64,000 nt of DNA from an uncultured bacterium (GTDB lineage Bacteria; Bacillota; Clostridia; Lachnospirales; Lachnospiraceae): NCBI GenBank assembly GCA_947383005.1, contig CANDBT010000002.1, forward strand, positions 1 through 64,000. Reading direction: 5' to 3'. The translations under genes were made by a program, and so were the position numbers. The notes beneath the pieces were generated by a model. It was not told where the DNA came from. It did no database searches and saw nothing but the letters and a program-made list of their open reading frames with translations. Every line of letters begins with the position of its first letter. The first letter of the stretch is position 1. Below are positions 1-64,000 of this stretch, piece after piece.

Positions 1-1099
1 TTTCAGGCATTTCCGCAATTCCGCATTGTATCAATTTCGTTGTTGCGATGTTCATCGCCGTCACAAGAAGGAAATTTGCCGGGAATTCATATCTGCCATT
101 GATCCGCGAAACAATAATCCGACGCTCCTCCAATGGCTGACGCAGAACTTCCAAAACTTCCCGGCGAAATTCGGGCAGCTCATCCAAAAACAACACTCCC
201 CGGGAAGCCAGCGATATCTCGCCTGGCTTTGGATGCTTTCCTCCGCCAACCATCGCCTGTGGACTAATCGTATGATGAGGAGAGCGGAACGGCCTGTCAT
301 AAAGTAAAGCCTTGCCCGGCGGCAGCATCCCGCAAACACTGTAAACTTTGGAAATTTCTAATTGCTCCTTCGGCGTAAGCGGCGGCATAATTGTGGGAAT
401 CCGTCTGGCAATCATACTTTTTCCGCTGCCGGGAGGCCCCAAATAGAGGATATTATGCTGTCCTGCGACAGCAATTTCCGTCGCCCTCCGAACCAGCTTT
501 TGTCCATTAACCTCACTGAAATCAAAAAGATACTCTTCCCTTTCCTCTGCCGATGGCCAATCACATAGCTTTTCTCCACGTACATTTGCCGGATTTCCCA
601 ATATCTCCATGATTTGGCGGACTTCCCTGACTTTTACTATCTCAATCTGCCCAACAGCCAATCCCTCCGGCACATTTTCCTCCGGAAGAAAACATCTTTT
701 CCACCCCAAATCGCGTAAAGCCGACACCAAAGGCAAAACTCCTCTCACCGCCTTCACCTGCCCATTTAATCCCAATTCACCAATAAAAGCACTCCCTTTC
801 AAAACAGACGCTTCTACTATCCCGTAAGCCGCCAATACTGCCACGGCAATAGGCAAATCAAAAGCTGTCCCGTCTTTACGGACATCAGCAGGCGAAAGAT
901 TTATCATCACTCTTTTGGGCGGCAAACGAATCCCCGAATTTTTGAGCGCGGTACGCACCCGCTCTTCTGCCTCCCGCACCTCGGAAGCCAAATAGCCCAC
1001 CATATGAAATCCCGGCAAGCCATCACTCGCATCTGCCTCTACCTGCACCAGATACCCCTCGATTCCCTCCAGGCCGGCGCTATATACTTTACCGAACAA
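1..1099 (-). CDS. comM: YifB/ComM family Mg-chelatase-like AAA+ ATPase, 3' part missing and apparently interrupted
   Basis: The translation begins with the family's N-terminal domain ([17 protein letters not shown], then [20 protein letters not shown]) and continues into an AAA+ module with Walker A ([10 protein letters not shown]) and Walker B-like LFLDELPEF. ComM proteins act as hexameric helicases that assist branch migration in transformation. The start is a TTG at 1097-1099, five bases after an AGGAGG site; no ATG fits. The C-terminal part lies outside the window. After '..LLVTAMN' the family normally continues NPCPCG or NPSPTG, but here it reads [16 protein letters not shown], so bases 1-49 do not look like comM. 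This suggests an insertion or rearrangement at the window edge. Confidence 0.85.
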
Positions 1100-1371
1100 T
1101 AAAACCTCCTTTCTGGGAGATTACCCTCAAAACCATTAATCAATATCTCTGAATATCACATTTTGCTGAACAAAGCCTGAAACAGCCACCTGATTAAATA
1201 CAAAGAAAAACGTAAGAAAAAAGAAATGAAATACCATCCTCTTATAAGAAAGCTTATATCGGATTTTTAACTTTTTGACTCTATATGACCTACACTGATA
1301 TCATCATAATCAATTTTACGGAAAAAAGCAAGAAGTATTTTAACACTTTATCATTGAATGTTTAATTGAGT

Positions 1372-1443
1372 GTTACTGTTCACTGGTACCCAGCGAACAG
1401 CAACTCAGGCCGCCATTTAAAATCGCCTGCAGCAATGGGCGGC
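1372..1443. repeat. Truncated copy of the GTTACTGTTCAC palindromic repeat family
   Basis: This segment starts with the terminal motif GTTACTGTTCAC and matches, nearly base for base, the reverse complement of the right half of the complete copy at 47765-47907, including the core hairpin built on AATCGCCTGC. The second terminus is missing. It lies in the 368-base gap between comM and the DNA metabolism gene. I saw nothing else there except AT-rich DNA that should hold the comM promoter. Confidence 0.8.
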
Positions 1444-1467
1444 TTTGGTACTATTGGAATTTTATTA

Positions 1468-2223
1468 CTATTGGAATTCTGTCATATATGGGCGAAAACG
1501 CAATGGAAGCATATTCTGCTGACATCTTACATTTCTGCGCTGCATAATGGCTATCGCCTGATGGAAAGTTTTCCATAAACCTTCATAAGTCTCCTCATCC
1601 GTCTTCTTATTGAGCCTGGCCTGCCACTCGGCCGAATCCATGTATACAATAACCCACCCTTTATTTGCCTGATGCACAGCAGCTTTTTTTCTTCTGCAAT
1701 CATATAGAATCCAATTCTCCCCTGAAAGACGATCCGCAAAATGTCCGGCCACCAGAGGGGTCAGATCGTTTTCGGGTGCTATCCTGCCCAACAGAACACC
1801 TTCTTCCATCTGAGAAAAACGGGTAAACTCAATAATATGCGTATATTCTCTCGACAGATTCCTGGTCAGTTTAAATACTTCATAAACTGCCGGATTGTGC
1901 AAATGATCCATCACTTTTACTCCAACAACAAAAGCATAAATCAAAAAGCGGTAAATCTTATCTGCCCGATAAACATCATGAGACAAAGCCGCCCTGTATG
2001 CCACCTCATAAATGTCCTCGGAAAGCTTCCGGCGGATACTGTCAATCACCTTCTCTGCCTTCGTTTCCTCCCGTTTTACTTCCTGATACTGACAGAACAA
2101 TTCCCTGTCACACCCCGCAGGTTCCAACCGCACATTGGCATGTCCCAACCCGCTCATCCAGGCATCGTAAATACCGCACCAAATATCCTCTGCTTCTTCT
2201 CCACATACAAAAACTGTCATCAT
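1468..2223 (-). CDS. TIGR03915-type DNA metabolism protein, partner of the adjacent radical SAM protein
   Basis: This 251-residue protein has the features of the TIGR03915/DUF4130-like family: an N-terminal VFVCGEEAEDIWCGIYDAW and the C-terminal signature CQQNMLPLRFRPYMTEF. The family is named 'probable DNA metabolism protein' and is almost always encoded next to the TIGR03916 radical SAM protein, as here (33-base gap, same strand). A related domain is fused to uracil-DNA glycosylases in other bacteria, which suggests a repair or base-modification role, but no activity is established. It is expected to be co-transcribed with the upstream radical SAM gene and so to fall under the LexA-type box there. 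I kept the 2223 start; the next Met, at 2220, is equally possible. Confidence 0.85.
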   Translation of the reverse strand: MMTVFVCGEEAEDIWCGIYDAWMSGLGHANVRLEPAGCDRELFCQYQEVKREETKAEKVIDSIRRKLSEDIYEVAYRAALSHDVYRADKIYRFLIYAFVVGVKVMDHLHNPAVYEVFKLTRNLSREYTHIIEFTRFSQMEEGVLLGRIAPENDLTPLVAGHFADRLSGENWILYDCRRKKAAVHQANKGWVIVYMDSAEWQARLNKKTDEETYEGLWKTFHQAIAIMQRRNVRCQQNMLPLRFRPYMTEFQ

Positions 2224-2256
2224 TACTGCCTCGTTTTCATTTACTCTCCCCGCAAT

Positions 2257-3732
2257 TTATAAAACACCTGTCATCGCAGATAATTGATCTTCCTGTTCCA
2301 CCGGCGCCGCAACCTGGTAATCATCAAACAAGCTTAATTGACGATAACTGTTGTGGTTTTCAATATCCCAGGTTTTCCGCTGCTCCGTACTGACCAACTG
2401 CCGGGTAATAAAATTCTCTTCTATCGGGATAGGATACATCATCTTGCCGGAACAGGTAAGGAAATACATTGCCCGCTTCAACACTACCCCCAGTTTCTTC
2501 AAGTCCCCAAAATCCAATACTGCGCTCTTTCGGGCCGCCAAAATACGTCTGGCCGACTTAACTCCTAATCCCGGTACCCGGAGTAAGGTTTGATAATCCG
2601 CCCGATTTACCTCTACCGGAAACCGTTCCAAATGACGAAGTGCCCAATCGCACTTGGGATCCAGCAATACATTAAAATTCGGCCGTTCTTCAGACAATAG
2701 CTCCTGCGCTTGAAATCCGTAAAATCTCAGCAGCCAATCCGCCTGATATAGCCGATGTTCCCGCAAAAGCGGCGGTCCTCCGGGAAGCACCGGAAGCAGG
2801 CTGTCATCATTCACCCGCACAAAAGCAGAATAGAATACCCGTTTTAAATCATAATTCTGATACAACGCTTCCGCCACCCGAATCATATGATAATCACTTT
2901 CAGGTGTAGCGCCTACAATCATCTGCGTACTTTGTCCGGCAGGCACAAAAAAGCGCTGATGGGATGATGACTGAAGGGCTGTCCATACATTTCTTCCCGG
3001 ATGTGCAGCCGAATCAGCCATACCTATCTCATGCCGCAACGAAGACGGTGTTCTCCTCCTATCCTCCGGCAGGGCTTTTTCATATCTGGCCGGTCCATCC
3101 AAAGCTTTTAAATTCTGCGCCGCTATCCCCCGCTGCACCTGACGCATAGGCATCAAAATCTTTTCTCTGGTCTTGCCCGGCGCCAGCTTCCTCAAACCTT
3201 CCGCTGTAGGGAGCTCTAAATTTACGCTCATCCGATCCGCCAAAAAACCAATCTGCTCAATTAAACCTTTATCTGTACCGGGAATAATCTTTACATGAAT
3301 ATAACCATTAAAATGGTATTGTTCCCGCAGGCGGCGCAAAGTCTGATAAATCAGTCCCATGGTATAATCTGGGGAATGCAGGATACCCGAACTCAAAAAC
3401 AGGCCTTCAATATAATTCCTCCGATAGAACTCAATCGTCAGCGTACATACTTCATCAGGAGTAAAAGCAGTCCGCACCACATCATTCGAACGCCGGTTAA
3501 TGCAATAACAACAGTCATAGATGCACTGGTTAGTAAACAAAATCTTCAATAAGGAAATACATCTTCCGTCTGCTGCAAAGCTATGGCAAATCCCGGCGGC
3601 AAGAGTATTTCCAATGGTCCCCTTTTTCCCCTTGCGGGCTACTCCGCTACTGGAACAAGACACATCATACTTGGCAGCATCAGAGAGAATGCGTAATTTT
3701 TCCTGAATATCCAACTCTTCCTGAATTAGCAT
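2257..3732 (-). CDS. Putative DNA modification/repair radical SAM protein (TIGR03916)
   Basis: Predicted product 491 residues. A radical SAM cluster motif CIYDCCYC (CxxxCxxC) lies near residue 95. A helix-hairpin-helix DNA-binding segment, LRVPGLGVKSARRILAAR, lies near residue 400. An early AKYDVSCSSSGV is typical of the family. The combination of [4Fe-4S]/SAM chemistry and HhH supports action on DNA, in the manner of a lyase or base-modifying enzyme, but the substrate is unknown. I chose the ATG at 3732 because AAAAGGAG precedes it by about nine bases; a longer frame back to 3789 would run through the LexA-type box. First gene of a two-gene unit with the 1468-2223 partner. Confidence 0.88.
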   Translation of the reverse strand: MLIQEELDIQEKLRILSDAAKYDVSCSSSGVARKGKKGTIGNTLAAGICHSFAADGRCISLLKILFTNQCIYDCCYCINRRSNDVVRTAFTPDEVCTLTIEFYRRNYIEGLFLSSGILHSPDYTMGLIYQTLRRLREQYHFNGYIHVKIIPGTDKGLIEQIGFLADRMSVNLELPTAEGLRKLAPGKTREKILMPMRQVQRGIAAQNLKALDGPARYEKALPEDRRRTPSSLRHEIGMADSAAHPGRNVWTALQSSSHQRFFVPAGQSTQMIVGATPESDYHMIRVAEALYQNYDLKRVFYSAFVRVNDDSLLPVLPGGPPLLREHRLYQADWLLRFYGFQAQELLSEERPNFNVLLDPKCDWALRHLERFPVEVNRADYQTLLRVPGLGVKSARRILAARKSAVLDFGDLKKLGVVLKRAMYFLTCSGKMMYPIPIEENFITRQLVSTEQRKTWDIENHNSYRQLSLFDDYQVAAPVEQEDQLSAMTGVL

Positions 3733-3752
3733 GAAAAGGCTCCTTTTGTAAT

Positions 3753-3766
3753 CGAACATTTGTTCT
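3753..3766 (-). promoter_or_regulatory. LexA/SOS box (Gram-positive type) ahead of the radical SAM repair pair
   Basis: The plus strand reads CGAACATTTGTTCT, a one-mismatch match to the Firmicutes LexA consensus CGAAC-N4-GTTCG. It sits 21-34 bases upstream of the chosen ATG (3732), where a bound repressor would block transcription of both genes. This is direct sequence evidence for DNA-damage control of the pair. LexA itself is not in the window. Confidence 0.75.
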
Positions 3767-3921
3767 ATATGTGTTCTATCATACCACAACCCTGGAATAA
3801 TTACAAGACTTATTTTTAAATCCCTGAAAATAAATTTACCCGGTCTACTCCAAAAGCAGGACGGAGATGTGGTTTTAAGTGATACCTCTTTTCAAGCAAT
3901 CCATAAAGCGTAATCTGCTTT

Positions 3922-4068
3922 TTGGGCGCAGCCAAAGCTATGGGGATTTCCAGTGAAAAGGATGTGCAGGCTCTGCTCCATGTAGCCGGCAATCATGAGA
4001 TAGTTCTGTGTGACTGTAATATCACAGAACTACGGGATATTCTGGGGCGAAAAAGAACCCCTAAAAGC
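3922..4068 (+). pseudogene. Remnant of a PIN-domain toxin-like gene
   Basis: The translated stretch GISSEKDVQALLHVAGNHEI followed by VLCDCNITELRDILGRK resembles the N-terminal half of PIN-family toxin components (the usual pattern is hydrophobic-LC-x-x-I-x-x-EL-x-x-I-x-x-RK). The N-terminal DTNV strand with the first acidic residue is absent, and the frame then runs into unrelated sequence. No antitoxin is adjacent. It sits in the 500-base gap between the radical SAM gene and the cyclase gene. Confidence 0.35.
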
Positions 4069-4074
4069 ACCAAT

Positions 4075-4099
4075 GCCAGCCGCTATGCAGGCGGCTGGC
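4075..4099. terminator. Perfect 9-bp GC-rich hairpin
   Basis: GCCAGCCGC and GCGGCTGGC pair perfectly around a 7-base loop. No T-tract follows on either strand, so a termination role is tentative. It lies 135 bases beyond the 3' end of the cyclase-family gene and after the PIN remnant. Confidence 0.35.
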
Positions 4100-4233
4100 A
4101 AATAACCGTAAAGCGCAGGCAGAGGAAATCATTCTGCATGAACGGATTTACAATTAAACAGGGAACAACAAAATTACCGGCATTTTTCTTCAGCGAAGAA
4201 ATCCATGTTTCGATTGCCTTGAATTGCTATTCC

Positions 4234-4986
4234 TTACTCCGTAATGGCCCAGACTCTGGCGGGAAGCCCCGTAGCCCCTTCAATCCTGGGATAGGAAACA
4301 ATAATCACGGCGCCCGCAGCAGCTACTTGGTCCAAATTAGTCAAAACCTCTACCTGCAGCTTACCTTTATCCAGCACATACCTCTCACAGGCCAAATCCC
4401 CCGCAGCAGCCGCTTCCGCTGAAGCGTCCGTATCCAGCGCTTCATGGCCGTTAGCCGCGGCATTGCGCTGCTCGTAAATATACTGAAGCGCTTCCATTGA
4501 CCATCCGGGGAAATTCTCACCACCCTCGGCATCCAAACCGGAAAGTGCATCCATATCCGGCCATCTCTTTGACCAGTCTGTCCTCAGAGCTACAAAAGCC
4601 CCTTCAGGGATATCGCCGTATTTTTTCTCATACTCCCGGATATCTTCGGCTGTGACTGCGTACGTAGGATTCTCTTTTACCTTTTCCGACACATCCACCA
4701 CACACAGAGGGAAAATCAAGTCCTTAACGCCATAATGTTCCGACAACTCCCGATCCTTTACGAAATGTCCCGGAAAATCAATATGTGTGCCAAACTGGCC
4801 CGGAAATTTAAAAGTTTGGATCAGGCAATCCAGCATTTCATTTCCCCAGTCAAAACAAGTAGTCCCCAGTTCCACCGAACCTTCCGGAATTCCCGCCCAG
4901 TAAGGGCTGTCATTATTCAGAGAATGAGAAAGTTCCACCCAATGATACTTTTTCGCTTCTTTCAACGCTTCCCACAATTTGTACAT
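4234..4986 (-). CDS. Cyclase family protein (kynurenine formamidase-like metal hydrolase)
   Basis: This 250-residue protein matches the cyclase/KynB family: WVELSHSLNNDSPYWAG near the N-terminus and the metal-binding signature GTHIDFPGHF (HxDxPxH) near residue 70. A later E-V-L-T-N-L-D segment leads to a VSYPRIEGATGLPARVWAI ending. Family members hydrolyse N-formylkynurenine or related amides and lactones using a divalent metal; the true substrate cannot be read from sequence. There is no tryptophan catabolism gene nearby. An Ala-rich insertion near residues 180-205 is unusual. Monocistronic, with its own promoter candidate. Confidence 0.8.
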   Translation of the reverse strand: MYKLWEALKEAKKYHWVELSHSLNNDSPYWAGIPEGSVELGTTCFDWGNEMLDCLIQTFKFPGQFGTHIDFPGHFVKDRELSEHYGVKDLIFPLCVVDVSEKVKENPTYAVTAEDIREYEKKYGDIPEGAFVALRTDWSKRWPDMDALSGLDAEGGENFPGWSMEALQYIYEQRNAAANGHEALDTDASAEAAAAGDLACERYVLDKGKLQVEVLTNLDQVAAAGAVIIVSYPRIEGATGLPARVWAITE

Positions 4987-5054
4987 CTTGTAATCCCCCT
5001 TTGCTTTATCTGATCAAGCTGTCCGAATCGATATATTTACGTCAGCTCTCCTAT

Positions 5055-5083
5055 AGTATAGGATATTTTTCTTTTAAACACAA
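5055..5083 (-). promoter_or_regulatory. Promoter candidate for the cyclase-family gene
   Basis: On the minus strand TTGTGT (5078-5083) and TATACT (5055-5060) are separated by 17 bases. The -10 is strong and the -35 weak. About 70 bases separate it from the start codon at 4986. Confidence 0.45.
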
Positions 5084-5104
5084 TCTTTTCATCCGTAATT
5101 TTTC

Positions 5105-5133
5105 TTGACGATAAATAAAAACTTTGCTAGAAT
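5105..5133 (+). promoter_or_regulatory. Sigma-A promoter for dapL
   Basis: TTGACG (5105-5110), a 17-base spacer and TAGAAT (5128-5133) form a good housekeeping promoter. It leaves a leader of about 110 bases before dapL. I did not recognise a lysine riboswitch in that leader. Confidence 0.65.
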
Positions 5134-5252
5134 CAACCATGTATTTTTATTCATTTGCAGAAGGTCAGACAAAGCATCCTTTTGCCCGCCATCTGAACGG
5201 TTACATTCATTTTGTTTTCACGGATAACATAAACTAAAAGAGAGGATACCCC

Positions 5253-6449
5253 ATGCCAAAATTAAACGAACATTACCAAAATCTAAAAGAAAGTTATCTC
5301 TTTTCCGAAATTGCCCACCGGGTGGCACGTTACATGGAAGCAAATCCGGATAAAAAGGTCATCCGCCTGGGCATCGGTGACGTTACCCTGCCCTTGGGCG
5401 ACGTAGCCATCAAGGGGCTTCATGAAGGCGTAGACGCCATGGCTCAGGCCAATACCTTCAAAGGCTATGGCCCTGAACAGGGCTATGGTTTTCTGCGCGA
5501 TGCCATCAGCGCTTACCTCGCCCGCAACGGTGTCTCCGTAGATGCTGACGACATTTTTATTTCCGACGGCGCCAAAAGTGACACCGGAAATATTTCCGAA
5601 CTGTTTGATACCGACAACGTAATCCTGATTCCTGACCCGGTATATCCGGTTTATGTCGATTCCAATATCATGAACGGCAAAAAAATCACCTATATGGCCG
5701 GAAACGCAGAAAACCATTTCCTGCCTATGCCAGAGAAAAACATTCATGCCGATATCATCTATCTGTGTTCCCCCAACAATCCTACCGGCGCCGTATACAA
5801 CCGCGAACAGCTAAAAGAATGGGTTGACTACGCCCTGGCCAATGAAGCAGTCATTCTTTTTGACTCCGCTTACGAAGCTTTCATCACCGATCCCGAACTG
5901 CCCCGGAGTATTTATGCCATCGAAGGCGCCAAACGCTGTGCCATCGAGTTTTGTTCCCTGTCCAAAACCGCCGGCTTCACGGGCACCCGCTGCGGCTATA
6001 CGATAGTGCCAAAAGAATTGACCTTCACCGCCCAAAACGGCAAGGAAATGTCGCTCCACGCCATGTGGAACCGCAGGCAATCCACCAAATTCAACGGCAC
6101 CTCTTATATTGTCCAAAAAGGCGCAGCCGCCGTCTTTACCGAGGAGGGAATGAAGCAATGCCAGGAAAACATCCGTTATTACCAGGAAAACGCACGGATT
6201 ATCGCTGACACGCTCACCCGAAAGGGCATTCGTTTCTTCGGCGGCGTCCACTCCCCCTATATCTGGTTTGAATGTCCCGGCAATCAGGAATCCTGGGAAT
6301 TTTTCGATTATCTGCTGAACCATGCGCAGATAGTCGGCACGCCCGGCGCAGGTTTTGGCGAAAACGGCAGCCATTACTTCCGTCTGACCGCTTTTGGCAG
6401 CCGGGAAAATACCCGGGAAGCAATGGAACGGTTTGAAAAATTGTTTTAA
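5253..6449 (+). CDS. dapL: LL-diaminopimelate aminotransferase
   Basis: DapL converts tetrahydrodipicolinate directly to LL-diaminopimelate with glutamate as amino donor, in the lysine and cell-wall pathway. The 398-residue length is close to the family norm. Seen directly: the opening NEHYQNLKESYLFSEIA, RLGIGDVTLPL, the substrate loop FKGYGPEQGYGFLRDAI, YLCSPNNPTGAVY, and the PLP-lysine segment FCSLSKTAGFTGTRCGY. An AGAGAGG site precedes the ATG. It is a single gene between its own promoter and the structured element at 6471. Confidence 0.95.
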   Translation: MPKLNEHYQNLKESYLFSEIAHRVARYMEANPDKKVIRLGIGDVTLPLGDVAIKGLHEGVDAMAQANTFKGYGPEQGYGFLRDAISAYLARNGVSVDADDIFISDGAKSDTGNISELFDTDNVILIPDPVYPVYVDSNIMNGKKITYMAGNAENHFLPMPEKNIHADIIYLCSPNNPTGAVYNREQLKEWVDYALANEAVILFDSAYEAFITDPELPRSIYAIEGAKRCAIEFCSLSKTAGFTGTRCGYTIVPKELTFTAQNGKEMSLHAMWNRRQSTKFNGTSYIVQKGAAAVFTEEGMKQCQENIRYYQENARIIADTLTRKGIRFFGGVHSPYIWFECPGNQESWEFFDYLLNHAQIVGTPGAGFGENGSHYFRLTAFGSRENTREAMERFEKLF

Positions 6450-6470
6450 CTGAATTTTAACTAAGGTAAT

Positions 6471-6520
6471 CGGGCAGGGGAGACTCCCTGCCCGCCACGC
6501 GGCCTGCATGCTGCGCCAGC
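6471..6520 (+). ncRNA. Two-hairpin structured element, copy 1 (downstream of dapL)
   Basis: CGGGCAGGG (6471-6479) pairs with CCCTGCCCG (6486-6494). Then comes GCCACGCGGCC, a short variable part, and a second small hairpin GCTG-CGC-CAGC. A second copy at 27220-27270 keeps the order and the unpaired GCCACGCGGCC but changes both stems in a compensatory way (CGAGTAGGG/CCCTACTCG; GCCGC/GCGGC). The hairpin may end dapL transcription, but no T-run follows; a small RNA or regulatory element is equally possible. Confidence 0.5.
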
Positions 6521-6545
6521 AACAAACTTCTTGTCTGCTTTTGCC

Positions 6546-7475
6546 TTATGCCATCGTACAGGCTTCTTCCTCCCAAGCTTTAATCGTATCTGCCGGGAGT
6601 TCCAGTATCTCAGCCACATCCATCAAAGCATCCCCTCGTTTCAGCATATTTAAAGCCGTTTTTTTAGCCCTTTCCAGATCTCCTTGTTGTAAGCCTTTTT
6701 GTAAGCCTTTTTGTATTCCCCTTTGCATGCCTTCATCAATCAACATTTTCCCTACCTGTGTCATCCCAAGCACCTCCTTGATATACTGCTTTGTCTCCTC
6801 GCTGATTATCTTATCTGTAAATGTCAATATCCCTGCCAGGACAAAAGTCTCCTGTTCTTTATCCGGTATCTGCCTTGCCAGATCCACACATTCCCTGATT
6901 GCTTTTTGCTTCTTCTCTTCCCCTTTATATGTCAATGGGAGGAGTACCAGGTGCAAAAGCACCTCATCGATCATCTCCCCCTCTGCTATATGGGTTCTGG
7001 CATCCTCCATCCATTCTTCTGACGGAACCCCCGCCAAATAAACAGCCTCCACCTGTATACGGCATGCCGTCCACTCCACTACTGCCTTCGCTTTTTCCAT
7101 ATCGGCTGTATATAATACCAGCATATGAATGTCCGGCTCTTTCCCTTCCCTGAGATAACGGTCTGCCACATCCAGGATATACCGGCCATATTTGGTGAAA
7201 TTTGCCTTTTTATAAGCGCTCTCATAATCCAGAATCGCCACGCTTCCGTCTTCCAGTTCAAACAAGTTATCCATCCGCAGCTCCCTTGCCTGGACAATGG
7301 GGATGTCGGTCGGCCTCACATCGACTACCCTTAAACCATTCTCAAAACCAAACAAAGACAGCGCTTTTCCTTTCATCCTCTCTCCGAAAAGCTTGGAAAC
7401 AATATCTTTGTTTTGATATGCAATTGCCGTACCTGTATCCTCATCTGCCCTTGCCTCTGTATTATTATCCCCCAT
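6546..7475 (-). CDS. Rpn family PD-(D/E)XK nuclease / transposase-like protein
   Basis: The 309-residue protein has the nuclease core typical of the Rpn/PDDEXK_2 group: RMDNLFELEDGSVAILDYES with AYKKANFTKYGRYI (D...E-x-D-Y motif) near residues 70-105. A charged helical C-terminus follows, with the repeated RGIQKGLQKGLQQGDLERAK segment seen in this family. E. coli Rpn proteins promote RecA-independent recombination, and family members are widespread, mobile and often multicopy in Clostridia. It stands alone; no transposon ends were identified around it. Confidence 0.7.
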   Translation of the reverse strand: MGDNNTEARADEDTGTAIAYQNKDIVSKLFGERMKGKALSLFGFENGLRVVDVRPTDIPIVQARELRMDNLFELEDGSVAILDYESAYKKANFTKYGRYILDVADRYLREGKEPDIHMLVLYTADMEKAKAVVEWTACRIQVEAVYLAGVPSEEWMEDARTHIAEGEMIDEVLLHLVLLPLTYKGEEKKQKAIRECVDLARQIPDKEQETFVLAGILTFTDKIISEETKQYIKEVLGMTQVGKMLIDEGMQRGIQKGLQKGLQQGDLERAKKTALNMLKRGDALMDVAEILELPADTIKAWEEEACTMA

Positions 7476-7649
7476 CCCATTCCCCCTATATAATTAGTAA
7501 TTTATCGCAGCAATTCCAGTATTTACTGAACCGTTACTATCAAATTTAACACTTTGGCACATTTTTTTATCTTAACTATAACGCACCTCATAGGGAAATG
7601 CAAGAAAAACATCCGCCGCTCTTTTCTCTTAGCACAGTAACGATAGCCA

Positions 7650-8675
7650 CTACCGCATACAGTTCATATAAGCTTTTTTCTGTTCCATATTGCTATGGAC
7701 ATAAATATCCATGGTGATTTTGATTGAAGAATGTCCAAGAATTTCCGAAAGCGCTTTATAATCAAATCCGTTTTCAATCCATTTAGAAGCGAACATATGA
7801 CGTAAAGAATGAATATTGATATCCGGGATACTGCATTTTTTCAGCACGGTCTTAAACTTTCGCTGGACGCTCCTGGGTTCCATACATTTTGTCGTCCCGG
7901 TCAAAATATAACACGAACCTTCTCTCTTATTTTTTAGCATTTTTAAAATAAGAAAATCCGGAAGCGGTATTTCGCGGATAGAAGTCCCTGTTTTCGGTGA
8001 GCCAATATAAATCATAGTTTTAGAAAGAGAATTCGTTAAATTGCGTATCCGGGAAACTGTGCGGTTAATCCGAAGCGTTCCCCCCTTCCAATCAACATCC
8101 TGCCACTGAAGGCCACACAACTCCCCCACCCGGATTCCCGTACAGAAAGAAATCAACAACCCTGTTTCAAATACTTCCTCTGAATTTTCCAAATAATTCA
8201 TTAGCTTCTCTGCACTTTCATGGTTAAACACACGCATGCCGGTCTTTTTACTTTTGGGGATAGAATAATGGAGCCTTTCTGCTGTATATATACCGCTCTC
8301 CTCCCCGGTCTGTAAAACGCTTTTAATTAAAAACACAATCAGCCGCTGAGTATTCCAGGCCAATCCCTGGTATTGTATTTTCCGCATAAATTGTTCCATT
8401 ACCTGATTATTTATTTCAGCCACAGGATAATTCCCTAGTTCCGGCAGGATATGTTTTTCAATCATGGTCAGGTACAGGGCGTAGGAACTGGGTTTTATCT
8501 GATAACGAAGGGATTCTGCCCATTGGCTACATAGTTGGGCCAGGGTGCAGGTGGAAGAAAGAGAAGAAACTGTTGTATATGAAGAAGCCTGATGATAAAA
8601 TTGTAAGGGGATGGAATTGTTGCTTTGATTGTTGTTTGAGGATAAATGCGAGGAAGAGATATTTGTTGTTATCAT
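7650..8675 (-). CDS. Tyrosine recombinase / integrase
   Basis: At 341 residues it has an N-terminal SAM-like core-binding domain (LCSQWAESLRYQIKPSSYAL onward) and a C-terminal catalytic domain. Catalytic residues are visible: Arg in FCTGIRVGELCGLQW, HSLRH (H-x-x-R), LGHSSIKITMDIY with the H/W-box His and nucleophile Tyr. The first 40 residues are Ser/Asn/Gln-rich low complexity. It lies just past the 3' end of the polysaccharide operon and on the same strand. It could mobilise that locus or invert a nearby segment, but I found no clear attachment or inversion sites; TTATTAT...ATAATAA at 8700-8730 is a weak inverted repeat upstream of the gene. Confidence 0.85.
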   Translation of the reverse strand: MITTNISSSHLSSNNNQSNNSIPLQFYHQASSYTTVSSLSSTCTLAQLCSQWAESLRYQIKPSSYALYLTMIEKHILPELGNYPVAEINNQVMEQFMRKIQYQGLAWNTQRLIVFLIKSVLQTGEESGIYTAERLHYSIPKSKKTGMRVFNHESAEKLMNYLENSEEVFETGLLISFCTGIRVGELCGLQWQDVDWKGGTLRINRTVSRIRNLTNSLSKTMIYIGSPKTGTSIREIPLPDFLILKMLKNKREGSCYILTGTTKCMEPRSVQRKFKTVLKKCSIPDINIHSLRHMFASKWIENGFDYKALSEILGHSSIKITMDIYVHSNMEQKKAYMNCMR

Positions 8676-8859
8676 GGTTTTTTTGATTCCTTTGCCCTTA
8701 TTATTAACACTTTTTATAATAAGAGGTTATTTTTCTACATCAATGTAAGTCATAATTTTTAGTTTCTGAATTTTTCCCATCACCTATCCTCTTTTATGAT
8801 CAAAATTCAAGAAAAACAAACATACAAGTAACATAATCAAAATATTCCAACATCAATTG

Positions 8860-9912
8860 CTACAAACTCTTTAGTATTTCAATAGTATGAGTAAAACCTG
8901 TTTTTGCATCAAACATTCCTCTCCATCCAAGAGCCTGTAAACTACTGCTATCCAGAGAAGAATTACTCATTGGGTTAAATATTTTTCTTTCCGTTTCTGT
9001 CGCCTCTTCTTGAATTAATGATACGCCCGCTGAAGCTGTCATTAATTCTGCCATTTCTTTAATACTTATTACCGAATTAGGATTTGAAATATTATATGCA
9101 TGTACGGATTCTCCCTTCAATAATACAGTAAGTATCGCTGATGCGCAATCTAAACAATAACAATAACTTCTAATTTGTGCCCCATTACTTTTCATCACTA
9201 TATCTTCACTATTTGCCGCAGCATATGCCCATACTGATGATACATGATTATCTGACCTTGATGCTGTTGGTCCATATACATGCCCTGGACGAACAATAAC
9301 CGAATCAACGCCATATTCATCATAATATGATACACACAATGTCTCAGCAGCCCGTTTTGCTATTGAATATGAATTACGTGAATTTAAAAGATCAATAAAA
9401 CCATATTCCCCTTCTTTATAAGGTTCATCTTTTTCTTTTTTTCCATATATTTCACTAGAACTTATAAACAAAAGCCGACCAGCACAATGTTGTTTTATAT
9501 GATCAAGCGAAGACTTTAATCCTATAATATTACCCATCATTGTCTGAACAGGCTTTTCTATAATCATTTGTGGAGAAGAATAACTAGCCCCATAAATGAT
9601 ATAATCGAATCGGTCATCCGCACATATCTTTAATCCTATTTCGGCATCAAAAAAAAGAAAATGGACAAATTCATTTTCAAGATATTTTCCATATCTCTTT
9701 CGCATTCTAGTTTCTGACCGGCCAGCAAGATAAATATGGACATCTGTATTATATGTTTCATTTAAACGGATTAACACATCGGCTATTGCCGAGCAAACAA
9801 GTCCGCTTGCGCCAGTGATTAGAATAGACTTCTTTTCTAATTTATCCAAATCAGGTATGACTTTTATTATAGTATCCAAATCATGCAACCATATATCACT
9901 ATCATAAAGCAT
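8860..9912 (-). CDS. NAD-dependent epimerase/dehydratase (extended SDR)
   Basis: Extended short-chain dehydrogenase fold: nucleotide-binding GASGLVCSAI near residue 33, SSSEIYG with the catalytic Ser region, and YSIAKRAAE carrying the YxxxK pair, followed by RPGHVYGP. It is the last gene of the polysaccharide operon and follows an IspD/TarI-like cytidylyltransferase, a pairing common in capsule loci. The substrate is therefore likely a nucleotide sugar or alditol, but identity cannot be assigned. A palindromic repeat separates it from the upstream gene, and a strong AAGGAG site lies before the start. Confidence 0.8.
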   Translation of the reverse strand: MLYDSDIWLHDLDTIIKVIPDLDKLEKKSILITGASGLVCSAIADVLIRLNETYNTDVHIYLAGRSETRMRKRYGKYLENEFVHFLFFDAEIGLKICADDRFDYIIYGASYSSPQMIIEKPVQTMMGNIIGLKSSLDHIKQHCAGRLLFISSSEIYGKKEKDEPYKEGEYGFIDLLNSRNSYSIAKRAAETLCVSYYDEYGVDSVIVRPGHVYGPTASRSDNHVSSVWAYAAANSEDIVMKSNGAQIRSYCYCLDCASAILTVLLKGESVHAYNISNPNSVISIKEMAELMTASAGVSLIQEEATETERKIFNPMSNSSLDSSSLQALGWRGMFDAKTGFTHTIEILKSL

Positions 9913-9963
9913 GGCAATCTATCTCCTTATCAGAAATCGCAATAGCCCATTATCTAATTTTAT

Positions 9964-10169
9964 GATGTTGGGGTCAAAAGGTATTTTGACCCCTATGATA
10001 CCACGGATTGCTCCGCATTTCATGCTCCCGCAATCCTAAAACACCTCAAATTCGCTCATTTTTCTGCGAAAAATGGCTACTTTTCGGTGTTTTTGCGGGT
10101 CCCAAGTTCAAAAATCCTCTTGCAAGCAAGCTTGCATCGGATTTTCTGACCTTTTGACCCTGGTATCAT
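9964..10169. repeat. Complex palindromic repeat, GGGGTCAAAA family, long copy
   Basis: The element opens GATGTTGGGGTCAAAAGG and closes CCTTTTGACCCTGGTATCAT. Inside are nested hairpins: GGGGTCAAAA-ggta-TTTTGACCCC (9970-9993), CCCGCA/TGCGGG enclosing AAAACACC/GGTGTTTT and ATTTTTC/GAAAAAT, then GCAAG-caag-CTTGC. A shorter relative in inverted orientation lies at 30041-30105. It fills most of the 414-base gap between the cytidylyltransferase and SDR genes; I saw no coding sequence there. It is probably a non-autonomous mobile or REP-like element. Confidence 0.65.
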
Positions 10170-10326
10170 TTTATTGTTGAACTGCCAGAACAATCCTTAA
10201 GTGCAGTAAAACCAACCAAAACATAAAACCATGCCAATAACTCCATAAAATACATATACCACCAATCATAAATTTATTATTCATTTACTAATAAAACCCG
10301 CATCCCTGCATATTTATAAACAATCA

Positions 10327-11040
10327 CTATTTAAGCCAATCAGAACGTTTTGCCACTAGCAAAGCTTTAAAAATATCAATATCTTCAACAGTAGTCAACT
10401 TTACATTTTTTTCAGATCCAGCTGAAAAATACACTTGCTTTCCCATATCAATCATAAGAGTACAGGATGCCACCGAATTTGTAATACCTGCTTCCAAAGC
10501 TTTTCTATGTAAATCGCAAATATCTCCTATCCTAAATGCTTGCGGTGTTTGTGTCCTTTTCAAATTATCTCGAGGATAACTACCAGTAGAAATTTTCCCA
10601 TCCTTTGTCTGCATCATTGCTTCCGCACAAGGAATTACTGATATAGCATTTCCGTATTTTTTTGCCACTCTTATGTTGTCCGAAATTATTTCTGCTGATA
10701 CCATTGGCCTAATAGCATCATGTATGAGGACAAGATCTTCAAAAGAATAATGCTTTTCAAGCTCATATACCCCATTTTTAATGGATTCCTGACCATTTTT
10801 CCCGCCAGGAACAACGTATTTAAGTTTACTAATATTAAATTGCTTTGCGTATGCCCAGAGAACTCGTTCCCATCCCTCAATGCATACAACTGCTATTGCA
10901 TCTATTTCAGGATGTTTTTCAAACGCTTCCATGGTGTACACAATAACAGGTCTTTCATTCACTGTCAAAAACTGCTTAGGAATATCCTGTTGCATTCTAT
11001 TACCGGCTCCACCAGCTATTAAAAGTCCAATATTTGCCAT
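10327..11040 (-). CDS. IspD/TarI-like cytidylyltransferase
   Basis: A 237-residue nucleotidyltransferase: the GT-A type opening LLIAGGAGNRMQQDIPKQFL, the HDAIRPMVS motif and late KLTTVEDIDIF are diagnostic of the IspD/TarI family. IspD makes CDP-methylerythritol for isoprenoids; TarI makes CDP-ribitol for teichoic or capsular polymers. Its place in a polysaccharide operon beside an SDR enzyme favours an alditol-phosphate role over housekeeping IspD. This fits the LicD and Stealth phosphotransferases upstream. Confidence 0.85.
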   Translation of the reverse strand: MANIGLLIAGGAGNRMQQDIPKQFLTVNERPVIVYTMEAFEKHPEIDAIAVVCIEGWERVLWAYAKQFNISKLKYVVPGGKNGQESIKNGVYELEKHYSFEDLVLIHDAIRPMVSAEIISDNIRVAKKYGNAISVIPCAEAMMQTKDGKISTGSYPRDNLKRTQTPQAFRIGDICDLHRKALEAGITNSVASCTLMIDMGKQVYFSAGSEKNVKLTTVEDIDIFKALLVAKRSDWLK

Positions 11041-11045
11041 ACACC

Positions 11046-11297
11046 TTACTCCATCATATTTTTATCAGCTACTAAACAAGATTCTACAAATTTAATCATA
11101 TTGCTAACCGTCTTAAAATGAACTTCCGTAATATCTTCCGGGGCAATATTTATCTGAAGTTTATCTGAAATATCAGATACAATTTCCATTATCGTAAACG
11201 AGTCAATTATTCCATCATCAAGTAAATTTTTCCCATCATATTCAACAATGTCCTCATCAATATCATTAAGTATTGCTATTATCTTATCCTGTATCAT
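11046..11297 (-). CDS. Acyl carrier protein (phosphopantetheine carrier)
   Basis: An 83-residue carrier protein. GIIDSFTIMEIVSDI carries the Ser for the 4'-phosphopantetheine arm in a DS-hydrophobic context. Length and helical pattern match ACP/DltC types. The ATG at 11297 is preferred because a GGGGGG site lies just upstream; a frame from 11315 would overlap that site. The previous gene is a stand-alone adenylation enzyme, so the two probably form a loading pair: activation as acyl- or aminoacyl-AMP, then transfer to this carrier. The PPTase at 33885-34607 could activate it. Confidence 0.85.
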   Translation of the reverse strand: MIQDKIIAILNDIDEDIVEYDGKNLLDDGIIDSFTIMEIVSDISDKLQINIAPEDITEVHFKTVSNMIKFVESCLVADKNMME

Positions 11298-11314
11298 AAA
11301 TACCCCCCCTAACA

Positions 11315-12820
11315 TCAGATTAATGTTTTCAAATAATTTCTATCTATTTTACCATTTAAATTTAATGGCATTTCTTCCAATTTTTGATAATTGGACGGAA
11401 CCATATATTTAGGTACTTTATTTCTTATATTTCTTTTCAAATCATCTAGTTCAGTCTCGCCGCTATAAAATAGAACAATCCTAGAATTAGCTGAATCATA
11501 AAGACAACAAACCCTATCTATTCCATCCAATGAAGATACCGCTGCTTCTATCTCTCCCAACTCAATTCTGTAACCCATATGTTTAATCTGAAAATCTTTT
11601 CGTGATATATAAATTATTTCACCCAGATCATTATAGCGAACTATATCGCCTGTTCTATAAACTATTTCATTATAAGCTTGCTGTATGGGATTTTGAACAA
11701 ATACCTCTCTAGTTTTTTCAGGATTTCTATAATAACCATATGAAACAGAAGAACCTCTAACCAACATTTCTCCTTCATCATTTCCAAAAACTTCATTGCC
11801 ATTTTCATCAACAATAAATATATTCATATTATCACAAACACTACCAATAGGCACAGATTCATCATCACTTATTTCTCGATCCAAAATATAATATGTACAA
11901 ATATCAGTAACTTCTGTAGGCCCAAATAAATTAGCAAAAAAAGCACCAGGCAACGCATGTCGCCACATATTTAACTGCTTAGCAGGCATTACTTCACCTG
12001 CAAATAGAATCTTATTAATGCCCTTCAGTTTTTCACTTTTCAGCACTCCCATATTAGCAAGTTGACACAATGCTGATGGAACCCAATATATTGTATTAAT
12101 TTTATTTTCGTCTATATATGTAATAATATCGCCAGGAAGTGAAAATAATTTTTTAGGTATAATAACAAGCTTTGCTGCAGATCTTACTGTTTGAAAAACA
12201 TCAAGAACAGACATACTAAAATAAAATGGTGTTTGATTTCCAAATATGGTATTCTCATCAAATCCAAATGCTATACCACTCCATTCCATATATGTAATTA
12301 CATTCCTATGTGAAATAATAACTCCTTTAGGCTCACCCGTTGAACCAGAAGTAAATAAAACATATAAAATATCAGTATCAATAATGCGACCTCTAATTTT
12401 TTTTATTAATATTTCATCTTCAACTGTATTATAAATATCTTCTATTAAAAATACTTTGTACTCCCTATCATTTTTTCTCAAATCGATCATATGCTTCTTA
12501 TCTGTTATCACAATATCTGCATCAAGAATACTTAAAATTTTTTCAATACGCGTCTGAGGCATTGTGACATCAATAATAGTATAAAAATTTCCGCTATATG
12601 CAACTCCAAACATAGACACAAAGCAATCCACACTTTTATCAAGATATATCGCAATCGGTTTTTTTAACATATTTAATTTCGCAAGAAATGAAGCTATTTT
12701 TAAAGCATATTTTCTAATTTCAAAAAAACTATATTCTTTAATTGCATCCTTTACACCAATCTTATTTGGATATTTAGATACTGTTTCATCAAGATAATCT
12801 GTAACTAATTTAATATACAC
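11315..12820 (-). CDS. Stand-alone adenylation enzyme (DltA/NRPS A-domain-like)
   Basis: The 501 residues cover a complete ANL-family adenylation domain: YVLFTSGSTGEPKGVIISH (core A3), NLFGPTEVTDICTYY (A5), YRTGDIVRY (A7), GYRIELGEIEAAV (A8) and a final NLNGKIDRNYL with the catalytic Lys (A10). The NRPS-like core motifs favour amino acid activation, as in D-alanine ligase DltA, over long-chain fatty acids. The next gene encodes a carrier protein. Placed in a capsule operon, it suggests that the polymer is esterified or amidated with an amino acid or hydroxy acid. The specificity is not readable by eye. Confidence 0.85.
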   Translation of the reverse strand: MYIKLVTDYLDETVSKYPNKIGVKDAIKEYSFFEIRKYALKIASFLAKLNMLKKPIAIYLDKSVDCFVSMFGVAYSGNFYTIIDVTMPQTRIEKILSILDADIVITDKKHMIDLRKNDREYKVFLIEDIYNTVEDEILIKKIRGRIIDTDILYVLFTSGSTGEPKGVIISHRNVITYMEWSGIAFGFDENTIFGNQTPFYFSMSVLDVFQTVRSAAKLVIIPKKLFSLPGDIITYIDENKINTIYWVPSALCQLANMGVLKSEKLKGINKILFAGEVMPAKQLNMWRHALPGAFFANLFGPTEVTDICTYYILDREISDDESVPIGSVCDNMNIFIVDENGNEVFGNDEGEMLVRGSSVSYGYYRNPEKTREVFVQNPIQQAYNEIVYRTGDIVRYNDLGEIIYISRKDFQIKHMGYRIELGEIEAAVSSLDGIDRVCCLYDSANSRIVLFYSGETELDDLKRNIRNKVPKYMVPSNYQKLEEMPLNLNGKIDRNYLKTLI

Positions 12821-12833
12821 AGAAAGAACCCTC

Positions 12834-14576
12834 CTACCATTCTATATTTGTCATAACAACTTTAGCTGGATTTCCTGCTACCATATTTTTACTCTTAATA
12901 TTTCTCGTAATCGTAGAATTTATGCTGCATACAGCACCATATTCAATTCTTATACCCTTAACAATTGTAACACCAGTACATAGCCAAACATGATCCTCAA
13001 TAACCAATGGTTTATTCTTTTTATTACTATTCATATTTGTAGAGTGAAAATTATTATCGTATATAGTTACATTCCTGCCAATTCCAACATCATTTCCAAT
13101 AGTAATGTTATTTCCACAAATAATAGTTGTACCATAATTCGATGTAAGGCGGCCAATAACTAATTTAGCATTTTCGTTTATTTCTATAGTATTCATTGCC
13201 CCAAATTTACAAATACCATTGATTTCAAGACTGCCATTCCTCGAAATTTTTAGATACATTTCCTCTTTCGATTTTTTGTGTTTAGGTACGTTTAAGAACA
13301 AGTTATCGTTTATTATCAATTGGGATTTTTTTTCTAAATCAATTTTAGAACCCCAAAAAGGAAAAATATATCGATGTTTTTTTCTTCTAACAGAACTAGA
13401 GATGAAATTGAAATATATAAAATCAGCAGGATTACATTTTAAAACATTTTTAAAAAATTTTAATACTTTAATCATCTTACCAGTACCTCTTATTGCGTAT
13501 TTGTAATCTACCTTTGAGATTGAAAGTCTTTCAAGATCATAGAAAAATTGTGAAGCACCATTTTTCTTGTTAAGTTGATTTAGCAAAGCAAAATTCCCTC
13601 TTGTTATTTCGCTAACAGAATGCTCACTCCATTCTAATTTACTTTTAATTGAATCAAAAATTTTCATTCCTTTTTCTGTCGAAACTATAACCGCAGAAAC
13701 TCCTTGCCTTTCTTCCTCCAAGGACAATCCTTGTAATCCCCAAAAATCTCCTACTGTTATATCTGATAATCTTGGTAAATTTCGATATTTACAATTAAAA
13801 CAAGAAGGTCTTGTGTTAAAATCATCTTTTTTAAACATTAATTCATAAGGATCCTCATGTCTGTTTATGTAAAATGTTTTTCCGTTCTCGAACCAAAATT
13901 TTGTACCAAAATTTTTCCAACCTTTCTCTTTATTTTTATATTGAACATGCCTAATTGGGGAAAAATACTTAGCTTCCAAATCTATAATCCGTTTTTCGTG
14001 ATAAGCCTGAGATGTATAGCCCCTGCAAATAAAATCACAACATATTAAATTATCAAAATCTTTTCCAAGATAATTTCTTAATGCATTATTGGTACAAGCC
14101 GTCCCAATATACAACACCAATTCCCCTCTCAGAAGCAGATATTCAATTTTTTTGTAAATACCAGCCATTCGAGGCTGAAAGTATTTAGTCTGTGAAATTC
14201 GGGGGATTTCATCAAGCGAATGAATAATCTCATAATGAGCATTTCTATAATCATCATCCCATGCAACACCGGCTACGTATCCCCCTCGATTTATCACTTC
14301 TTTTGATAATTCATAACAAATTCCTCCAGAGGTTGATTGAATCCTCTTATCTTTATCTTTTGTCCACGCTGCATATACAACAATCGTTTTATTTATATTC
14401 TTCTCATTATTCATTGACGGACAAACTTTAATACATAAATTACAATTAATGCATTTCTCCTTATCAATGGTTGGATATCTAAATCCATCCATTATCTTAA
14501 ATGAAATAGCATTTTTAGGACAAATTATACCGCAGATTTCACAACCAGTACATTTATCATCTGCAATTTCAATCAT
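12834..14576 (-). CDS. Ferredoxin-FrhB-like protein fused to a hexapeptide acyltransferase
   Basis: Three parts in 580 residues. Residues 1-60 hold two 4Fe-4S motifs (CTGCEICGIICP, CINCNLCIKVCP). Residues about 80-335 match the coenzyme F420 hydrogenase/dehydrogenase beta-subunit family seen in polysaccharide loci (STSGGICYELS, CFNCKYRNLPRLSDITVGDFWG). Residues about 400-580 form a left-handed beta-helix acetyltransferase (NNITIGNDVGIGRNVTIYD ending in AGNPAKVV). The FrhB-like part probably carries out a flavin- or Fe-S-dependent redox step on a sugar, and the C-terminus O- or N-acetylates. The fusion in one chain is uncommon. Confidence 0.8.
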   Translation of the reverse strand: MIEIADDKCTGCEICGIICPKNAISFKIMDGFRYPTIDKEKCINCNLCIKVCPSMNNEKNINKTIVVYAAWTKDKDKRIQSTSGGICYELSKEVINRGGYVAGVAWDDDYRNAHYEIIHSLDEIPRISQTKYFQPRMAGIYKKIEYLLLRGELVLYIGTACTNNALRNYLGKDFDNLICCDFICRGYTSQAYHEKRIIDLEAKYFSPIRHVQYKNKEKGWKNFGTKFWFENGKTFYINRHEDPYELMFKKDDFNTRPSCFNCKYRNLPRLSDITVGDFWGLQGLSLEEERQGVSAVIVSTEKGMKIFDSIKSKLEWSEHSVSEITRGNFALLNQLNKKNGASQFFYDLERLSISKVDYKYAIRGTGKMIKVLKFFKNVLKCNPADFIYFNFISSSVRRKKHRYIFPFWGSKIDLEKKSQLIINDNLFLNVPKHKKSKEEMYLKISRNGSLEINGICKFGAMNTIEINENAKLVIGRLTSNYGTTIICGNNITIGNDVGIGRNVTIYDNNFHSTNMNSNKKNKPLVIEDHVWLCTGVTIVKGIRIEYGAVCSINSTITRNIKSKNMVAGNPAKVVMTNIEW

Positions 14577-14590
14577 TATTATCCTCCTAA

Positions 14591-15526
14591 CTAAACATTA
14601 TAAATGAAATTCGGGCAGTCATTCATTTTATTATTATTCTTATCAAATGAATAATTTTCATTAAGTGCATTTATTTCCTGTATTTCACTTCCAGTTAATT
14701 CAAAATTGTAAATATCTAAATTCTCAATCAAATGAACCACAGATACAGTTGATATAATTGGTATAATTCCATTTTGAACATGCCATTTATAAATAATTTG
14801 CGCAATTGACTTATTATACTTTTTTGTTAATCGCTTCATTATATCTGAATTGCATATTTTGTTATGCATATGGCCTGTAGGTGTATGCGCCATTATAACA
14901 ATTCCCTCTTTTTTACAATATTCACATAATTCAGTTTTTGTATATAACGGATGTAACTCCACCTGGCATATCATTGGCTTTATTTGAATTTCCTTTTTCA
15001 ATCTAAGAAAATCCTCTATATCAAAATTACATACTCCAATAGATCTTGTTCTACCAGCTTTATACTCTTCCTCAATATCATGGTACATATTTATCCAATC
15101 ACCGCATGGAAAATGAAGTAAGTACGAATCCACATAATTAGTACAAAGATTCTCTAAAGAAATAGATAAGTTTTCTCGAACTGTCTTAGCTTCCTTATAT
15201 CTAGCCAAATCTACATTTGAAACTTTCGTTATTATAAATACATCATCCCTACACATATCACAAGTAACTTTTCCAATAATTTTTTCAGAATGGCCATAAA
15301 GCCTTCCCGTATCTAATAAACAATACCCATGTGTAATAGCTTTTTCTGTCACCTTTTCAATTGTAATATCATTTTTTAATATTCTGTCAATTTTCATATG
15401 CTTAACCGATTTCAAGACAGAAATAGTTCTATCTTTAAAATAAAGAGGTTTATTACGATAAAATCTTTTTATTACCCCTGTCCCAAAAGCTACATCGGGA
15501 ATTTGAACTCCATTATATAAATTCAT
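14591..15526 (-). CDS. Aldo/keto reductase
   Basis: A 311-residue (beta/alpha)8 reductase. The catalytic tetrad is visible: Asp and Tyr in LLDTGRLYGHSEKIIG, Lys in ITKVS, His in YLLHFPCGDW. RSIGVCNFDIEDFL and the late IPIISTVSVVHLIENL match the NADPH-binding end, although the usual IPKS/TP motif is altered to IISTVS, which may affect cofactor choice. An inserted segment near residues 25-50 is family-atypical. It is located between SGNH-like and FrhB-like genes of the polysaccharide operon, so a carbonyl on a sugar or side-chain precursor is the likely substrate. Confidence 0.8.
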   Translation of the reverse strand: MNLYNGVQIPDVAFGTGVIKRFYRNKPLYFKDRTISVLKSVKHMKIDRILKNDITIEKVTEKAITHGYCLLDTGRLYGHSEKIIGKVTCDMCRDDVFIITKVSNVDLARYKEAKTVRENLSISLENLCTNYVDSYLLHFPCGDWINMYHDIEEEYKAGRTRSIGVCNFDIEDFLRLKKEIQIKPMICQVELHPLYTKTELCEYCKKEGIVIMAHTPTGHMHNKICNSDIMKRLTKKYNKSIAQIIYKWHVQNGIIPIISTVSVVHLIENLDIYNFELTGSEIQEINALNENYSFDKNNNKMNDCPNFIYNV

Positions 15527-15567
15527 GAAAAACGTCCTTTCAAAAACCTATTTAGAATCCATAAATT

Positions 15568-16413
15568 TTATCTGCTATATGCAGCTATTACATCTATTAC
15601 CACTTTTTTTGTAAATACTTTTTTTGATTCACTATTTAAAAAAATTCCATTTGAGTAGTTTGAATCATTTTTCAAGTCAATATCCCTTAAATAATCAAGT
15701 AATGGGATCCCTTTATCTACCTCATCTTTTACATTGTTATACATAAAAGCTTTCAAAAACTCCATTGACATTTTTCTATATAATTCATCGCTTATAGGTG
15801 GAATCAGGATTGCTGGTCTTAAATCAAGAAGTAAACAATTATCTACTACGCACTTAAGATCCTTTTTCTTTTCATTAAAAATTTCTTTAAATGCTACAGC
15901 TTGTTTGGGGTCTTTCAAGTTTTTTAAACCCGGGCTATCATGTATCCATCCCCTTACTGTCTTATCAACCTGTCTTTCATTTTCATTTAAATTTCTAATT
16001 AGTAACTTTTTAACTCTTTTCTTTGTATACGCTATGGTTTTTTTTATAAAAGTATGAAGCGGATAAAGAAATTTTATTTTCTTAAACCAAAAATATTTCG
16101 CTGCAGAAATATCAATTTCTTCTTTTGGAAGTATCCCAATATATTTCTCAGAAAAATAATCTTCATACAAATATTCGTTTTTTCCAAAGGATAAAGGACA
16201 CACAACAATAATTACAAACCCGTTTCTTTTTAAATATTTCCCATAATTTTTAATAATCCTAGCATCATATCGAAAATCCTCAGGACTAATCGCCAAATTA
16301 TACCCTCTTAAACTATCTATACAATTCCAATCAAAATCGTGATCACTTATTCCGGAGCCTATGTTGACTATATCTAATTCACTTGGAATATTCTTGAAAT
16401 TTTCTATCCCCAT
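15568..16413 (-). CDS. Capsule-locus protein of unknown function, possibly SGNH/DltD-like
   Basis: No confident family. The 281 residues start with a short IVNIGSGISDHDFDW, then AISPEDFRYDARIIKNYGKY and a hydrophobic strand FVIIVVCPLSF. This order resembles SGNH hydrolase-like proteins of capsule and DltD/AlgJ type (GDS-like start, long middle, late Asp-His region), but the catalytic Ser-Asp-His set is not obvious. There is no signal peptide or membrane segment. It abuts the flippase gene directly (stop codon adjacent to this ATG). Association with the adenylation enzyme and carrier protein would suit an acyl transfer role. Confidence 0.4.
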   Translation of the reverse strand: MGIENFKNIPSELDIVNIGSGISDHDFDWNCIDSLRGYNLAISPEDFRYDARIIKNYGKYLKRNGFVIIVVCPLSFGKNEYLYEDYFSEKYIGILPKEEIDISAAKYFWFKKIKFLYPLHTFIKKTIAYTKKRVKKLLIRNLNENERQVDKTVRGWIHDSPGLKNLKDPKQAVAFKEIFNEKKKDLKCVVDNCLLLDLRPAILIPPISDELYRKMSMEFLKAFMYNNVKDEVDKGIPLLDYLRDIDLKNDSNYSNGIFLNSESKKVFTKKVVIDVIAAYSR

Positions 16414-17925
16414 CTACAGTTTTCTCCTAATTTTCCTGAAAACACCTTTTTCATAATCATCAAAAGAAAAAGCATACATTGATCCTGCATATAGTATAAA
16501 TATCACTATCCCATGAAACAACACAGAACAATAACTATCATGTATAATATTTAATGTTTGGACTAGGCTGCCATAAATAATTGGTATAAAGCATCCTTTT
16601 AGCAGAACAGCTAAATTCCTATATGTTTTAATCATATCAAGTCCAATAACTTTATGATAATAAATGGGCTGTATCACACAACATAAAATCAACTCAGAAA
16701 AAAAAGTCCCAACAGCACTTCCAACCGCCCCCCATATTATGGCAAGTGGTATACTTGCAATAACATTAATCACACAAACCGAAAAATCCAAAAGTATTTG
16801 AATATGATGTTTGTTTTTTGCCCTCGTAATATCCTGTCCCATTCCCAAAATCAAAGAAAAGGTGAGTGGAAACATCAATAAAAAGCCCACTATATACGAA
16901 GAGGAATACTCTATACCGGCCCATATACGTACAAAATTAAAACCTATTAATGAGTATTCAATCATAATAAGCAAAATAAAATATGCGCATATCCTGGATG
17001 TTTTAATAAAAAGCTGATTTAATTTTCCATTTTCATTAAGGGCAACTAATCTATTTGTTTCAGCTATAAATACTCCTGCAATAGCTGATGAAACAGTCAT
17101 ATATATATTATTAAAAGTAGTTCCTACCGAATATAAAGAGATTTCCCTTGTTCCTTGTGTTCTGGAAAGTATCAGTTTATCAATCTGCCAATTCATTTGA
17201 TCCATAATACTTTGAATAACGATAAAACTAATAAACCGAAAAATAGTAAGAACAAGAAATTTTTCACTTGCTTTAAATGCAAATTTTACTTTAATCACCC
17301 AAACACAATACAAAATGTCAACTAACAGTTCCATAGCATGTACAATAAGCCGAATCATAATTATAATACTGCAATCATACCCACCTAAGAGAAACGGAAT
17401 TGTGCCTAGAGGCATTGCTAATGAAACCAATAAATTTATAAATTTTCCAATTGCAAATCTTTCATTTGCAATAATCATGGATCTCCATAAACAACAAAAT
17501 ATCTCAAAAAACAGGGAAAGCGATAATAGCTTTAAACTTTTTCGGATCAACACATATTCTTCAGTTGTTATCCTTGTGCCAAAAATGACATCTGAATTAT
17601 AGCTTATAATTAAACCAAGAATCATTGCAATAAAAGCAAGAACTAAAAAGAATACCAAAAAAAATGAATTTAATGGATACGTCGCTTTCTCATTTTTTGT
17701 TTTCATTTGGACAAAAAATCTTATATATGCTGCATTTGTGCCTGCATCGAATATTGTAAGATATCCCGCAAATGACAATGTTAAAGAATATATTCCATAC
17801 TGACTTTGACCTAATGTTTTTAATATCAATGGCGTATAAATAATTCCTGTCATTAATTTAACAGCTATTAATAAATAAGAAAAAAAAACACCTGTAACCA
17901 TTTGTTTTTTGACATTTACATTCAT
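16414..17925 (-). CDS. Polysaccharide flippase (Wzx / MATE-like exporter)
   Basis: The 503 residues contain about 12-14 hydrophobic segments. The N-terminal pattern GVFFSYLLIAVKLMTGIIYT then TLGQSQYGIYSLTLSFAGY is typical of the polysaccharide transporter (PST) branch of the MOP superfamily. Such proteins flip undecaprenyl-linked repeat units across the membrane. A strong GGAG site precedes the ATG. Together with the Wzy-like polymerase and the initiating sugar transferase it indicates Wzy-dependent assembly. Confidence 0.88.
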   Translation of the reverse strand: MNVNVKKQMVTGVFFSYLLIAVKLMTGIIYTPLILKTLGQSQYGIYSLTLSFAGYLTIFDAGTNAAYIRFFVQMKTKNEKATYPLNSFFLVFFLVLAFIAMILGLIISYNSDVIFGTRITTEEYVLIRKSLKLLSLSLFFEIFCCLWRSMIIANERFAIGKFINLLVSLAMPLGTIPFLLGGYDCSIIIMIRLIVHAMELLVDILYCVWVIKVKFAFKASEKFLVLTIFRFISFIVIQSIMDQMNWQIDKLILSRTQGTREISLYSVGTTFNNIYMTVSSAIAGVFIAETNRLVALNENGKLNQLFIKTSRICAYFILLIMIEYSLIGFNFVRIWAGIEYSSSYIVGFLLMFPLTFSLILGMGQDITRAKNKHHIQILLDFSVCVINVIASIPLAIIWGAVGSAVGTFFSELILCCVIQPIYYHKVIGLDMIKTYRNLAVLLKGCFIPIIYGSLVQTLNIIHDSYCSVLFHGIVIFILYAGSMYAFSFDDYEKGVFRKIRRKL

Positions 17926-18005
17926 TTCACTCTCCTGAAAGAAAAAACATCAATATAGAATCTCTGTAAAATCAAACATAAACCATATTTGTTTAATCAA
18001 TTTCA

Positions 18006-19121
18006 TTATAATCCGATACTTTCGAAAAGAAATTCAAGAGAATTCCCCTTTAAATTTTCAAACTCAGGATATGCTACACCATAATCTATATCTTCTACTT
18101 GAAAACACCTATTATATAGTTTTTCATCACTAAAGTAGTGATGATCACTATGAAAAATTTGTGTAAAAGTCTCTAAACGATTACTCATTTCCTTTTTTCC
18201 TTTTCTGCTAAATACATAATATTGTTTTTTATATATTTGAGAAAACACACAAGCATGAAAGCTATCTGTAAATACAGCTAAAGAATACTTTATTAAAGAA
18301 ATAAAATCACTGGGTGAAATCTCATATAACTGTAAATCACCAAATCGTAAATCAGAATTGTAAATAAGTGATAGCATGTGAGGGATTGTTACAACTTTAC
18401 TATTTTTTTTTTGGGCATATTCTGTTGCTATATTTCTTATTTTAATATCATCTCCCAAAAAATAACAAAATATATAGCGATCGTTAATCAACTTATCAGA
18501 ACAAATTGTATCCCATTCATTTTGATCTAATAAAAGTGTAGGATCTAATACTAAATTTATATCTTTATCAATATATTGAGATAATTGTTCTTTAATATTT
18601 GATTCTCTGACTGATATCGAATAAAAATTTTTAGTACTTCTTACAATTTGTTTCAATTGATTCTGTTCTATTTTTGATTTACCAATACTTACTGCATAAG
18701 CTATTTTTTTGTATTTATCAGGAACAAATTCAAGAAAATATGCAGGCCAATAACGTCCCCAAACCTGATCGCTTCCTGTAACAAAAACATCATATCCATT
18801 TTCTAAGCAACTAAATATATTTTTTTCTGAATATACTTTTTTTGAATGTGGAACTAAGATTTTAGAAGCTTGTCTTACATATGCAATTCGCTTTAATATT
18901 TTAACTTTAACATCAAGATATCGGATATTTTTCATCACATTAAGTGCTTTATTTGCGGTTATCTTCATCCTATGAATTAGCGTATATGCAGATTCATGGC
19001 TATATAATATTTGCTCTGCTTTTATGCCTTTCACTGACAATACTTTTGTTAAAGCATACGCTTGAAGTATTCCTCCGTAATTAGTAGAATTATAAAACAT
19101 TGATACAATTCCAATTTTCAT
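18006..19121 (-). CDS. Polysaccharide pyruvyl transferase family protein
   Basis: The 371-residue product starts IGIVSMFYNSTNYGGILQAY, the hallmark opening of this family, with FVTGSDQVWGRYW and DSFHACVFSQIY following in the expected order. Family members add pyruvate ketals or act as related GT-B-like transferases. The start at 19121 is chosen because the homology begins at MKIGIV and a GGAG lies upstream; a longer frame to 19163 adds only unrelated residues. The FrhB-like fusion encoded further along is a frequent neighbour of this family. Confidence 0.85.
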   Translation of the reverse strand: MKIGIVSMFYNSTNYGGILQAYALTKVLSVKGIKAEQILYSHESAYTLIHRMKITANKALNVMKNIRYLDVKVKILKRIAYVRQASKILVPHSKKVYSEKNIFSCLENGYDVFVTGSDQVWGRYWPAYFLEFVPDKYKKIAYAVSIGKSKIEQNQLKQIVRSTKNFYSISVRESNIKEQLSQYIDKDINLVLDPTLLLDQNEWDTICSDKLINDRYIFCYFLGDDIKIRNIATEYAQKKNSKVVTIPHMLSLIYNSDLRFGDLQLYEISPSDFISLIKYSLAVFTDSFHACVFSQIYKKQYYVFSRKGKKEMSNRLETFTQIFHSDHHYFSDEKLYNRCFQVEDIDYGVAYPEFENLKGNSLEFLFESIGL

Positions 19122-19166
19122 AGACCAACACTCCATTAATAATATTTCTATATATTCCCCCAAAAA

Positions 19167-20456
19167 TTAGTTATACCTGTTATAGTTATTTTTTGCTTTC
19201 GTAAAATAAACAATTCCACCATTTATGAGATGAGGCATCGTAAATGTTCCCAGAAATATTTGAGGCGAATACCAAATCGGATTAAATACAAACATACCGA
19301 TAAAAGCAATAAACAAAATTATAGATAACCATTTTGAATTTTTGTCTAATTTATTTATAAATAAAAAGTATGAAAAACTTAGAACCGTTATCATTGCTAA
19401 TCCAGCCAATCCATAATAGCCTAATAAATCAAAAAAATCAGAATGTTGCGAAAATTCAAATTGGTTTATATCTCCGTAAATGGAAGCTCCTAAAATCGGG
19501 TAATTTTTAAAAATTCTTATACTTTGATAATATAAAGCAAAACGTGCTGCAGCATCTCCTCTTGATACTCCTTGAATCAAAAAAAGTAAATCTGTAAGTT
19601 TTACAGAAAGCATCATAAATCCACTTTTTTCTGAAAATTTTATAGATAATTGAATTATTGTTTCGGCATTAAATATGACAATGATACCTACCAAAAAAGC
19701 AAACAAGCAGATAAGTAAATGCTTTCTTTTTGTACTACATTCAAGAATTGAAAAAATTACCAAAAACATCAGAAGAAGGACAGCAAATGTAATTTGTGCT
19801 CGTACCACACACAAAGAACAAATCATAAAATATACAATCAATCTTTTTGCCTTTGTTTTCTTAAATAAGAATACTAATGAAGGAATAAAAAAAACAATTC
19901 CATATAATTGATTCCAGCCAGCAACATTAGCAATTCGATATTTTTGTTTTATTAAAGCAAAATCTGCTCCACTAACCCCCGTATAGGAAATTTCGCTCCT
20001 TCCTAATTCTCTAACCACTAAAGGATATTTATATATACCTATTAATGTTGTAAATGAGGTAACTATCATTACAATAGTAATAAATATTAAAAGTCTCTTT
20101 TTCTTTTTAATATCATTCTCATTTTTAAGAATAATACCAAAAATGCAAAAAGCCCAACCAATTATTACATTAGCAGCACATGATGATATTGTTTTTTTAT
20201 TTTTCCAAACACCATAAACAAATATTGTAGTGAATAGAACAATGATAATATATTGAAACAAATATTCTTTTTTCCTATATAATACTAATCCCATTATAAA
20301 TATGAGCATTGCAAATATCTGAAATGACTGTCTGAAAATACCAGGAAATGCCATTGTAAATGGCACACATGATATGAGAATCATCATATAAATTGATATA
20401 TAAAGTAAATCTATTCCTGTATAAATACTTTTCCTAATTAAAGTCATTGTTTTCAA
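19167..20456 (-). CDS. O-antigen/capsule polymerase-like membrane protein (Wzy)
   Basis: A 429-residue integral membrane protein with about 11-12 predicted transmembrane helices and a larger extracytoplasmic loop around residues 280-340 (GVSRGDAAARFALYYQSIRI, then PILGASIYGD), as in O-antigen polymerases. Sequence conservation in this group is low, so the call rests on topology, the loop motif and the operon context with Wzx and an initiating transferase. Confidence 0.7.
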   Translation of the reverse strand: MKTMTLIRKSIYTGIDLLYISIYMMILISCVPFTMAFPGIFRQSFQIFAMLIFIMGLVLYRKKEYLFQYIIIVLFTTIFVYGVWKNKKTISSCAANVIIGWAFCIFGIILKNENDIKKKKRLLIFITIVMIVTSFTTLIGIYKYPLVVRELGRSEISYTGVSGADFALIKQKYRIANVAGWNQLYGIVFFIPSLVFLFKKTKAKRLIVYFMICSLCVVRAQITFAVLLLMFLVIFSILECSTKRKHLLICLFAFLVGIIVIFNAETIIQLSIKFSEKSGFMMLSVKLTDLLFLIQGVSRGDAAARFALYYQSIRIFKNYPILGASIYGDINQFEFSQHSDFFDLLGYYGLAGLAMITVLSFSYFLFINKLDKNSKWLSIILFIAFIGMFVFNPIWYSPQIFLGTFTMPHLINGGIVYFTKAKNNYNRYN

Positions 20457-20469
20457 CCCTTAATATGAA

Positions 20470-21462
20470 TTATAATTCAAAACTGCATTTGTTCGGAAAA
20501 ATATATTCGAGTGAAGAATTTATCCTTTTCTTAATCAATTCAAAATCTCCGTCAAATTCATTATCATTTATACAAACTATTTTTCCTTTTTTTCTACGTA
20601 TGTAATTTATTATATCATCGTTATTTGTACTTACTTTAAAATATTTTCCTTTTATTGAATATGGATAAAAATTCCCTGAGGCTAATTGCCAATATCTAAA
20701 AATATATTGGTTTACATCACTGTTGTTTCGAAATTTATGTTGACAAGTCTCCCTCAATATCTCTGGTTCTTCAATCCAAACCTTTTCTAACGTCGATTTC
20801 AAATACGAAACAGATAAATGGTGATTATAAAAACCTGTATAAAAACTCCATGGAGAAAAAGCAATAGCTCTCATATTTCCCCAAAATCCATATTTAATAT
20901 TTATGATTTTATTCAAATTTTCTCTTATAAATTTTCTTTTATTAAAATGCTTATTTATGTATCCTACTGAATTGAAAACAATGGGTGAAAAATTAGTAAG
21001 TATTGGAACTATTAATCCAGGTATGTTGATGTCACAAGGCAGACCTTTTCGAAAAAAATCACTTTGCTGAAGACCCTTCAAAAAGAAAATATCATCATTT
21101 ATATATATAAATTTTTCAGTTAAATCCTTAATTCTATGCATATTAAGTTCAATTACATGCGAGCTAAATGTTGGCAAAAATTCAGATGGTATGTAGTCCG
21201 TATGTTTAACAACATTTAGCTTTTTATTTTTAGTATTAAGCCATGTTGGTAAATGTCCGTATGTAATAAAATGAATTTTATGAACCCATGGCGTATGCTT
21301 CTCTATACCTCTAAATACATATTTCAAATTATTCCAATCTCTGAACCTAATTTCACGTGCATCGTCATCATTATCAATGAAAGTACAGTATTTCATCTTT
21401 TCTTTTTTCCACACAATATCACTTGAATCTACCCATGGCAAAACAATATCTATTTTTTCCAT
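20470..21462 (-). CDS. Stealth-family capsule sugar-phosphate transferase
   Basis: At 330 residues it shows the Stealth conserved regions. CR1 is DIVLPWVDSSDIVWKKEK. CR2 runs from RFRDWNNLKYVFRGIEKHTP to ITYGHLPTWL and KFIYINDDIFFLKGL. Later CR3/CR4-like segments follow. Stealth enzymes transfer hexose-1-phosphate or similar to make phosphodiester-linked glycans. This agrees with the neighbouring LicD and the IspD/TarI-like gene. Confidence 0.88.
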   Translation of the reverse strand: MEKIDIVLPWVDSSDIVWKKEKMKYCTFIDNDDDAREIRFRDWNNLKYVFRGIEKHTPWVHKIHFITYGHLPTWLNTKNKKLNVVKHTDYIPSEFLPTFSSHVIELNMHRIKDLTEKFIYINDDIFFLKGLQQSDFFRKGLPCDINIPGLIVPILTNFSPIVFNSVGYINKHFNKRKFIRENLNKIINIKYGFWGNMRAIAFSPWSFYTGFYNHHLSVSYLKSTLEKVWIEEPEILRETCQHKFRNNSDVNQYIFRYWQLASGNFYPYSIKGKYFKVSTNNDDIINYIRRKKGKIVCINDNEFDGDFELIKKRINSSLEYIFPNKCSFEL

Positions 21463-21545
21463 ATATAACTACCTCAATTCAATTCTGTCTCCTTTTATTT
21501 CAAATTATATCTAATAGTAAATTTCCAAATCTTTGTTATGTGTTT

Positions 21546-22427
21546 TTAATTACCCTTTACAAAATACTTTTTCCCTCTATACTTTACATACGGTGTTTCC
21601 AAATCCATAAACACAATTCTATGTTCAGGATGTCTGTCTTCCTCTGACGGAAGTTCCAAATAATTGTTATATCTCTTTTTTAGATACTTTTTTGCACCAA
21701 TAGGAACAGGCATTTTTGTATCTTCAAAAGGAATAAAAACAACATCATCAAACCATTTTTTAGGATACAACCATGTAATAAAGGGAAACATCGAAAACTC
21801 CCTAACATATTTTGCCCTTTCAAAATGCTTATCAGGCAATGAAGCCAATTTATATAACGTACTCCAAACAAGATACCGTAAACCCTGGCTCCTAAATATA
21901 CTTAAAAGTATTTTGGAAATATATTTTATCGTTTTACTCTGTCTGGCAGGAACTCTCCCTGCCTTAAATAGAGAACAGCCAGCAGCACATAATAATTGAA
22001 GCTGTTGTCCTATTTTTGAATTAGGACACGCATGTAATACATCAAAATCTATTGCAAGACCCTGATTAACATCTAAATCAACTGTGGAATCCGTTATAAA
22101 TGTCGTATTATTATCCCTAATCGAGCCAGATAATGTATGATCATTATATGATTTTGTTTGAATACACAAAGAATATTTATCCGTATTGGCCTTTTTATCC
22201 CACAATTTAATAAATTTATCATAATCGGGAGCCAATAGCATGATATCTATATCATCATCCCATTGTATAAAACCTTTATCTCTTACAGCTCCAAGCATTG
22301 ACCCCGCAAAAAGAAATGCTTTTATCTCATTTTCTTTGCAAAAGCCAATAACATATTTTGCCATTTCAAGGCTTTTACTTTGAATCTGTTTAAGTTCATC
22401 ACTCGACAATATTTTTAATTCAGTCAT
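21546..22427 (-). CDS. LicD family phosphotransferase
   Basis: The 293-residue protein contains the LicD nucleotidyltransferase-fold core AFLFAGSMLGAVRDKGFIQW immediately followed by DDDIDIMLL. LicD proteins attach phosphocholine or other phospho-alcohols, including ribitol-phosphate in fukutin-type relatives, to glycans. It may use the CDP-linked product of the 10327-11040 enzyme. No choline uptake or licABC genes are present in the window, which argues against phosphocholine. Confidence 0.88.
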   Translation of the reverse strand: MTELKILSSDELKQIQSKSLEMAKYVIGFCKENEIKAFLFAGSMLGAVRDKGFIQWDDDIDIMLLAPDYDKFIKLWDKKANTDKYSLCIQTKSYNDHTLSGSIRDNNTTFITDSTVDLDVNQGLAIDFDVLHACPNSKIGQQLQLLCAAGCSLFKAGRVPARQSKTIKYISKILLSIFRSQGLRYLVWSTLYKLASLPDKHFERAKYVREFSMFPFITWLYPKKWFDDVVFIPFEDTKMPVPIGAKKYLKKRYNNYLELPSEEDRHPEHRIVFMDLETPYVKYRGKKYFVKGN

Positions 22428-22532
22428 ACTAACTTATTTTCTCCTAATTCAAAATAGTTTCATACTAATAAAAATATCATATCTGTTATACCCGTTGTAA
22501 AATCATTTATTTTTGCGTCATGGAATATTAAA

Positions 22533-23588
22533 TTACCTCAATTTTTCATTAACTGCCCTGTATAAAGGAAAATAAGACGATTGGATATTACCTCTGATAT
22601 TTAATAATTCTTCATATTTTTCAAAATTGTATATTTTCTTCCCTATATAAAATCTGTTGATTTCCCCTTTATTAAATCCACGCTTAAACGTAAACAAACT
22701 ATCCTCCCCTGACCCGACACCACCGCCAAGATAAAGACATTTACAGCCGTTAGCATTTCCCCACAATGCTGCTTCATATAACAAAAGATTTACAGGGGCC
22801 AAATTGCTATACTCCCGAAGGCTTCCTGAAAGATGGTAATTCATCCAGCCGTTTGCAACAAGCATTATGGATGCCGCTATAACAACATGATCTTTCTCAG
22901 CATAAAAAATCTGTGCATTTTGGGGCAAATCCTCCAGCACAGATTCGAAAAAATCCTCTTTAAAATAGTAATAATCTTCAGCTTTATCCTTATTCATCGT
23001 TTCCTCATAAATCTTTATAAAATCACTAAATATTTCCGGATAACGGCCATTATAAATTTTTACCCCATTTTTAATGGCTTTACGGATTTTGTTCCTATTT
23101 TGGCTGGTGAAATTCCCCCAAATCATCTCCGGGGAGGATAAGTCAATATATACAACCTCGCCAAGTTGTGTTATGTCAAAAAACTCCCCCGAAAAGGAAT
23201 GGTTTTTTACCATAGGATGAAAACGGACAAATTCTGATATAATATCGTTCTTACTGATCCATTGTCCATACCGTTCAAATAGTCTTGCTGAATTATCCCC
23301 TTCGATTATCCAACCGCCATATCCATAAGGGGTAGCAAAATCAAAATATTGGTTTTCCGGTATTTTATCCCTGAAATTGTCATCGTTTGCCACATCCCTT
23401 TTCATCACAACATTAATTCCCCGCGTTTTACCATCATCAAAATAGAACAATAATGGCTCTCCATCACCATGAATGGAAAACGCTTTAACATATCCGCTTG
23501 TCCAATAAATATCGTATTCTTTAAAAGAACGCACTATTTTGTCCCAGTCATTTGCCTGTTCTAATGTATATGTTTTTAATTCATTCAT
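22533..23588 (-). CDS. FemAB/GNAT-type acyltransferase of polysaccharide locus
   Basis: A 351-residue protein with a C-terminal GNAT-fold FemAB-like half: IYETMNKDKAEDYYYFKEDF and YAEKDHVVIAASIMLVANGW, then YHLSGSLREYSNLAPVNLLL and KCLYLGGGVG. This pattern is that of peptidoglycan-bridge or sugar N-acyl/aminoacyl transferases using aminoacyl-tRNA or acyl donors. In this operon it may transfer an amino acid or acyl group to an amino sugar. Strong AGGAGG eight bases or so before the ATG. Confidence 0.7.
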   Translation of the reverse strand: MNELKTYTLEQANDWDKIVRSFKEYDIYWTSGYVKAFSIHGDGEPLLFYFDDGKTRGINVVMKRDVANDDNFRDKIPENQYFDFATPYGYGGWIIEGDNSARLFERYGQWISKNDIISEFVRFHPMVKNHSFSGEFFDITQLGEVVYIDLSSPEMIWGNFTSQNRNKIRKAIKNGVKIYNGRYPEIFSDFIKIYEETMNKDKAEDYYYFKEDFFESVLEDLPQNAQIFYAEKDHVVIAASIMLVANGWMNYHLSGSLREYSNLAPVNLLLYEAALWGNANGCKCLYLGGGVGSGEDSLFTFKRGFNKGEINRFYIGKKIYNFEKYEELLNIRGNIQSSYFPLYRAVNEKLR

Positions 23589-23627
23589 GTTGTCCTCCTA
23601 TAGATTGGGTAATCATGAACTCTATCA

Positions 23628-24068
23628 TTAAATTCTCTTTATTAAAAGCCTCTTTTCCGTTTCAAATTTATTTTTTCCATAAAATTTTTTAGCTTCCTCA
23701 TTGCTTTCATCACAAAACAATTCTATAATTTCGGCTTTCCATTCAAGGCTGCTGCTTTCTACGGCATTTAACAATTTACTCCCAATTCCTTTATGCTGAT
23801 AATTCTCACTAACCGCAATCTCATTCAAATGAACCCTTCCTTTTTCGTTCAAGAAGAACTGAGCATATCCAACCATTTTATCGGCCTCTAAAGCAATCCA
23901 AACATTAGCCTTTCCTTGTTGATAATAATTAACTAATTTATCATAAACTATAAATTCATCATAATTGAGTAAATCTCTATGATTTTTTTTAACTGAACAT
24001 CTGATTATTTTCAGCAATTCCTCTTTATGTAACTTTAAATCATCAATAGTTGCAAGCCGCAAATTCAT
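23628..24068 (-). CDS. GNAT family N-acetyltransferase
   Basis: A 146-residue single-domain GNAT. Motif A reads IAVSENYQHKGIGSKLLNAV (acetyl-CoA pyrophosphate loop Q-x-x-G-I-G). It is preceded by the beta-strand VHLNEIAV and ends in FYGKNKFETEKRLL. Since the operon begins with an aminotransferase that should make an amino sugar, acetylation of that amine is a reasonable but unproven role. Confidence 0.8.
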   Translation of the reverse strand: MNLRLATIDDLKLHKEELLKIIRCSVKKNHRDLLNYDEFIVYDKLVNYYQQGKANVWIALEADKMVGYAQFFLNEKGRVHLNEIAVSENYQHKGIGSKLLNAVESSSLEWKAEIIELFCDESNEEAKKFYGKNKFETEKRLLIKRI

Positions 24069-24098
24069 ATAGCTTCAATCTCCAAAATAATTTTATTT

Positions 24099-24845
24099 CT
24101 AACCCAAACCGGAATTTTCCAACTTTCGTTCTTCATCTAAATCCAAAATAGATATTGGTGTCCCGGTTGTAATAATATTTTCTCTCTTTATCACTTTTTT
24201 TAGTGTTTTCCACACAATACCCAAATCAAGAACCAGAGAAACATTATTGACATAATCAATATCCCATTCAAAACGTTCATTCCAAGTCAACGCATTTCTT
24301 CCGTTTATTTGTGCCAATCCTGTCAATCCGGGCCTGATATCATGCCTGTGCCTCTCCGTCTCTGTATAATACGGTAAATACCGGAGCAATAACGGCCTTG
24401 GGCCAACGATACTCATATCGCCTCTTAAAATATTAAATAATTCCGGCAATTCATCCAGAGATGTAGAACGTAATACTTTCCCAAACCTTGTTAATCTTTC
24501 TTCATCAGAAAGAGTTTTTCCCTTTAGGCCATTTCCATCTGTCATACTCCGAAACTTGATAAGGCGAAAAACTTTTTCATCCATCCCCGGCCGTTCCTGT
24601 ATAAAAAAAACAGGACTCCCGAGATTAAGCTTAACCAATACTGCCACCATAATCATAAGAGGGGACAAAACAATTAGCGCTCCGGCAGATAAAAATACAT
24701 CCAATGGACGTTTGAAATAAGCTTCATAAACCCCATTAGGTTTATGGTTGCTTTTTTTCTTGAACCTTTCGGCAATAAATGCCAATATTCCAGCGCCAGT
24801 ACTTATTATGATAATTCCTTTTGCAGTATTCTTTAATACCCTCAT
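24099..24845 (-). CDS. Initiating sugar transferase (undecaprenyl-phosphate sugar phosphotransferase, PglC/WcaJ-type)
   Basis: A 248-residue bacterial sugar transferase. One N-terminal hydrophobic segment (GIIIISTGAGILAFIAE), then a re-entrant hydrophobic helix (PLDVFLSAGALIVLSPLMIM), and the catalytic core FRLIKFRSMTDG, RSTSLDELPELFNIL, MSIVGPRPLLLRYLPYY. It transfers a sugar phosphate to undecaprenyl phosphate at the inner face of the membrane, starting the repeat unit. The ATG at 24845 is preferred (GGGAG four to five bases upstream) over 24875, which lacks a site. This gene is close to the boundary where base composition changes. Confidence 0.9.
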   Translation of the reverse strand: MRVLKNTAKGIIIISTGAGILAFIAERFKKKSNHKPNGVYEAYFKRPLDVFLSAGALIVLSPLMIMVAVLVKLNLGSPVFFIQERPGMDEKVFRLIKFRSMTDGNGLKGKTLSDEERLTRFGKVLRSTSLDELPELFNILRGDMSIVGPRPLLLRYLPYYTETERHRHDIRPGLTGLAQINGRNALTWNERFEWDIDYVNNVSLVLDLGIVWKTLKKVIKRENIITTGTPISILDLDEERKLENSGLG

Positions 24846-25056
24846 ATTTCTCCCTTTTCTTTTAATGCTATTCATACTTGAACAAGCATATAAATGTTAT
24901 CACTTTTCATACACCCCACACGCCTTATGCACATTTTTCACCATCCTGCCCTCCCTCACCCTCTCATACAAGACAGCCTCCAGCCATCTCAATCACATAT
25001 CCTAATCCCATTATTCTTTCCTTTTTCTCTGCCTCTGCCACTCTTCCCCCATCCCC

Positions 25057-26316
25057 TCACGCAAAACAAGCCTTAATAATCTCAATAACCCTCTCCTGCT
25101 GCCCCGCCGTCATCTTATTGTCACTGGGCAGACAAAGCCCACGCTCAAAAATATCTTCCGCCACATTCATCTGCCCTTCGTTTTCCCTGTACGCATTGCT
25201 TCCTGCGCGCCCATTCCCCTTTGCCGTAATAAACGGATTATTCCGATAAATCGGCTGCATGTGCATGGGTTTCCATATTGGCCTTCCTTCCGCATTATGC
25301 TGCGCCAAAGCTTCCAAAATCTCCGTCGGGCAGGACTTCCCGGCCTCCCTGACATACAAAGCCTCTTTTTCACTTCTCACCTGCCTGCACATGGCATCCC
25401 GGTCAACTAAGATACAGGAAAGCCAAAAATTGGGTTCCATTACCCCTTCGATATAAGGATTCATGGATACCGGCAAATCCTTCAGTCTTTCTTTATACCT
25501 CATATAAATCGCTTTTTTTTGCCGTATATGTTCCTGGATATACGGGAACTGCCCCCGCACAACCCCGGCAATCACATTGCTCATCCGATAATTGTATCCC
25601 AGCTCTTCATGCTGGTACCAGGGGGCGTTTTCCCTGCTCTGCGTAGACCATTTTCTTGCTTTTTCTGCTGCTTCCCTGCTGTCGGTCAGCAGCATCCCTC
25701 CGCTGCTTCCTGTGATCATTTTATTTCCGTTAAAGCTGATCACATTCGCTGTTGTCCCGAAACGGCCAGTCTGTTTCCCTTGATAAAAAGCGCCCATCGA
25801 CTCTGCGGCATCTTCAATCAAAACCGCCCCGTAACGGTCGCAGATTTCCCGGATTTCATCCAGCTTTGCCGGTGTCCCATACAAGTTTGCCACCATTACC
25901 GCCCTTACCTCAGGATAGATGGAAAACGCTCTTTTCAAAGCCTCGGGGTCCATATTCCAGGTATCCCTCTCCGAATCAATGAGCACCGGCACCCCGCCTT
26001 CATAGACGATAGGATTTACCGTAGCGTCAAAAGTCAGATCTGAACAAAACACTTTATCGCCAGGCTTTATCCCTGCCAATTTCACTGCCAGATGAAGAGC
26101 CGCCGTCCCAGAGGAAAGAGCCACCGCATAACCGCAGCCGATAAACTCGCAGGCCAGACGCTCCGCTTCGTTGATATTTTCTCCTACCGTTGACATCCAA
26201 TTGGTTACAAATGCCTCACGGATATATTCCAGTTCTTCCCCGTGCATGGTCGGGGAGGACAGCCAAAGCTTTTTTTCAAAAGGTTTAACCGATGATTTCA
26301 AGTTTGCAAAAGCCAT
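25057..26316 (-). CDS. DegT/DnrJ/EryC1 family sugar aminotransferase
   Basis: A PLP enzyme of 419 residues: WLSSPTMHGEELEYIREAF opening, ALSSGTAALHLAVKLAGI, IEDAAESMGAFYQGKQTG and the PLP-Lys region VISFNGNKMITGSSGGML, all as in PglE/ArnB-type aminotransferases that convert 4-keto sugars to 4-amino sugars. With the next gene (PglC-like) it resembles the start of a diNAcBac-type pathway, but no 4,6-dehydratase is encoded in the window. The start overlaps the end of loaP by 19 bases. It and loaP are GC-richer than the downstream cassette. Confidence 0.88.
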   Translation of the reverse strand: MAFANLKSSVKPFEKKLWLSSPTMHGEELEYIREAFVTNWMSTVGENINEAERLACEFIGCGYAVALSSGTAALHLAVKLAGIKPGDKVFCSDLTFDATVNPIVYEGGVPVLIDSERDTWNMDPEALKRAFSIYPEVRAVMVANLYGTPAKLDEIREICDRYGAVLIEDAAESMGAFYQGKQTGRFGTTANVISFNGNKMITGSSGGMLLTDSREAAEKARKWSTQSRENAPWYQHEELGYNYRMSNVIAGVVRGQFPYIQEHIRQKKAIYMRYKERLKDLPVSMNPYIEGVMEPNFWLSCILVDRDAMCRQVRSEKEALYVREAGKSCPTEILEALAQHNAEGRPIWKPMHMQPIYRNNPFITAKGNGRAGSNAYRENEGQMNVAEDIFERGLCLPSDNKMTAGQQERVIEIIKACFA

Positions 26317-26834
26317 TGCTTATCCCCCCGTTCTTTCCTCACAATCTCAACCCCCACTTGGACTTCCTGCTGCCTTCCAAACATCTGCATCTCTACCAAC
26401 GCCGTTTTTTTATGGCGGTCAATCCTCCTGATTACGGTCTCCAGCCCTTTCAGCGGCCCCTCGACTATCGTTACCTGATCCCCTTCGATATAACCGGCAG
26501 ACATTGGAACTATCCGCCGCCCGTTCAGCAGTTTATTCAGTACCCGCAAATCTTCGTCGATGATCGATGTCCACTTTTCCCCCGTCCCCAGGATTTTGGT
26601 CAGTTTAGGCACTTGTTTTAGCATCATATAAAATTTTTCAATCCGTTCTGTCTCCACAAAAACATAACCGGGAAACAAAAGCGCCTGGACTATATGCCAG
26701 GCGCCTGCGTACTTCTTTTTCTGTTCATATTTTGGTAAAAAGCAGTCCCCCATGCCGGAGCCTGCTGCATATTGACGGATCACGGAAACGGTCTCCTCCT
26801 CGTTTCCTGTCCTTACCTGCATAACATACCACAT
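26298..26834 (-). CDS. loaP: LoaP-type NusG paralogue, operon antiterminator
   Basis: A 178-residue NusG-family protein: N-terminal NGN domain starting WYVMQVRTGNEEE, with the central ALLFPGYVFVE, and a C-terminal KOW segment IEGDQVTIVEGPLKGLETVI. LoaP proteins in Firmicutes prevent premature termination in long polysaccharide or antibiotic operons after binding a leader RNA hairpin. I chose 26834 because GGAGG lies six bases upstream and homology begins there. It is the first gene of an approximately 18-kb minus-strand operon, the usual LoaP position. Confidence 0.88.
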   Translation of the reverse strand: MWYVMQVRTGNEEETVSVIRQYAAGSGMGDCFLPKYEQKKKYAGAWHIVQALLFPGYVFVETERIEKFYMMLKQVPKLTKILGTGEKWTSIIDEDLRVLNKLLNGRRIVPMSAGYIEGDQVTIVEGPLKGLETVIRRIDRHKKTALVEMQMFGRQQEVQVGVEIVRKERGDKQWLLQT

Positions 26835-26997
26835 AACGTTCCTCCAGTTGATTAACCGGGAACTGTGTCTGAAAATGGGTATGCTTCGCCATTCGTCACA
26901 AAAAATTGCCACGACAAGCAAAACAATACAATATAACCTCAAACACAGTTAAACGCGGCCACGCGACGATTTAACCTGATTGATTTTATCTTTATCG

Positions 26998-27026
26998 GTT
27001 ATAACATATTTTTTTTAAATTGTAAA
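26998..27026 (-). promoter_or_regulatory. Promoter for the loaP-polysaccharide operon
   Basis: Minus-strand TTTACA (27021-27026), exactly 17 bases, then TATAAC (26998-27003). The leader to loaP is about 155 bases. The 489-base gap between loaP and the HTH gene also holds a divergent promoter and the second copy of the two-hairpin element. Confidence 0.6.
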
Positions 27027-27187
27027 TAAAGAATTCTTCCTCAACTGTCAATTTAAGGAAGCCTTAAATGATACTTATTGAATTTACAAGAAAGACCGGG
27101 GTGTTCCTCTGCCCTCTCGCAAAAAAGCCGGATACCACTTTATTCTTTTAATTTAAGACTTTATTAAACTTTTTTGGGATTATTTTC

Positions 27188-27216
27188 TTGACTTCTCTTC
27201 GGTGTTAAATTAAAAT
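27188..27216 (+). promoter_or_regulatory. Promoter for the small HTH operon
   Basis: TTGACT (27188-27193), 17-base spacer, TAAAAT (27211-27216). The predicted start of transcription falls at about 27223, so the two-hairpin element beginning at 27220 would form the 5' leader of the mRNA. Confidence 0.65.
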
Positions 27217-27219
27217 AAT

Positions 27220-27298
27220 CGAGTAGGGAAGAGCTATCTCCCCCTACTCGCCACGCGGCCCGCACGCCGCTTTAGCGGCATATTCCTCTGTACGGGCC
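27220..27298 (+). ncRNA. Two-hairpin structured leader element, copy 2
   Basis: CGAGTAGGG (27220-27228) pairs with CCCTACTCG (27242-27250). Conserved GCCACGCGGCC follows, then GCCGC-ttta-GCGGC; a longer-range GCCCGCAC/GTACGGGC pairing (one mismatch) encloses the second hairpin. It shares layout and unpaired sequence with 6471-6520 while both stems differ by paired substitutions. It stands directly in front of the HTH gene's ribosome binding site, so attenuation or translation control is possible. Confidence 0.5.
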
Positions 27299-27323
27299 TG
27301 TGCATAAAAAAGGAGGTTTGCCC

Positions 27324-27533
27324 ATGCTGACATATAAAATAAATGTAATAGGAACATTAAAAGAATCCGGATATAATAGCACCAGGATATTAAAAGAAAA
27401 TGTACTTAGCCAATCCGCAATGCAAAAACTTAGAAAAGGAGAAATGATTGGCATGAAAACACTGGATCAACTTTGTGAACTATTAGATATGCAACCGGGA
27501 AACATCATAAAGTATGTTGAAAATAAACCATAA
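27324..27533 (+). CDS. Small Cro/CI-type HTH transcriptional regulator
   Basis: A 69-residue protein that is essentially one helix-turn-helix domain (YNSTRILKENVLSQSAMQKL, then KGEMIGMKTLDQLCELLDMQPGNIIKY), like the DUF-type XRE regulators that read 'L..L...PGDII.Y'. AGGAGG lies seven bases before the ATG at 27324. It precedes two small genes on the same strand, one of which is DUF4160, an arrangement seen in putative toxin-antitoxin modules. Confidence 0.8.
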   Translation: MLTYKINVIGTLKESGYNSTRILKENVLSQSAMQKLRKGEMIGMKTLDQLCELLDMQPGNIIKYVENKP

Positions 27534-27613
27534 AAAGTTTAATTTTAATATTATAATAAACTAAAAATTCAATGCCGGAAGGAAAGTTAAACCGAAGGAG
27601 GTTAAATTATCTT

Positions 27614-27892
27614 ATGATGTATAAATTTATGACTTTAGAAGACTCTACAGAAATTGTCCATTCTGATGCGTACTATGAAAATAATGTAGAAACGGTAAAA
27701 GTCTATTTTGAAAAACCTGTATATGGCGGTTTCCATTCCGCAGAATGTTATCTTCCTTCCTATGAATGGAAAAATATAGATGGTTTTTCTACTGAAGATA
27801 TAAAATACTTCCACAACTTTCTGCAGTCTGTAGCCCATATTGTTATTCGCTTAGCAAGAGAGGGAGGATTTGAGAGTGCCGCAAATTTTTAA
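27614..27892 (+). CDS. Small protein of unknown function in HTH-DUF4160 operon
   Basis: I do not recognise the family. The 92 residues are acidic and soluble, with FMTLEDSTEIVHSDAYYENN then VKVYFEKPVYGGFHSAECYL, and a C-terminal helix rich in hydrophobics ending REGGF. The ATG at 27614 follows an AGGAGG at a loose 12-base spacing; 27617 is an alternative. The gene overlaps the start of the DUF4160 gene by 17 bases, so translation is probably coupled. Confidence 0.6.
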   Translation: MMYKFMTLEDSTEIVHSDAYYENNVETVKVYFEKPVYGGFHSAECYLPSYEWKNIDGFSTEDIKYFHNFLQSVAHIVIRLAREGGFESAANF

Positions 27893-28154
27893 AGTTGGCT
27901 CCTATCTTATTTACTTTTGGTCAAATGAAAATAAACCTTTGGAACCTATACATGTACATGTCTCCGAAAATTTTCCGTCTGAAAATGCAACAAAAATATG
28001 GATCACTAAGGCCGGGCGCTGTCTTCTATGTCATAATAATTCCCAGATCCCTAAAAGAAAACTAAGGGATATTATGGACATTATCGAAGCCCGTCATGCA
28101 GATATTGAAACAAAATGGTCAAATTATTTTAATGAAATTCGCCACTATTGCTGA
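27876..28154 (+). CDS. DUF4160 domain protein
   Basis: The 92-residue product shows the DUF4160 pattern: IFKVGSYLIYFWSNENKPLE then PIHVHVSE (the conserved E/P-x-H-x-H-V), and a C-terminal KRKLRDIMDIIEARHADIET helix. DUF4160 proteins are often paired with a small second protein in putative toxin-antitoxin pairs. The start is GTG at 27876, eight bases after GGGAGG; the TTG at 27870 is too close to that site. Last gene of the three-gene operon. Confidence 0.75.
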   Translation: MPQIFKVGSYLIYFWSNENKPLEPIHVHVSENFPSENATKIWITKAGRCLLCHNNSQIPKRKLRDIMDIIEARHADIETKWSNYFNEIRHYC

Positions 28155-28347
28155 CTGCAGTATCTTTTTCTGTTGTCAGTATCGAGGCGAAGCCCAATAA
28201 CCGGAAAGAAGTTCCAAATCCTACGGCACCGTTCACAGGAACTACCAGCCGGAACAGAAAAGGAATACCGCCGTCTGAACTGTTTCTTTTATTCCACAAG
28301 GCGCAATTTTTTATAGAATAAAAACTGCCGTTTATAAGAATATATTT

Positions 28348-28953
28348 TTATAAATCTTTTGCTTTGTATATAGCATAACCTTCATAATAGTAACTATAAT
28401 CTATGCCCTTCATATACACTTCCCTGTCATTGACTTTATCCGTCAAAGCCTGTTTTAAAATATATTTTATCTCAATATCCTTAATCGGGCTTCTTTCCAT
28501 TGCAAGCAAATAATCTTCCTTATTGACTGTACTCCAATCGATGACCATGCTCAGCTCTTTTTTCAAAATTGAATCAAGCCATATTCTCATGCTTCGTCCA
28601 TTACCTTCGCGGAATGGATGTGCTATATTCATCTCCACATACTTTTCAACAATTTCATCAAACGTTGACTGCGGCATTTTCTCAACATTCTCAATAGCTG
28701 CCTGCAGATACATCACGGGTGCAAATCGAAAATTACTTTTTGCGATATTTACAGTCCGTACTTTTCCTGCAAAATCATATATCTCATCAAATAAGTATTT
28801 GTGAATTGCTGCGAGCATCCGGAATGTCCCCGCTTCATAATGATCCAGATATCCATTTTCAAATAATTCAACAGCTTTTTTCTTACTTATTTTTTCTTCC
28901 ATTCTGGCCAGTTCTGTGGAATCTGTAATATTAAGCTTATTTTCTAAAGCCAT
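28348..28953 (-). CDS. Fic family protein (putative AMP-transferase)
   Basis: A 201-residue Fic domain protein with the active-site loop AHPFREGNGRSMRIWLD (HPFxxGNGRxxR) complete. The flap region IYDFAGKVRTVNIAKS is also present. Fic enzymes usually transfer AMP from ATP to Tyr/Ser/Thr of target proteins. The ATG at 28953 has AGGAG six bases upstream. The open frame continues to 29019 only through a dispersed repeat. No companion inhibitory antitoxin is adjacent, so regulation is unclear. Confidence 0.85.
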   Translation of the reverse strand: MALENKLNITDSTELARMEEKISKKKAVELFENGYLDHYEAGTFRMLAAIHKYLFDEIYDFAGKVRTVNIAKSNFRFAPVMYLQAAIENVEKMPQSTFDEIVEKYVEMNIAHPFREGNGRSMRIWLDSILKKELSMVIDWSTVNKEDYLLAMERSPIKDIEIKYILKQALTDKVNDREVYMKGIDYSYYYEGYAIYKAKDL

Positions 28954-28971
28954 ATTTTTCTCCTTTCTATA

Positions 28972-29015
28972 CCTGTGAGCCAAATGATTTGCCAATATGA
29001 TTCCCATATTTTTGC
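28972..29015 (-). repeat. 5'-flank repeat, 'GCCAAATNATTTGCCAA' family, copy 1
   Basis: These 44 bases are nearly identical to 36299-36342 and related to 29811-29835. All three lie just upstream of minus-strand genes (Fic, nicotinamidase, folT). On the minus strand each can be read as a short in-frame L-A-(N/D)-(H/Y)-L-A-(H/Y) segment. Confidence 0.65.
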
Positions 29016-29029
29016 ACAAAATGCGCTCT

Positions 29030-29118
29030 ATCTTCCGCTTCGGCCGTTGCTAAACGGGCGCTCCTGGCGCTCAGTAAGCCTACGGTACGTTTTTGCTATA
29101 TCGGATGCAATTTCCTAT
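29030..29118 (+). repeat. Covarying hairpin repeat, copy A
   Basis: Core TTGCT-aaac-GGGCGC...GCGCTC-AGTAA at 29047-29077, preceded by the family's pyrimidine-rich TTCCGCTTCGGCCG lead-in. A second small hairpin follows with loop GATGCAAT. Related copies lie at about 36995-37080, 52395-52450 and, inverted, 52590-52650. The stems keep pairing although their bases change. Confidence 0.6.
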
Positions 29119-29128
29119 TAGAGCAAAG

Positions 29129-29167
29129 AATCCGGCAAAACGCGCCAATAACGCGCTTTGCCGGATT
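29129..29167. terminator. Long GC-rich hairpin between Fic and folT genes
   Basis: AATCCGGCAAA (29129-29139) pairs with TTTGCCGGATT (29157-29167), with an inner ACGCG...CGCG. It lies just beyond the folT stop codon and could end its transcript, but only a weak T-rich stretch follows on the minus strand. Confidence 0.5.
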
Positions 29168-29193
29168 CAAAATGGCTAACCAAACATAACATT

Positions 29194-29760
29194 TCAGAGA
29201 GAACATCTTGGCATTTTTAGGAAACGGCACATCCCTGATGCCTCCAGGGCTTTCCCCACGGAATAAAACAGCAGGGAATTGATAGGCCACATAATGATAT
29301 TTTTCAATGCCCTCACCGGCAATAGCGCCAAAAAACCCTTTCCGGTAATCATAGACAGGCACCATGTTGTCATTCCCATATTGCAGATTACCGCTACCAG
29401 CAATTCAGCCGCCAGCACCCGCCACAGGGAAATCGGTTTTTTGTAGTAAGAAATCCCATAGATAACTCCCGCCGTTGCCGGAACTAAAGTGAGTCCAGGG
29501 AAATATCCCCCGACAGGTTTAACCAAATACTTCAGGATATCCAGCGCCCCCCCAAATATTCCGCCTGTCACGGGTCCAAACAGATAACAGACCATCTGAT
29601 TGACAATAGTGGAAAAACCGATTTTCACATAGTCGCCAATTTGTATGGTGAGATAACCCAACACGATAGCTACTGCTCCCAGCATGCCGGCAATCGTCAG
29701 CGTCCTCACACATTTAAATTCATGAAACGACTCAGTAAACAAAGTTGCTAATTTTTTCAT
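29194..29760 (-). CDS. folT: Folate ECF transporter S component
   Basis: The 188-residue membrane protein has about six hydrophobic segments and FolT landmarks: TLTIAGMLGAVAIVLGYLT, GFSTIVNQMVCYLFGPVTGG and KYLVKPVGGYFPGLTL. FolT binds folate with high affinity and works with a shared ECF energizing module encoded elsewhere. A recognisable tetrahydrofolate riboswitch upstream supports the folate assignment. The ATG follows AAAGGAGG. Confidence 0.9.
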   Translation of the reverse strand: MKKLATLFTESFHEFKCVRTLTIAGMLGAVAIVLGYLTIQIGDYVKIGFSTIVNQMVCYLFGPVTGGIFGGALDILKYLVKPVGGYFPGLTLVPATAGVIYGISYYKKPISLWRVLAAELLVAVICNMGMTTWCLSMITGKGFLALLPVRALKNIIMWPINSLLFYSVGKALEASGMCRFLKMPRCSL

Positions 29761-29810
29761 AAAAAATTACCTCCTTTGCAGACCTCTCGCAGCACAAAGG
29801 AGATAGATAC

Positions 29811-29897
29811 CCATGAGCCAAATAATTTGCCAACGCAGTTCCCGTGTTCCATAAAACAATCCCCGTCGTTTGGCAAATAAGTATGCCCGCGAGCATG
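29811..29897 (-). repeat. 5'-flank repeat, copy 2, between riboswitch and folT
   Basis: Minus-strand order: GCATACTTATTTGCCAAA, variable middle, TTGGCAAATTATTTGGCTCA. The ATTTGCCAA and TTGGCAAAT arms are complementary. The same ends occur at 36299-36387. It separates the riboswitch from the folT ribosome binding site by about 87 bases. Confidence 0.6.
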
Positions 29898-29915
29898 ACC
29901 AGTTGATCTTCCTCC

Positions 29916-30018
29916 AGGCAGCGGGATGCGGGCCATGCACCGCAAGGATTCTCTCCTTTTCGTCCGGCCGGCAACTCCCCGTCCGCCCGGCACTTAACGC
30001 GCACAGACCTACTCTGCT
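29916..30018 (-). promoter_or_regulatory. Tetrahydrofolate (THF) riboswitch upstream of folT
   Basis: Minus-strand sequence shows the conserved parts of the THF riboswitch in the right order: GAGTAG, then GCGCGTTAAGTGC, a GC-rich P3 arm, and GCGGTGCATGGCCCGCATCC near the 3' end. GCAG at the 5' side pairs with CTGC at the 3' side as a short closing stem. This class senses reduced folates and typically controls folT or folate synthesis genes. A GGAGG immediately follows the closing stem. Confidence 0.85.
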
Positions 30019-30040
30019 TTTCATTTTGTATTTTAATAAT

Positions 30041-30105
30041 ATGATACCAGGGGCAAAAGGCCGAAAAATCCGATGTAAACTTGCTTGCATTTTGACCCCA
30101 ACATC
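30041..30105. repeat. GGGGTCAAAA family repeat, short inverted copy
   Basis: Reverse complement reads GATGTTGGGGTCAAAATGCA...CATCGGATTTTTCGGCCTTT and ends CCCCTGGTATCAT. It shares both ends and the CAAGCAAG...CATCGGATTTT segment with 9964-10169 but lacks the central nested hairpins. It lies just upstream of the riboswitch, where the folT promoter should be. Confidence 0.65.
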
Positions 30106-30189
30106 ACTAAATCAGTATAACATAATTTACCGTAATAGGAAAGAGGAAGTTTCAGGTCATGCCAAATCTTGCAACAGTTCGTTACTGTT

Positions 30190-30273
30190 CAGGTAGGTCT
30201 GCGCAGAGTCTGCCCCAGCGAAGCGAGGATACTTACTGCGCTGACCGTACGACATCGTGCCCTTTAGGTATAA
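30190..30273. repeat. Dispersed repeat, GGTCTGCGC...GCTGACCGT family, copy 1
   Basis: CAGGTAGGTCTGCGC and, further on, GCGCTGACCGTACGACATCG leading to GTGCCCTTTAGGTATAAC. An inverted copy (45565-45623) has the same ends but a shorter middle. The middle part here (AGAGTCTGCCCCAGCGAAGC) also occurs inside the MITE at 52465-52706. The GH5 stop codon lies inside this repeat, so the last residues of that protein may be repeat-encoded. Confidence 0.55.
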
Positions 30274-32006
30274 CTTGGACCGGCGAGCAAAAATCCCTCT
30301 GCACACTCGTCGAAAAACTTTTCGTCCAGGACAAGGCTGTCGTCTTCCACCTGGAAAGCGTTGGTATTTTCCAGATACTTCCACCAGTCGGAATGGGGGC
30401 CGGTGTGTTCCTCCCCGGAAAAAGCGGAAATCCGGCGCAGATCTGCCCCCTTGTAGTCAACCGGGATAGTCACGCCTCTTGCGGTGCCCGATGCTTCTTC
30501 AAACAGAGGAGTGGAAAACCTCACCAGCTTTTCATGCCAGTCGGCGCCGGAATCAAACTGGAAGGCCAAATCCTCCATAACACCGTACTCCTTGTGATCT
30601 GCCAGGACCTGGTTGATATAGCCGGCCTTTAAGATAACGGCTTCTGCCTGGCTGTCGTAAGTATATTCCTCTCCCTCAGCAAGTCCCTGGATTCCGGTAA
30701 AGGCGTTGCCGTTTAAAGTCAGGGGGATCACCACATCTTCCTCTGTCTCCTTGTCAAAGTACAGCCGGTCCAGTTCTGTGGCATAGGAAGAGCGGCCCTT
30801 CATGGAAGCCTCTAGCATTTCCCCGGCCAGAGGCTTTTTCCACGAATACTTACCGTCCGTACGGCTGATCCCGGAGCCGTTGTCCCAGAACATCAGGCAG
30901 AGGCCGTAGTCCCTGGCAAGCTGATTCATATATTCATAATATTTAAGCTCTTCTCCCGGCTGGTTGCATTTTTCTCCTTTGTCATAGCCCAGGAGGCCGT
31001 ATTCACCGATCACCACCCCGATGCCGTTCTTGGTAAAGGTGTCGTAGACGGTAGACATGGCATTATCAGCCGCCGTTCGGGCAGTTTTCCCGCTGTCGTC
31101 AATCACTTCATCAAATCCGGTAATTCCCAGATTGGCACTGTATACCCACTCGCTGTAGTAATGGACTGTGGCGATGATGTGATCGTCATTCAGTCCCTGA
31201 ATCAGTTTCAGGAGGGGAGCGCTTTTTTCAAAGTTTGTTGACAGAGTGGGGATAACGATCATCCGGCTGCTGTTATTTCCGCCGCTTTCCCGGATAGCAT
31301 GGTAAGCCGCCAGATTGATGGCATCCAGCTTTTCCTGCTTTTCCTCGTCCGTTCCCTCAAAATCCGGTTCGTTGATAGTCTCAAAGCAGACCTGTTCCGG
31401 CTCGTCCTTCAGAAAATCCGCCAACTGCTCCCACAGCTTGACAAAGGAGACATACTCCTCGGAATCTGTCTTACCGTCCCAGTATTTCAGCCAGATCCAG
31501 GAGTCGTGGTGGATATTGGCCATCACATACATATCCTCCTCTACTGCCCAATCCACAACCTCCTTATACCGGGCCAGCCAATCCGGATCAATGGTATAAT
31601 TGCCGTCTTCAGAATCATAGCGCCGGAATAAAGTCAGGGGGATACGGATGCTGTCAAATCCCTTTTCTTTTACTGCATGGATCAACTCTCTGGTCACAAC
31701 CGGATTGCCCCAGGCTGTCTCCCCGGTATCCTCCTCGCTCTCGTCCGTGTTGACCCCGTCAAAAGAATTTCCCAGATTCCAGCCGTGTCCCATGGCTTCC
31801 ACGTATTCCTGTGAGGTCATCCCGCCCTGGCTTTTGAGGGAATCATCTTCCGGGACAGTATCTTTTTCGGGGGCTGCCGTCTGGACGGCATCCTGTGTTG
31901 TAACAGCCGTGGCATCTGTCGGAGCCGGGGCAGATGAACAGCCTGATAAGACAGAGACGGCCAGGACGGCCGTGCATAGTACTGAGGTAAATGCTTTAAG
32001 CTTCAT
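30264..32006 (-). CDS. GH5 family endoglucanase-type lipoprotein
   Basis: A 580-residue secreted lipoprotein. Residues 1-23 form a lipoprotein signal with lipobox LSGC (Cys23), then an Ala/Thr/Glu-rich linker to about residue 58. Residues about 60-400 form a GH5 catalytic barrel: GHGWNLGNSFDG, the acid/base in CFETINEPDF (Glu213) and the nucleophile in VVIGEYGLLG (Glu335). The C-terminal 150 residues form an X2/CBM-like beta-sandwich module. It should cleave beta-glucan or related polymers at the cell surface. The neighbouring ROK kinase could phosphorylate the released sugar. Confidence 0.88.
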   Translation of the reverse strand: MKLKAFTSVLCTAVLAVSVLSGCSSAPAPTDATAVTTQDAVQTAAPEKDTVPEDDSLKSQGGMTSQEYVEAMGHGWNLGNSFDGVNTDESEEDTGETAWGNPVVTRELIHAVKEKGFDSIRIPLTLFRRYDSEDGNYTIDPDWLARYKEVVDWAVEEDMYVMANIHHDSWIWLKYWDGKTDSEEYVSFVKLWEQLADFLKDEPEQVCFETINEPDFEGTDEEKQEKLDAINLAAYHAIRESGGNNSSRMIVIPTLSTNFEKSAPLLKLIQGLNDDHIIATVHYYSEWVYSANLGITGFDEVIDDSGKTARTAADNAMSTVYDTFTKNGIGVVIGEYGLLGYDKGEKCNQPGEELKYYEYMNQLARDYGLCLMFWDNGSGISRTDGKYSWKKPLAGEMLEASMKGRSSYATELDRLYFDKETEEDVVIPLTLNGNAFTGIQGLAEGEEYTYDSQAEAVILKAGYINQVLADHKEYGVMEDLAFQFDSGADWHEKLVRFSTPLFEEASGTARGVTIPVDYKGADLRRISAFSGEEHTGPHSDWWKYLENTNAFQVEDDSLVLDEKFFDECAEGFLLAGPSYT

Positions 32007-32125
32007 AATCTTCCTCCTTATAAACGGCTTTGAAAGCCTGTAGTTTGTGTTTCATTCTAACATAGTGAGGAAGGGAAAAATACCAGGATTTTTTAAGTAT
32101 AATAATATTAATTTTTTATAAAAAG

Positions 32126-32154
32126 TTGACAAAGCTTTTCCAAAACTATACAAT
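32126..32154 (+). promoter_or_regulatory. Sigma-A promoter for the ROK kinase
   Basis: TTGACA (32126-32131), 17-base spacer, TACAAT (32149-32154). It is the best promoter in the divergent gap with the GH5 gene. Confidence 0.7.
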
Positions 32155-32203
32155 TATCGTATCTTTACCTTCGGGATTTTGATTACACACATGGGAGGAA
32201 AAC

Positions 32204-33082
32204 ATGGAAAAACGATATTTATGTCTTGATACAGGCGGAACCAGCATCAAATATGCTGTCTGCAACGAAGAAGGAGATATGCTGACAACGGGAAAAGTAC
32301 CTGTAGAACAATCCCTGGACGGATTCTTAGACCAGATAAAGGCCATTTATCAGGAAGCCTCCCCTATCGAGGGGATTGCCTGCAGCTTTCCGGGAGAAGT
32401 CCACAGTGAAGAAGGCGTCATCTATGGCATCAGCTCTGTAGCGCATCTTCACAACTGTCCTTTAAAGCAGATGATTTCCGACATATGCGGGGGCAAAAGA
32501 GTTTCCATGCTCAATGATGCCAATGCCGCCGCATTGGGCGAAGCATGGCTGGGAGTCGGCAAAAAATATAAAAATATCGCCTTTGTTATTGTGGGAAGCG
32601 GCGTAGGCGGTGCGGTCATTGAAAACGGAAACCTATATCCTGGCACGACGATGAACAAGGCGGAAATCGGCAATTTTCTCATGGGCGGGAAAAGGGACGA
32701 CGAACTCCTTTGCTGGAGCAGTTTTACGTTAGAACAGGAAGCCAGGAGATATTCCAAAACCCATGGCGTCACGGTAAACGGCAAAGACCTGATTGCGTTG
32801 GCAAAAGAAGGCAACAGCGAAGCCGCCGCCTGTGTAAAAGAATTTCTTCATTACATGGCTGTCGGCTGCGTCAATATCCAGTTTGCCTATGATCCGGAGA
32901 TCATTGCCATAGGCGGCGGCATCAGCGAAAACCCGCAAATCATCGAAGCCATCAACCACACCTATGAAGAATTGGTCAGAGGACAGCAAATGGCCTATTT
33001 AAAGCCCACAATAGTCGCCTGCGAAAAGGGAAATGACGCCAACCTGTTAGGCGCTCTGCGTTTTTTCCTCAACGGCAACTGA
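32204..33082 (+). CDS. ROK family sugar kinase
   Basis: A 292-residue sugar kinase: ATP-binding CLDTGGTSIKYAV, catalytic Asp in MLNDANAAALGEAWLG, and IVGSGVGGAVIENG. The zinc-binding CxCGxxGCxE motif common to ROK glucokinases and repressors is absent (the matching region reads NFLMGGKRDDELLCW), as in beta-glucoside kinases and related ROK sub-groups. There is no HTH, so it is an enzyme and not a repressor. GGGAGG lies five bases before the ATG. Divergent to the GH5 lipoprotein. Confidence 0.85.
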   Translation: MEKRYLCLDTGGTSIKYAVCNEEGDMLTTGKVPVEQSLDGFLDQIKAIYQEASPIEGIACSFPGEVHSEEGVIYGISSVAHLHNCPLKQMISDICGGKRVSMLNDANAAALGEAWLGVGKKYKNIAFVIVGSGVGGAVIENGNLYPGTTMNKAEIGNFLMGGKRDDELLCWSSFTLEQEARRYSKTHGVTVNGKDLIALAKEGNSEAAACVKEFLHYMAVGCVNIQFAYDPEIIAIGGGISENPQIIEAINHTYEELVRGQQMAYLKPTIVACEKGNDANLLGALRFFLNGN

Positions 33083-33124
33083 TTATTCCTATGACACGAT
33101 GAAAGCTCGGCCTCCGCGCTGGGC

Positions 33125-33176
33125 TGCGCGAAAACGGGGTCACGAAGTGGCATCTTCCACTCCCGTTTTCTGCGCA
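33125..33176. terminator. Bidirectional hairpin between convergent genes
   Basis: GAAAACGGG (from about 33130) pairs with CCCGTTTTC (ending about 33171), extended by GCGC/GCGC outside and AGTGG/CCACT inside. It sits between the convergent ROK kinase and GNAT genes, where a shared terminator is expected. Confidence 0.55.
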
Positions 33177-33215
33177 TCCGCCGAAGGCTTTGCGGTAAAC
33201 CCTTTTATTCTATCT

Positions 33216-33812
33216 TTATTCTATTCCGTATTTTTCAGCCAATTCTTTTCTGATTTCATCAAAGGGGCGTACCAGTAGCGGTTTTTCTGTATGTCTGCCA
33301 ATGATTTTCTCCATCCAGACCATATTGTACCAGCGGTTAAATTTATATCCGCACCGATAAAACTCTCCCACCAGGCGATAGCCCAGATGTTCATGAAACT
33401 GGACGCTGTTTTTATTCAGATACTCGTCGTCCTCCTCCGGATACCCGATACAGGCATTTAAATTTAATATGTTCTGCAAAGCCAATGCCTTTTCCAATGC
33501 CTCATACAGCTTTCTTCCCACTCCTGTCCTTTTCTTTTCCTGCCTCACATAAATGGTCGTCTCCACGGCCCACCCATATGCTGCTCTTTCCCGAAATGCG
33601 TCGGCATACGCATAACCGGCAATTTCCCCTCCGATTTCCGCTACCAGATAAGGATATTTTTCCATCACATGCCGCATTCTTTTCTCAAATTCCGGCAGGG
33701 AAGGCGTCTCATACTCAAATGTGATAGCTGTATTGGCCGTATATGGCGCATAAATATCCAAAAGTTCTTTTGCATCTGTTAATTTTGCCGTTCTGATTGT
33801 CAGCTCATCCAT
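33216..33812 (-). CDS. GNAT family N-acetyltransferase (phosphinothricin acetyltransferase-like)
   Basis: The 198-residue protein matches the PAT/MnaT subgroup: IRTAKLTDAKELLDIYAPY, ITFEYETPSLPEFEKRM, and acetyl-CoA loop RQEKKRTGVGRKLYEALEKA, then EHLGYRLVGEFYRCGYKF. These enzymes acetylate amino groups of small molecules such as methionine derivatives or phosphinothricin. The C-terminal 30 residues extend beyond the usual length. Transcribed towards the ROK gene; the gap to the PPTase upstream is about 70 bases. Confidence 0.82.
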   Translation of the reverse strand: MDELTIRTAKLTDAKELLDIYAPYTANTAITFEYETPSLPEFEKRMRHVMEKYPYLVAEIGGEIAGYAYADAFRERAAYGWAVETTIYVRQEKKRTGVGRKLYEALEKALALQNILNLNACIGYPEEDDEYLNKNSVQFHEHLGYRLVGEFYRCGYKFNRWYNMVWMEKIIGRHTEKPLLVRPFDEIRKELAEKYGIE

Positions 33813-33884
33813 ATTTTTCCTATTCCTTTCGCTATGTCAGCAATGGATAACCCGCCTAAGAGCCATCCGATCGATTATGGCAAA

Positions 33885-34607
33885 TCATTGGTTACTTTTC
33901 ACAGATAAATCCTCTATTGGAACTACTTTTGCCTCAGCTTTTCCTATCCCTTGGGACGTTTCCGGCTGCATGCCATGTACACAGATCGCCGCTTTGTACC
34001 CTGGCAAAACAAACTCCTGGAATCCATAGTCCAGCCATTCTCCCCCGGCCTCAACCGTAATTGGCGGCCCCATATGAATACAAAACTCATTCAACGGCAT
34101 TTGCATCCCTTTTCCCGTCGCTTTAATAAAACTTTCTTTCAGCGTCCAAAAACGGTAAAACCATTCGTTACTTTCCTGCAAATCCGCCGCAGCTTCCAAT
34201 TTTTCCTGCTCCGGAACGGCAAAAAAACGGCGCGCCACCCGCAAATCTGACACCCCGATTTGTTCGATGTCACATCCCGCCTCCTGTTCGGCAAATACAG
34301 CCATCGCAATGGAGCCGGAGTGAGACAAATTAAAATGAATCTCCGGATAATCCGGCAAATAAGGCTTTCCGTTTTCCCGGTAGCCAACAGCTACTTCACT
34401 TTCCCGAAGGCCATACCGCCGAAGGCCATAATCCAAAAGAAGCCCGGCGCCCAAAGACAGAAAACGGCCCTGTGCAAAACGGAACCGGCAGATTTTCTGC
34501 TGGCGTTCCCCGGACAGAGACGCACATAGCCTCCGGAATTCAGGCGAATTCTCATTGTCCTCCCAGCCGCACTTGGCCGTATCAAAAAAATAAACTTTTA
34601 TCATCAT
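33885..34607 (-). CDS. 4'-phosphopantetheinyl transferase (Sfp type)
   Basis: At 240 residues it has the Sfp/Gsp pattern: FNLSHSGSIAMAVFAEQEAG then CDIEQIG (Mg-binding Asp) and WTLKESFIKATGKGM (catalytic Glu-Lys region). Sfp enzymes move phosphopantetheine from CoA to carrier domains. Two candidate clients are in the window: the capsule-locus ACP (11046-11297) and the PCP of the 1203-residue synthetase (37898-41509). Its start overlaps the stop of the acyltransferase gene. Confidence 0.9.
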   Translation of the reverse strand: MMIKVYFFDTAKCGWEDNENSPEFRRLCASLSGERQQKICRFRFAQGRFLSLGAGLLLDYGLRRYGLRESEVAVGYRENGKPYLPDYPEIHFNLSHSGSIAMAVFAEQEAGCDIEQIGVSDLRVARRFFAVPEQEKLEAAADLQESNEWFYRFWTLKESFIKATGKGMQMPLNEFCIHMGPPITVEAGGEWLDYGFQEFVLPGYKAAICVHGMQPETSQGIGKAEAKVVPIEDLSVKSNQ

Positions 34608-35719
34608 TATACTCTCTCATCAATTCCCTGATAAAATTTTTCTATCTTCCGGCACAAAAATTGAAACACCCTGCTTTTCTGCCAAATCGGTTCAATCCAT
34701 TTCATTCTCAAACGGTCAATGACGGAAGCAAAAAAATACACGGACAATACCGCAGCGATAAAATATAAAGACACATATTTTGAATTTTTCCAAACATCGC
34801 ATCGATAAATCCTGTACCACAAAAAATCGCTGAACGCCGGTACCGCGTGGATGGCATACACGCCAAAAGCAGTTTTCGCCACCTCATTCACTATCCGGTT
34901 GCTGCCTATGTCCATATTGAGGAAAAAAACAAACACAAAAAATCCACACAAAAAATTGGGCAGCGAGCGAATATCCGAGATATACTGGTCGGTCAAAGAC
35001 CTGCCTGCCGACAGAATAACCGATTCTGCCGGACACACGGCACATATCCACCGGACAAAAACCAGGAGAAAATATATGGCCAGCCCTGCCGCCAAAAACA
35101 GGAACTTCGACTTGTTCTTTCTCTCCCATTTTCCTGACCGCTTGCCGTAACCGATAAAAAGATAAAGATAAACGCACCAGCAAAAATCTGCCACATAGGA
35201 CTCCTTATAAATGGGTACCGTACTGACCAGGCACAATAATACAAACAGCAGCCAAACCAGTTTTCTCAACTGATCCTGCTCCCAGGCCAGCACTTTTTTC
35301 AAAAAAGGAGAAAGCGCGATAAGAGAAATATAAGCGGAAGCAAACCACAACGGCCTCCCCAAAAAAGGCATCAAAACCCGCAGCATGTCCGCTCTGGGAG
35401 CATTCACGCCCAACAACGCCATCAGCAGGGTAAGCCCGACGGCATAAAAAGCCGTCTCACCATATAAGCGCAAAATTCTCGAAGCTTGAAAATCCGCATC
35501 GGTCATAAACCAGGTTCCGATCATCAGAAAAAGATTCACCCCGATTCTGAGTCCCGACCCGGCAGCCATAACCAACAATAAGTCCCACTGGCCAATCCCC
35601 CAATAGATCCCTCCCTGCTGGGCCATATGTCCGGCTACGATCATCAGCATAGCCACGATCCGCAGCAATTCCCAATTGCTCTGCCGGCTCCGGCCAGTCG
35701 GCTGTACCGCATCCTGCAT
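34607..35719 (-). CDS. Acyltransferase 3 family membrane protein
   Basis: A 370-residue integral membrane protein with about ten hydrophobic segments. Near the N-terminus ELLRIVAMLMIVAGHMAQQG carries the catalytic-type His of OafA/YrhL-like acyltransferases (R-x-x-A-x-x-x-V-x-x-x-H). Such proteins O-acetylate surface glycans or lipids. It overlaps the genes on both sides by one base (TAATG type), so the nicotinamidase, this protein and the PPTase are translated as a coupled trio. Confidence 0.85.
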   Translation of the reverse strand: MQDAVQPTGRSRQSNWELLRIVAMLMIVAGHMAQQGGIYWGIGQWDLLLVMAAGSGLRIGVNLFLMIGTWFMTDADFQASRILRLYGETAFYAVGLTLLMALLGVNAPRADMLRVLMPFLGRPLWFASAYISLIALSPFLKKVLAWEQDQLRKLVWLLFVLLCLVSTVPIYKESYVADFCWCVYLYLFIGYGKRSGKWERKNKSKFLFLAAGLAIYFLLVFVRWICAVCPAESVILSAGRSLTDQYISDIRSLPNFLCGFFVFVFFLNMDIGSNRIVNEVAKTAFGVYAIHAVPAFSDFLWYRIYRCDVWKNSKYVSLYFIAAVLSVYFFASVIDRLRMKWIEPIWQKSRVFQFLCRKIEKFYQGIDERV

Positions 35720-36279
35720 TATATTGCCTCTTCCGGCGCTGCCAAATGTCCTTCCGTCACGTCAATCTGACACATGCTCATCGTCTTCAGCGCCGCCTGA
35801 TGGCTCTCCTCAGTCACCCCTGCACAGCAGGCGGAATCAACCTTAATCACGATCTCCGGCAGCTTGGCCCGCAAAAGCAGGGCATTGCTCACCACACAGA
35901 TATCCGTACAGAGGCCAACCAATTCAATCTCCAGTTCCCGCCCAAGACTTAACTGATACAATTCATCAGCCAGACGCTCCGAGCCAAAGGTATACTTATC
36001 TATGATTTTTGCCTCTTTTGACAAAACCGCTTCTATCTCCGGATGAAGCTGCCACCCCTGACTGTCCTTCACACAATGGACAACCGGAAGCTTTTTCCCT
36101 TCCAGCGTATTCAGATAATTTTCAAAATGGGTATCCCGTGTAACAAAAATACGTCCAGGATCATATTCCTTAATCTTTTGCACCACGCCGGGCACAATGG
36201 CTTTTGCCATCTCGCTGCCCAATGCGCCGTCAATAAAATCCCTCTGCATGTCCACCACAATCAAAAAACGCTCTGTCAT
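35719..36279 (-). CDS. Nicotinamidase-like cysteine hydrolase (isochorismatase family)
   Basis: The 186-residue product has the triad of cysteine hydrolases: Asp in LIVVDMQRDFIDG, Lys in HCVKDSQGW, Cys in VGLCTDICVVSNAL. The metal-site DTHFENY region and RDTH order fit nicotinamidase. Nicotinamidase deaminates nicotinamide to nicotinate for NAD salvage. The SirTM sirtuin elsewhere in the window would release nicotinamide, a possible metabolic link. I chose ATG 36279 with AGGAGG five bases upstream; a longer frame runs into a dispersed repeat. Confidence 0.85.
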   Translation of the reverse strand: MTERFLIVVDMQRDFIDGALGSEMAKAIVPGVVQKIKEYDPGRIFVTRDTHFENYLNTLEGKKLPVVHCVKDSQGWQLHPEIEAVLSKEAKIIDKYTFGSERLADELYQLSLGRELEIELVGLCTDICVVSNALLLRAKLPEIVIKVDSACCAGVTEESHQAALKTMSMCQIDVTEGHLAAPEEAI

Positions 36280-36298
36280 CTCTTCCTCCTTGCCTGTT

Positions 36299-36387
36299 AC
36301 CCGTAAGCCAAATGATCTGCCAATATGGTTTTCATATTTTTGCAGGATCACCCAATCATTGGGCAAATAAGTATGCTCGTGAGTATA
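36299..36387 (-). repeat. 5'-flank repeat, copy 3, upstream of nicotinamidase
   Basis: Minus-strand order: GAGCATACTTATTTGCCCAA, variable middle with CATATTGGCAGATCATTTGG, and CTTACGGGTAA. It is very close to copy 1 over 44 bases and shares both ends with copy 2. A 12-codon frame MKTILADHLAYG is present. Confidence 0.65.
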
Positions 36388-36484
36388 ACTTATCGGAAAT
36401 TGCGAAGTAATTTCCGATAAAAGGCGCCGCTCTTGCGCCGTAAATCCGATTACAGGGTTCGCGGAGCGGTTCCTGTAATATAAC
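36387..36484. other. Cluster of three hairpins in a long gene-free gap
   Basis: TTATCGGAAATT-gcgaagt-AATTTCCGATAA, then GGCGCCGCTCTTGCGCC, then TTACAGG...CCTGTAA, bounded by TATAAC on both sides. No coding sequence was found. It is part of the approximately 1,060-base gap 36280-37337, which holds repeats, one tiny ORF and a terminator. Confidence 0.5.
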
Positions 36485-36550
36485 TATAGCACATTTATCC
36501 CGATTACGCTATACCCTCCGGGCAGTTACCGTTCACAGAGCGCCCGTAAA

Positions 36551-36694
36551 GTTACTGTTCACAGGTACCCTGTGAACGTAACAGCATATGCCCATTTGAA
36601 ATCGCCTGCGGCGATGGGGCATATGCTTTGGCCCCATAACTGTACTGGCTCATGACTAATCAGCGGAGTGATTTGTCATGGTGTGAACAGTAAC
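36551..36694. repeat. GTTACTGTTCAC family MITE-like element, complete copy (144 bp)
   Basis: Terminal inverted repeats GTTACTGTTCAC (36551-36562) and GTGAACAGTAAC (36683-36694). The internal stem CATATGCCCAT...ATGGGGCATATG surrounds ATCGCC-tgc-GGCGAT. The 47765-47907 copy is 143 bp with the same ends and core, but its stem reads GGCCGCCAT...ATGGGCGGCC, a paired replacement. I saw no target duplication here. Confidence 0.75.
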
Positions 36695-36721
36695 ACCCGG
36701 CTTGTAAAATCAGGAGGTTTT

Positions 36722-36838
36722 ATGAAAAGAATATTGCAAAGCGGGATTGCAAATGCTATAATCCCAATAGGCAAAAAAGAAATCACAAGTCCATCCAAAC
36801 ACCTTCTCCCGTTGCTAGGTATCGGTGGGACAACATGA
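36722..36838 (+). CDS. Possible 38-residue peptide gene
   Basis: A short frame starts with ATG at 36722 after AGGAGG with a four-base spacing, and encodes MKRILQSGIANAIIPIGK then KEITSPSKHLLPLLGIGGTT. No promoter or family was recognised, and the peptide lacks cysteines. The excellent ribosome binding site is the only positive evidence; it may be a remnant brought in by a mobile element. Confidence 0.3.
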   Translation: MKRILQSGIANAIIPIGKKEITSPSKHLLPLLGIGGTT

Positions 36839-36970
36839 AAATTATATCACATATTCCGACACAATTCTACAATTCCTTTGTGACTCCACAGCCTCTCCTG
36901 CTCGTAAAATTTTCTGTTAATAGTCTCTTTTTACGAAAATTTTTCTAAAAAAACTCAAAAGCTTCAGGAA

Positions 36971-37082
36971 ACGCTTCTCCGCAATGCGTCTACGTTCCAC
37001 TCCGGTCGCTGCTAAACGAGTGCCACTGTCACTCAGCAACCTAAGCGGAGCGTTTTTTGTTTCATAGGACGCAATGTCTTAT
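36971..37082 (+). repeat. Covarying hairpin repeat, copy B
   Basis: Core TGCT-aaac-GAGTGCC...GTCACTC-AGCA at 37010-37038, flanked by an enclosing stem ACGCTTCTCCGC/GCGGAGCGT that runs into TTTTTT. Then CATAGGAC-gcaat-GTCTTATG follows. The order of the hairpins is the same as in copy A (29030-29118), and each copy is followed by a CCGGC-stem terminator. Confidence 0.6.
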
Positions 37083-37089
37083 GAAGAAA

Positions 37090-37115
37090 AAAAGACCGGC
37101 AAAAGCCGGTCTTTT
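37090..37115 (+). terminator. Strong intrinsic terminator, both directions possible
   Basis: AAAAGACCGGC (37090-37100), loop AAAA, GCCGGTCTTTT (37105-37115): an 11-bp stem with A-run before and T-run inside the stem. It would close a transcript covering repeat copy B. Confidence 0.75.
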
Positions 37116-37337
37116 AAGGAGAAGGTATTTCGTTTTTATGGGATGTAGCAAAAACTATATAATGTATTGGGGGTACGCATATTATAATAGCATAATCTAA
37201 CCAAAAAGTGTGCACAAACTTCACAAATTTACCTTAATGTTTTTGTACATATTCACAATATTTTTTCGTCATAATGCACTATATCGCTCTCATAACTACC
37301 TGCTCCCTGAAAAGCTATTGGGTTTCCGGCCATTTTT

Positions 37338-37847
37338 TCAACCGAACAAAGCTCCCAAAAGTCCATAAGATACCAAAGACATGATCACCGTGGCAATGAT
37401 AATCCCCAGCAAAATTGCCGGAAAAGATTTACGGATCCTCATATGGAGCAAAGAAGCGACCAGCGATCCCGTCCAGGCACCGGTGCCTGGCAGAGGGATC
37501 CCTACAAAAAACACCAATCCCCAGAACCCATAAGTTTCCACCTTTCCTTTGTGCTTATCCGCCTTTTTCCGAACCCACAAAGCAATCCTGTCCAGATAGG
37601 GAATCTGCTCCATAAAATCCAATATTTTTTCAATCAGCAGCAAAATAAAAGGAATCGGCAGCAAATTGCCGACAATACACAGTGGTATTGCCTTCAATAT
37701 AGGCACATCCAAAAGAGCCGGAGAAGCTGCCAGGAGTCCCCCTCTAAGCTCCAGAATAGGAACCATGGAAATGATAAAAATAATCCCCTCTGCGGATACC
37801 TTTCCTCCCAAAGCTGTCGTAAACCATTGTACCAAAGAATCTGTCAT
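37338..37847 (-). CDS. Small multidrug export-type membrane protein (COG2426)
   Basis: A 169-residue protein with about four to five hydrophobic helices. IISMVPILELRGGLLAAS and FVGIPLPGTGAWTGSLVASL are the family signatures. Named 'small multi-drug export protein', but its substrate is not established. The ATG at 37847 is preferred: GGGAGG is six bases upstream, whereas 37853 directly abuts it. It follows the 1203-residue synthetase by about 50 bases and could export that enzyme's product, which is inference. Confidence 0.82.
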   Translation of the reverse strand: MTDSLVQWFTTALGGKVSAEGIIFIISMVPILELRGGLLAASPALLDVPILKAIPLCIVGNLLPIPFILLLIEKILDFMEQIPYLDRIALWVRKKADKHKGKVETYGFWGLVFFVGIPLPGTGAWTGSLVASLLHMRIRKSFPAILLGIIIATVIMSLVSYGLLGALFG

Positions 37848-37897
37848 AAGCATCCTCCCGTCCCGCAGTTCTTAATCGTTACCGTTCACAGTAACCC

Positions 37898-40800
37898 TTA
37901 ATCTTCCCAAATCTCTTTGATAAACCGGATCTGTGCCGGAACCAATGCTTTTGTGCATTTTTCCTCCAGCCAGGCTTTAAGCTGTTCCTGATCTGGTTCC
38001 TGCCCACCATAGATATCAGCCTGCAGAATCATTTTATTGCCCTCTGCATACCGGACATAAGCTTCGCCATGATGGATACCCTCATATTGACGCAGCGCCT
38101 GCTCCAATCTTTCCAGATCCAGAAAATCCCGTCCGGTAATACTTTCCATAAGGATAGTCCGCCCGCCATTTTCCAGCATATCCAGAGAACCGTCAGGAAG
38201 AATCCTGGCTGTACGGCCGGTCTGATATAGGACTCCCTGGCCATAAGGATTCGTAATCTTATCTATCCACCCCACCGTAGGGTGATCCATGACATACAGA
38301 TTTCCCCAAGCTCCAAAAGGCTGCTTGCGGCAGTTTTCGTCGAAGACATAAGCCTTTACCTGGGTATCCCTGCTGACATTATCCAGCAACTGTCCGCCGG
38401 CTTCCCGGTTCAGCGCCCCTGCCGTAATATGATAGTGTTTGGGGAACACTGTCTCCGGCAAATGATATTTAAGCCTGCGCACAGACGGTTCTTCCAGCAT
38501 GGAGGCCGCTATAGTTTCGAGGCAAATCATAAAAATCTGAAGCTGCTTTTTGTCAAACCTGTTCTCCCAGTACCGCAATTCGTAAAAATACCCGTGAGAA
38601 TCCGACATCACCTGCAAATGGAAAGGCAGGGAATCAAGCTGTACCGGCATCCGCTCCGCCGGCGCACCGCCCACCTGATCAATATTCAAAATATCGCCCT
38701 GATACTGGAAAAACATTTCGTCTGCATGAAGATTGGAAATATAACAGCGCATAGTATCCATAATTTGCCGCCCTGATTTTTGCAAAAGCTGGGGCACCGT
38801 CTCGTGCGGCACGCGGGTATAGTGGAAATAGTAGGTCAAAAACAGCGGCCCAGCCAGCCTGGCCCAACGGCTGTCGGTCCTGCCGCTATGTATACTCGAA
38901 CAGACGGCATCTTTCTCATTGCTGAAAATACTGATACAGTAATTATATGCGGTTAAAAATATTACATTCTCTGACACCCCGTGTTTCCGGCAGAAAGCCA
39001 TCAGTTTTTTTTGATTCAGGTTCTCAAAACGTTTTTTCAGGACGGCATCCTTTCCCTGTGACAAATCATAATAGTCTTTCAGGTTGAGGATACTTTTCCG
39101 AATGCGGACACCTTCCATCAGTTTACGGAAATAAGCTTCGTTTTCCTGCCGGAGCCCCCTGGCATCCCGGTCTTTTTCATCAAGAATATATTCAAAAAAG
39201 GTATACTGTTCTTTTTCCGGCGTTTTCCCCTCATACAAGGCATTGATGTCCTCCATCAATATGCCCATGGTCACGCCGTCCCCCATAATATGGGCAATAT
39301 CAAAATACAGATAATTCCCCGAATCGGTCTGATAAATCCCTACATGATATAATGGGTCATTTTCCCCATATAAAAACGGTGTCAACAGCCCCTGCCTGCG
39401 ATCCTCCCACTCTTCATCGCTAAGCCGGGTAATCGGAATCTCTACTTTTCTTTCATCATGACGGAAATTTTTAAACACTCCTTCATGAAGCTGCACCACA
39501 CCTTTCAGGCCGGGATGCAGATCAAATACTCCTTCCACAGCCTTTTTCAGCCGGGGCAAGTCCACACTCTCTCCCAGTTTAAAGAAAAATGGAAGATTGG
39601 CAGTCGTATTCCCGCGCATCACATAAGCAAAATAAAGCTGCAGATTAGTCAGCGGATATACCTCGCGCAAAGCAAAATCCACTGGTTTGCGGCTCTTTGC
39701 CTCATTGACAAAACTTTCCAGCTTTAATACGGTAGTATTGAGCATCAAATCGTTCAAGGTAATTGACAGTCCAAGCTGATCGGACAAATCGGTCAGCAGC
39801 ATCACGCTGCCCATGGAATCAAGACCCGCTGAATAAATATCGGTATCAATGCCAAACCGCTCATGCCCCAATACGGCAGCAATGCTGGCATAAATTTGCG
39901 TTTGCAGTTCGTTTTCCGGCTTCTGGACATTGGCCAGCTCCTCTGTCTCTTTCTTTTTCTGGCTGAAATACTGGCTGCGAATGATTTTTTTTGATGAAGT
40001 TTTCTCAAAAGGAGTTTCTCTTATACGGAAATTCATGATCCGTTTAAAAGAAGGCAGCCCCTCGTTATGTTTTTTGATTATCTCACCGAGCACTGATTCT
40101 ATATCCGTAATCCCGGCCACTTCCGCATAAGAATAATTGGGATAAATTTCGGCCATGACCATATCATCTTCGCCAAACACCAAAATTTCTCCTACCAGAC
40201 GGTCATCCTCGAAAAGATTTTCCAATTGTTCCGGCGCGACATTTTCCCCATTGCTTAAAATAATCAGGTTTTTCTTTCTTCCAGTCAGGTAAAGGAAATT
40301 TTCCTCGTCCACATAGCCCAAATCCCCAGTGCAGAGCCAGCCGTCCTCTGTCATCACTTCCGCGGTCTTATCCGGTTCCTTATAATATCCCATCATCACG
40401 GACGGACTTTTCACCTGAATCTCATCATCCACAATCCTGACCTGGCAGCCGTCCACAACTTTCCCTACAGATGCAATCTTATCCGGCCGGCTCCAGTCCG
40501 GGGAGGAAATTTTCGGCGAGCATTCGGACATGCCATACCCTTGGGCAATGGAAATCCCCAGATTACGAAAATTCTTCGCTAAATCAGGTGCCAGATATCC
40601 GCCGCCGCTGATAATTTTATGCAGTTGCCTGCCCAACACCTGATTACGCACTTTTCCCGCAGGCTGCCCGCTTTGCCGGGCCATAACAGCAATCCGGTTG
40701 TATAAACTTTTGGCAATCATCGGCACCATGCGGATTACCGAAGGCTGGAATAACTGGATATGAGCCGCCAGCTTGGCCATATCCCGGTTCAGGCACAGCA

Positions 40801-41509
40801 GGCTCCCGTAGCGCATCACAATCAGCACATCGCCATTAATACAAAATACATGATGAATAGGCAAAACATTCAAATAAACCTCTTTTTCCGGATGGGCATT
40901 ATCCGTAGTACAAAAAGTATTGTCAATCAAATTTTCCTGGGAAAGCATAACTCCTTTCCCTCTTCCCGTAGTGCCGGAAGTAAACAGGATCATTGCCAAA
41001 TCTTTTGCAACAACCTGCGGCTTTGCCGTTTTTCCGGCATATTCCTTTAAGATATTATCTGAACAGGGCACATGATTGCCATGCTGAAGGGAAATATACT
41101 CTTTGATATTCGGACATTTATCCTTGACTCCCTCCACAAGCAGATGATGATCCCAGTCATAAAACAAAATATCTACATCCGACCGGTTTAAACAGTCGGC
41201 AAATGTCTCTACGTCCATTTGGATGTCCAAAGGAATGCTCACATTGCCGTTGGCCATCACCCCCATAAGCACGGCCAGATAGTGATGGCTGCTGCTTCCC
41301 ATGAGCCCTACTTTTGCCTTATGGCCAAATTCTTCATTCCTTGTCTCAAGCCATGCTCCTATGGCATTGCACTGTGCCGTAAATTCCTGATAAGTTACAT
41401 CAAAAATAACATCATTGTCTTCATACCGTAAAAATATACGGCTGCCGTGCTCCTGCCCTGTATTCTGCACTAAATCGTAAATGGTCTTCGTATTCTGCTT
41501 TGTAATCAT
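37898..41509 (-). CDS. NRPS-like synthetase: acyl-AMP ligase - carrier - condensation - partial adenylation
   Basis: A 1203-residue multidomain enzyme. Residues about 1-510: ANL ligase of the FadD/FAAL kind ([51 protein letters not shown]). About 540-615: carrier domain with [13 protein letters not shown] (phosphopantetheine Ser). About 630-1060: condensation-like domain starting [15 protein letters not shown], with active-site [14 protein letters not shown] (HxxxDG intact). About 1080-1203: remnant of a second adenylation domain's C-terminal part without the ATP-binding cores. It likely loads an acyl chain and condenses it with an amine. No thioesterase or reductase follows. Its ATG overlaps the pepT stop. 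Confidence 0.85.
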
Positions 41510-42756
41510 ACCTTGCTTTCTCCTCCATATCTTTCAAAGGTTTTTCCCATCTGTATCAGCAGCATCACAATCTTTTCCATGGACTGCACGGAAACATACT
41601 CATAAATCCCATGGCAATTTTCACTTCCCGCACACAAATTAGGACAAGGAATCCCCATATAAGACAACCGGGCGCCGTCTGTCCCGCCACGGATAGGCAC
41701 AACCACGGGAGAAATTCCCAATTTTTCCATGGATTCCCTGGCAATATCAACCAAATACATATGTGAAGCAAATTTCTCTTTCATATTGTAATACGTATCT
41801 TTTAAAATAACTTCTACCGTATGAGGGCCATATTTTTCATTGAGAAAAGAAGCTGCCGAAGAAAAAATCTTCTTTTTCTCTTCGAACTTATCCCTGTCAT
41901 GATCCCGCAAAATATAATCCATTCGTGTTTCCACCACGTTTCCCTGTATACTGTCTAAATGAAAAAATCCTTCATATCCCTCTGTATACATAGGGTTTTG
42001 CTCCATTGGCAGCATTTGCTGAAATTCCATAGCAATCAACATGGCATTTTTCATGATATTTTTTGCCCAGCCCGTATGCACGCCGCGGCCATGGACAAAT
42101 ACTTTCCCTGAAGCAGCATTAAAATTCTCATATTCCAACTCTCCCAGTCCACCGCCGTCCACAGTATATGCCACTTTGGCTCCGAATCTTTCCACATCAA
42201 AGCCATCAACCCCACGTCCCGTTTCCTCGTCAGGGGTGAAGCCAATGCAGATTTTTCCGTGACGGACTTCCGGATGAGACAAAAAGTACTCCGCCATTGT
42301 CATAATTTCCGCAATGCCAGCCTTGTCATCGGCTCCCAGCAAAGTCGTACCATCAGTGACAATCAAATCCTGACCCACATATTTGCCCAAAGAAGGAAAA
42401 ACTCTGGGATCAAGAAAAATCCCCTGCTCCCGGTTAAGGCAGACCGGCTTTCCGTCATAATTTCTGACTATGTGCCCGGTTACTCCTTCCCCGGAAGCTG
42501 CCGGCGAGGTATCCATGTGGGCCACAAAACCCAAAGCAGGCGCCTGGCTGCCTTTCGTAGCCGGAATTACCGCATAAACATAACATTGTGGGCTGACAAT
42601 CACTTCCTCTGCGCCCATCGCAGCCAGTTCCTGAGCGAGAAGTGAAGCCAGATTTCTTTGCTTCTCCGTACTGGGTATCTGCTCCTGGTCTGGCTTCGAT
42701 TGGGTATCTATTGCTATATAGCGCAGAAATTTGTCCGTTACCGTTGTTTCAAACAT
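41506..42756 (-). CDS. pepT: Peptidase T (tripeptide aminopeptidase)
   Basis: A 416-residue M20B metallopeptidase: [19 protein letters not shown], the metal-ligand [29 protein letters not shown] and the catalytic [17 protein letters not shown]. Length and motifs match PepT, which removes the N-terminal residue of tripeptides in the cytosol. It lies 18 bases after hisIE, and its TGA overlaps the ATG of the synthetase gene, so it is embedded in the his transcription unit. Confidence 0.93.
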
Positions 42757-42774
42757 TTGTTACTCCTTACTTTC

Positions 42775-44070
42775 TTATCGATTTGCCAATTCCTCCGTAA
42801 TCTCCTCCCAAGTCACATTTTTCACGGCCATCAGCACCATCACATGATAGAGAAGATCGGAAATCTCATATTTAACTTCCTCCGCATCCGGATTTTTAGC
42901 GGCAATCACAATCTCCGTGGCCTCTTCCCCTACTTTTTTCAAGATCTTGTCAATTCCTTTGTCAAATAAGTAGTTGGTATAAGACCCCTCTTTCGGATGC
43001 ACTTTCCGGTCCTGAATCACGGCAAACACCTCTTCAAATACCTTCAGCGGATTGGTTTCCCGATGTTCCTTTTCCGCCAAAGTCCGAAAGAAACAACTGT
43101 GTGCGCCCGTATGGCAGGCCGCCCCGAACTGATGGACCCTGGCCAAAATTGTATCATTATCACAGTCCAGATGCAGCGATTTCACATATTGGAAATGTCC
43201 CGAGGTTTCCCCTTTCAGCCATTGCGTTTTACGGCTGCGGCTGTAATAGTTCATCTTTCCTGTCCGCAGCGTATCCGCAAAAGCCTGTTCGTTCATATAA
43301 GCCAGCATTAAGACCTGATTAGTCTTATAATCCTGTACAATAACCGGAACCAAACCGTCTTCGTTTGTCTTAAAATCGCTCCACTGCACCGTACTCTGGA
43401 AAATATTTACCGCAATCCCCCGCTTTTTCAGCTCCTGTTTCAACTCCATATAACCATTTTCTTCCCCGGGCGCCGTCAGAATCACTCCCTCGCAGCATTC
43501 TGCCGCCATACTTACGGAAACTACCGGTACCCGGCTATCATCGCAAAGCAGCAAAAAAGGCCCTTCTGCCCGGATAAAATTTTCCGATTCCAAAATTTCT
43601 ACATTGCCGCTGACATCTAAAATCATCATCGAAGCCCCAAGCTGGAAAAACTCGGGAACACGGCCAAGCAGCCGGGGAGAAGGCAGCCATACATAGATTT
43701 TCTCGCTGCCAAACCGGTTCGCCGCCTCCTGGATCAAATCAATATTGTCCACATCCGACCCGTCCAAAAATACCGCTTTGGCGCCGGCATATAAATATTT
43801 TTTTACATCCTCCAGCCGGCGCACCCGTCCTCCGGTAATCACGGGAATATCTGCCAGCCTTGTCAGCTCCTTTAACAGGCCGATAGTCCGTTCATGGTCC
43901 TGGTCGTCCTCTGACAAGTCCCAAAACAGCAATCCGTCCGCCCCATTGTCATTATATTCGTGAACAAGGGACTTTAATGAACGCTCTCCCACCCCTTCTT
44001 TTCTTCCTAACGCTACGGCTTTTCCTTCCCTGCAGCCAAACCCTGCATATAACCCTTTCATCCCTGACAT
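42775..44070 (-). CDS. hisIE: HisIE with an extra N-terminal HisF/HisA-like barrel domain
   Basis: Three parts in 431 residues. Residues 1-215 resemble HisF/HisA ([57 protein letters not shown]), but the strand that carries the first catalytic Asp reads [11 protein letters not shown]. Residues about 220-325 form HisI ([44 protein letters not shown]). Residues about 340-425 form HisE ([14 protein letters not shown]). HisIE hydrolyses PR-ATP and opens PR-AMP, steps 2 and 3 of histidine synthesis. The barrel is probably not a complete HisF. Confidence 0.88.
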
Positions 44071-44151
44071 ACCGCACCAGCCTCCTGACTGTGAAAGTTG
44101 TTTTTTCCTGTATTCCCCTATTGACCTATAGTAAGAGTTCAGACAGGGAAT

Positions 44152-44868
44152 CTATTGCCATCTATCTACCACTTCCGGCAAATTAATCTTCCCTTCATAC
44201 AGCGCTTTCCCGATAATCACACCTTGAATTCCGTTTTCATAAAGAATCTCCAAGTCTTCTACACAGGACACCCCGCCTGAAGCGATCACATCCAGCCCCG
44301 TCTGCTCTGTCAGCATCCTGGTATAAGCTACGTTCGGCCCGGACAGCATTCCGTCCCGGGAAATGTCCGTATAGACGATATGCCTCACTCCATATTCCTT
44401 CATCTTCCGGCCCAGCTCCACAGCCGTCTTACTGCTGGTCTTTTCCCAGCCGGCGATGGCGACTATCCCTTCTATGGCATCTATCCCTGCCACAATCTTC
44501 TCCGGGCCAAAACGCTCCACCAGCTCACGGATAAACTCTGGATTTTCTACCGCCTTGGTACCGATAATACATCGGGTAATCCCCAACTCAAGCATATGCT
44601 GCACGGCCTCAATGCTCCTCAATCCGCCCCCCAGCTCCACAGGTATATCTACCCTGGACAGGATATCACGGATAGCCTTCTCATTGACCGAATGTCCTGC
44701 CAATGCGCCATCCAAATCAACCAAATGGAGAAAAGACGCTCCCTGGCTGACCCAAAGCTCCGCCATATCGGCAGGGCTGTCCCCATACACTTTTTCTTTG
44801 TCGAAAAGCCCCTGTGTCAATCGGACACATTTTCCACCTCTCATATCAATTGCCGGATATAACTGCAT
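44152..44868 (-). CDS. hisA: ProFAR isomerase
   Basis: The 238-residue barrel has the HisA signature YPAIDMRGGKCVRLTQG (catalytic Asp in AIDM), LVDLDGALAGHSVNEKAI, and the second Asp in YTDISRDGMLSGPN. It isomerises ProFAR to PRFAR. I chose the ATG at 44868 (RBS AGGGAG nine bases upstream) and not 44877, which directly follows the site. Confidence 0.93.
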   Translation of the reverse strand: MQLYPAIDMRGGKCVRLTQGLFDKEKVYGDSPADMAELWVSQGASFLHLVDLDGALAGHSVNEKAIRDILSRVDIPVELGGGLRSIEAVQHMLELGITRCIIGTKAVENPEFIRELVERFGPEKIVAGIDAIEGIVAIAGWEKTSSKTAVELGRKMKEYGVRHIVYTDISRDGMLSGPNVAYTRMLTEQTGLDVIASGGVSCVEDLEILYENGIQGVIIGKALYEGKINLPEVVDRWQ

Positions 44869-44904
44869 ACTTTTCATCTCCCTTTATCTTCGTACAGCCT
44901 TCTT

Positions 44905-45510
44905 CTACAGGCTCCCCTTGGTAGACAGCACGCCAAGGATTCTCTCGTCCCGCCTGGTAGCCTCATCGAGTGCTTTGCCAAATGCCTTAAAAGCCCCTTC
45001 GATAATATGATGAGTATTGTTTCCGTCCATCTGCTTGATATGCAGATTCATTGCCGCGCCATAAGAAACAGCATAAAAAAATTCCCGCACCATCTCCGTC
45101 TCCAAATCACCTGTTTTTTCCCGGTTCAATTTTAAATCATAGGCCAGATAAGGACGGCCGCAAAGATCCAGGGCACAGAGAACCAGGGCATCATCCATAG
45201 GCAAAATCCGAAAGCCATAACGGACAATCCCCGCCTTATCTCCCACGGCCTGCCGGATAGCGTTTCCCAGCACAATCCCCGTATCTTCAACCGTATGGTG
45301 GGTATCCACTTCCAAATCCCCCTTTACCGTCACAGCCAAATCAAACAAGCCGTGACGGGCAAACCCATCCAGCATATGGTCAAAAAAACCGATTCCCGTA
45401 TCGATCTGCACCTGCCCGCTTCCATCGAGATTCAGGGTTAAGGAAATATCCGTCTCCTTGGTCGTTCTGGTTACTGCGGCAATCCTGTTTTCTGTTTTTC
45501 CCTTTTCCAT
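44905..45510 (-). CDS. hisB: Imidazoleglycerol-phosphate dehydratase
   Basis: A 201-residue single-function HisB: FFDHMLDGFARHGLFDL, DTHHTVEDTGIVLGNAI, then MNLHIKQMDGNNTHHIIEGA, giving the two metal-binding His motifs. The ATG at 45510 has AGGAGG eight bases upstream, and the protein begins where family homology begins; the frame upstream to 45561 enters a dispersed repeat. Confidence 0.94.
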   Translation of the reverse strand: MEKGKTENRIAAVTRTTKETDISLTLNLDGSGQVQIDTGIGFFDHMLDGFARHGLFDLAVTVKGDLEVDTHHTVEDTGIVLGNAIRQAVGDKAGIVRYGFRILPMDDALVLCALDLCGRPYLAYDLKLNREKTGDLETEMVREFFYAVSYGAAMNLHIKQMDGNNTHHIIEGAFKAFGKALDEATRRDERILGVLSTKGSL

Positions 45511-45564
45511 AAAGAAATCCTCCTGGCTTTTTCGATCGTAATAGTTTAGTTCTGGCGCCATTCC

Positions 45565-45623
45565 GTTTTACCCAAAGGGCACAACATCGCACGGTCAGCG
45601 CGATAAACGCGCAGACCTATCTG
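45565..45623. repeat. Dispersed repeat, GGTCTGCGC...GCTGACCGT family, copy 2 (inverted)
   Basis: The reverse complement reads CAGATAGGTCTGCGC, GTTTATC, GCGCTGACCGTGCGATGTTG and TGCCCTTTGGGTAAAAC. It matches the ends of 30190-30273 with a shorter centre. It lies inside the his operon, between hisB and the EF-Tu domain II-like gene. Confidence 0.6.
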
Positions 45624-45633
45624 TCGCCAGATC

Positions 45634-46185
45634 TTACCCGCGAGGCAGCTCTGCTCCGCCCTTAGTCCCTTCCCCATTTCTGTCCTGCACCTGCTTCTCC
45701 TGCCCATATAAAGCCATCTCTTCCTGGATATAGTCCTCCAGATTCTTAAAAGTTGTGTGATTCCGCTCCGCCAGAAGCCCTTGCAGCCGCGGATTCACTT
45801 CCCCGTCCTTATAAGCAAAAGCCGGCCTCACATTGCAAATCACATCTCCCTTTTCAAACTCCGAAGAGGGGATATCCCGAAACATCAGCGCCACATTCAC
45901 CTTTGGCGGCGCCTCCTTCATTCTCCCGTTGACCGGATTTTCCATAGCCGTCACGGTTGACTGCAAAAACCGCTTGCCCCTTTTTATAATATAAACCGGA
46001 TCTCCCACACGGATAGTATCTCCTTCCACCATACCGACCACCACACAGCCCTGGCTTTTAATCGTAAAAACATCCTGGACAACAAAGGTGTACATCTTTT
46101 GGCCTGAGTCCTGCTTTTGGGAACCATCCTGCTCTTTGGGGCTTTCCTGCTTTTTCTTTCCCTGTATCCAATTCAGCAATTCCAT
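45634..46185 (-). CDS. Stand-alone EF-Tu domain II-like beta-barrel protein in the his operon
   Basis: The 183-residue protein has a charged low-complexity start (QGKKKQESPKEQDGSQKQDS). It is followed by a translation-factor domain 2-like beta-barrel: FVVQDVFTIKSQGCVVVGMV then EGDTIRVGDPVYIIKRGKR, and a later VNVALMFRDIPSSEFEKGDV. There is no GTPase domain. Such small EF-Tu-like proteins are annotated only as domain-containing proteins. The tail is helical and charged. Its place between hisD and hisB is not explained by known histidine biochemistry. Confidence 0.7.
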   Translation of the reverse strand: MELLNWIQGKKKQESPKEQDGSQKQDSGQKMYTFVVQDVFTIKSQGCVVVGMVEGDTIRVGDPVYIIKRGKRFLQSTVTAMENPVNGRMKEAPPKVNVALMFRDIPSSEFEKGDVICNVRPAFAYKDGEVNPRLQGLLAERNHTTFKNLEDYIQEEMALYGQEKQVQDRNGEGTKGGAELPRG

Positions 46186-46191
46186 TTCTCC

Positions 46192-46308
46192 TTTTCACTT
46201 TTTCTTTCGCTTTCGCTTTTCTTTTTTCTGTTCGCGTGTTCTTTCTGTTTTCTTTTTCTTTCTCTTTTCCCTTTTCTTTTTCTTCCTCTTCTCCCCTGCC
46301 TTTTTCCA
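46192..46308 (-). other. Homopurine/homopyrimidine tract between hisD and the EF-Tu-like gene
   Basis: About 115 bases of nearly pure pyrimidine on the plus strand (runs of CTTTT, CTTTCG). On the minus, transcribed strand it is AG-rich. It can be read as a Lys/Glu-rich frame from 46309, but this looks like low-complexity DNA rather than a gene. Such tracts can form H-DNA or slow transcription. Confidence 0.6.
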
Positions 46309-47607
46309 TTAATCCTGATTCTCAAACCGCACATGGATGGAATTGGCATGGGCCGTCAGCCCTTCTGCTTTGGCAAAAGTCTCAATATCCTTATGGATCG
46401 GCTCCAGGGCCTCCTTGGAATAATAAATAATGCTGGATTTCTTCACATAATCATCCACTCCCAGCGGCGAGAAAAACTTCGCCGTCCCGTTGGTGGGAAG
46501 CACATGGTTGGGACCTGCAAAATAATCGCCCAACGGCTCCGAGCTATATTCCCCCAAAAAAATCGCCCCCGCATTCCGGATTTTTGTCATTACCTCAAAC
46601 GGGCTCCGGGTCACGATCTCCAAATGCTCGGAGGCTATCTGATTCGCCGCATCAATGGCATCTTCCATGGAATCGGCAACCAGGATATAACCATAATTTT
46701 TCAGCGATTTTTCAAGAATTTCCCGGCGGGAGAGGATCTTGACAAATTTTTCCGCTTCCTCCGAAACTTTTTCGGCCAATTCCATACTGGTTGTCACTAA
46801 AATCGCGCTGGCCAGCTCGTCGTGCTCTGCCTGGGACAAAAGATCCGCCGCCACATACCGGGGATTAGCGCTGTCATCAGCCAGCACCAGAATCTCGCTC
46901 GGCCCGGCAATGCTGTCAATGCTCACATATCCATAGACGGCCTTTTTCGCCAATGCCACAAAAATATTGCCCGGCCCCACAATCTTATCCACCCGTGGGA
47001 TGGATTCCGTACCGAAAGCCAGCGCAGCTATTGCCTGGGCGCCGCCCGCTTTGTATACCTCGGTCGCTCCCGCCAGGTGCGCTGCCGTCAATGTCACGGG
47101 ATTCACCTTGCCGTCTTTGCCCGGCGGCGTCACCATCGCAATGCGTCTCACACCGGCCACCCTGGCCGGGATAATATTCATCAGTACGGAAGAAGGGTAA
47201 GCCGCTTTTCCTCCTGGCACATATACTCCCACACTGGCCAGCGGCGTCACCTTTTGTCCGAGTATAGTGCCATCCGGCTTACTGTCAAACCAACTGTACT
47301 GTTTCTGTTTTTCGTGGTATTCGCGAATATTGTCCAAAGATTTTTTCATGACGGAAAACAAAGACGGATCCACCAGGGAAATCGCTTCCTGAATCTCGGC
47401 TTCCGTCACCCGCATCTGCCCTGCCGCCAGCTCCACACCGTCAAATTTCTTTGTATAATCCAGCACCGCTGCATCTTTGCGTGCTTTTACATCCTCTACA
47501 ATATCCCGAACCGTATCCTCATAACCGCTGTAATGATTGGGATCCCGTTTTAACAAATTGACAAGGATACCCTGCCTGCTTTGGTCGTCCAGTTTAATAA
47601 TCCTCAT
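46309..47607 (-). CDS. hisD: Histidinol dehydrogenase
   Basis: A 432-residue HisD with VGVYVPGGKAAYPSSVLMNI, the zinc/NAD region GPGNIFVALAKKAVYGYVSI, GPSEILVLADDSANPRYVA, LLSQAEHDELASAILVT and YFAGPNHVLPTNGTAKF. It performs the last two oxidations from histidinol to histidine with zinc. I prefer the ATG at 47607 with GAGGGG just upstream; the frame back to 47652 has no support. The gap to hisG contains nested palindromic elements. Confidence 0.94.
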   Translation of the reverse strand: MRIIKLDDQSRQGILVNLLKRDPNHYSGYEDTVRDIVEDVKARKDAAVLDYTKKFDGVELAAGQMRVTEAEIQEAISLVDPSLFSVMKKSLDNIREYHEKQKQYSWFDSKPDGTILGQKVTPLASVGVYVPGGKAAYPSSVLMNIIPARVAGVRRIAMVTPPGKDGKVNPVTLTAAHLAGATEVYKAGGAQAIAALAFGTESIPRVDKIVGPGNIFVALAKKAVYGYVSIDSIAGPSEILVLADDSANPRYVAADLLSQAEHDELASAILVTTSMELAEKVSEEAEKFVKILSRREILEKSLKNYGYILVADSMEDAIDAANQIASEHLEIVTRSPFEVMTKIRNAGAIFLGEYSSEPLGDYFAGPNHVLPTNGTAKFFSPLGVDDYVKKSSIIYYSKEALEPIHKDIETFAKAEGLTAHANSIHVRFENQD

Positions 47608-47703
47608 ATTCCCCTCTCTTTCCTCCGAAGTGCCATAAACGAATATGTCCATTTATCCCATAGAGCGGTTTCGGAAAATCTTTGTACCTAAATTTGTGAG
47701 ATG

Positions 47704-47937
47704 ATTTTTGTCAGAAGTGCACAAATTGATGAGGCGTACATGGAATGTACGTTGATTAAATTTGGTTACTGTTCACTCCCATGTCAAGCACCACGCTGCT
47801 TGGCATGGGGGATGCACGTAATGGCAGCGAACCAGGCCGCCCATCGCCGCAGGCGATTTTAAATGGCGGCCTGAGTTGCTGTTCGCTGGGTACCGGTGAA
47901 CAGTAACTAAATTTGAGTGCTTCTGACAGAAAATCAA
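47704..47937. repeat. Outer palindromic element interrupted by a MITE, between hisG and hisD
   Basis: GATTTTTGTCAGAAGTGC (47704 on) and the reverse complement of AGTGCTTCTGACAGAAAATC (to 47937) form imperfect 27-base arms. A small hairpin GCGTACATGGAATGTACG lies in the left arm. The 143-bp MITE has inserted between the arms. Confidence 0.55.
47765..47907. mobile_element. 143-bp MITE with 12-bp terminal inverted repeats and 8-bp target duplication
   Basis: Ends GTTACTGTTCAC and GTGAACAGTAAC. The flanks are TAAATTTG at 47757-47764 and again at 47908-47915, a clean 8-bp direct repeat typical of transposition. The inside contains GGCCGCCCATCGCC-gca-GGCGATTTTAAATGGCGGCC and a second hairpin CCCATGTCAAGCA...TGCTTGGCATGGG. 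It has no coding capacity. It lies inside the his operon transcript. Confidence 0.85.
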
Positions 47938-47990
47938 CCGCAAAGATGAGTGCAGGGAAGTTTCCGAGACCGTTTGTCGGGATGCGCATT

Positions 47991-48641
47991 TCATGCCATC
48001 TGTATCAGTTCTCTCATCTCCCGGATAATCCTGCCGATGCGCCCGTTTTCCCGCTTCATGCTGACCTGGTTTACCACCATCCGTGCCGACAGCGGGCAGA
48101 CTTCCTCCAACACGCTCAGCCCGTTCTCGCGCAGGGTAGATCCTGTCTCCACAATATCCACGATTACTTCTGCCAGCCCCACAATCGGCGCCAGCTCAAT
48201 CGAACCATTCAGCTTAATAATCTCCACCGTCTGATGTTTTTTATTATAAAAATAATCTTTGGCGATAACCGGATACTTGGTAGCCACCCGAATCAGCCCA
48301 TGATGCTTCAAATATTCCCTGGCCGATTCCGGCCCGCACACACACATCCGGCACTTTCCGATTTTCAAATCCAGCACCTCATAAAGCTTCCGGCCTTCCT
48401 CCAAAATCGTGTCTTTTCCCACAATCCCAATATCTGCCGCCCCATACTCCACATAAGTCGGCACATCATTGGCCTTAGCCAGGAAAAACCGGTATCCCAG
48501 CTCTTCATTGGCAAAAATCAATTTGCGGGAATTTTTATCCTTCATCTCCTCGCAGGTAATGCCGATTTTTTCAAACATCTCCAATGATTTGCCAGCCAGC
48601 CTGCCTTTGGCAAGCGCAAACGTCAGATATTTCATCTCCAT
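47991..48641 (-). CDS. hisG: ATP phosphoribosyltransferase, short form
   Basis: At 216 residues it is the short HisG, which needs HisZ. Motifs: TFALAKGRLAGKSLEMF, GAADIGIVGKDTILE, KIGKCRMCVCGPES, and the PRPP-binding IVDIVETGSTLRENGL. It catalyses the committed step ATP + PRPP to PR-ATP. The start overlaps the hisZ stop (10 bases), giving coupled, balanced synthesis of the two subunits. The Met at 48635 is an alternative start. Confidence 0.93.
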   Translation of the reverse strand: MEMKYLTFALAKGRLAGKSLEMFEKIGITCEEMKDKNSRKLIFANEELGYRFFLAKANDVPTYVEYGAADIGIVGKDTILEEGRKLYEVLDLKIGKCRMCVCGPESAREYLKHHGLIRVATKYPVIAKDYFYNKKHQTVEIIKLNGSIELAPIVGLAEVIVDIVETGSTLRENGLSVLEEVCPLSARMVVNQVSMKRENGRIGRIIREMRELIQMA

Positions 48642-49930
48642 CCGCCTTTCTGCTTATCTGCTCCGGTATCTTTTAAGAACTCCTCTGTCCGCCGCATTTT
48701 CACTTCGCCGCTTTCCGCCTGATACCATGCCGTCTGGCCTCCCTCTCCTGTCAAGTATAAAAGCTGCCCCACCTGATTGCGCCGTGCGTAAGATACATAA
48801 TCCAATACCGACTGTCCGGCAGGCTTCCGGATAAGCTGTATGTTCTCGCCCGCTCCTCTGAAATACTTGGCCAGCCGTATTGCCATTTCCCGCGCGCCGG
48901 ACTCATAAAGCACAATTCTTTTCACCTGTTCGATTTCAATATCTATCTTCTGCCGGGACAAAGCCAGCATCAACTGGCCCACCACAATGGCAAAACCTAC
49001 TGCCGGCGTATCCTTCCCAAACTGCACCAGAAGCTTATCATATCTTCCCCCTGTCACCAGATATTCACCCGTACCATAGGTATAAGCCTTAAAAATAATC
49101 CCTGTATAATAAGAATACTTGCTTAACATTCCTAAGTCATAAGAGACATAATCTCCCAGCCCATATCCGTCCAGGATTTCCTGCACCCGCTCCAGACGGT
49201 CGATGGCCCGCAATGCGCGGAGATTATCCGTCATGCCCCTGGCAAAACGGATCTGTTCAATATCGCCAAATAACTCTGGAAGCTTCAAAAATACCTGTTT
49301 TAATTTCTCCGGCATAGTCTGTTCGGTCAGAAGCTCTTCCACTCCGAAATAATTTTTGCTTTCAATCAATTTGCGCAACTTTTCCTGGGTTTCCTCATCC
49401 ATTCCGGACTCCTCTACCAGCCCCCGGTAAAACTCCACTTGTCCCAATTCCACCTGAAATTCTTTCAGGCCGGATACCTGCAAAGCGTCGATAACCAAAG
49501 CAATCATCTCTGCATCCCCGTCGCTGGAATCGTCTCCAATCAGCTCCACCCCTGTCTGGGTAGACTCATTGGAACGCCCCTGATAACTGGCCGAATGCAG
49601 AAAAGTCTGAGCCAGATAGCACAATCGCAGCGGGCCTGTTTCATCCATAAAATATTTGGCAACACAGCGGGCTATCGACGGCGTCATGTCCGGCCGCAGC
49701 ACGAGAGTATTATTCTCCCGGTCAAACAGCTTATACATCTCCCTGGTTCCCGCGCTTCCTCTCTCTTTTTTGAAAATATCAAAAAATTCAAAAGTCGGTG
49801 TCTCAATATCCCGATAACCATAACGGTGAAACACATCTCTGATCCGGTTTTGCACCGCCAATTTCCTCGCGCATTCTTCCGCATAAATATCCCGTACCCC
49901 TTCCGGGGTATGCAGCAATTGTTTTCCCAT
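48632..49930 (-). CDS. hisZ: ATP phosphoribosyltransferase regulatory subunit
   Basis: A 432-residue histidyl-tRNA synthetase paralogue: PEGVRDIYAEECARKLAVQN, motif 2-like LVLRPDMTPSIARCVAKYF, YYTGIIFKAYTYGTGEYLVT and GGRYDKLLVQFG. The anticodon-binding HisRS domain is reduced, and the pairing with short HisG identifies it as HisZ. First gene of the his unit; GGGAGG precedes the ATG. Confidence 0.9.
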   Translation of the reverse strand: MGKQLLHTPEGVRDIYAEECARKLAVQNRIRDVFHRYGYRDIETPTFEFFDIFKKERGSAGTREMYKLFDRENNTLVLRPDMTPSIARCVAKYFMDETGPLRLCYLAQTFLHSASYQGRSNESTQTGVELIGDDSSDGDAEMIALVIDALQVSGLKEFQVELGQVEFYRGLVEESGMDEETQEKLRKLIESKNYFGVEELLTEQTMPEKLKQVFLKLPELFGDIEQIRFARGMTDNLRALRAIDRLERVQEILDGYGLGDYVSYDLGMLSKYSYYTGIIFKAYTYGTGEYLVTGGRYDKLLVQFGKDTPAVGFAIVVGQLMLALSRQKIDIEIEQVKRIVLYESGAREMAIRLAKYFRGAGENIQLIRKPAGQSVLDYVSYARRNQVGQLLYLTGEGGQTAWYQAESGEVKMRRTEEFLKDTGADKQKGGWR

Positions 49931-49987
49931 ATATCCTCCCGCTTTACTTTCTCATGGTAAAGTGCTAATTTAATAACGCGTTTTTCC

Positions 49988-50016
49988 ATTATAGGATACC
50001 GCCGGAAAATTGTCAA
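49988..50016 (-). promoter_or_regulatory. Consensus sigma-A promoter of the his-pepT-synthetase operon
   Basis: Minus-strand TTGACA (50011-50016), exactly 17 bases, TATAAT (49988-49993): a perfect consensus. The leader to hisZ is only about 50 bases, too short for a T-box. A small hairpin CTTTAC...GTAAAG overlaps the region before the ribosome binding site. Confidence 0.85.
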
Positions 50017-50120
50017 TGAACATTTTTTTCTGAACCATTCTTTTCATTATATATTTTTTTCCTTTTTTATACAATATGTCCCAGGTAATTTCTGCAACTA
50101 TTTATACTACTTGGTTTCCG

Positions 50121-50258
50121 TTCACGGGGCGGGGAATTTAACGTGAATTTTGGGCGTCAAGCTTGCTTGTATGCCAAAATTCATATTAAATTCTCCATCG
50201 GATGGACATCCGATGCTTCTTGTCCGGCGTAGACGGGCAAGAAGATGCGCCCCGTGAA
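50121..50258. repeat. Three-armed palindromic element
   Basis: The outer stem TTCACGGGGCG (50121-50131)/CGCCCCGTGAA (50248-50258) encloses three hairpins: GAATTTAACGTGAATTTTGG/CCAAAATTCATATTAAATTC, CATCGGAT-ggac-ATCCGATG, and CTTCTTG...CAAGAAG. Together they would fold as a four-way junction. No coding potential. It fills the 445-base divergent gap together with the hisZ and PurF-like promoters. Confidence 0.65.
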
Positions 50259-50300
50259 TAACAACATTTAAACGTCAAAGCTGAACCAAGAAAGAAAACA

Positions 50301-50329
50301 TTGCTTTTTCCCATTATTTTTTGTATGAT
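50301..50329 (+). promoter_or_regulatory. Promoter for the PurF-like gene
   Basis: TTGCTT (50301-50306), 17 bases, TATGAT (50324-50329). The transcript start would be about 40 bases before the ATG. Confidence 0.5.
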
Positions 50330-50375
50330 AAAATAACAAGACAACATTTCACATACTTTTGGGAGGATTCACAAA

Positions 50376-51869
50376 ATGGGTGGTTTTTTCGGCGTCACTT
50401 CGAAGAATGATTGTGTCATGGATTTATTTTTTGGGACGGACTATCACTCCCACCTGGGTACCCGCCGGGGCGGCATGGCCGTCTATGGCAAAAACGGCTT
50501 TCAGCGGAGCATTCACAACATCGAAAATTCTCCATTCCGCACAAAATTTGAGCGGGACGTGGAAGAGCTTTCCGGTTCTTCGGGAATTGGCTCCATCTCG
50601 GACAACGAACCTCAGCCGCTTCTGATCCAGTCTCACCTTGGCAGCTACGCTATTGTCACCGTAGGAAAGATCAATAATGAAGAGGAACTGATTCGCCAGG
50701 CATTCGAAAACGGCCATATCCATTTTATGGAGATGTCCGGCGGACGGATTAACGCCACAGAGCTGACAGCTTCCCTGATCAACCAGAAACAAAGCCTGGT
50801 AGAAGGGCTTCTTTATGCCCAGGAGCTGATTGAAGGCTCCATGAGCATTCTGCTTCTTACTCCCGAGGGCATCTATGCTTCCCGGGACCGTTATGGACGG
50901 ACGCCCGTTGTTATCGGCCAAAAAGATGATGCCTACTGTGTATCTTTTGAGAGCTTTGCCTATATAAATCTGGGATACCATGACTGCACGGAACTCGGGC
51001 CGGGGGAAATTGTCCTGATCAATCCATCGGGTATCCAATCCCTGAGCCAGCCCCGGGCAGAAATGAAGATCTGCTCTTTTCTCTGGGTTTATTACGGCTA
51101 TCCAACCTCCAGCTATGAAGGAGTCAATGTAGAAGAAATGCGTTACCGCTGCGGAGAGATTTTGGCCAAACGTGATATCGGTTGCGATCAGGCAAACTGC
51201 GGCGGATGTACGAACTGCGGCGCCTCTTCTCCCGCAACCAAACTTTCTTGCGTTAATGACGATGCCATCCACCCGGATATCGTAGCCGGAGTGCCGGATT
51301 CCGGCACTGCCCATGCCATTGGCTACGCCAACCAGTCCAGTATTCCCTTTGCACGCCCCTTTATCAAATATACGCCGACCTGGCCGCGCTCTTTTATGCC
51401 CCAAAACCAGAGCCAGCGCAATTTGATCGCTAAAATGAAGCTGATTCCCGTAGACGCACTGATCCGCGGGAAAAGCCTGCTGCTCATTGATGATTCCATC
51501 GTCCGTGGCACCCAGCTAGGCGAAACCACCGAATTTTTGTATCAAAGCGGCGCCAGGGAAGTACATATCCGCCCAGCCTGCCCTCCTTTGCTATTTGGCT
51601 GCAAATATCTGAATTTTTCCCGTTCCAATTCTGAGCTGGATTTGATTACCCGCCGGATTATCCAAGAACGCGAAGGGAAACAGGTATCTTCCGAACTTTT
51701 ATTTGACTACGCCAACCCGGACAGCCAAAATTATGCAGAAATGATAGAAGAAATCCGCAAACGTCTGAATTTTACATCCCTGAAATATCATCGACTGGAT
51801 GATCTGATCGAATCCATCGGCCTTCCGGCCAACCGCCTATGTACCTATTGCTGGAACGGCAAGGAGTAA
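50376..51869 (+). CDS. Amidophosphoribosyltransferase-like protein lacking the catalytic N-terminal Cys
   Basis: A 497-residue PurF-family protein. C-terminal phosphoribosyltransferase domain: PRPP loop SLLLIDDSIVRGTQLGET and GVPDSGTAHAIGYANQS. A Cys-rich stretch (CDQANCGGCTNCGASS) interrupts the two domains. The glutaminase domain is recognisable (SRDRYGRTPVVIG), but the protein begins MGGFFG where true PurF has MCGIFG/MCGVFG, so the N-terminal nucleophile Cys is a Gly. It may use ammonia, have another function, or be a paralogue. GGGAGG lies 11 bases upstream. No other purine genes adjoin it. Confidence 0.8.
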   Translation: MGGFFGVTSKNDCVMDLFFGTDYHSHLGTRRGGMAVYGKNGFQRSIHNIENSPFRTKFERDVEELSGSSGIGSISDNEPQPLLIQSHLGSYAIVTVGKINNEEELIRQAFENGHIHFMEMSGGRINATELTASLINQKQSLVEGLLYAQELIEGSMSILLLTPEGIYASRDRYGRTPVVIGQKDDAYCVSFESFAYINLGYHDCTELGPGEIVLINPSGIQSLSQPRAEMKICSFLWVYYGYPTSSYEGVNVEEMRYRCGEILAKRDIGCDQANCGGCTNCGASSPATKLSCVNDDAIHPDIVAGVPDSGTAHAIGYANQSSIPFARPFIKYTPTWPRSFMPQNQSQRNLIAKMKLIPVDALIRGKSLLLIDDSIVRGTQLGETTEFLYQSGAREVHIRPACPPLLFGCKYLNFSRSNSELDLITRRIIQEREGKQVSSELLFDYANPDSQNYAEMIEEIRKRLNFTSLKYHRLDDLIESIGLPANRLCTYCWNGKE

Positions 51870-52320
51870 GCATATCAGACTTCTCCGCGCATCACCATTT
51901 GCTGCAAACAAGGAAAACAATATAAGATATTGATGATTTAGTAGAAAATCAGCTACAAAGATGGGGCAAGGCGGTTTTGGCATTACATACATCGGTTTTG
52001 ACCTGCAGCTCAATACAAAAGTGGCAATAAAAGAATATTATCCCGCCGAACATGCATCCCGCAAATATACACAATCCAACAGCCTTTCCTGGAATGCTTC
52101 TATGGCCAGCAAAGAACAATGGCAAACAGGTTGTGAAATTTTTCTCTCGTAAGCCCGGAGAATAGCAAAAATCGATGCGATTCCCGAAATTGTTCGTGTA
52201 CGGGATACTTTTACCGAAAACAATACTGCCTATATCGTTATGGATTATGTAGAAATGACTACATTGAAGGAGCTGGTCAAGAAAAATGGCCCTATGAAAG
52301 TAAGGGATTGCCTGAAAATG

Positions 52321-52777
52321 CTAGTACTGCATTGCGAAAATAACAGTGAATACAGTGCTTGATATTTTCGTCATCTGTGCGTCTGCAAAGCGACGTTCTA
52401 CACTCCGTTCCGGTCCTTGCTGAACAAGCGCCATTGGCGCTTAGCAACGTAGCGGTGCCTACGTCTAGTATGACCCACACTAATTGCCACTATGTTTCGC
52501 GCAGGATAAATTTTCAGCCTGCAAGGCGGAAGAGGGAGGCGATACCCTCGCTTCGCTGGGGCAGACTCTGCGGTGGCATCGTTGACCGATGGTGCTGTGT
52601 GCCAGTGGCACACGTTTAGCACGGACCGAAGCGGAGCGTAGACCAACGCAGCAGATGGAAATTTAGACAAGTGAAACATATGGTTAATTAGTGCGGGTCA
52701 TACTAGCTTTGCAGGCGTGCAGAGGGCGGAAATAGCGAGTGCCGAATTCACTGAAATTTCCGCAAGGTAGTACTAGC
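52321..52777. mobile_element. MITE with approximately 70-bp imperfect terminal inverted repeats, inside the kinase pseudogene
   Basis: Left end CTAGTACTGCATTGCG...GTCTGCAAAG (52321-52390). The right end, read in reverse complement, is CTAGTACTACCTTGCGG...GCCTGCAAAG (52777-52707). It carries no gene. The same first 15 bases recur alone at 61096-61110. A second MITE sits inside it. Confidence 0.75.
52465..52706. mobile_element. Inner 242-bp MITE nested in the first one
   Basis: Ends CTAGTATGACCCACACTAAT (52465 on) and, in reverse complement, CTAGTATGACCCGCACTAAT (from 52706). Inside it is one inverted copy of the covarying hairpin family (52592-52622: GTGCT-GTGTGCC...GGCACAC-...AGCAC) and a segment shared with 30203-30226. 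A further hairpin copy in the opposite orientation (52417-52447) lies just outside, in the outer MITE. Confidence 0.75.
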
Positions 52778-53090
52778 GCCCTTGGCAGACGCTTTAGATA
52801 AAATACACCGGAGAGGAATGTTCCATCAGGATATCAGCCCGGATAATATCATGATATTGCCAGATCAGAATATCCGGCTGCTGGATTTCGGCATGGCAAG
52901 AGATTTTACCATAGAAGGCGAGAAAACCCAACTTGTGGCGAAACGGGGATTCAGCCCTATAGAACAGTATTCAGCAGATGGAAAAATCGGGCCGTAGACA
53001 GATGTCTATGCTGTGACCGCGACAATTTACTATGCTGTGACAGGAAAGAAAATCCCTAAATCCCTGGATCGCGTGGAAAGAGACACGTTT

Positions 53091-53260
53091 GGTCAACCAT
53101 CCTGTTTTCATCCTGCCTCGCGGCAAATGTTTTCACAAACTGCAACGCATTTTCTTTTTCTTCCCGCTCCCACAAGACTACGAACCCCCACATCCTCTGG
53201 TGGTTGTGGGTAAGCGCCTGCATCGCGGCCGCAATAATACGATCCAGAATATCCTTCTTC
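53091..53260 (-). pseudogene. Gene fragment of unknown family next to the macrodomain gene
   Basis: On the minus strand the frame AFEKKKDILDRIIAAAMQAL, THNHQRMWGFVVLWEREEKE, NALQFVKTFAARQDENRM looks like genuine protein sequence, with helical pattern and plausible codon use. It starts in a frame offset from the macrodomain stop and ends where the kinase remnant begins. I do not recognise it. It may be the remains of a downstream operon gene truncated when the kinase locus was joined. Confidence 0.35.
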
Positions 53261-53263
53261 TTT

Positions 53264-54109
53264 TCAAACGCAGACAGCGGCCAGTTCCCGCTCATAGATC
53301 TCCCTGTCCACATCCTTAAACACATTAAAAACCACCCTGTCAAATTCCTGCCCATGCTCCTCCATAAAACGCAGCACAGTCCCTGTCGCGATCCGCGCCG
53401 CCTCATCATTGGGGAACCGGAACTCCCCCGTGCTGATACAGCAGAAAGCGACCGTCCGGATTCCATTCTCCACGCAGCACTCCAGTACATTCCGATAACA
53501 GTTTTCCAAATCTTTTTTCAAAGCATCCGTCAGACAGTACCCCACGATCGGCCCCACTGTATGGATCACATGCTTTGCCGGAAGGCCGTACCCTTTCGTC
53601 AACACCGCCCGCCCTGTAGGTTCCTCATACCTGGAACCATACTGCATCTTCCGGCGGCGCATATACTGGCTGCATTCTTCCCGGAGCCGGATGCCGGCGG
53701 CGCTGTGAATGGCATTGTCAATGCACCTGTGGCACGGCACAAAACATCCCAGCATCTGCGAATTGGCCGCATTCACGATCGCATCCACGGAAAGCCTTGT
53801 GATATCCCCCTGCCAGAGGGACAGCTTCTCCGCATAGGGTCCACCGCATCCATACTGCTCCCTTACCGTCGGGATCTCCCCTGCCGTGACAACCCCTTTC
53901 TCCTTTGCCTCCTCAGACAGGAATTCATCCTGCACCCGCAGCACGTCCTCCTTCATCTCCCCCGGCATACGGATATTCATGAGAGACCTAAGAGCCATCC
54001 TTCTGTCCTCATACCCTTCCCCTACTTCCAGGTCCCTGTAACGCCAGGAATCCTCCTTAAATGCACGGAGCAGATAATCCAGCCGCTCCTCCTGCGCCTT
54101 ATTCCGCAT
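53264..54109 (-). CDS. Zinc-dependent macrodomain protein, ADP-ribosyl hydrolase
   Basis: A 281-residue protein with a helical N-terminus (to about residue 80) and a macrodomain. WQGDITRLSVDAIVNAANSQ leads into MLGCFVPCHRCIDNAIHSAAG, the zinc-binding G-C-x-x-P-C/H-x-x-C-I-D pattern of the SirTM-linked macrodomain class, and CCISTGEFRFPNDEAARIA. The class removes mono-ADP-ribose put on by the partner SirTM. The ATG at 54109 follows GGGAGG and overlaps the SirTM 3' end. The usual GcvH-like and LplA2 partners are absent here. Confidence 0.88.
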   Translation of the reverse strand: MRNKAQEERLDYLLRAFKEDSWRYRDLEVGEGYEDRRMALRSLMNIRMPGEMKEDVLRVQDEFLSEEAKEKGVVTAGEIPTVREQYGCGGPYAEKLSLWQGDITRLSVDAIVNAANSQMLGCFVPCHRCIDNAIHSAAGIRLREECSQYMRRRKMQYGSRYEEPTGRAVLTKGYGLPAKHVIHTVGPIVGYCLTDALKKDLENCYRNVLECCVENGIRTVAFCCISTGEFRFPNDEAARIATGTVLRFMEEHGQEFDRVVFNVFKDVDREIYERELAAVCV

Positions 54110-55061
54110 TGCTTTCCACCTCCCGCAATATATCCCGGATACTCTTTCCCATATCCTCATTGATCCCCACCGCATGGCTTCCAAGAGACTCCGGCACCAC
54201 GGCCTCATCCATATTCAACCTGATGAGGGACATATCCCGGTGCTCCCTCGCCAGCTTCTCAAAGGGGAAACGGATAATGGTCGGCGTATTGAATCCCGCC
54301 CCCAGCTCCAGCAGCACCGTCCTCTTCCCCTCACATTCCGTCAGCGCCTCGCCGAAACGTCTCTGAGCCTCATGCCAGGCGTCATCCTCCACAAAATACC
54401 TGTCACAACGCAGGTTCATCTCCATAGGCCCGCCGCAGACCGGGCATTTCGGCACCATATAGGAAGGCACAAGGCAGTCCTTCCTTGCCTGATCCATCTG
54501 CCGGAACATCTCCGTCGCGTCATAAGTCTTCGGATGGCACCCTTTCCTGCACTGGATCAGGCCATAATCCCCCTGGGTGGCAAACACATTTTCCTCCTGA
54601 AACCCGGAAAGGAAAAACTGATGGTCCACATTGGTGGTCAGCACAAAATGAGGTTTCCCCTTCACCAGCGCATACACGTCCTTATATAAGGGCAGCGCGC
54701 CCGGAAGCACCCGGTTCACCATGCCGCTCTTTGACCAGTAGCCCCACTTCGCCTCCTCCGACGGGAACGGATAAAACCCGGCGCTGTACATATCCTGCAT
54801 ATACGGCCCGCCGTATTTCTCCATGAACTCCTTAAAATTTTCCCGGAACCTGCTGCCGCCCATGACAAGCCCTGCCGCCGTGGACAGCCCCGCACCCGCC
54901 CCGACCAGGATAAATTCCGCATCCCGGATAAGCTCCCCGGCCTGCCTGACCTGCTCCTCATAAGGAACCTGCTGGAACACATAATCCCCCGCCGGCGTCC
55001 CGCTCAAAAAATCCTGGAACGTCATTCCATGCTTTCCGCTGGATAAAATATGTTGTGCCAT
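54099..55061 (-). CDS. SirTM, macrodomain-linked sirtuin (protein ADP-ribosyltransferase)
   Basis: A 320-residue Sir2-fold protein. NAD-binding FILVGAGAGLSTAAGLVMGG and FVLTTNVDHQFFLSGFQEEN match, and two CxxC zinc pairs are present (QCRKGC; CPVCGGP). The catalytic His of deacetylase sirtuins is replaced: the site reads ATQGDYGLIQC, as in class M sirtuins, which ADP-ribosylate proteins instead of deacylating. I prefer the start at 55061 (GGAGGG six bases upstream); 55079 is possible. It overlaps the macrodomain gene, so modifier and eraser are made together. Confidence 0.88.
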   Translation of the reverse strand: MAQHILSSGKHGMTFQDFLSGTPAGDYVFQQVPYEEQVRQAGELIRDAEFILVGAGAGLSTAAGLVMGGSRFRENFKEFMEKYGGPYMQDMYSAGFYPFPSEEAKWGYWSKSGMVNRVLPGALPLYKDVYALVKGKPHFVLTTNVDHQFFLSGFQEENVFATQGDYGLIQCRKGCHPKTYDATEMFRQMDQARKDCLVPSYMVPKCPVCGGPMEMNLRCDRYFVEDDAWHEAQRRFGEALTECEGKRTVLLELGAGFNTPTIIRFPFEKLAREHRDMSLIRLNMDEAVVPESLGSHAVGINEDMGKSIRDILREVESNAE

Positions 55062-55086
55062 GTCTTTCCCTCCATTCATGCTATCC

Positions 55087-55400
55087 TTACTGCTCTTGAT
55101 ATTTTACTGCCCCTGCCGGGCACACCTCCATACAGTTCCCGCAATGCAGGCAGTTTTCCTTCCTGATCCGAAGCGGGAGCGCGCCCGTATCAATACATCC
55201 CTGCGGACAGACACCCACACATTTCCCGCACCCGGTACAATCATCCGTGATACAGTACCCTTCCATCCCTCCCCCTGCACGCCGCTCCCCGACAGAAAAA
55301 CTCTCCCGCGTGACCGGCTCATTACCAGAAAGGAATACCCCCAGATACCGCCAAAGGTAGAATACAACCTGAGCGAAAGAGGCAGGTCTTTGATGAATGT
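55087..55400 (-). pseudogene. 5'-truncated copy of the FMN/ferredoxin protein
   Basis: The frame VVFYLWRYLGVFLSGNEP, then TRESFSVGE, leads to two intact ferredoxin motifs CTGCGKCVGVCP and CLHCGNCMEVCP. This parallels the C-terminal 80 residues of the intact neighbour at 55478-56098. The flavin-binding N-terminal half is missing and a TAA closes the frame upstream. A 59-residue ferredoxin could still be translated from the ATG at 55266, which follows GGGGGAGGG, so residual function is possible. Confidence 0.65.
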
Positions 55401-55477
55401 TTTAGACCAACTCTGTATCAGGGGAGAAAAAAACAGAGAGTAGCCGGGACAAAATGGATCGCCGAACACTTCCCCGT

Positions 55478-56098
55478 TTACAATCTGCATTGGATCGCCT
55501 TCTTCGGGCAGTTCTCATAGCAGTTTCCACAATGCAGACAGTGTTCCTGCATGATACGGTAAGGGGCCGGCTCCCTTTTTTCCACCGCTTTCTGCGGGCA
55601 GACTTTCAGGCATTTCCCACAACCGATGCAAGTCTCCGTGATCTCATACCCCTTCCGCTCCTCTTTCCCGTCCCCGACCTCATAGGTTTCACGGAAGATA
55701 GGATTCACGCCAAGATTGAAATACTCAATGGAAAATCCCCGGATGCAGAAGATGATCCCAATCTTTTTCGTATCACCCGGATACACATTTTCCAGATAAG
55801 GCTGCTCCTCAAAGATGGTCCTTATCCATTTCCCCTGCTCACTGTCCGGCACAGGGACTGCCCTGCCTGACAGCCGGATACTCTCCTTATACCTGGTGTA
55901 TCCTAAGATCTGCACCCGCCCGTCATTCAGGAGCTGCTTACAGAACTCCTTCCCCCTGGCAGTAAAAAAATAAAGGGCATCTTCCTCATAGTGGATGGCG
56001 CTGATATTCCGCACCTGCGGCGCGCCATGCTCATCCACCGTGGCAAAATTCAAAACTCCCACATACCCTAATTTTTTGATACAGGTCTGCGCATCCAT
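55478..56098 (-). CDS. Pyridoxamine 5'-phosphate oxidase-like flavin protein with C-terminal ferredoxin domain
   Basis: The 206-residue protein has an FMN-binding split barrel (VLNFATVDEHGAPQVRNISA, LYFFTARGKEFCKQLLND, RLSGRAVPVPDSEQGKWI) and then two 4Fe-4S motifs, CIGCGKCLKVCP and CLHCGNCYENCP. It should pass electrons between Fe-S clusters and flavin, for instance to reduce the radical SAM enzyme encoded 14 bases upstream. GAGGAGG lies eight bases before the ATG. Confidence 0.85.
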   Translation of the reverse strand: MDAQTCIKKLGYVGVLNFATVDEHGAPQVRNISAIHYEEDALYFFTARGKEFCKQLLNDGRVQILGYTRYKESIRLSGRAVPVPDSEQGKWIRTIFEEQPYLENVYPGDTKKIGIIFCIRGFSIEYFNLGVNPIFRETYEVGDGKEERKGYEITETCIGCGKCLKVCPQKAVEKREPAPYRIMQEHCLHCGNCYENCPKKAIQCRL

Positions 56099-56112
56099 CC
56101 ATCATACCTCCT

Positions 56113-57213
56113 CTAAAGTAGCGGCACGCGCCGCTTCGCGTCACCTGCCATGTCGTCGGAAGGCATTTTAAGAAACGCTTCGCGTTTGCCTTCCTCCTTC
56201 CAGCACTGCGGGTCCGGCGCGTACATATCCCCATGATACCCGGCCGCCACCGCAGGACATCCCCGGCAGAACCGGAGCAGCTCACACTTCGCACATTTCT
56301 CAAACTTTTCATACACACGGTAGGCGTCCATCTTCGACCCGGTAAACAGTTCAAACAAGTCATCTTCAAGCGCATTGCCTACCCTGCTGTCCACAATCCG
56401 CCTGCACGCATACACATCCCCATCCGACAATATCGTAAAATGGCAGTTGCCGCAGTTGCACCCGTCATAGACAAACTCATCATCCGGATATGCCTTTGGA
56501 TCAAACAGCCCTTTTTCATACTTGAACAGCGTCCACAGATGATCCTTCAGGTTGAACGTCGTGCCGCTGTCCTTATACTGTTCAAATTTCTGCCACGCCT
56601 GCTCCATCATCCAGTGGTATTCCTCTGGGGAACAGCACACCTCCCTGTCCTCCGCCGAAGGGCAGTACCTGGCAAAAGCAAAGATATCCACGTGATTCTC
56701 CACCACCACATCAATCAGTTCCGGCAGCTCCTTATAATTCCATCTGGAAACCGTAAACATGACCGCCACGTCGATCCCGGCCTTCCGGATATACGGGATG
56801 ACCGCCAGCGTCTCGTCAAAAGACCCCGGCCTGCGGATCTTGTCATGCGTTTTCCGGAGTCCGTCAAGGGACAACTGGTATTTCCGACACCCATATCCGG
56901 CCAACCTCTGACAGACCTCTTCCGTTAAATGAAACGGATTTCCCATGAGCGTAAACGGGATCCCCGCAATCTTCAATAATTTTGCCAGCGTCCAGAACTG
57001 CGGGTGCATGATGGGGTCCCCACCGGTGATATACAGATACGGACGCCGCTTTGCCTTTCTGCAAAATTCCTGGCAGTTTTCAATCACCGTGACCATATCC
57101 TCCAGGGCCATCTCCTTAAACTTGGCATGGCTCCCCAGGGCATAGATATAGCAATGCTTACAGCGCTGGTCACAGGCTTCCGTGATATGCCATTGAAACG
57201 CAAAATACTCCAT
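56113..57213 (-). CDS. Radical SAM/SPASM peptide maturase of the ACGX-type RiPP system
   Basis: Predicted product 366 residues. The SAM cluster C14-x3-C18-x2-C21 lies in ITEACDQRCKHCYIYALGS, and YITGGDPIMHPQF is the SAM-binding GGDP. The C-terminal SPASM part contains CNCGNCHFTILSDGDVYACR and CAKCELLRFCRGCPAVA for auxiliary Fe-S clusters. SPASM enzymes modify ribosomal peptides, often by forming thioethers at Cys. The gene directly follows a Cys-repeat peptide gene. The ATG at 57213 is chosen from AGGAGG eight bases upstream and from homology; 57249 is unsupported. Confidence 0.88.
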   Translation of the reverse strand: MEYFAFQWHITEACDQRCKHCYIYALGSHAKFKEMALEDMVTVIENCQEFCRKAKRRPYLYITGGDPIMHPQFWTLAKLLKIAGIPFTLMGNPFHLTEEVCQRLAGYGCRKYQLSLDGLRKTHDKIRRPGSFDETLAVIPYIRKAGIDVAVMFTVSRWNYKELPELIDVVVENHVDIFAFARYCPSAEDREVCCSPEEYHWMMEQAWQKFEQYKDSGTTFNLKDHLWTLFKYEKGLFDPKAYPDDEFVYDGCNCGNCHFTILSDGDVYACRRIVDSRVGNALEDDLFELFTGSKMDAYRVYEKFEKCAKCELLRFCRGCPAVAAGYHGDMYAPDPQCWKEEGKREAFLKMPSDDMAGDAKRRVPLL

Positions 57214-57288
57214 CCAAATTTCCTCCTTCTGACAGGTACCCAGGCACATAAAATGCCTGGATACCTCCTGGCGCTTCCTAAACAGATC

Positions 57289-57528
57289 TTATTTCTTATC
57301 GCCTGTCCCGCAGGCAGATCCGCACGCTGCCGGCTTCTCTTCCTTCTTGTCACCCGCTCCACATGCAGAGCCGCACGCTGCCGGCTTTTCTTCCTTCTTG
57401 TCACCTGCCCCGCAAGCAGAGCCGCACGCTGCCGGCTTCTCTTCCTTCTTGTCACCCACTCCACATGCAGAACCACACGCTGTTGGTGCCGCCATCATTG
57501 CTCTTCCAAAAAGATTTTTAAGTGCCAT
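57289..57528 (-). CDS. CGSACG-repeat peptide, predicted radical SAM RiPP precursor (ACGX type)
   Basis: The 79-residue peptide has a 17-residue leader (MALKNLFGRAMMAAPTA). Three perfect-length 17-residue repeats follow (CGSACG-V/A-G then DKKEEKPAA), and a last CGSACGTGDKK. Eight Cys in four CGSACG units alternate with charged DKKEEKP linkers. The DNA repeats every 51 bases. I recall an 'ACGX system' named for such peptides next to a radical SAM/SPASM protein; the product's structure and role are not established. ATG 57528 lies eight bases after AGGAGG; ATG 57534 is too close to it. Confidence 0.85.
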   Translation of the reverse strand: MALKNLFGRAMMAAPTACGSACGVGDKKEEKPAACGSACGAGDKKEEKPAACGSACGAGDKKEEKPAACGSACGTGDKK

Positions 57529-57559
57529 TTCCATGTCCTCCTAAAAATATATGTATTGA

Positions 57560-57578
57560 TGTAATGTTTATCATTACA
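57560..57578. promoter_or_regulatory. Predicted Rrf2 operator 1, TGTAA-N9-TTACA
   Basis: TGTAATG-tttat-CATTACA, a perfect 7-bp inverted repeat. It lies between the -10 and the precursor gene, where binding would block elongation or initiation. Confidence 0.6.
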
Positions 57579-57584
57579 ACTATT

Positions 57585-57612
57585 ATTATAACGCTTTTTA
57601 TTGTAATGTCAA
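57585..57612 (-). promoter_or_regulatory. Promoter of the repeat-peptide operon
   Basis: Minus-strand TTGACA (57607-57612), 16 bases, TATAAT (57585-57590). It is expected to drive precursor, maturase, flavin protein, SirTM and macrodomain genes, all on the same strand. Confidence 0.75.
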
Positions 57613-57620
57613 TAGTTACA
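57602..57620. promoter_or_regulatory. Predicted Rrf2 operator 2, overlapping the -35
   Basis: TGTAATGTCAATAGTTACA fits TGTAA-N9-TTACA and covers the -35 hexamer of the repeat-peptide operon. Confidence 0.6.
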
Positions 57621-57750
57621 TTAAAATTTTTTTAACTTCCAATCCATCCAGTCCACTTGACCCAAAATAACTACGCCGATTTTCTCTGTGCCATGCAGAA
57701 GCTCCACACAGAAAACCCGCTACTGGAGGCTTTTTATGCGTATTATAGCA

Positions 57751-57783
57751 ATCGAGCCGGAGAAAAATTTTCTCCGGCTCGAT
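57751..57783. terminator. Bidirectional intrinsic terminator
   Basis: A perfect 16-bp palindrome with arms ATCGAGCCGGAGAAAA and TTTTCTCCGGCTCGAT around one base. It separates the Rrf2 gene's 3' end from the repeat-peptide promoter. It gives a T-run on both strands. Confidence 0.7.
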
Positions 57784-57926
57784 GAACGCGGCATTCGCCA
57801 GATGTGGGTGCAAGCACTCCCGTCTGGCTCATTGCTCACGCAAAAAGGGAAGTATCCCGTAAAAAACGCAGAACACTTCCCTTTATACTTCCCACAGAAA
57901 ACCGCTCATTTCAATTACTTATGTCC

Positions 57927-58355
57927 TTACATACTCCGCTTTATCTTATTTACCACATCCGCAATCGTAAATTTCTTCATCTCATCCTCCATTGCCCTCT
58001 GGATACATACCAGTTTGTCATCCAAAGCCGTATGGATGTTTTTGCCCACCGGACAGCATGGGTTCGGGTTCTCATGGAAATGGAACAGCGTCCCTTCCTC
58101 CAACAGATCTACCGCCTCATATACATCATAAAATGTAATCTTATCCACAGGTCTGGTGACCGTCGTTCCGCCAGTCCCTCTTGCCACCTCGATCAGCCCC
58201 GCGTTCCTCAGCTGGGATAAAATTTTCCTGATGATGACCGGATTCACATTGATACTGGATGCCAGAAAATCACTGGTAATTTTATATTCCTCCCCGAATG
58301 TCTCCACACAGGCAAAAATATGAATCGCAATCGTAAACCTGCTGGATATCTGCAC
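57927..58355 (-). CDS. Rrf2 family transcriptional regulator
   Basis: The 142-residue protein has an Rrf2 winged helix: SSRFTIAIHIFACVETFGEE, DFLASSINVNPVIIRKILSQ, LRNAGLIEVARGTGGTTV. A C-terminal half follows with Cys residues (NPNPCCPVG and LVCIQ) in a spacing unlike the C-x8-C-x5-C cluster motif of NsrR/IscR; cluster binding is uncertain. The start is a GTG at 58355, seven bases after GGGAGG. It precedes the repeat-peptide operon on the same strand with a terminator between. TGTAA-N9-TTACA boxes occur at both promoters. Confidence 0.85.
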   Translation of the reverse strand: MQISSRFTIAIHIFACVETFGEEYKITSDFLASSINVNPVIIRKILSQLRNAGLIEVARGTGGTTVTRPVDKITFYDVYEAVDLLEEGTLFHFHENPNPCCPVGKNIHTALDDKLVCIQRAMEDEMKKFTIADVVNKIKRSM

Positions 58356-58376
58356 AAAACCACCTCCCGTCTATAT

Positions 58377-58405
58377 AGTCTACACCCGATATGATGTAAC
58401 GTCAA
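58377..58405 (-). promoter_or_regulatory. Promoter of the Rrf2 regulator gene
   Basis: Minus-strand TTGACG (58400-58405), 17 bases, TAGACT (58377-58382). The -35 lies inside the predicted operator at 58395-58413, which indicates autoregulation. Confidence 0.55.
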
Positions 58406-58413
58406 CTATTACA
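58395..58413. promoter_or_regulatory. Predicted Rrf2 operator 3 at its own promoter
   Basis: TGTAACGTCAACTATTACA matches TGTAA-N9-TTACA, the same spacing as the two boxes at the repeat-peptide promoter. Confidence 0.6.
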
Positions 58414-58702
58414 TTGTTGTCGGCCTTGCCAATCTATGTAAATCATAATTTACGGATAACCTCCTAAAACCAAAAGCCAAGCAAAGGGTTCCAAATGAAC
58501 ACGAGGGGCAATTTTCTTTGAAACAGGGTGCAAATACCCATTGAGGAAGGGTGCAGATATGAACCCCTCACTCCCTGCCAATCACTGTTTCCCATGCCAC
58601 CGACAAGAGCCTTCAGTAGTTTTTCCAATATTCTGCTCAAACCCTTGTATCAATTAAGCGATTTTCAAAAACATAGGGATCCGGCACCGGCAGAAACGTC
58701 CG

Positions 58703-58798
58703 CAGAAAATCGCTCATTTCAATTACTTATGTCCTCACATACTCCGCTTTATCTTATTTACCACATCCGCAATCGTAAATTTTTCATCTCATCTTCCT
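58703..58798 (-). pseudogene. Duplicated 3' end of the Rrf2 gene
   Basis: About 95 bases are nearly identical to 57895-57990 (the last codons of the Rrf2 gene plus 3' flank), with one codon-internal deletion. The rest of a second Rrf2 gene is absent. VanZ's last codons run into this copy. The remaining 58414-58702 shows no gene I can support. Confidence 0.75.
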
Positions 58799-59223
58799 GC
58801 CCGTCTGCGCCGGGCAAAAAGCCGCCCCAGCATCGCACCGATCCATGCACCCAAGGTGTTCAGCACCAAATCATCCACTTCGGATACTCCAGTCCCAAAT
58901 ACATATTGCAAAGCCTCAATCATAAAAGAAAAAAGAAAACCCAGCAGCACGGCCCCGCGGATACTGCCCATTCCCCGCAGGCAGTACACAAACCACCCGA
59001 ATGGGATAAACCAGGCAAGATTGCCTCCGAACAAATAGATAAACAACCCCCATTTTCCCTGCCGCAGCATGGGAATATAATCCGCAAACAGGGATAAATT
59101 GAACACCCCGTTCTGAAAACGGCAATGGATATCAAAATTGTGCCTGAACACGGTAATCCTCAGCAGCACAGCCAGATAGAGAATAAAAAGGACTGCCATA
59201 CTTCCTGAAAATATTTTCTTCAC
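58789..59223 (-). CDS. VanZ family membrane protein
   Basis: A 144-residue protein with about four hydrophobic helices. VanZ-type features: NLAWFIPFGWFVYCL, GFLFSFMIEALQYVFGTGVS and EVDDLVLNTLGAWIGAMLG. VanZ-like proteins are linked to low-level glycopeptide (teicoplanin) tolerance in some species, but the mechanism is unclear. It starts with a GTG that overlaps the uracil/xanthine permease stop (GTGA). Its Arg-rich end lies in the duplicated Rrf2 fragment, so the natural C-terminus may have been altered. Confidence 0.82.
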   Translation of the reverse strand: MKKIFSGSMAVLFILYLAVLLRITVFRHNFDIHCRFQNGVFNLSLFADYIPMLRQGKWGLFIYLFGGNLAWFIPFGWFVYCLRGMGSIRGAVLLGFLFSFMIEALQYVFGTGVSEVDDLVLNTLGAWIGAMLGRLFARRRRAGR

Positions 59224-60479
59224 TCCTTACTCTCTGCCTCCGTTCTGTCCAAAAGGAAAAATATCAAACTCAAAATCATTCCCACCACACAAGCCAGCAC
59301 CATGCCGCTAAGTTTAATATTGCCGATTTTGACAGCAATGCCCGATAATCCTGTCACAAAGATAACCGAGGTCAATGCCTGATTCCTTGGTTTGCCAAAA
59401 TCCACCTGCGAATCCACCAGTATCCGTAAACCCGAAGTCCCGATCATTCCATACAGCAAAAAGGATATGCCTCCGATAACCGGCCCGGGTATCGTGCTGA
59501 TCAGCATGGAAAGCTTGCCGACAAAAGAACAGATAATGGAAAGTATCGCCGCCCCCGCAATTACATGTACGCTATATACGCCGGTCATCGCCATCACACC
59601 GATATTTTCACCATAAGTAGTTGTAGGTACGGAACCAATCATTCCCGATACCATAGTGGAAAAATTATCTCCCAAAAGGCTTCTGTGCAGACCGGGCTCT
59701 TTCAGCAAATCACGCCCTACAATTTTGCTGGTCACTACCTGATGGCCGATATGCTCGGAAGCAATCACCAAAATTACCGGAAGGATAATGGCAATCGCTT
59801 CCCAGTCAAACTTAGGCGCCGTAAATTGGGGCAAGGCAAACCAGGGAGCCGTCAATACTTCCTGGAAGCTCACCATTCCGCAAAATACCGCCGCCAGGTA
59901 TCCGGCAATCACCGCAATCAATATCGGGATGATGGACAAAAATCCCCTAAACAGCACGGAACCAAACACGGCAAACCCCAAAGTGACTAAAAAAACAATC
60001 AGGTTCATGGAATCAACCGTCTCTTCCAAAAGTCCTGCCGTACTTGCCGCCGAAGCGGAAAGCTCCAGGCCGATAAGCGCCACCACCGGCCCCATGGCCG
60101 CCGGAGGCAAAACCACATCAATCCACTCCGTTCCGAATTTATAAATCAAAAGCGCCAGGACACAGCCGCAGAACCCGACAACGACAAATCCCCCCAAAGC
60201 ATAGGCATATCCCCATTGCGGATTGGCAATCACAATACCGGCCGGCGCCAGAAAAGCAAAACTCGAACCCAGGTAAGCGGGCGCTTTTCCTTTCGTAATG
60301 AAAATAAACATTAATGTACCGACGCCATTCATCAAAAGCACAATAGCCGGACTTATGCCGAAGAGAAAAGGCACCAAAACCGATGCGCCAAACATGGCAA
60401 ACATATGCTGAATACTCAAAGGCACCAACAGCTTAAATGGCACTTTCTCCTCTACCTGTATAATACGCCTTGCTCCCAT
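59220..60479 (-). CDS. Uracil/xanthine permease family nucleobase symporter
   Basis: A 419-residue NCS2 transporter with about 14 transmembrane segments: LSIQHMFAMFGASVLVPFLF near the N-terminus, SEHIGHQVVTSKIVGRDLLK (substrate-region Glu), TTYGENIGVMAMTGVYSVHV and PVIGGISFLLYGMIGTSGLR. The pattern fits UraA-like uracil permeases, but xanthine cannot be excluded. There is no adjacent riboswitch or upp gene. AGGAGG lies eight bases before the ATG. Confidence 0.88.
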   Translation of the reverse strand: MGARRIIQVEEKVPFKLLVPLSIQHMFAMFGASVLVPFLFGISPAIVLLMNGVGTLMFIFITKGKAPAYLGSSFAFLAPAGIVIANPQWGYAYALGGFVVVGFCGCVLALLIYKFGTEWIDVVLPPAAMGPVVALIGLELSASAASTAGLLEETVDSMNLIVFLVTLGFAVFGSVLFRGFLSIIPILIAVIAGYLAAVFCGMVSFQEVLTAPWFALPQFTAPKFDWEAIAIILPVILVIASEHIGHQVVTSKIVGRDLLKEPGLHRSLLGDNFSTMVSGMIGSVPTTTYGENIGVMAMTGVYSVHVIAGAAILSIICSFVGKLSMLISTIPGPVIGGISFLLYGMIGTSGLRILVDSQVDFGKPRNQALTSVIFVTGLSGIAVKIGNIKLSGMVLACVVGMILSLIFFLLDRTEAESKE

Positions 60480-60506
60480 AACTCTGCCCTCCTGATTTTC
60501 TTCATT

Positions 60507-61067
60507 CTATGATAACCCATCGCTGCCGGAAATCTTTTCCCTTCTCTCCAAATCCCGCTGCATAGGTTCCAGATAATGCACCAGGATATCCCTGTGCATC
60601 CGTACCCGCAAAGTCTTATCCACCTCGTCATAAGTGAAACTTTTCCGTCCGCCTGCCTGCATCCGCTGCCAAAACCGGTACAAATCAGCAAAGGGAAGAT
60701 AATAAATCTCATCCTCCGATGTGAAATGCAGCAAAATAAACGCGATCCCTCCCTGTCCCTCAAAAGCTTTCATAAAATTCACTTGATGCTCGTGGACATT
60801 TTGCAGCGGAAAAGTCTTTGTCGCGCACTCTTTTGCGTCAAAGCATACAGGAATACCTTGTACCGCGCCGATATAATCCACCGTGCTTTTCTGGTCAAAA
60901 TAAGCCAGAGTAATATGGCGGCTTTCCTTATCTATGGCAATGGGAGTTATGGGCGTAGGGATTTTTTGAATCAACGCCAGCTTTTTCTCCCGGTACAATT
61001 CATTGCTGTGATTAATCATATCTTCCAGCGTGGAGCCGCGCAGGCCCCGGCTTTTCCAGGTTCCCAT
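60507..61067 (-). CDS. recU: Holliday junction resolvase RecU
   Basis: The 186-residue protein shows the RecU nuclease core: KSRGLRGSTLEDMINHSNEL, DQKSTVDYIGAVQGIPVCFD, AKECATKTFPLQNVHEHQVN and IAFILLHFT. RecU cleaves four-way junctions in Firmicutes recombination and chromosome segregation. GGAG lies upstream of the ATG. It is often beside a penicillin-binding protein gene; here it follows clpA instead. Confidence 0.92.
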   Translation of the reverse strand: MGTWKSRGLRGSTLEDMINHSNELYREKKLALIQKIPTPITPIAIDKESRHITLAYFDQKSTVDYIGAVQGIPVCFDAKECATKTFPLQNVHEHQVNFMKAFEGQGGIAFILLHFTSEDEIYYLPFADLYRFWQRMQAGGRKSFTYDEVDKTLRVRMHRDILVHYLEPMQRDLERREKISGSDGLS

Positions 61068-61095
61068 TGGTCTGTCTCCGCTTCATTGTTTTATC

Positions 61096-61110
61096 CTAGT
61101 ACTGCATTGC
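61096..61110. repeat. Solo end of the CTAGTACTGCATTGC MITE
   Basis: CTAGTACTGCATTGC is identical over 15 bases to the left end of the 52321-52777 MITE. No matching second end was found, so it is a truncated copy in the gap between clpA and recU. Confidence 0.5.
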
Positions 61111-61172
61111 TGCCGCTCCGTCAGCCCATACGTTCCATCGGCGTTCCTTTTCCCGCCCTCAACATCCGGATA

Positions 61173-63434
61173 TTATTGAATGGCAAAACATCCATCCTTC
61201 ACTGTCAGCGTGCAGCTTCCGCCCTTTTTTAATTTCCCGAACAGCAAGAGTTCCGCCAGCAGAGGTTTGATCTCCCCGGAAATCACCCGGTCAATCTCCC
61301 TGGCTCCATATTCTCTGCTGATCCCGACCTTCTCCACCTGTTCTTCCGCCTCCATGGCCACGGTTAAATCCACTTTCTTTTTGGCAAGCTTATCAGACAA
61401 CTCCTGCAATTTTTTCCGGGTAATCCGTTTCGCCATGCCCTCATCCATAGAATTAAACAACACAACCCGGCTCAATCGGTTTCTGAATTCCGGCTGGAAC
61501 GTTCTTTTTACGGCCTCGGTCAGAGCCTCCTTGTTCACCGGCAAGCTGGCAAAACCAATAGGGCTTTTCCCCACCTCCCTGGCTCCGGCATTGGAAGTCA
61601 TAATCAGGATGATATTGCGAAAATCTGCCTTTCTCCCCTGGTTGTCTGTCAAAGTAGCATAATCCATTACCTGCAGCAAAACATTAAAAATATCCGGATG
61701 TGCCTTTTCTATCTCATCCAACAGCAAAACCGCATGAGGATGACGGCGAATTTCCTCTGTCAGAATCCCTCCTTCTTCATATCCTACATATCCGGCCGGT
61801 GCACCGATAAGTTTAGCTACCGTGTGTTTTTCCGCGTATTCACTCATATCAAAGCGCAGGAAAGATATACCCATTTCTCTGGCCAAAGCCTTGGAAAGCT
61901 CCGTCTTCCCCACTCCCGTAGCACCCACAAACAGAAATGAAGCTATCGGCTTATCCTCCTCATTAAGACCGGCTCGTGAAAATTTTACTGCATTGGCTAC
62001 CTGGCTGACTGCCTCATCCTGTCCGAAAATCTGTTGTTTGAGGTTTCCTTCCAGCAAAGCCAGCTTCTCTGTCTCATCTTTTTCCACCACTCCCATGGGA
62101 ATATTGCAGGTTTTTGACAACATCTGATCAATCAGACCTTTACCCACCGTCTGACTTTTTTGGCTGAGCGGATGAAGCTTACGATATGCTCCCGCCTCAT
62201 CCAGCAGATCAATCGCTTTATCCGGGAAAAAACGCTCGTTAATATAGCGCCCGCTTACTTCCACGGTATGTTCCAACACCCCGGCGCCGTATTTCACCCC
62301 ATGGAATTTCTCATATCCCGGTTTCAATCCTTTTAAAATAGCCACTGTTTCTTCCCGGGAAGGTTCCTTAACATCCACATTGCCAAACCGCCGTACCAGG
62401 CTTTTGCTGTTGGAAATATGCTTTTTATACTCTTCATAAGTAGTAGCGCCCATAACGCGGATATGGCCCGCGGCCAAATATGGTTTCAGCAGATTGGCAA
62501 CATCAAGGCTCCCTCCGTTTACTGCCCCTGCCCCTACAATATTGTGAATTTCATCCAGATAGAGAATCGGCTGTTCCTCCCGGGACAAACCATCCATAAT
62601 TTCCTTGAACCGTTTCTCAAAATCTCCCCGGTACTGTGTTCCGGCCAGCATTCCCCCTAAATCGAGAGCATAAATCCTGGCATTTTTGAGCTGATCCGGC
62701 ACCTGGCCCTTCTCAATCCTCTGCGCCAGGCCATATGCCAAAGCAGTCTTTCCCACCCCCGGCTCCCCGATATGAAGTACATTATTTTTATCTTTGCGGC
62801 AAAGGATCTGAATCGTCCTCTCCAATTCCTCTTCCCGGCCGATAAGGGGATTCTGCTTTTTACCTGTTTCATTCATATCTTCCACAAAGCTTTTCCATTT
62901 CCCCTGTTTGTACAGTTTTTCTTCCTCCCCGCCGCTTTGATCCCAGCTTTCTTCCCATTCCCCCTCCTGTTCCTTATCGGGAAACTGGGGGGGATTATTC
63001 CGTTCTGCCGCCAGGCTTTCCCTTGACAAATCGCCCAACAGTTCAAGTAAATCCACATCCTGAAGCGCCAGATAATAAACTCCATAACAGTCTTCCAACT
63101 GCAGAACTGCCGCCAGCAGATGGCTCACATCTACTGCCGGCCTGCTGCTGGACACGGCTTGCCGTTCCGCCAGATACAAAACCCTTTCTGTGTCTGCCGT
63201 CAGCCTTACCTGTCCTTCGTCAGATGACACACCTGCCTGTTTTTGGATAAATTCTTCAATATCTTTTCTGAGCTTCTCTATGCTGCCCCCTCCTGCTTCA
63301 TATTCCTGACAGAAATCCTCATCAAAAGTCAGCCCATAGATTAAATGTTCCGGCATAAAGTAGCGATGTCCTTTTTCCCGCGCCAGCTCTACGGCACGCT
63401 CCATCACTCTCTGCATATTTCCCGTAAATTCCAT
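61173..63434 (-). CDS. clpA: ATP-dependent Clp protease ATP-binding subunit ClpA
   Basis: A 753-residue double-AAA+ unfoldase. N-domain from FTGNMQRVMERAVELAREKG to about residue 150; D1 with Walker A HIGEPGVGKTALAYG and DEIHNIVGAGAVNGG; D2 with FVGATGVGKTELSKALAREM, LLDEIEKAHPDIFNVLLQVM and SNAGAREVG. There is no ClpB/ClpC middle coiled coil, and clpS lies directly upstream, so it is ClpA. It feeds substrates to ClpP (not in the window). Confidence 0.94.
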   Translation of the reverse strand: MEFTGNMQRVMERAVELAREKGHRYFMPEHLIYGLTFDEDFCQEYEAGGGSIEKLRKDIEEFIQKQAGVSSDEGQVRLTADTERVLYLAERQAVSSSRPAVDVSHLLAAVLQLEDCYGVYYLALQDVDLLELLGDLSRESLAAERNNPPQFPDKEQEGEWEESWDQSGGEEEKLYKQGKWKSFVEDMNETGKKQNPLIGREEELERTIQILCRKDKNNVLHIGEPGVGKTALAYGLAQRIEKGQVPDQLKNARIYALDLGGMLAGTQYRGDFEKRFKEIMDGLSREEQPILYLDEIHNIVGAGAVNGGSLDVANLLKPYLAAGHIRVMGATTYEEYKKHISNSKSLVRRFGNVDVKEPSREETVAILKGLKPGYEKFHGVKYGAGVLEHTVEVSGRYINERFFPDKAIDLLDEAGAYRKLHPLSQKSQTVGKGLIDQMLSKTCNIPMGVVEKDETEKLALLEGNLKQQIFGQDEAVSQVANAVKFSRAGLNEEDKPIASFLFVGATGVGKTELSKALAREMGISFLRFDMSEYAEKHTVAKLIGAPAGYVGYEEGGILTEEIRRHPHAVLLLDEIEKAHPDIFNVLLQVMDYATLTDNQGRKADFRNIILIMTSNAGAREVGKSPIGFASLPVNKEALTEAVKRTFQPEFRNRLSRVVLFNSMDEGMAKRITRKKLQELSDKLAKKKVDLTVAMEAEEQVEKVGISREYGAREIDRVISGEIKPLLAELLLFGKLKKGGSCTLTVKDGCFAIQ

Positions 63435-63456
63435 CTTGCTATCTCCTGAAACTTTC

Positions 63457-63759
63457 TCACGGCTGGCAGACAGCCTCCACTTTCAGCGGATATCCTTCTT
63501 CCCTGGCCATGGATACTGCTTCCGCCGCTTTTGTGCAGGCAATATCTTTAGGGTAAACACCGGCAACGGCATAATTTCCCTTATGGATATCCAGCATCAG
63601 TGATACTGCCGCTGCCTTTTCCTTATCAAAAATACGAACCAAGACCTCAACCACAAAATCCATGGGGGTAAAATCATCATTATAAATCCAGACCTGATAC
63701 TGCCTGGGAATCTTTATCCGGTTTTGCGTCTGCTCCCGCTGCTTTTCCTTTACCGCCAT
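63457..63759 (-). CDS. clpS: ClpS adaptor protein
   Basis: A 100-residue adaptor with the core VWIYNDDFTPMDFVVEVLVR and MLDIHKGNYAVAGVYPKDIA (H/G pocket region). ClpS binds destabilising N-terminal residues and delivers substrates to ClpA, the N-end rule pathway. AGGAGG lies five bases before the ATG, and clpA follows after 22 bases. Confidence 0.93.
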   Translation of the reverse strand: MAVKEKQREQTQNRIKIPRQYQVWIYNDDFTPMDFVVEVLVRIFDKEKAAAVSLMLDIHKGNYAVAGVYPKDIACTKAAEAVSMAREEGYPLKVEAVCQP

Positions 63760-63771
63760 GATATCCTCCTG

Positions 63772-63942
63772 CTAGTTAAACCCATAAAACTTTTGTGTAA
63801 TTTTGTAAGCGCCGATAGATACTTTCCTCCCGCCTTTTCCCGGAAGATTGGTCCCCTGCCCCAAAAATCCCCAGCGCAGCCGCAAAAACAGCGGAAAATT
63901 CTTCTTGCGCAGATAATGCCACAATTCTTTTTTCTTAGCCAT
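63772..63942 (-). CDS. Small basic protein upstream of clpS, unknown function
   Basis: The 56-residue frame starts with ATG at 63942, five bases after GGAGG, and encodes a Lys/Arg-rich protein (ELWHYLRKKNFPLFLRLRWG, FLGQGTNLPGKGGRKVSIGA). I do not recognise a family. The stop is 12 bases before the clpS start, so it probably belongs to the same transcript. A longer frame reaches 63993 without a clear ribosome binding site. Confidence 0.5.
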   Translation of the reverse strand: MAKKKELWHYLRKKNFPLFLRLRWGFLGQGTNLPGKGGRKVSIGAYKITQKFYGFN

Positions 63943-64000
63943 ATTCTCCTCCGTTCCGGAGCGAATCGCCAATATGGAGGCAATAATCATCATAATTTCC

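Follow-up and report, generated by a model that had tools for sequence, protein, structure and literature searches.

An ACGX Cys-Repeat Peptide Operon with SirTM-Type Sirtuin and Zinc Macrodomain Genes: A Candidate Intracellular Redox-Stress System

Described relatives and anatomy of the operon

SirTM-type sirtuins and their zinc-type macrodomain partners (Zn-Macro) reversibly ADP-ribosylate the lipoylated protein GcvH-L, which is encoded together with LplA2 in an extended SirTM operon (PMC4518038, PMC11490716); a 2024 paper gives GcvH-L as the sole known SirTM target. The operon studied here, from an uncultured Lachnospiraceae bacterium, lies in the window, by which we mean the whole 64,000-nucleotide stretch that was analysed. 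It shares with the extended operon a QG-motif SirTM with an adjacent Zn-Macro, flavin-type oxidoreductase neighbours, a proposed role in redox stress, and a small sulfur-bearing protein encoded alongside its own modifying enzyme. Where the extended operon has lipoylated GcvH-L and LplA2, however, the window has a Cys-repeat peptide, AcgA, and a radical SAM enzyme, AcgM. The features of the window, with coordinates and strand, are as follows.

53264..54208, minus: zinc-type macrodomain of the protein-ADP-ribose hydrolase family (PRK04143 (NF003163), PDB matches, CFVPCHRCIDNAIH motif)
54099..55079, minus: SirTM-type sirtuin with QG for HG (ATQGDYG; PDB matches and motif)
55087..55266, minus: 4Fe-4S ferredoxin of 59 aa with two clusters (two stretches of PF00037)
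55318..55443, plus: 3'-end remnant of an HxlR regulator, antisense within the operon (by-eye comparison)
55478..56098, minus: PNPOx-like FMN-type split barrel with a C-terminal two-cluster ferredoxin (PF01243, PF00037)
56113..57249, minus: radical SAM/SPASM maturase gene acgM (TIGR04340), next after acgA
57289..57534, minus: ACGX-repeat peptide gene acgA (TIGR04341, four 17-residue units)
57430..57480, minus: repeat unit 1, ACGSACGVGDKKEEKPA
57379..57429, minus: repeat unit 2, ACGSACGAGDKKEEKPA
57328..57378, minus: repeat unit 3, ACGSACGAGDKKEEKPA
57289..57327, minus: short repeat unit 4, ACGSACGTGDKK, followed by the stop codon
57560..57578, no strand: second operator-like site, 3' of the -10 box (exact match)
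57585..57612, minus: promoter-like site of the peptide operon, TTGACA-16-TATAAT (12/12 consensus bases)
57602..57620, no strand: TGTAAYN7RTTACA operator-like site that overlaps the peptide promoter's -35 box (exact match)
57927..58355, minus: Rrf2-family regulator (PF02082, 107.6 bits)
58395..58413, no strand: operator-like site lying 5' of the Rrf2 gene (exact match)

After acgA and acgM the same-strand order is thus PNPOx-ferredoxin, small ferredoxin, sirtuin and macrodomain. The stretch singled out by an earlier sequence-only reading (57289-58413) holds the peptide as stated, as well as the Rrf2 gene and the operator-like sites, but the maturase gene lies outside it, as do the operon's other genes. 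A similar arrangement, with acgA and acgM annotated, is found on a plasmid of Roseburia sp. 831b (NZ_CP135163.1), where they stand in a row with genes for a nitroreductase, a 4Fe-4S protein, a protein-ADP-ribose hydrolase and Sir2. Another cultured gut isolate, Flavonifractor sp. An10, also carries the set. The window differs in having an Rrf2 gene and its sites instead of an intact HxlR gene, and its operon gave no nitroreductase match. ACGX is a catalogued, uncharacterised system, so far two family names; a search by family and system names, covering few subscription papers and preprints, returned no paper on it.

The peptide, its maturase and the chemistry of the Cys units

The ACGX assignment made in the sequence-only reading proved correct when peptide and maturase were searched against NCBIfam models: AcgA scored 71.1 bits with TIGR04341 (cut-off 28) and AcgM 603.4 bits with TIGR04340 (cut-off 400), and the SPASM enzyme indeed directly follows the peptide (57249..56113, minus strand). 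The acgA open reading frame (ORF) has 81 codons' worth of residues (81 aa), and the four Cys units with DKKEEKPAA-type spacers that had been read from the letters were confirmed as ACGSACG units with a period of 17 residues and spacers reading (V/A)GDKKEEKPAA. A ribosome-binding site and the MALKNLFG start of homologues suggest that translation begins at the second ATG, 57528 (MALKNLFG..., 79 aa). Pairwise, the three full-length copies of the repeat differ by two to six synonymous and zero to one non-synonymous codons, as expected of a translated and selected peptide. The likely start of acgM is at 57213 (MEYFAFQWHIT...). Its CxxxCxxC and SPASM cysteines are invariant across a 26-row maturase alignment.

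Peptide and maturase are also close to strictly paired at the genome level. Among 299 sampled genomes of the family, the peptide was matched in 31 (30 above cut-off), all of which fall within the 36 whose maturase exceeds its cut-off; of the five remaining maturase genomes, two have an in-frame stop in the gene. Maturase fragments below cut-off (for example G128, G258 and G076) were scored as absences in this count. Regular pairing of the maturase with unrelated peptides, which the sequence-only reading had named as evidence against its proposal, was for the most part not seen. One exception is locus L106, without an ACGX peptide, where a divergent maturase barely above the TIGR04340 cut-off is encoded after a large protein that has a TPM domain and ends in a CSSC-rich tail; the other is L102, a further TIGR04340 member at whose locus inspection revealed no target.

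What might the enzyme do? SbtM (TIGR04082), a thio(seleno)oxazole maturase, acts on Cys (PMC11002830), and PapB, which makes a ranthipeptide, links Cys to Asp or Glu in six CX3(D/E) motifs (PMC9413430). The SbtM model was the second-best NCBIfam model for AcgM, at 187.8 bits against a cut-off of 350, and it ranked first or second in scans of six more members or sisters. The PapB model (NF047865) gave only 53.2 bits against 340, but the CX3(D/E) precursor motif closes all four units of the window peptide (CGVGD, CGAGD, CGAGD and CGTGD).

We counted cysteines in 113 peptides from loci that include the best 80 of 557 relatives; no usable peptide came from 14 of the 127 loci, and L106 was dropped. 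The 657 core cysteines (median six per core) have an acidic residue at +4 in 314 cases, at +3 in 54 and at +5 or +6 in 12; a further 260 open a CGxxC pair, and 17 are other. Asp or Glu stands at +3 or +4 of 369 of the 396 unit-final CG cysteines. This held about equally for loci without SirTM or macrodomain genes in the fetched region (244/264) and with them (125/132), which disfavours ADP-ribosylation as the cause of the conserved acid and makes maturation chemistry the better fit. Our first, tentative guess is that AcgM joins Cys to Asp/Glu through a thioether within every CX2-3(D/E) unit; an SbtM-like thiooxazole is a second guess, and a more doubtful one.

Regulators, sirtuin and macrodomain

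We regard it as somewhat probable, judging from sequence, that the operon is an inducible intracellular system against redox or electrophile stress in which AcgA is a retained Cys-repeat protein. AcgA would be produced in the cytoplasm, have its Cys units modified by AcgM and remain intracellular, acting as a multi-site sulfur carrier or scavenger. A redox-type regulator (Rrf2 in the window, HxlR in most relatives) would open the promoter under stress, and SirTM and Zn-Macro, where present, would most likely set activity by reversible ADP-ribosylation, as with lipoylated GcvH-L.

The window contains three exact operator-like sites, against an expectation of 0.66 at up to one mismatch, and the 5-Mb genome has five sites against one for the reversed pattern. 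The 19-mer of the site at 57602..57620 recurs identically in four loci (L148, L151, L152 and L155). The best NCBIfam model for the Rrf2 protein is HypR, at 54.5 bits and under the cut-off of 180. The HxlR remnant (a match of 38%) corresponds to the last 41 residues of such a regulator, with three differences by eye from an intact HxlR-like ORF (L318:7283-7615). The HxlR protein of L064 is closest to the redox regulators RrpB and RrpA, yet under their cut-offs.

The sirtuin bears the mark of SirTM class M: its best PDB matches are 5a3a and then 8rsn, its ATQGDYG aligns with HIQGEYG of 5a3a, and the catalytic His is replaced by Gln. ACGX loci supplied 44 sirtuin ORFs: 32 with TQG, seven with another QGD, four with neither and one with HG. 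The macrodomain scored 291.4 bits with PRK04143 (NF003163; cut-off 272), carries the zinc motif and has 8rsi and 5kiv as its best PDB matches. Its ORF overlaps that of the sirtuin, giving the linked Zn-type macrodomain expected of a SirTM, although its true start is probably inside the ORF. The Zn-motif pattern used matches 22 of 31 macrodomain ORFs in ACGX loci.

To count linkage we took matches of at least 60 bits, near meaning within 4 kb of the maturase and far 4-8 kb. One set comprised 47 loci (the window and 46 regions, mostly of one family, some ending at contig ends and some with broken or partial maturases; near and far bands 348,324 and 291,805 bp), with the seven sister-family loci L108-L114 excluded. 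The other comprised the best 80 of 557 confirmed relatives (515,719 and 382,364 bp), mostly metagenome-assembled genomes, so binning errors are possible. Most queries were drawn from ACGX loci, so that only families already seen nearby could be counted. Near the maturase we found SirTM in 27 of the 47 loci, the macrodomain in 18 and HxlR in 36; for the best 80 of 557 the figures were 15, 13 and 59. The far band of the 47 loci held three HxlR matches and nothing else, hence no SirTM, and that of the 80 one HxlR and one nitroreductase.

At the genome level a sirtuin was matched in 31 of the 36 family genomes with the maturase versus 112 of the 263 without it (p = 5.8e-7, genomes treated as independent; the E<=1e-20 match to the window protein admits some 30%-identical paralogues). 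SirTM is nevertheless an accessory, since the fetched region lacks it in 44 of the 47 Bacteroidota loci and in all 13 archaeal loci among the best 80 of 557, as well as in L233, whose maturase is the most similar of that set (92%).

Does the sirtuin act on AcgA? GcvH-L is not encoded in the window operon; the genome's sole GCV_H match, on another contig, is in a biotin-carrier-like ORF; it scores 24.1 bits against a cut-off of 22.2 and covers model positions 20-81 of 122. We searched 25 genomes that carry ACGX and SirTM together: 21 of the family's 31 such genomes and four others. GCV_H was matched in 13, seven above cut-off, and the protein was full-length in one (G610, 135 bits), which disfavours GcvH as the sirtuin target in such genomes; the other matches cover part of the model at 20-25 bits, the ORF read being that of the window genome. 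The argument from scarcity is weakened by control genomes: of 31 with SirTM and without ACGX, nine had a full-length GcvH and 22 had none.

An appreciable possibility is that ACGX and the SirTM/Zn-Macro pair share only the inducing stress or regulon and that the sirtuin acts on another protein, which would leave our preferred explanation intact save for its sirtuin step. SirTM-Macro loci with HxlR or Rrf2 do exist without ACGX, operator-like sites are common to ACGX loci and Rrf2-SirTM loci (exact sites in nine of nine of the latter without ACGX), and the 22 control genomes point the same way. Against it, the linkage comes in several gene orders, including divergent ones (L076 and L084), and changes many times on the SirTM tree. 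Across the 77 rows of that tree, 18 changes are required to explain the ACGX-linked label, of which well-supported branches force no fewer than 13; a change may be a loss, nine of the 40 unlinked rows come from genomes with ACGX elsewhere, and two rows have very long branches.

By analogy with GcvH-L, AcgA may instead be a second kind of SirTM target, a carrier matured by a radical SAM enzyme, a reading we consider possible but doubtful. SirTM would ADP-ribosylate the matured repeats and Zn-Macro would reverse this; in anaerobes exposed to redox or electrophile stress, the switch would gate electron exchange with the partner reductase. AcgA is in any case a concrete candidate target for the pair; our literature search, which took in few subscription papers and preprints, found no paper joining SirTM to a radical SAM enzyme.

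Linked reductases and the fate of the peptide

The FMN/ferredoxin protein that had been noticed beside the maturase was borne out (PNPOx_N and two Fer4 stretches at 56098..55478). In the retained-protein reading, AcgA would exchange electrons with a reductase encoded alongside it. In most relatives this partner would be a nitroreductase or quinone-reductase-like dehydrogenase, and in the window probably this PNPOx-ferredoxin protein. Near the maturase, PNPOx-ferredoxin, nitroreductase and quinone-reductase-like genes occur in 26, 25 and 9 of the 47 loci and in 26, 24 and 46 of the best 80 of 557; 43 of the 47 and 76 of the 80 have at least one of the three nearby. The quinone-reductase-like protein scores under the PIG3 cut-off (144.9 versus 296.8). 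In one genome the ACGX repeats are fused to a flavin reductase (L019:2920-3669), a single case, with no ACGX peptide match in five congeners searched, and in L245 a separate flavin reductase lies directly upstream of the peptide.

If PNPOx-ferredoxin is left out of the count, a nitroreductase or quinone-reductase-like gene is near in 34 of 47 loci and 70 of the best 80 of 557 (archaeal 12/13, Bacteroidota 45/47, Bacillota 10/17, other 3/3). This linkage, with many units per peptide, would also suit a redox-cofactor precursor of the mycofactocin or PQQ kind, whose matured units are freed as small electron carriers for the linked reductase. We think this unlikely: no constant peptidase was recognised when the 30 largest clusters of the ORFs that remained were named by eye, and the fusion argues for a protein-bound group. 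Those clusters showed no constant exporter either.

The same results bear on the idea that AcgA is a secreted RiPP, an antimicrobial or signal cross-linked by AcgM, exported and cleaved, with the redox genes as bystanders. A leader with a repeated core and a SPASM maturase fit it, as do the solved structures nearest AcgM by sequence, SkfB (6efn), 5v1q and 5wgg, the last two of which we take to be the peptide maturases SuiB and CteB. Export and cleavage are nonetheless quite improbable given the ORF clusters, the flavin reductase fusion, the pervasive reductases and the rarity of GG before the first CG (10 of 114 selected ORFs). ORFs that by eye resemble ABC or MATE exporters are found within 3 kb, on either strand, in just five of 127 loci (the best 80 of 557 included), although these five count against a purely intracellular reading. 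Least probable is a metal-binding or sequestering protein with Cys pairs as ligands and affinity tuned by modification, which the CGSACG pairs, the paired cysteines counted above and P-type-ATPase-like ORFs (by eye, four of 54 loci, median 5.7 kb upstream) would favour, since some peptides (L247, L267) have only single-Cys units and no metal gene besides those four ORFs was recognised.

Of the original RiPP framing, then, the precursor with its predicted maturase stands, whereas parts that the sequence-only reading left unmentioned (sirtuin, macrodomain, regulators, linked reductases) speak for a stress system inside the cell; the company of electron-transfer proteins and an ADP-ribose enzyme pair suggests internal defence rather than an exported antibiotic. 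ACGX would move from presumed peptide product to likely intracellular stress protein, raising the question of which structure its radical SAM enzyme forms at the CG-x-x-Asp/Glu units.

Finally, we note that the labels of ACGX loci among the best 80 of 557 relatives include Bacillota, Bacteroidota and methanogenic archaea. A phage origin was rejected, a phage collection yielding no maturase homologue at 1e-40. Four plasmid records carry a maturase homologue, two of them versions of one Methanosphaera plasmid.

The ACGX operon and the spread of its maturase

The operon lies on the minus strand together with a regulator gene; the genes encode an Rrf2 regulator, an ACGX-repeat peptide (AcgA), a radical SAM/SPASM maturase (AcgM), a PNPOx-ferredoxin protein (PNPOx-Fd), a 59-aa ferredoxin, a SirTM-type sirtuin, and a zinc-type macrodomain (Zn-Macro).

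58355 to 53264, minus strand: whole operon region with its regulator, from ORF and profile matches

The sequence-only reading had filed the peptide and the maturase as 'ACGX', and correctly so, as in a profile search they exceeded the NCBIfam cut-offs of TIGR04341 and TIGR04340, respectively; the ACGX system itself had been catalogued before (NCBIfam families). The maturase is the only one above the TIGR04340 cut-off in its own genome. Its CxxxCxxC motif and SPASM cysteines are invariant across a 26-row alignment, and among solved structures SkfB (6efn), 5v1q, and 5wgg are closest to it in sequence. The three full-length repeat copies of AcgA differ mostly at synonymous sites.

Among 299 sampled genomes of the same family, the maturase was above cut-off in 36 and the peptide was matched in 31 (30 above cut-off), all of them within the 36; in a sample of the phylum, 9 of 398 genomes, the own genome counted, had a maturase above cut-off. 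Searching named genomes with an alignment of the maturase yielded 557 confirmed relatives, of which the best 80 were kept; the labels on the records of these 80 are Bacillota, Bacteroidota, Treponema, Planctomycetota, an Acholeplasmatales MAG, and methanogens. Methanosphaera sp. ISO3-F5 has a plasmid, deposited as a complete one, on which an ACG-repeat peptide lies next to the radical SAM/SPASM gene (split in the annotation into two pieces) and which also bears a zinc-binding dehydrogenase; this lends support to the archaeal MAG cases. Methanogen peptides (loci L267, L284, L304, L311, and L321) have a repeat of another kind, such as ACGSDINTACGSDVTAS, with the acid at +3, and leaders in which SKIAQN or SKIANN replaces MALKNLFG.

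Across 113 peptides, Asp or Glu occurs at +3 or +4 after 369 of 396 unit-final CG cysteines. With the acid at +4 the arrangement is that of the PapB-type CX3(D/E) motif (PMC9413430), but the window maturase falls far short of the PapB model's cut-off. Of the named models SbtM comes nearest, and its cut-off is not reached either; SbtM is reported to form a thiooxazole with the loss of four hydrogens (PMC11002830). A strict Cys-acid rule is disfavored by peptides ending in an acid-less CGAK (L281, L288, L293, and L299). Nor does the conserved acid probably serve ADP-ribosylation, since it is about equally frequent after Cys in loci with and without SirTM.

Neighboring reductases and protein-tethered Cys units

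Our best reading of the ACGX operon, which we judge somewhat probable, is an intracellular system for redox or electrophile stress. Literature searches on ACGX, SirTM, and related enzymes found no description of a link between ACGX and either SirTM/Zn-Macro or reductases. Neighbors were mapped by tblastn (at least 60 bits) in two sets of loci: 47 that include the window, and 80 named ones (the best 80 of 557).

Loci with each neighbor near (<4 kb) versus far (4-8 kb) from the maturase. As most queries were drawn from ACGX loci, the counts test the locality of families first met there and are no unbiased survey.
Family; 47 loci; 80 named loci (best 80 of 557)
SirTM; 27 vs 0; 15 vs 0
Macro; 18 vs 0; 13 vs 0
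PNPOx-Fd; 26 vs 0; 26 vs 0
Nitroreductase; 25 vs 0; 24 vs 1
Quinone-reductase-like; 9 vs 0; 46 vs 0
HxlR; 36 vs 3; 59 vs 1

A nitroreductase or quinone-reductase-like gene was close by in 34 of the 47 loci and in 70 of the 80 named loci (best 80 of 557). Neighbor representatives matched PF01638 (HxlR), PF00881 (nitroreductase), and PF08240/PF00107 (dehydrogenase), the top model for the last being PIG3 quinone oxidoreductase, below cut-off. In Roseburia sp. 831b the same set is annotated as acgA, acgM, nitroreductase, 4Fe-4S protein, protein-ADP-ribose hydrolase, and Sir2. Leftover ORFs within ~5 kb formed 141 clusters, and among the 30 largest, named by eye, no exporter or peptidase was seen in constant position; an ABC-like cluster occurred in 15 loci (within 3 kb in 4) and a MATE-like cluster in 5 (within 3 kb in 1).

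In one genome (loci L019 and L077) a flavin reductase (Pfam Flavin_Reduct, residues 13-144) ends in a C-terminal stretch of ACGX repeats, and a search of that genome found no further ACGX peptide match. L245 has a free-standing flavin reductase (40% identical) directly upstream of the peptide. Large proteins with CSSC tails precede a divergent maturase, L106 (406.9 bits, slightly above the TIGR04340 cut-off), and two sister enzymes below cut-off; these Gly/Ser-rich tails are possible protein-tethered maturase targets.

L019:2920-3669, minus strand: natural flavin reductase-ACGX fusion, ~0.3 kb upstream of the maturase
L106:1515-4124, minus strand: 869-aa TPM-domain protein with CSSC-rich tail, preceding the L106 maturase
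L113:9749-11596, minus strand: large DUF2207 protein (domain confirmed) with Gly-rich CSSC tail, preceding a sister enzyme
L114:6938-8668, plus strand: large DUF2207-like protein (by resemblance) with Gly-rich CSSC tail, preceding a sister enzyme

The fusion and the three tailed proteins suggest that the wider AcgM-like family modifies Cys tails of proteins that the cell retains, either inside or on its surface.

The sirtuin and macrodomain

The best structure match of the window sirtuin is 5a3a, whose HIQGEYG aligns with the window's ATQGDYG; those of the macrodomain are 8rsi and 5kiv, and its zinc motif is retained. In SirTMs, which are linked to macrodomains, QG replaces HG, and they ADP-ribosylate GcvH-L once it is lipoylated (Rack et al. 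2015, PMC4518038). GcvH-L is the sole known target according to a 2024 paper (PMC11490716). A bolder reading, which we judge less likely than not, is that AcgA itself is a SirTM target.

At E up to 1e-20, 143 of 299 family genomes contained a match to the window sirtuin; this was so for 31 of the 36 genomes that have the ACGX maturase versus 112 of the 263 without it (Fisher p=5.8e-7, a test that treats non-independent genomes as independent). In a 77-row SirTM tree the label 'ACGX-linked' requires 18 changes, and well-supported branches force at least 13 of these. The tree shows that the linkage changes repeatedly and gives no count of gains, because any change may represent a loss and because 9 of the 40 unlinked rows belong to genomes carrying ACGX elsewhere. 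Nor is SirTM universal at ACGX loci: among the named loci (best 80 of 557) it lay in the fetched region of 3 of 47 from Bacteroidota and 0 of 13 from archaea, and it was not in that of L233, the most similar of them. By eye, an NAD(P)-binding NmrA-like ORF was close by in 10 of 40 SirTM loci (L148-L187), and a small PNPOx-like ORF in 10.

Regulation and locus history

The main rival to AcgA as a SirTM target, to which we give a substantial though less than even chance, is that ACGX and SirTM/Zn-Macro merely share a regulon. The window contains three perfect copies of an operator-like motif, TGTAAYN7RTTACA: one precedes Rrf2, and the other two sit at the peptide promoter (chance expectation 0.66, allowing up to one mismatch). 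The promoter-like site, TTGACA-16-TATAAT, is a 12/12 match with its -35 box inside one operator-like site. Exact sites also occur close to the SirTM operon or the Rrf2 gene in all nine Rrf2-SirTM loci without ACGX (L148-L155 and L182); L233, where ACGX and Rrf2 are both present, has them too. None was found in L076, L239, or L254, where ACGX and an Rrf2 homologue are present, or in three compared loci without Rrf2. From this distribution, the window operon appears to have been brought under a SirTM-type Rrf2 regulon.

The own genome holds five sites versus one for the reversed pattern. The two outside the window, which make up the genome's one further exact operator pair, lie in tandem ahead of a 93-aa ORF that scores 28.0 against PNPOx_N, barely below the cut-off of 28.1. 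Beside this ORF, in the region L318:6121-7615 (contig C75 of the own genome, G000), are an HxlR-like ORF and a flavin reductase.

Thiol or electrophile stress is sensed by HxlR/DUF24 and HypR-like Rrf2 proteins. The closest models to the HxlR of one ACGX locus (L064) are the redox regulators RrpB and RrpA, with scores below their cut-offs. Antisense within the window operon lies an HxlR gene remnant, HxlR being the usual neighbor of ACGX, and, by eye, 58700-58795, beside a VanZ-like gene, is a partial second copy of the 3' end region of the Rrf2 gene (about 57896-57985). The remnant and the partial copy suggest past recombination at the locus.
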